Shown: positions 1 through 6,093 of the stretch, in pieces
Layout of the letters: each line of letters begins with the position of its first letter
Position numbering within the stretch: the first letter of the stretch is position 1
From: Desulfobacteraceae bacterium UBA2230
Lineage (GTDB): Bacteria > Desulfobacterota > Desulfobacteria > Desulfobacterales > Desulfosarcinaceae
Assembly (NCBI GenBank): GCA_002348005.1
Contig: DDYQ01000154.1
Location: 1 to 6,093 of the forward strand
DNA length: 6,093 nucleotides
Reading direction: 5' to 3'
Notes under the pieces: model-generated
Databases searched by the model: none
What the model was told of the DNA's origin: nothing
The model's input: the letters and a program-made list of their open reading frames with translations, nothing else
Translations under genes and position numbers: made by a program

Positions 1-211
1 TGATCTCCCGCAGGGTTTCAATCCCGTCCATGCCGCCCGGCATCTTGATGTCCAGCAGAACCACATCGAAGGGGCGCGAAGCCAGCAGCTTGAGCGCCTG
101 CTCCCCGCTGGGCACCCCTTGGGCTTCCAGACGGCGTTTGTTCAGACGATTGACGACCGTTTCCATAAAATCGAGTTCGTCATCGACGACCAGTATGCTG
201 AAGCTGAGCAT
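1..211 (-). CDS. Response regulator, receiver domain (partial, C-terminus outside window)
   Basis: This is the N-terminal 70 residues of a two-component response regulator, read right to left and cut by the window edge. The receiver domain is clear: the acidic pair D10-D11 follows the hydrophobic strand ILVV, and the phosphate-accepting aspartate is D54 in VVLLDIKMPGGMDG. Start choice: ATG at 211-209 lies 4 bases after AGGAGG, and that Shine-Dalgarno overlaps the stop codon of the kinase gene upstream, so the two are co-transcribed and probably translationally coupled. It is almost certainly the phosphorylation partner of the kinase at 220-1887. The output domain is not in the window. It could be a stand-alone receiver or an NtrC-type sigma-54 activator (receiver, AAA+, HTH); the kinase type and the sigma-54 promoters nearby make the latter attractive but unproven. 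Confidence 0.93.
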   Translation of the reverse strand, partial: MLSFSILVVDDELDFMETVVNRLNKRRLEAQGVPSGEQALKLLASRPFDVVLLDIKMPGGMDGIETLREI

Positions 212-219
212 GGGTCCTC

Positions 220-1887
220 CTATTTCCTGTCGGGGAGTTTCGCCGGCAACTGCACCGTGAACGTGGTGCCCTCGCCCGGATTGCTCTGGAAAGATATCCG
301 ACCGCCCATCCTTTCAATGATTCCGTAACTGATGGAGAGCCCCAGACCGGTGCCGCGGCCGGAAGGTTTGGTGCTGAAGAACGGATCGAAAATCCGGCGC
401 TGGTGCTCTTTGGGAATTCCGGGGCCGTCGTCCTTGATATGGGCCTGAATATGGTGATCGACCAGTGCGGTGGAGACCTCGATGTGGCCGTTGGTGCCTA
501 TAGCATCGATGGCGTTGTTGATCAAATTGAGAAAGACCTGCTGCAGTTGGGACTGATCGCTGGCGATCACGGGTAAATTGTCCTGATAATGCTTGACGAT
601 GTCGATATTGCTCAGCCGCGCATGGTTCAACATGAGTTCGATGGTCTGATCCAGCACGCGGTTCACGTCCACATCGTCCAGATGGGGTTCCATGCGGCGT
701 GCGAAGCCCAGCATGTTATGGGTGATTTTACGAGCGCGTTCGACATGGTTCTCAATTTTTTCCAGCGAGGAGAAATACTCCTGGTAGTTTGAACTCTGCC
801 GGAATTCTTCATCGTTCAGCAGGTCCTTCATCCAGCCCGCCTTTTCACCGATGACCGCCAGGGGATTGTTGATCTCATGGGCGATGCCGGCCGCCATCTT
901 GCCCAAAGCGGCCATTTTGTCGGACTGGACCAACTGGGCGCTGAGCGTTCCCATTTCACGGTCGGACGCTTCCAGGTGGCTGACCACCGAATGGGCGATG
1001 AAAACGGTGGTCATGATGATCGCCGCAATGCCGACGGAAATAATCACAATCTCCATGTTGCGGGTGGCGGTCAATCCCCCGGCCTCGCCACTGGTTTGCT
1101 GGCGGATGATCAGCAGCCATTTGTTGTTTTTCAGCCAGGCGCCGGCATAATACTCCGTATACCCGTTCTGAGGGCGTTTTTCGACGACGGTGTTGCCGTG
1201 GCTGAAGTCCTTGGGGTTGAGGTACGACTGCCCCAGAATTTCGCCGTTAAAACGCGGCACCGTCTGAAAAACGCCGTCGCTGTTGATGACAAAGGCATCG
1301 CCCATCCGGCCCGCCTGGGCCGTTCTGACCAGGCGGTCGAAGACCTCCGAGTCGATGGTGGCGCGCAGGATCCACTGCTGACTGCCGCTGCGGCCGCGTA
1401 CGGCGATAATGAAGTGCGGGAAGCGGCGGAAACCAAGATAGACGTCGCTGACGTACTTGCCTTTGGCCATCACCTCCGCAAACCAGGGCTCGTTTTCATA
1501 ATTGCGCCCTTTCAGGTCGTAAGGCCCAACATAAGCCGCATGCATGCCGTTGCTGCCGATCACGCCCAGGTCGATCAGGCCCAGCATTTCACTGCGCCGG
1601 TTCATGGTCTCAAAGAGCTCGGACAGCATCGACGGTCGCGAAAGCTCCTCCAGGCTGTGCGTGTCGGCCAGCATGGCCAGCAGCGTAATGCGCTCACGCA
1701 GGAAGACATCGACCGCGTGACTCTGCGATTCGGCCAGATGCCGGACCTGGTCTTCGATCCGCGCCTCATGCGCCCGGGCGAACTGGTAATAGATGGCGGT
1801 TCCCAGCAACAGCAGCGGGGCGATCGAAACCACCAGCGTGAGTCCGATGATTTTGAGCTTCAGGTCGCGATACAATCGTCTTTTCAC
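220..1887 (-). CDS. Membrane sensor histidine kinase, periplasmic Cache-like sensor, NtrB-like core
   Basis: A 555-residue sensor kinase that autophosphorylates on histidine and should pass the phosphate to the regulator encoded just downstream. Order: short cytoplasmic N-terminus, membrane helix about 13-34, large periplasmic region about 36-277 with the look of a double Cache domain, helix about 279-302, linker, then the kinase core. The phosphoacceptor is H337 in AGIAHEINNPL. The ATP-binding domain has an N-box with N454/N457/N458, a G1 box DDGPGIP (486-492), an F-box with F500 and F503-F504, and a G2 box G510-R-G512-T-G514-L-G516. All key residues are present, so it should be active. No clear PAS or HAMP motif is seen. 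The start is GTG at 1887-1885; an in-frame TGA at 1902-1900 leaves no upstream ATG, GTG or TTG. The Shine-Dalgarno (GAAAGGG) is modest. A sigma-54 promoter lies about 103 bases upstream. The ligand is unknown; Cache domains usually bind small molecules such as carboxylates or amino acids. Confidence 0.95.
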   Translation of the reverse strand: MKRRLYRDLKLKIIGLTLVVSIAPLLLLGTAIYYQFARAHEARIEDQVRHLAESQSHAVDVFLRERITLLAMLADTHSLEELSRPSMLSELFETMNRRSEMLGLIDLGVIGSNGMHAAYVGPYDLKGRNYENEPWFAEVMAKGKYVSDVYLGFRRFPHFIIAVRGRSGSQQWILRATIDSEVFDRLVRTAQAGRMGDAFVINSDGVFQTVPRFNGEILGQSYLNPKDFSHGNTVVEKRPQNGYTEYYAGAWLKNNKWLLIIRQQTSGEAGGLTATRNMEIVIISVGIAAIIMTTVFIAHSVVSHLEASDREMGTLSAQLVQSDKMAALGKMAAGIAHEINNPLAVIGEKAGWMKDLLNDEEFRQSSNYQEYFSSLEKIENHVERARKITHNMLGFARRMEPHLDDVDVNRVLDQTIELMLNHARLSNIDIVKHYQDNLPVIASDQSQLQQVFLNLINNAIDAIGTNGHIEVSTALVDHHIQAHIKDDGPGIPKEHQRRIFDPFFSTKPSGRGTGLGLSISYGIIERMGGRISFQSNPGEGTTFTVQLPAKLPDRK

Positions 1888-2000
1888 GACAATACCCTTT
1901 CAAGGACGATCGCAGGGGCCGTAGCAGCCGCGACCCCGCACCTTGCGCGGCTGTCGGGCTGCAGTCTCTCAGAACATCCGATATTCCACATGTCCGTAAG

Positions 2001-2016
2001 AGCAAGTGTCGTGCCA
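2001..2016 (-). promoter_or_regulatory. Sigma-54 (-24/-12) promoter of the kinase/regulator operon
   Basis: Read on the minus strand the site is TGGCACGACACTTGCT, matching the sigma-54 consensus TGGCACG-N4-TTGCW at every defined position, with GG and GC separated by exactly 10 bases. Counting from the -12 base (2002) puts the start of transcription near 1990, giving a leader of about 103 bases before the GTG of the kinase. A palindromic site centred on 2084 sits at about -94. Sigma-54 promoters need an AAA+ activator, so the kinase genes are probably under active, possibly autogenous, control. Confidence 0.82.
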
Positions 2017-2076
2017 CTTTATCTGCTCCGGGTGGTTTGCCGGGCCGCCTGTGGCTCAGATCGTCTGTCGGTTCGG

Positions 2077-2091
2077 TTTACAAAGTGTAAA
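2077..2091. promoter_or_regulatory. Palindromic upstream activator-like site, copy 1 (shared by divergent promoters)
   Basis: The site is TTTACA-AAG-TGTAAA, a perfect 6-3-6 inverted repeat. A second version with the same spacing, TTTACA-CGG-TGTCAA, sits upstream of the transporter operon at 3567-3581; over 17 aligned bases the two share 13. This copy lies between two divergent sigma-54 promoters, about 94 bases from the predicted kinase start and 141 from the stress-protein start, where enhancer-binding proteins of the NtrC family normally bind. The protein that binds it is not known. Confidence 0.6.
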
Positions 2092-2198
2092 GCCGTGGCG
2101 GACTTTTGAAAATATACATGAGCGGGATGAAAAAGTAACCCGGATTCAGTCCGGCGGATTGTCTATGGATTGGACTCGGCCGGGATACCGGGCTTTAA

Positions 2199-2214
2199 TG
2201 GCATCTGTTTTGCA
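2199..2214 (+). promoter_or_regulatory. Sigma-54 (-24/-12) promoter of the universal stress protein gene
   Basis: The site is TGGCATCTGTTTTGCA. GG (2200-2201) and GC (2212-2213) are exactly 10 bases apart; it departs from TGGCACG-N4-TTGCW only at the sixth and seventh bases. Transcription should start near 2225, leaving a 103-base leader. The palindrome centred on 2084 sits at about -141. Confidence 0.72.
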
Positions 2215-2239
2215 GACCGCCAGGTTAGTGCGATTAAAA

Positions 2240-2309
2240 GATCGGCGTCGCCGGCCAGTACTTCGCAGGCCAGAAAGACCGGATCGCCCGGGCGAAGAAC
2301 TCGCCGATC
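2240..2309 (+). other. Long-range stem in the 5' leader of the stress-protein mRNA
   Basis: GATCGGCG (2240-2247) pairs perfectly with CGCCGATC (2302-2309), enclosing a 54-base segment that itself contains the self-complementary CGCCCGGGCG (2285-2294). The closing stem ends a few bases before the Shine-Dalgarno (about 2315-2321). It could stabilise the message or influence ribosome access. It matches no riboswitch class that I recognise. Confidence 0.35.
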
Positions 2310-2327
2310 CTCAAGAAGGAGAGAGAA

Positions 2328-3245
2328 ATGGCAGCTCAGACCAGCAAAAAGCTTTTGATTGCATTGGACGGTTCAAAACAGTCGTTCGAAACGATCAAGT
2401 ACGTCAGCAGCGTGGATCTGTTCCATCAGGATGGATTCCACTTCGTGCTCTTCACGGTTTACAATGCCATGCCTCAGGCCTACCGCGATCTGGGCAAGGA
2501 TCCGCAATTCGCCAAAAGTTTCGGCGAAGTCCAGCGCTGGGAGATCGGAGAGAAAAAGCGCTGCGAAGCCTTCCTCGAACATGCCCAGGCGGCCCTGATC
2601 GGAGCCGGCGCTCATCCCTCGCGGGTTAAGTGTGTGTTGCGCAAGAAAAAGGTGGGGATTGCACGCGATATCATCAAAGAGGCCCACGGCGGCTACAGCG
2701 CGGTAATGATCGGGCGCCGAGGCAGCGGCCTGATGAAAGGCCTCAGTTTGGGCAGCGTGGCCGTCAAGCTGATCGGTGCCCTGACCGACATTCCGCTTGC
2801 GGTGGTGGGCCGGGACGTCCCCATTACCGGCAACATTCTGATGCCCATAGATCTTTCGGTTTATACTGCGCGCCTGGCGGATTTTGCAGCCAGCAAGCTT
2901 GCCGCTCAGGCATACCGGTTAAGCCTTTTCCATGTGATTCGCAGCGAAGATTTTCTAACTGCCGAAGTAGAAGAAATGCTGCGCGCTGAAATCCTCTCCG
3001 CCATGGAGAATGTGCGTGAACGCCTGATCAAGGCCGGCATGTCGCCGGACAGGGTGTCCAGCCGTATCGTAACCGGTCGGCGCAGCCGCGCCATGGCCAT
3101 TATCGAGGAGGCCGAAAGTGAAGGCATCGGCACCATCATGATGGGACGCAAAGGAATGCATACGTTTTCCGATTTCTTCATCGGCCGGGTGAGCAACAAA
3201 GTGGTCCAGATGGGCAAAAAGCAGGCGGTGTGGATCATCAGCTAG
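2328..3245 (+). CDS. Tandem-domain universal stress protein (UspA superfamily)
   Basis: A 305-residue cytoplasmic protein made of two consecutive Usp domains, about 6-162 and 168-304, each with the alpha/beta fold that binds ATP or dimerises. Domain 1 begins LLIALDGS (D14) and has a full ATP-binding motif G129-RR-G132-9 residues-G142-S143. Domain 2 begins LMPIDLS (D175) and carries G273-RK-G276-9 residues-G286-R287, where the usual Ser/Thr after the last glycine is arginine, so nucleotide binding there may be altered. The twofold layout recalls UspE-like proteins, but I give no symbol. Start: ATG at 2328 with a good AGGAG about 7 bases upstream; the ORF stops at TAG 3243-3245. It is transcribed divergently from the kinase, probably from the sigma-54 promoter at 2199-2214, which suggests it belongs to the response governed by the two-component pair. 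The role is likely stress or energy-status adaptation; its partner is unknown. Confidence 0.95.
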   Translation: MAAQTSKKLLIALDGSKQSFETIKYVSSVDLFHQDGFHFVLFTVYNAMPQAYRDLGKDPQFAKSFGEVQRWEIGEKKRCEAFLEHAQAALIGAGAHPSRVKCVLRKKKVGIARDIIKEAHGGYSAVMIGRRGSGLMKGLSLGSVAVKLIGALTDIPLAVVGRDVPITGNILMPIDLSVYTARLADFAASKLAAQAYRLSLFHVIRSEDFLTAEVEEMLRAEILSAMENVRERLIKAGMSPDRVSSRIVTGRRSRAMAIIEEAESEGIGTIMMGRKGMHTFSDFFIGRVSNKVVQMGKKQAVWIIS

Positions 3246-3460
3246 CCGGCTGTTGAAATACGGGCGACGGACCGCCGGCGGGGGCCGGCGCGCACCGCCG
3301 CCCATACATGCCGGAGGCGGGATTCGCCGGCCGGCATAGAGCTCGGCAACTGCTTCCGGGAGTGCTGCCGCACCGCCCGGGCGATCCGGCCCGCGGTTCG
3401 GCCGCGGTCCTGGGCCATGCGCAGCCAGTCGCGCAACACGGGTGCCGCTTGGAAGCGCAA
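3242..3460 (-). CDS. Possible small basic protein, antisense to the intergenic region (doubtful)
   Basis: A 72-codon minus-strand frame starts at TTG (3460-3458), preceded six bases away by a perfect AGGAGG (3472-3467), and ends at TAG inside the same CTAG that ends the stress-protein gene, so the two would be convergent. About the first 45 codons have strongly GC-rich third positions, as the genuine genes here do. The product would be rich in arginine, with a stretch such as LRDWLRMAQDRGRTAGRIAR. I recognise no domain and see no promoter. The local DNA is very GC-rich, which creates open frames by chance, so it may be spurious or the remnant of a gene. Confidence 0.2.
   Translation of the reverse strand: MRFQAAPVLRDWLRMAQDRGRTAGRIARAVRQHSRKQLPSSMPAGESRLRHVWAAVRAGPRRRSVARISTAG
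3273..3290. terminator. GC-rich hairpin just downstream of the stress-protein gene
   Basis: CGCCGGC (3273-3279) and GCCGGCG (3284-3290) form a perfect 7-bp stem with a GGGG loop, 28 bases after the stop codon. No T-run follows, so this is not a classical intrinsic terminator. It may mark an mRNA 3' end through processing, stabilisation or Rho action. Confidence 0.4.
3308..3337. terminator. Second hairpin downstream of the stress-protein gene
   Basis: ATGCCGG (3308-3314) pairs with CCGGCAT (3331-3337), and inside it GGCG (3316-3319) pairs with CGCC (3325-3328), leaving a 5-base loop and a small internal bulge. It has no T-tract. Placed after the 3273-3290 stem, it may help end or protect the stress-protein transcript. 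Confidence 0.35.
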
Positions 3461-3566
3461 AGCCGCCCTCCTAACACCTTTCCCCCCCCTGCCGCTTTGT
3501 TAAATACTTCCGGACGCCTTCCCGCAGCACTTCCGATACCCGCCGAACCTTCGACTGTCGGCTTTC

Positions 3567-3581
3567 TTTACACGGTGTCAA
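3567..3581. promoter_or_regulatory. Palindromic upstream activator-like site, copy 2 (transporter operon)
   Basis: The site is TTTACA-CGG-TGTCAA; seen with its flanks it reads CTTTACAC-G-GTGTCAAG, an 8-1-8 inverted repeat with one mismatched pair. It matches the site at 2077-2091 in half-sites and spacing and lies at about -119 from the transcription start predicted for the transporter operon, the usual range for a sigma-54 enhancer. Two copies, each correctly placed relative to a sigma-54 promoter, argue against chance, although two copies are few. Confidence 0.58.
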
Positions 3582-3613
3582 GTCATCTCGGTTGAACTTC
3601 CGGGCGGCTCGAA

Positions 3614-3626
3614 GCCTGCAGCAGGC
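3614..3626. repeat. Short perfect palindrome between enhancer-like site and promoter
   Basis: GCCTGC-A-GCAGGC is a perfect 6-1-6 inverted repeat centred about 73 bases before the predicted transcription start. It could be an additional regulator site or a chance palindrome. Its sequence is unrelated to the TTTACA-N3-TGTMAA sites. Confidence 0.35.
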
Positions 3627-3666
3627 AAGCCTCAGTCATTTCAGCGATATTTTGCAAGCCATGGCG

Positions 3667-3682
3667 TGGCATAGGTGTTGCT
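3667..3682 (+). promoter_or_regulatory. Sigma-54 (-24/-12) promoter of the transporter operon
   Basis: The site is TGGCATAGGTGTTGCT. GG (3668-3669) and GC (3680-3681) are exactly 10 bases apart, and only the sixth and seventh bases differ from the TGGCACG-N4-TTGCW consensus. Transcription should begin near 3693, giving a leader of about 148 bases before the first gene of the operon. Confidence 0.72.
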
Positions 3683-3840
3683 TTGAACGCTGCTACCCGG
3701 TCGACAAAAGTTTTCGGTATTTGGGTGGAGGCGAAGACATTTCCCACCACTTTTTAAATGAAACATCCGGACAGCACTCCCCAACCGGCGCTGGCAATTC
3801 CGGATGGCCAATGTGAACCAGTGAAAAAGGAGGGTCTTCA

Positions 3841-4140
3841 ATGAGGCGCAAGGTGAGTCAACTGATGATCGCAGTGACAGCCGGCCTGGTGGTAATGGTG
3901 CCGGGATGGGTCCTGGCCGCAGGTGAAAAAGCGGTGGACATCGTGGTGGTGGCGGACACCCGGCGGGTGACGGGTATCATGCGGTACTTCTCCGACCTGT
4001 ACAACACCAATATTCTGATGTTCGCCGTATGGGCGGTCGTGCTGACCGTGGTGATGGGCTGCACGCTCGGTTTCCTGATGGATTTCATCATGGAGCGCAC
4101 CGGCCTGGATCTCCATTCGCGTAAAATCGTCGAACATTAA
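3841..4140 (+). CDS. Small exported single-pass membrane protein, partner of the TSUP transporter
   Basis: A 99-residue protein of no family I can name. It has a basic start (MRRK), a hydrophobic segment at about 8-26 ending VLAAG that resembles a cleavable signal peptide, a periplasmic stretch of about 30 residues including VVVADTRRVTG (35-45), and one membrane helix at about 57-81 (ILMFAVWAVVLTVVMG onward). The C-terminal tail (MERTGLDLHSRKIVEH) is short and probably cytoplasmic. Start: ATG at 3841 with AAGGAGGG about 7 bases upstream. It ends only 18 bases before the TSUP gene, with which it must share a transcript. This suggests an accessory or assembly subunit of the transporter; that role is inferred from position only. 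Without signal cleavage the protein would be a two-helix hairpin. Confidence 0.88.
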   Translation: MRRKVSQLMIAVTAGLVVMVPGWVLAAGEKAVDIVVVADTRRVTGIMRYFSDLYNTNILMFAVWAVVLTVVMGCTLGFLMDFIMERTGLDLHSRKIVEH

Positions 4141-4158
4141 CGGGGGAGGGGAATTAAT

Positions 4159-5202
4159 ATGGATGCTTCCTGGCTGTACATGTATATGCCCATTGCGGGC
4201 GTGGACATCTTTTGGCCCGGTCTGGTCCTGATCGGTTTTTCGGTGGGCACCATCGGCGGATTTTTCGGGATGGGCGGCGCCTGGATGGTAACGCCGGGTT
4301 TGAACATTCTTGGTTTTCCGATGGCCTTCGCCATCGGTACCGACATCGCCCACATCGCAGGCAAATCGATGGTCTCAACCATTCGCCACTCCAAGTTCGG
4401 CAATGTGGATTACAAACTGGGCTTTGTCATGGTTATCGGTACCATGATCGGTATCGAGCTGGGTGCCCAGATCGTCATGTGGCTGGAACGCCTCGGTCAG
4501 GTGGGCGACGTGGTGCGCTGGGTCTACGTGGTCTTTCTGGCCCTGATCGCCTTCATGGTGTTTGCGGATTACGCCAAGGCGGTAAAGAAGAAGAAGCTGG
4601 GCATTGTCGACGGCGACAAGGGCACCGAAGGTTTTACATGGTACAAGACGCTGCACAAGATCAAGATCCCCCCCATGATGCACTTCAAAGCCGCCGGTAT
4701 CTACTGTTCGGCGTGGCTGCCGATTACGGTCAGCTTCATGACGGGCGTTCTCGCCGGCTTCCTGGGCATCGGCGGCGGACTGCTCCGCATGCCGGCCCTG
4801 ATTTACTTCATCGGCACGCCGACCCACATCGCCGTAGGCACCGATCTGTTCGAAGTCATGATCTCGGGTCTGTACGGTGCCTTCACCTATACTTTAAAGG
4901 GTCGTATTGAACTGGTGGCGGTATTCGTAATGTTGACCGGGGCGGCGATCGGCGCCCAGATCGGCACCGTCGCCACCAAGTACGCCAAAGGCTTCGGCAT
5001 CCGTATCGCCTTCGGCATCGCGGTGCTGTGCTGCATGATTTCGATCATCCTGAAGCAGTACGGGTTCAGTATGTCCTCGGCCATCTTGATCCTGGGCACC
5101 ATCGGCGTGATGTGCATCTACATCATCGCCATCATGTGGAAGGGCGCCGCCCAAGAGCTGCGCGAGAAAAAGGCCGGACAGCGGATCACCACGCACCTGT
5201 AA
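4159..5202 (+). CDS. TSUP (TauE/SafE) family membrane transporter
   Basis: A 347-residue polytopic inner-membrane protein of the TauE/SafE (TSUP) family, whose members move sulfite, sulfonates, thiosulfate or other organic and sulfur anions. The internal duplication of the family is visible: GGFFGMGGAWMVTP (33-46) matches AGFLGIGGGLLRMP (199-212), and IGTDIAHIAG (59-68) matches VGTDLFEVMI (226-235). About eight hydrophobic helices can be drawn, roughly 18-40, 52-74, 88-108, 119-137, 190-212, 227-246, 251-272, 281-298 and 306-327 (the second is weak). The halves are joined by a charged cytoplasmic-looking linker (about 139-176, with KKKK at 143-146), which makes the protein longer than the usual 250-270 residues. 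Start: ATG at 4159, 7 bases after GGAGGGG; ATGs at 4180 and 4186 lack such a site. The substrate is not deducible. In a sulfur-metabolising anaerobe sulfite is plausible, but the family is too broad to say more. Confidence 0.93.
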   Translation: MDASWLYMYMPIAGVDIFWPGLVLIGFSVGTIGGFFGMGGAWMVTPGLNILGFPMAFAIGTDIAHIAGKSMVSTIRHSKFGNVDYKLGFVMVIGTMIGIELGAQIVMWLERLGQVGDVVRWVYVVFLALIAFMVFADYAKAVKKKKLGIVDGDKGTEGFTWYKTLHKIKIPPMMHFKAAGIYCSAWLPITVSFMTGVLAGFLGIGGGLLRMPALIYFIGTPTHIAVGTDLFEVMISGLYGAFTYTLKGRIELVAVFVMLTGAAIGAQIGTVATKYAKGFGIRIAFGIAVLCCMISIILKQYGFSMSSAILILGTIGVMCIYIIAIMWKGAAQELREKKAGQRITTHL

Positions 5203-5221
5203 ATAGGGAGGACTTAAAAAG

Positions 5222-5560
5222 ATGAAATCAAAAATGCTTCTATGGGCCGTAATGCTGATTTGCATGGCGAGCCTGAGCGCCGGATATGCGGCTGCATCCG
5301 AAGTCAGTCAGGGTAAATGCTTGTTGGTTGACGGCGAAAAGAAAGTGATCACGATCGAGGAGTACGACATTCAATTCAGCAAAGAAAATCCGTACGGCAG
5401 GCCGACCGGTGTCGAATCGTCCTATGACGTCTCCAGCGCCAAGATCGGAATCGCGCCCGAACCCGGCGATATCCTGCGCCTGGCCTATGTGGTGAAGGGC
5501 AGTGAAAAAGTGGCCCTGAAAGTGATGAATGTCTCCAAGCAGGATTTGCGCAAGAAATAA
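5222..5560 (+). CDS. Secreted/periplasmic protein of unknown function, third gene of transporter operon
   Basis: A 112-residue protein that I do not recognise. Residues 1-25 form a signal peptide (MKSK, hydrophobic core LLWAVMLICMASLSA, cleavage around GYAAA/S). No lipobox cysteine is present. The mature part of about 87 residues looks all-beta, with alternating hydrophobic strands: KCLLVDG (32-38), KVITIEEYDIQF (41-52), SSAKIGI (71-77), DILRLAYVV (83-91), VALKVMNVS (97-105). That pattern would suit a small beta-barrel or OB-like fold, which is inference. One cysteine (C33) is kept after export. Start: ATG at 5222 after GGGAGGA with about 9 bases spacing. The 19-base gap from the TSUP stop puts it in the same operon, so a periplasmic helper or substrate-binding role for the transporter is possible. 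Confidence 0.9.
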   Translation: MKSKMLLWAVMLICMASLSAGYAAASEVSQGKCLLVDGEKKVITIEEYDIQFSKENPYGRPTGVESSYDVSSAKIGIAPEPGDILRLAYVVKGSEKVALKVMNVSKQDLRKK

Positions 5561-5569
5561 AGCGGCTGT

Positions 5570-5605
5570 CGGGGGTGCCGCCGCTTTCGGCGGCCGGCAC
5601 CCCCG
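5570..5605. terminator. Strong hairpin at the end of the transporter operon
   Basis: CGGGGGTGCC (5570-5579) pairs with GGCACCCCCG (5596-5605) and GCCGC (5580-5584) with GCGGC (5590-5594), giving a 15-bp stem with one bulged C (5595) and a TTTCG loop. It begins 10 bases after the stop of the secreted-protein gene and ends 22 bases before the next start codon. No T-run follows on either strand, so it may reduce rather than stop read-through, or protect the upstream mRNA. Confidence 0.6.
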
Positions 5606-5627
5606 CTATACGGTGAAAGGATCGTCC

Positions 5628-5885
5628 ATGTTCGAGCCCCGTCACATCGATGAACAGCGCCGCCTCAGCCCGAGACAGCGCATCGTGGTCTTCTTGATGA
5701 ATTTTCTGCTGCTTTCCGAACTGACCCTGGCGATGTATCTGGGACAGCATGCGGGCGATGAGCTGACTTCGGTTTTCTTGAAGACCTTCATTCCCCTGGC
5801 GGCGGCCACTCTGTTCACCGCCCGAATTGCCTTGCGCCGGCTGCAGCCGAAAGCCGAGCCGGTTCTCGACGAATGCGGCCCATGA
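5628..5885 (+). CDS. Small two-helix inner-membrane protein of unknown function
   Basis: An 85-residue protein with a charged N-terminus (MFEPRHIDEQRRLSPRQR), membrane helices at about 19-39 and 48-67, and a basic stretch (ARIALRRLQPK) followed by a short acidic tail. The basic segments before helix 1 and after helix 2 predict both ends in the cytoplasm. Start: ATG at 5628 with AAAGGA six bases upstream. The frame is open further back to an ATG at 5529, but that would overlap the secreted-protein gene and run through the 5570-5605 hairpin, so the shorter form is preferred. No family recognised. It overlaps the next gene by ATGA, so these two are translationally coupled and probably work together. 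Whether they belong to the transporter operon depends on read-through of the hairpin. Confidence 0.82.
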   Translation: MFEPRHIDEQRRLSPRQRIVVFLMNFLLLSELTLAMYLGQHAGDELTSVFLKTFIPLAAATLFTARIALRRLQPKAEPVLDECGP

Positions 5886-6093
5886 TCACCATTTTCGGCC
5901 TGAACCGCCTGGTCACGCGCATCGGCGCGGCGGTGGCGGTCCTGTTTCTCTTTTTTCTGGTCGACAACTTTGTCACCGGCCACTTCAGCGGCAGGAATGT
6001 TTTGCGCGCACTGCCCGGAACGTCGCAACCTATCAGCGGAGAATTGACCCTCTCCGTCTCCGATGCCTCCGGGCTTGTCTATTCCGCAGAGAG
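5882..6093 (+). CDS. Membrane-anchored protein, N-terminal fragment (runs off right edge)
   Basis: The first 70 residues of a plus-strand gene. The start ATG (5882-5884) overlaps the TGA of the gene before in an ATGA junction, with no strong Shine-Dalgarno, which fits coupled translation. A short basic N-terminus precedes one hydrophobic helix at about 14-31 (IGAAVAVLFLFFLVDNFV), followed by a polar region that should lie in the periplasm (residues 32 onward, including PISGELTLSVSDASG). It is an uncleaved anchor or signal peptide; no lipobox is seen. No family recognised from this fragment. GC-rich third positions match the neighbours. Confidence 0.8.
   Translation, partial: MITIFGLNRLVTRIGAAVAVLFLFFLVDNFVTGHFSGRNVLRALPGTSQPISGELTLSVSDASGLVYSAE

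What the first reader, a model, noticed from the sequence alone, without database searches (positions are those of the whole stretch)
1990..3693. A compact sigma-54 regulon: three -24/-12 promoters and a twice-repeated enhancer-like palindrome
Seen directly: TGGCA and TTGCW blocks with GG-N10-GC spacing occur at 2016-2001 (minus), 2199-2214 (plus) and 3667-3682 (plus), each just upstream of an operon and in the right orientation. TTTACA-N3-TGTMAA occurs at 2077-2091 and 3567-3581, at about -94, -141 and -119 from the three predicted starts. Known: sigma-54 promoters need AAA+ activators that bind such inverted repeats roughly 80-150 bases upstream. Inference: one activator controls the sensor genes, the stress protein and the TSUP exporter operon, a circuit I do not recognise as described.
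Basis: partly seen in the sequence, partly recalled or inferred. Interest (0 to 1): 0.8.

Follow-up and report, generated by a model that had tools for sequence, protein, structure and literature searches.

The report
Stress-response enhancer shared by sulfate reducers
Two copies of a conserved three-part DNA switch sit upstream of three sigma-54 promoters here, and the same switch recurs beside stress, energy and sulfur genes in many related bacteria, together with one particular regulator that probably works it.

Summary
The window's only three exact TGGCAY-N5-TTGCW boxes are those named (shuffle mean 0.024). This tripartite operator recurs about 95-115 bp upstream of sigma-54 boxes in many related genomes, beside universal stress proteins, receiver/Cache-kinase genes, TSUP operons, CBS, CstA and ATP sulfurylase. 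So the window is one locus of a wide regulon, not a compact circuit. The likely activator is a receiver-AAA+-Fis protein outside the window: 33 of 38 genomes with the strict operator-promoter pattern have it, 40 of 357 others do; two control activators show no association. The receiver beside the window's kinase is single-domain in relatives and is not that activator. No genome is held for the window, so the activator's presence there, binding and transcription are unproven. I found neither operator nor regulon in the listings and passages seen. An apparently undescribed regulon of a known kind.

The parts
1..211 (-). response-regulator receiver protein, cut by the window edge
   Evidence: Pfam Response_reg 56.3 bits on 70 aa; orthologues in L003 and L004 are receiver-only ORFs of 156 and 129 aa
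220..1887 (-). dCache_1 (below the Pfam cut-off) - HisKA - HATPase_c sensor kinase
2001..2016 (-). -24/-12 box TGGCACGACACTTGCT for the kinase-receiver genes (predicted start 1990)
   Evidence: a minus-strand box (2 mismatches) is at the equivalent place in L003
2066..2070 (-). third half-site CGACA of operator 1 (reads TGTCG on +), on the side facing the kinase promoter
2077..2091 (.). operator 1 palindrome TTTACAAAGTGTAAA, shared by the divergent kinase and usp promoters
2199..2214 (+). -24/-12 box TGGCATCTGTTTTGCA for usp (predicted start 2225)
   Evidence: a plus-strand box (2 mismatches) is at the equivalent place in L003
2328..3245 (+). two-domain universal stress protein
   Evidence: Pfam Usp 87.8 bits, 2 stretches
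3556..3560 (-). third half-site CGACA of operator 2 (reads TGTCG on +), on the side away from the TSUP promoter
   Evidence: GACA is kept at this place in 5 of 5 close relatives examined (L001-L004, L027)
3567..3581 (.). operator 2 palindrome TTTACACGGTGTCAA
3667..3682 (+). -24/-12 box TGGCATAGGTGTTGCT for the TSUP operon (predicted start 3693)
   Evidence: a box is aligned at this place in the relatives
3841..4140 (+). p99, small protein without a Pfam match, first gene of the TSUP operon and conserved with it
4159..5202 (+). TSUP (TauE/SafE) family transporter
   Evidence: Pfam TauE 144.9 bits
5222..5560 (+). small protein with a weak DUF4881 match below the cut-off
   Evidence: conserved behind TSUP in many loci

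Best explanation
The window holds two enhancers and three sigma-54 promoters of a genome-wide regulon. The enhancer is a 26-base tripartite operator, TTTACA-N3-TGTAAA-N6-YGACA. It is most likely bound by a two-component, NtrC-type activator (receiver-AAA+-Fis, about 476 aa) encoded elsewhere beside its own histidine kinase. Inferred mechanism, following established knowledge of NtrC-type activators: on a signal the kinase phosphorylates the activator, which assembles on the operator, loops out the roughly 60-120 bp of DNA between operator and box to contact RNA polymerase-sigma-54 waiting at -24/-12, and opens the promoter using ATP. One operator between the divergent kinase and usp genes would serve both; a second serves the TSUP operon. 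From the target list I infer an energy or electron-acceptor stress response. Shown: sequence elements, their recurrence, geometry, gene neighbourhood and co-occurrence. Inferred: binding, activation, signal, and presence of the activator in this organism.
For: Operator and boxes beat shuffles in the window. In 12 related genomes 56 of 71 palindromes examined (of 77 listed; 6 were not fetched) have an outward-facing box 40-260 bp away, against 100 of 3200 random positions; leaving out the 10 TSUP sites by which 10 of the 12 genomes were chosen it is 46 of 61. The joint pattern occurs in 38 of 395 genomes of the phylum and its reversed control in 0. The third half-site was in none of those patterns, yet in 58 aligned sites G, A, C, A occupy positions 23-26 in 49, 52, 57 and 55; around the 71 palindromes exact YGACA occurs in 42 flanks at offset 6 and in 1 flank at all other offsets 0-15 together. 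Operator-to-box distances group near 98 and 109, about one helical turn apart (for the sites the pattern itself limits the range). Activator: 33 of 38 motif genomes against 40 of 357 others have it at 61% identity or more, Fisher p 1e-22; in 16 of those 33 a joint site lies within 12 kb of the activator gene, in 7 within 228 bp past its 3' end; the 12 genomes all have it (3, 9). Targets.
Against: No genome is held for the window, so the activator is not shown in the same organism. 40 of 73 genomes with the activator lack a strict joint match, and 5 of 38 motif genomes gave no activator. Genomes are related, so the Fisher p is not a true probability. The window's kinase box is only 62.5 bp from the operator centre, outside the main groups, and both plus-strand promoters have the third half-site on the far side, as in only 8 of 104 scored cases elsewhere. 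At the TSUP promoter a palindrome is found within 450 bp in only 12 of 79 loci. Four Desulfovibrio-type genomes (G411-G414) have the activator at 56-60% identity but 0 or 1 palindrome each. Of the 12 best activator loci fetched, 5 show a tripartite operator in the 3.5-4.4 kb held and 7 do not.
Confidence: 0.78

Rival explanations
1. The operator is read by another sigma-54 activator, such as PrsR of the PEP-CTERM system or another NtrC-type paralogue; the co-occurring protein is only a phylogenetic companion.
For: The inner part TGTAAA-N6-YGACA is 17 bases long, and the PrsR motif is a 17-mer ending in TTTACA upstream of a sigma-54 site (section read; its logo is a figure I did not see). 5 of 38 motif genomes lack the favoured activator. 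PrsR over its cut-off is present in 3 of the 12 genomes, the Desulfatitalea-type relatives G002, G003 and G005.
Against: PrsR over its cut-off is in 4 of 38 motif genomes and 49 of 357 others, and a paralogue control in 1 of 38 and 30 of 357; 9 of the 12 genomes have no PrsR over the cut-off. The PrsR spacer averages 62.8 (maximum 92) and its targets are PEP-CTERM genes. Joint sites lie within 12 kb of the favoured activator's gene in 16 of 33 genomes.
Confidence: 0.12
2. The palindrome is the site of an ordinary repressor or one-component regulator unrelated to sigma-54, lying near sigma-54 promoters by chance.
For: Short palindromes of this kind serve many regulator families (general knowledge); 15 of 71 sites have no box at the set threshold.
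Against: 56 of 71 against 3.1% at random positions, a narrow distance range, and orientation of the third half-site towards the box (45 proximal, 7 distal, 8 neither of 60 site-box pairs).
Confidence: 0.04
3. The operators and boxes are chance matches.
For: The loosest box scan finds no excess in the window.
Against: (0 of 200 and 0 of 500 shuffles) and conservation in relatives.
Confidence: 0.01

Closest known systems
Sigma-54 regulome of Desulfovibrio vulgaris Hildenborough (PMC4641369: abstract, passages and sections 5, 6, 7 and 20 read; PMC3333781: passages read)
   Same: Two-component sigma-54 activators control TSUP operons there; DVU0110 and DVUA0057 bind upstream of DVU0132-DVU0133; DVU2956 sites have three half-sites; DVU3305 controls genes some of which have UspA domains.
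   Different: The operator described here and a shared USP / kinase / TSUP / ATP-sulfurylase regulon are not in what I read; most regulons there have one to four operons. Motif logos are in figures and supplements that I did not see, so motif identity cannot be excluded.
NmpRSTU of Myxococcus xanthus (PMC11841059: abstract, passages and section 22 read)
   Same: NtrC-like response regulator with sigma-54 driving CBS-domain and universal stress proteins and its own sensor genes, linked to oxygen limitation.
   Different: Operator GCGCA-N5-TGCGC in two copies, and oxygen-utilisation targets such as cbb3 oxidase; orthology to the activator here was not tested.
PrsK/PrsR PEP-CTERM regulon (PMC1569441: abstract, passages and section 7 read)
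   Same: Receiver-AAA+-Fis activator, TTTACA half-site, sigma-54 box downstream.
   Different: Spacing, targets and phylogenetic profile, and no second arm TTTACA-N3 ahead of the 17-mer is described; the activator here is below the PrsR model cut-off (426.4 and 432.4 of 502.6 bits).

Membership tests
sigma-54 (-24/-12) promoters | GG-N10-GC core within TGGCAY-N5-TTGCW | tested here: met
   3 exact matches, shuffle mean 0.024
sigma-54 (-24/-12) promoters | mapped start about 12 bases past the -12 GC and dependence on rpoN | not testable with these tools
   needs RNA 5'-end mapping and an rpoN mutant
NtrC-type enhancer-controlled regulon | conserved operator at a fixed range upstream of sigma-54 boxes | tested here: met
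   56 of 71 sites against 100 of 3200 random positions; spacing groups
NtrC-type enhancer-controlled regulon | candidate activator with receiver, Sigma54_activat (GAFTGA) and Fis-type HTH domains | tested here: met
   Pfam on L101 7772-9199, GAFTGA in its sequence; co-occurrence
NtrC-type enhancer-controlled regulon | the activator is present in the window's own organism | not testable with these tools
   no genome held; present in the genomes of the relatives L001-L004 and L027, in that of L001 as an incomplete match split over two pieces
NtrC-type enhancer-controlled regulon | the activator binds the operator | not testable with these tools
   needs EMSA or DAP-seq
PrsR / PEP-CTERM regulon | activator scores over TIGR02915 | tested here: not met
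   432.4 and 426.4 bits, cut-off 502.6
PrsR / PEP-CTERM regulon | operator profile matches PrsR distribution | tested here: not met
   PrsR in 4 of 38 motif genomes against 49 of 357 others
NtrC nitrogen regulation (TIGR01818) | activator scores over the family cut-off | tested here: not met
   502.8 and 484.9 bits, cut-off 558.6
DVU0110 regulon of D. vulgaris | activator is the orthologue of DVU0110 | not tested
   no D. vulgaris Hildenborough protein with locus tag was obtained; the two Nitratidesulfovibrio genomes searched have a 60% identical relative

The most novel reading that the evidence does not exclude
Many Desulfobacterota-type bacteria, including sulfate reducers, share an undescribed global energy-stress regulon: one two-component sigma-54 activator, through one tripartite operator, coordinates sulfur handling (ATP sulfurylase, TSUP and DASS-type transporters), carbon entry (CstA, acyl-CoA ligase, PEP-synthase-like protein), stress proteins (USP, CBS, PhoU) and a family of sensor kinases with free receivers that may feed back on the activator.
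Probability: 0.5. Interest if true: 0.75.

Novelty: new member of a known kind. Interest (0 to 1): 0.6.

Why it matters
The sigma-54 network of a sulfate reducer that I found in print is that of D. vulgaris, mostly with small regulons, while in one survey Desulfobacteria carry the largest numbers of activator genes (PMC12316311, passage). This gives one of those activators an operator and a target list that can be tested at once, and suggests that ATP sulfurylase, the entry step of sulfate reduction, is under sigma-54 control in some lineages.

Tried and rejected
Adjacent receiver as activator: rejected, because the orthologues in L003 and L004 are receiver-only. PrsR as activator: rejected on cut-off and co-occurrence. 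NtrC: below cut-off. Another NtrC-type paralogue (L004 17588-18988) as control: no association. Rfam on the window: nothing over the gathering scores. Alignment of eight Desulfovibrionales-type TSUP upstream regions: no TTTACA-N3-TGTAAA operator visible, nor by pattern in the same eight loci. Searches for print on this operator or regulon; none of the listings pointed to it, but only open-licence PMC text was searched and no supplements could be read. Phasing: a period scan of all distances gave only broad values of 0.32-0.48 for 9.5-12 bp, so I claim grouping, not a measured period. The D. vulgaris counterpart of the activator was sought by protein search but no named Hildenborough protein was in the list.
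Full report
Observation. The boxes are the only exact TGGCAY-N5-TTGCW matches in 6093 bases (3; shuffle mean 0.024; 0 of 500 reach 3). The stated distances follow if the T of TGGC is -26.

A third half-site. Both palindromes carry CGACA six bases from the same arm, on the minus strand: TGTCGGTTCGG-TTTACAAAGTGTAAA (2066-2091) and TGTCGGCTTTC-TTTACACGGTGTCAA (3556-3581). The complete pattern has exactly these two matches, 0.01 expected. I first saw this element not in the window but in other genomes: 58 sites found with a pattern lacking it show G, A, C, A at positions 23-26 in 49, 52, 57 and 55 of 58. Around 71 palindromes in 12 genomes exact YGACA occurs in 42 flanks at offset 6 and in 1 flank at offsets 0-5 and 7-15 together. 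In the TSUP upstream region GACA is kept at that place in all 5 close relatives looked at (L001-L004, L027).

Surroundings. From the window edge: a receiver protein and a Cache-type histidine kinase on the minus strand, a two-domain universal stress protein, then p99, a TSUP transporter and a DUF4881-like protein. 80 loci with TSUP relatives were fetched, the best 80 of 206, mostly deltaproteobacterial by title. Only L003 (Desulfatitalea BRH_c12) shows kinase, USP and TSUP in the same order; several contigs are too short to tell. In L003 the divergent kinase-usp region has a minus box at 7998, a palindrome TTTACACGGTGTAAG at 8069 and a plus box at 8245, the window's arrangement. In L047 a palindrome and a box lie upstream of the kinase orthologue. 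In L027 a palindrome lies between the kinase orthologue and a divergent Cache kinase, with a perfect box facing the latter and only a 3-mismatch one facing the orthologue. L004 has one palindrome between the kinase orthologue and p99-TSUP, with boxes on both sides. In L007 and L036 the stretch upstream of the orthologue showed no palindrome and no box facing it (all).

TSUP promoters. A palindrome variant lies within 450 bp of the p99 start in 12 of 79 loci (L021 had no p99 start), and in 10 of these a box starts 92-127 bp further on. A weight matrix built from those sites finds weaker copies at similar spacing in L001, L027 and L030 (circular, since seeds came from the same set), and strong ones further upstream, 458-683 bp from p99, in L022, L053, L057, L058, L062, L063 and L069, which I did not follow. 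Many TSUP operons have a box but no recognisable palindrome, so the operator is not universal for TSUP.

Genome-wide. Twelve genomes (ten chosen for a TSUP palindrome, two as near relatives) hold 77 places with TTTACANNNTGTNAA. I fetched 71; six on other contigs of G007 and G012 were left out. 56 of 71 have an outward-facing box (up to 2 mismatches) 40-260 bp away, against 100 of 3200 random positions; without the 10 TSUP sites used to choose genomes, 46 of 61. In 395 genomes drawn from the phylum, the joint pattern occurs in 38 (59 matches) and its reversed control in none. Distances from operator centre to the -24 T, for 104 site-box pairs of both sets with a recognisable third half-site, group at about 96-100 and 104-114; for the second set the pattern itself limits the range. 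The window's values are 62.5 (kinase), 120.5 (usp) and 98.5 (TSUP).

Targets. Next genes in the 12 genomes include USPs, Cache kinases, free receivers, CstA, an Na/sulfate-type symporter, ATP sulfurylase, an acyl-CoA ligase-like protein, a PPDK_N protein, PhoU, CBS, ankyrin and p99-TSUP proteins. For 58 of the 59 joint sites the two following genes were compared with references from the window and the 12 genomes: 12 receivers of one family, 5 of them followed by a Cache kinase; 8 USPs; 6 p99/TSUP, 3 of them behind a USP; 3 CBS; 2 symporters; 2 TSUP paralogues; single cases of ATP sulfurylase, PhoU, acyl-CoA ligase, ankyrin and others; 19 of 58 had no hit or no gene called. Two sites (both of G009) match references taken from themselves. 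The window's three units thus fall in the commonest classes.

Activator. The window's receiver is not it. In the fetched stretches a receiver-AAA+-Fis protein of about 476 aa recurs near operators: L101, L105, L145, L153, L156, and 3-4 kb beyond TSUP in L053, L059, L063, L074 and L078. It is below the cut-offs of NtrC and PrsR. At 61-79% identity it is in 73 of 395 genomes, and 18 more have a 50-55% relative. 33 of 38 joint-pattern genomes have the former against 40 of 357 others; none of the 38 has only the latter. In 16 of the 33, a joint site is within 12 kb of the gene, in 7 within 228 bp past its end. Controls: a paralogue 1 of 38 against 30 of 357; PrsR 4 of 38 against 49 of 357. In L256-L258 the order is PPDK_N-like protein, kinase, activator, USP, CBS; in L257 and L258 a palindrome and a box lie just past the activator gene, in L256 only a box. 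Relatedness of genomes makes the Fisher value an overstatement, but linkage and the half-site do not depend on it.

Against. Five motif genomes have no such activator even at E 1e-110; 40 genomes with it lack a strict match; four Desulfovibrio-type genomes have it at 56-60% but 0 or 1 palindrome; of the 12 best activator loci 5 show a tripartite operator in the stretch held and 7 do not. PrsR is present in the three Desulfatitalea-type relatives G002, G003 and G005, so it cannot be ruled out in the window's organism by absence. The kinase promoter of the window is unusually close to the operator. The usp and TSUP operators are reversed relative to the usual orientation (8 of 104 elsewhere).

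Mechanism and physiology. By established knowledge of NtrC-type proteins, the activator would bind, oligomerise and loop to sigma-54 polymerase. The target list suggests energy, sulfur or acceptor stress; this is inference. NmpR of Myxococcus controls CBS and USP genes, is linked to low oxygen and has a different operator, a working analogy only.

Novelty. Sigma-54 control of TSUP operons by two-component activators is known in D. vulgaris. I did not find this operator, this activator-operator pairing or this regulon through; motif figures and supplements of the two D. vulgaris papers were not seen.

Noticed in passing
L006 694-3405(-), L008 6610-9165(-), L022 6506-9001(-), L025 6687-9185(-): ORFs of 831-903 aa matching a regular expression for the AAA+ activator (ELFGH) and without the Fis-like end of the others lie upstream of and divergent from the TSUP operon; possibly a local activator of another kind. 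Domains were not checked.
   Followed up: no
L065, L073, L077 upstream of TSUP: Conserved GCGCAA/TTGCGC-type repeats instead of the operator, resembling the NmpR consensus GCGCA-N5-TGCGC.
   Followed up: no
L101 9445-9888, L162 5242-5652 and 12 of 58 joint sites: A family of free receivers with ILIADRNxxVRxFLxRE-like starts is the commonest gene behind the operator, in 5 of 12 cases followed by a Cache kinase like that of the window.
   Followed up: partly
L256, L257, L258: Conserved cluster PPDK_N-like protein - kinase - activator - USP - CBS, in L256 and L258 followed by a second USP, a ligase-like protein and a receiver.
   Followed up: partly
L132 5545, L137 6001, L186: Operator and box upstream of ATP sulfurylase, the entry enzyme of sulfate reduction.
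   Followed up: partly
L022, L053, L057, L058, L062, L063, L069: Strong palindromes 458-683 bp upstream of p99, outside the stretch scored for boxes; they may serve another gene or promoter.
   Followed up: no
window 5222-5560: Small protein behind TSUP with weak matches to DUF4881 and to ExtJ of selenite/tellurite reduction, both below cut-off.
   Followed up: no
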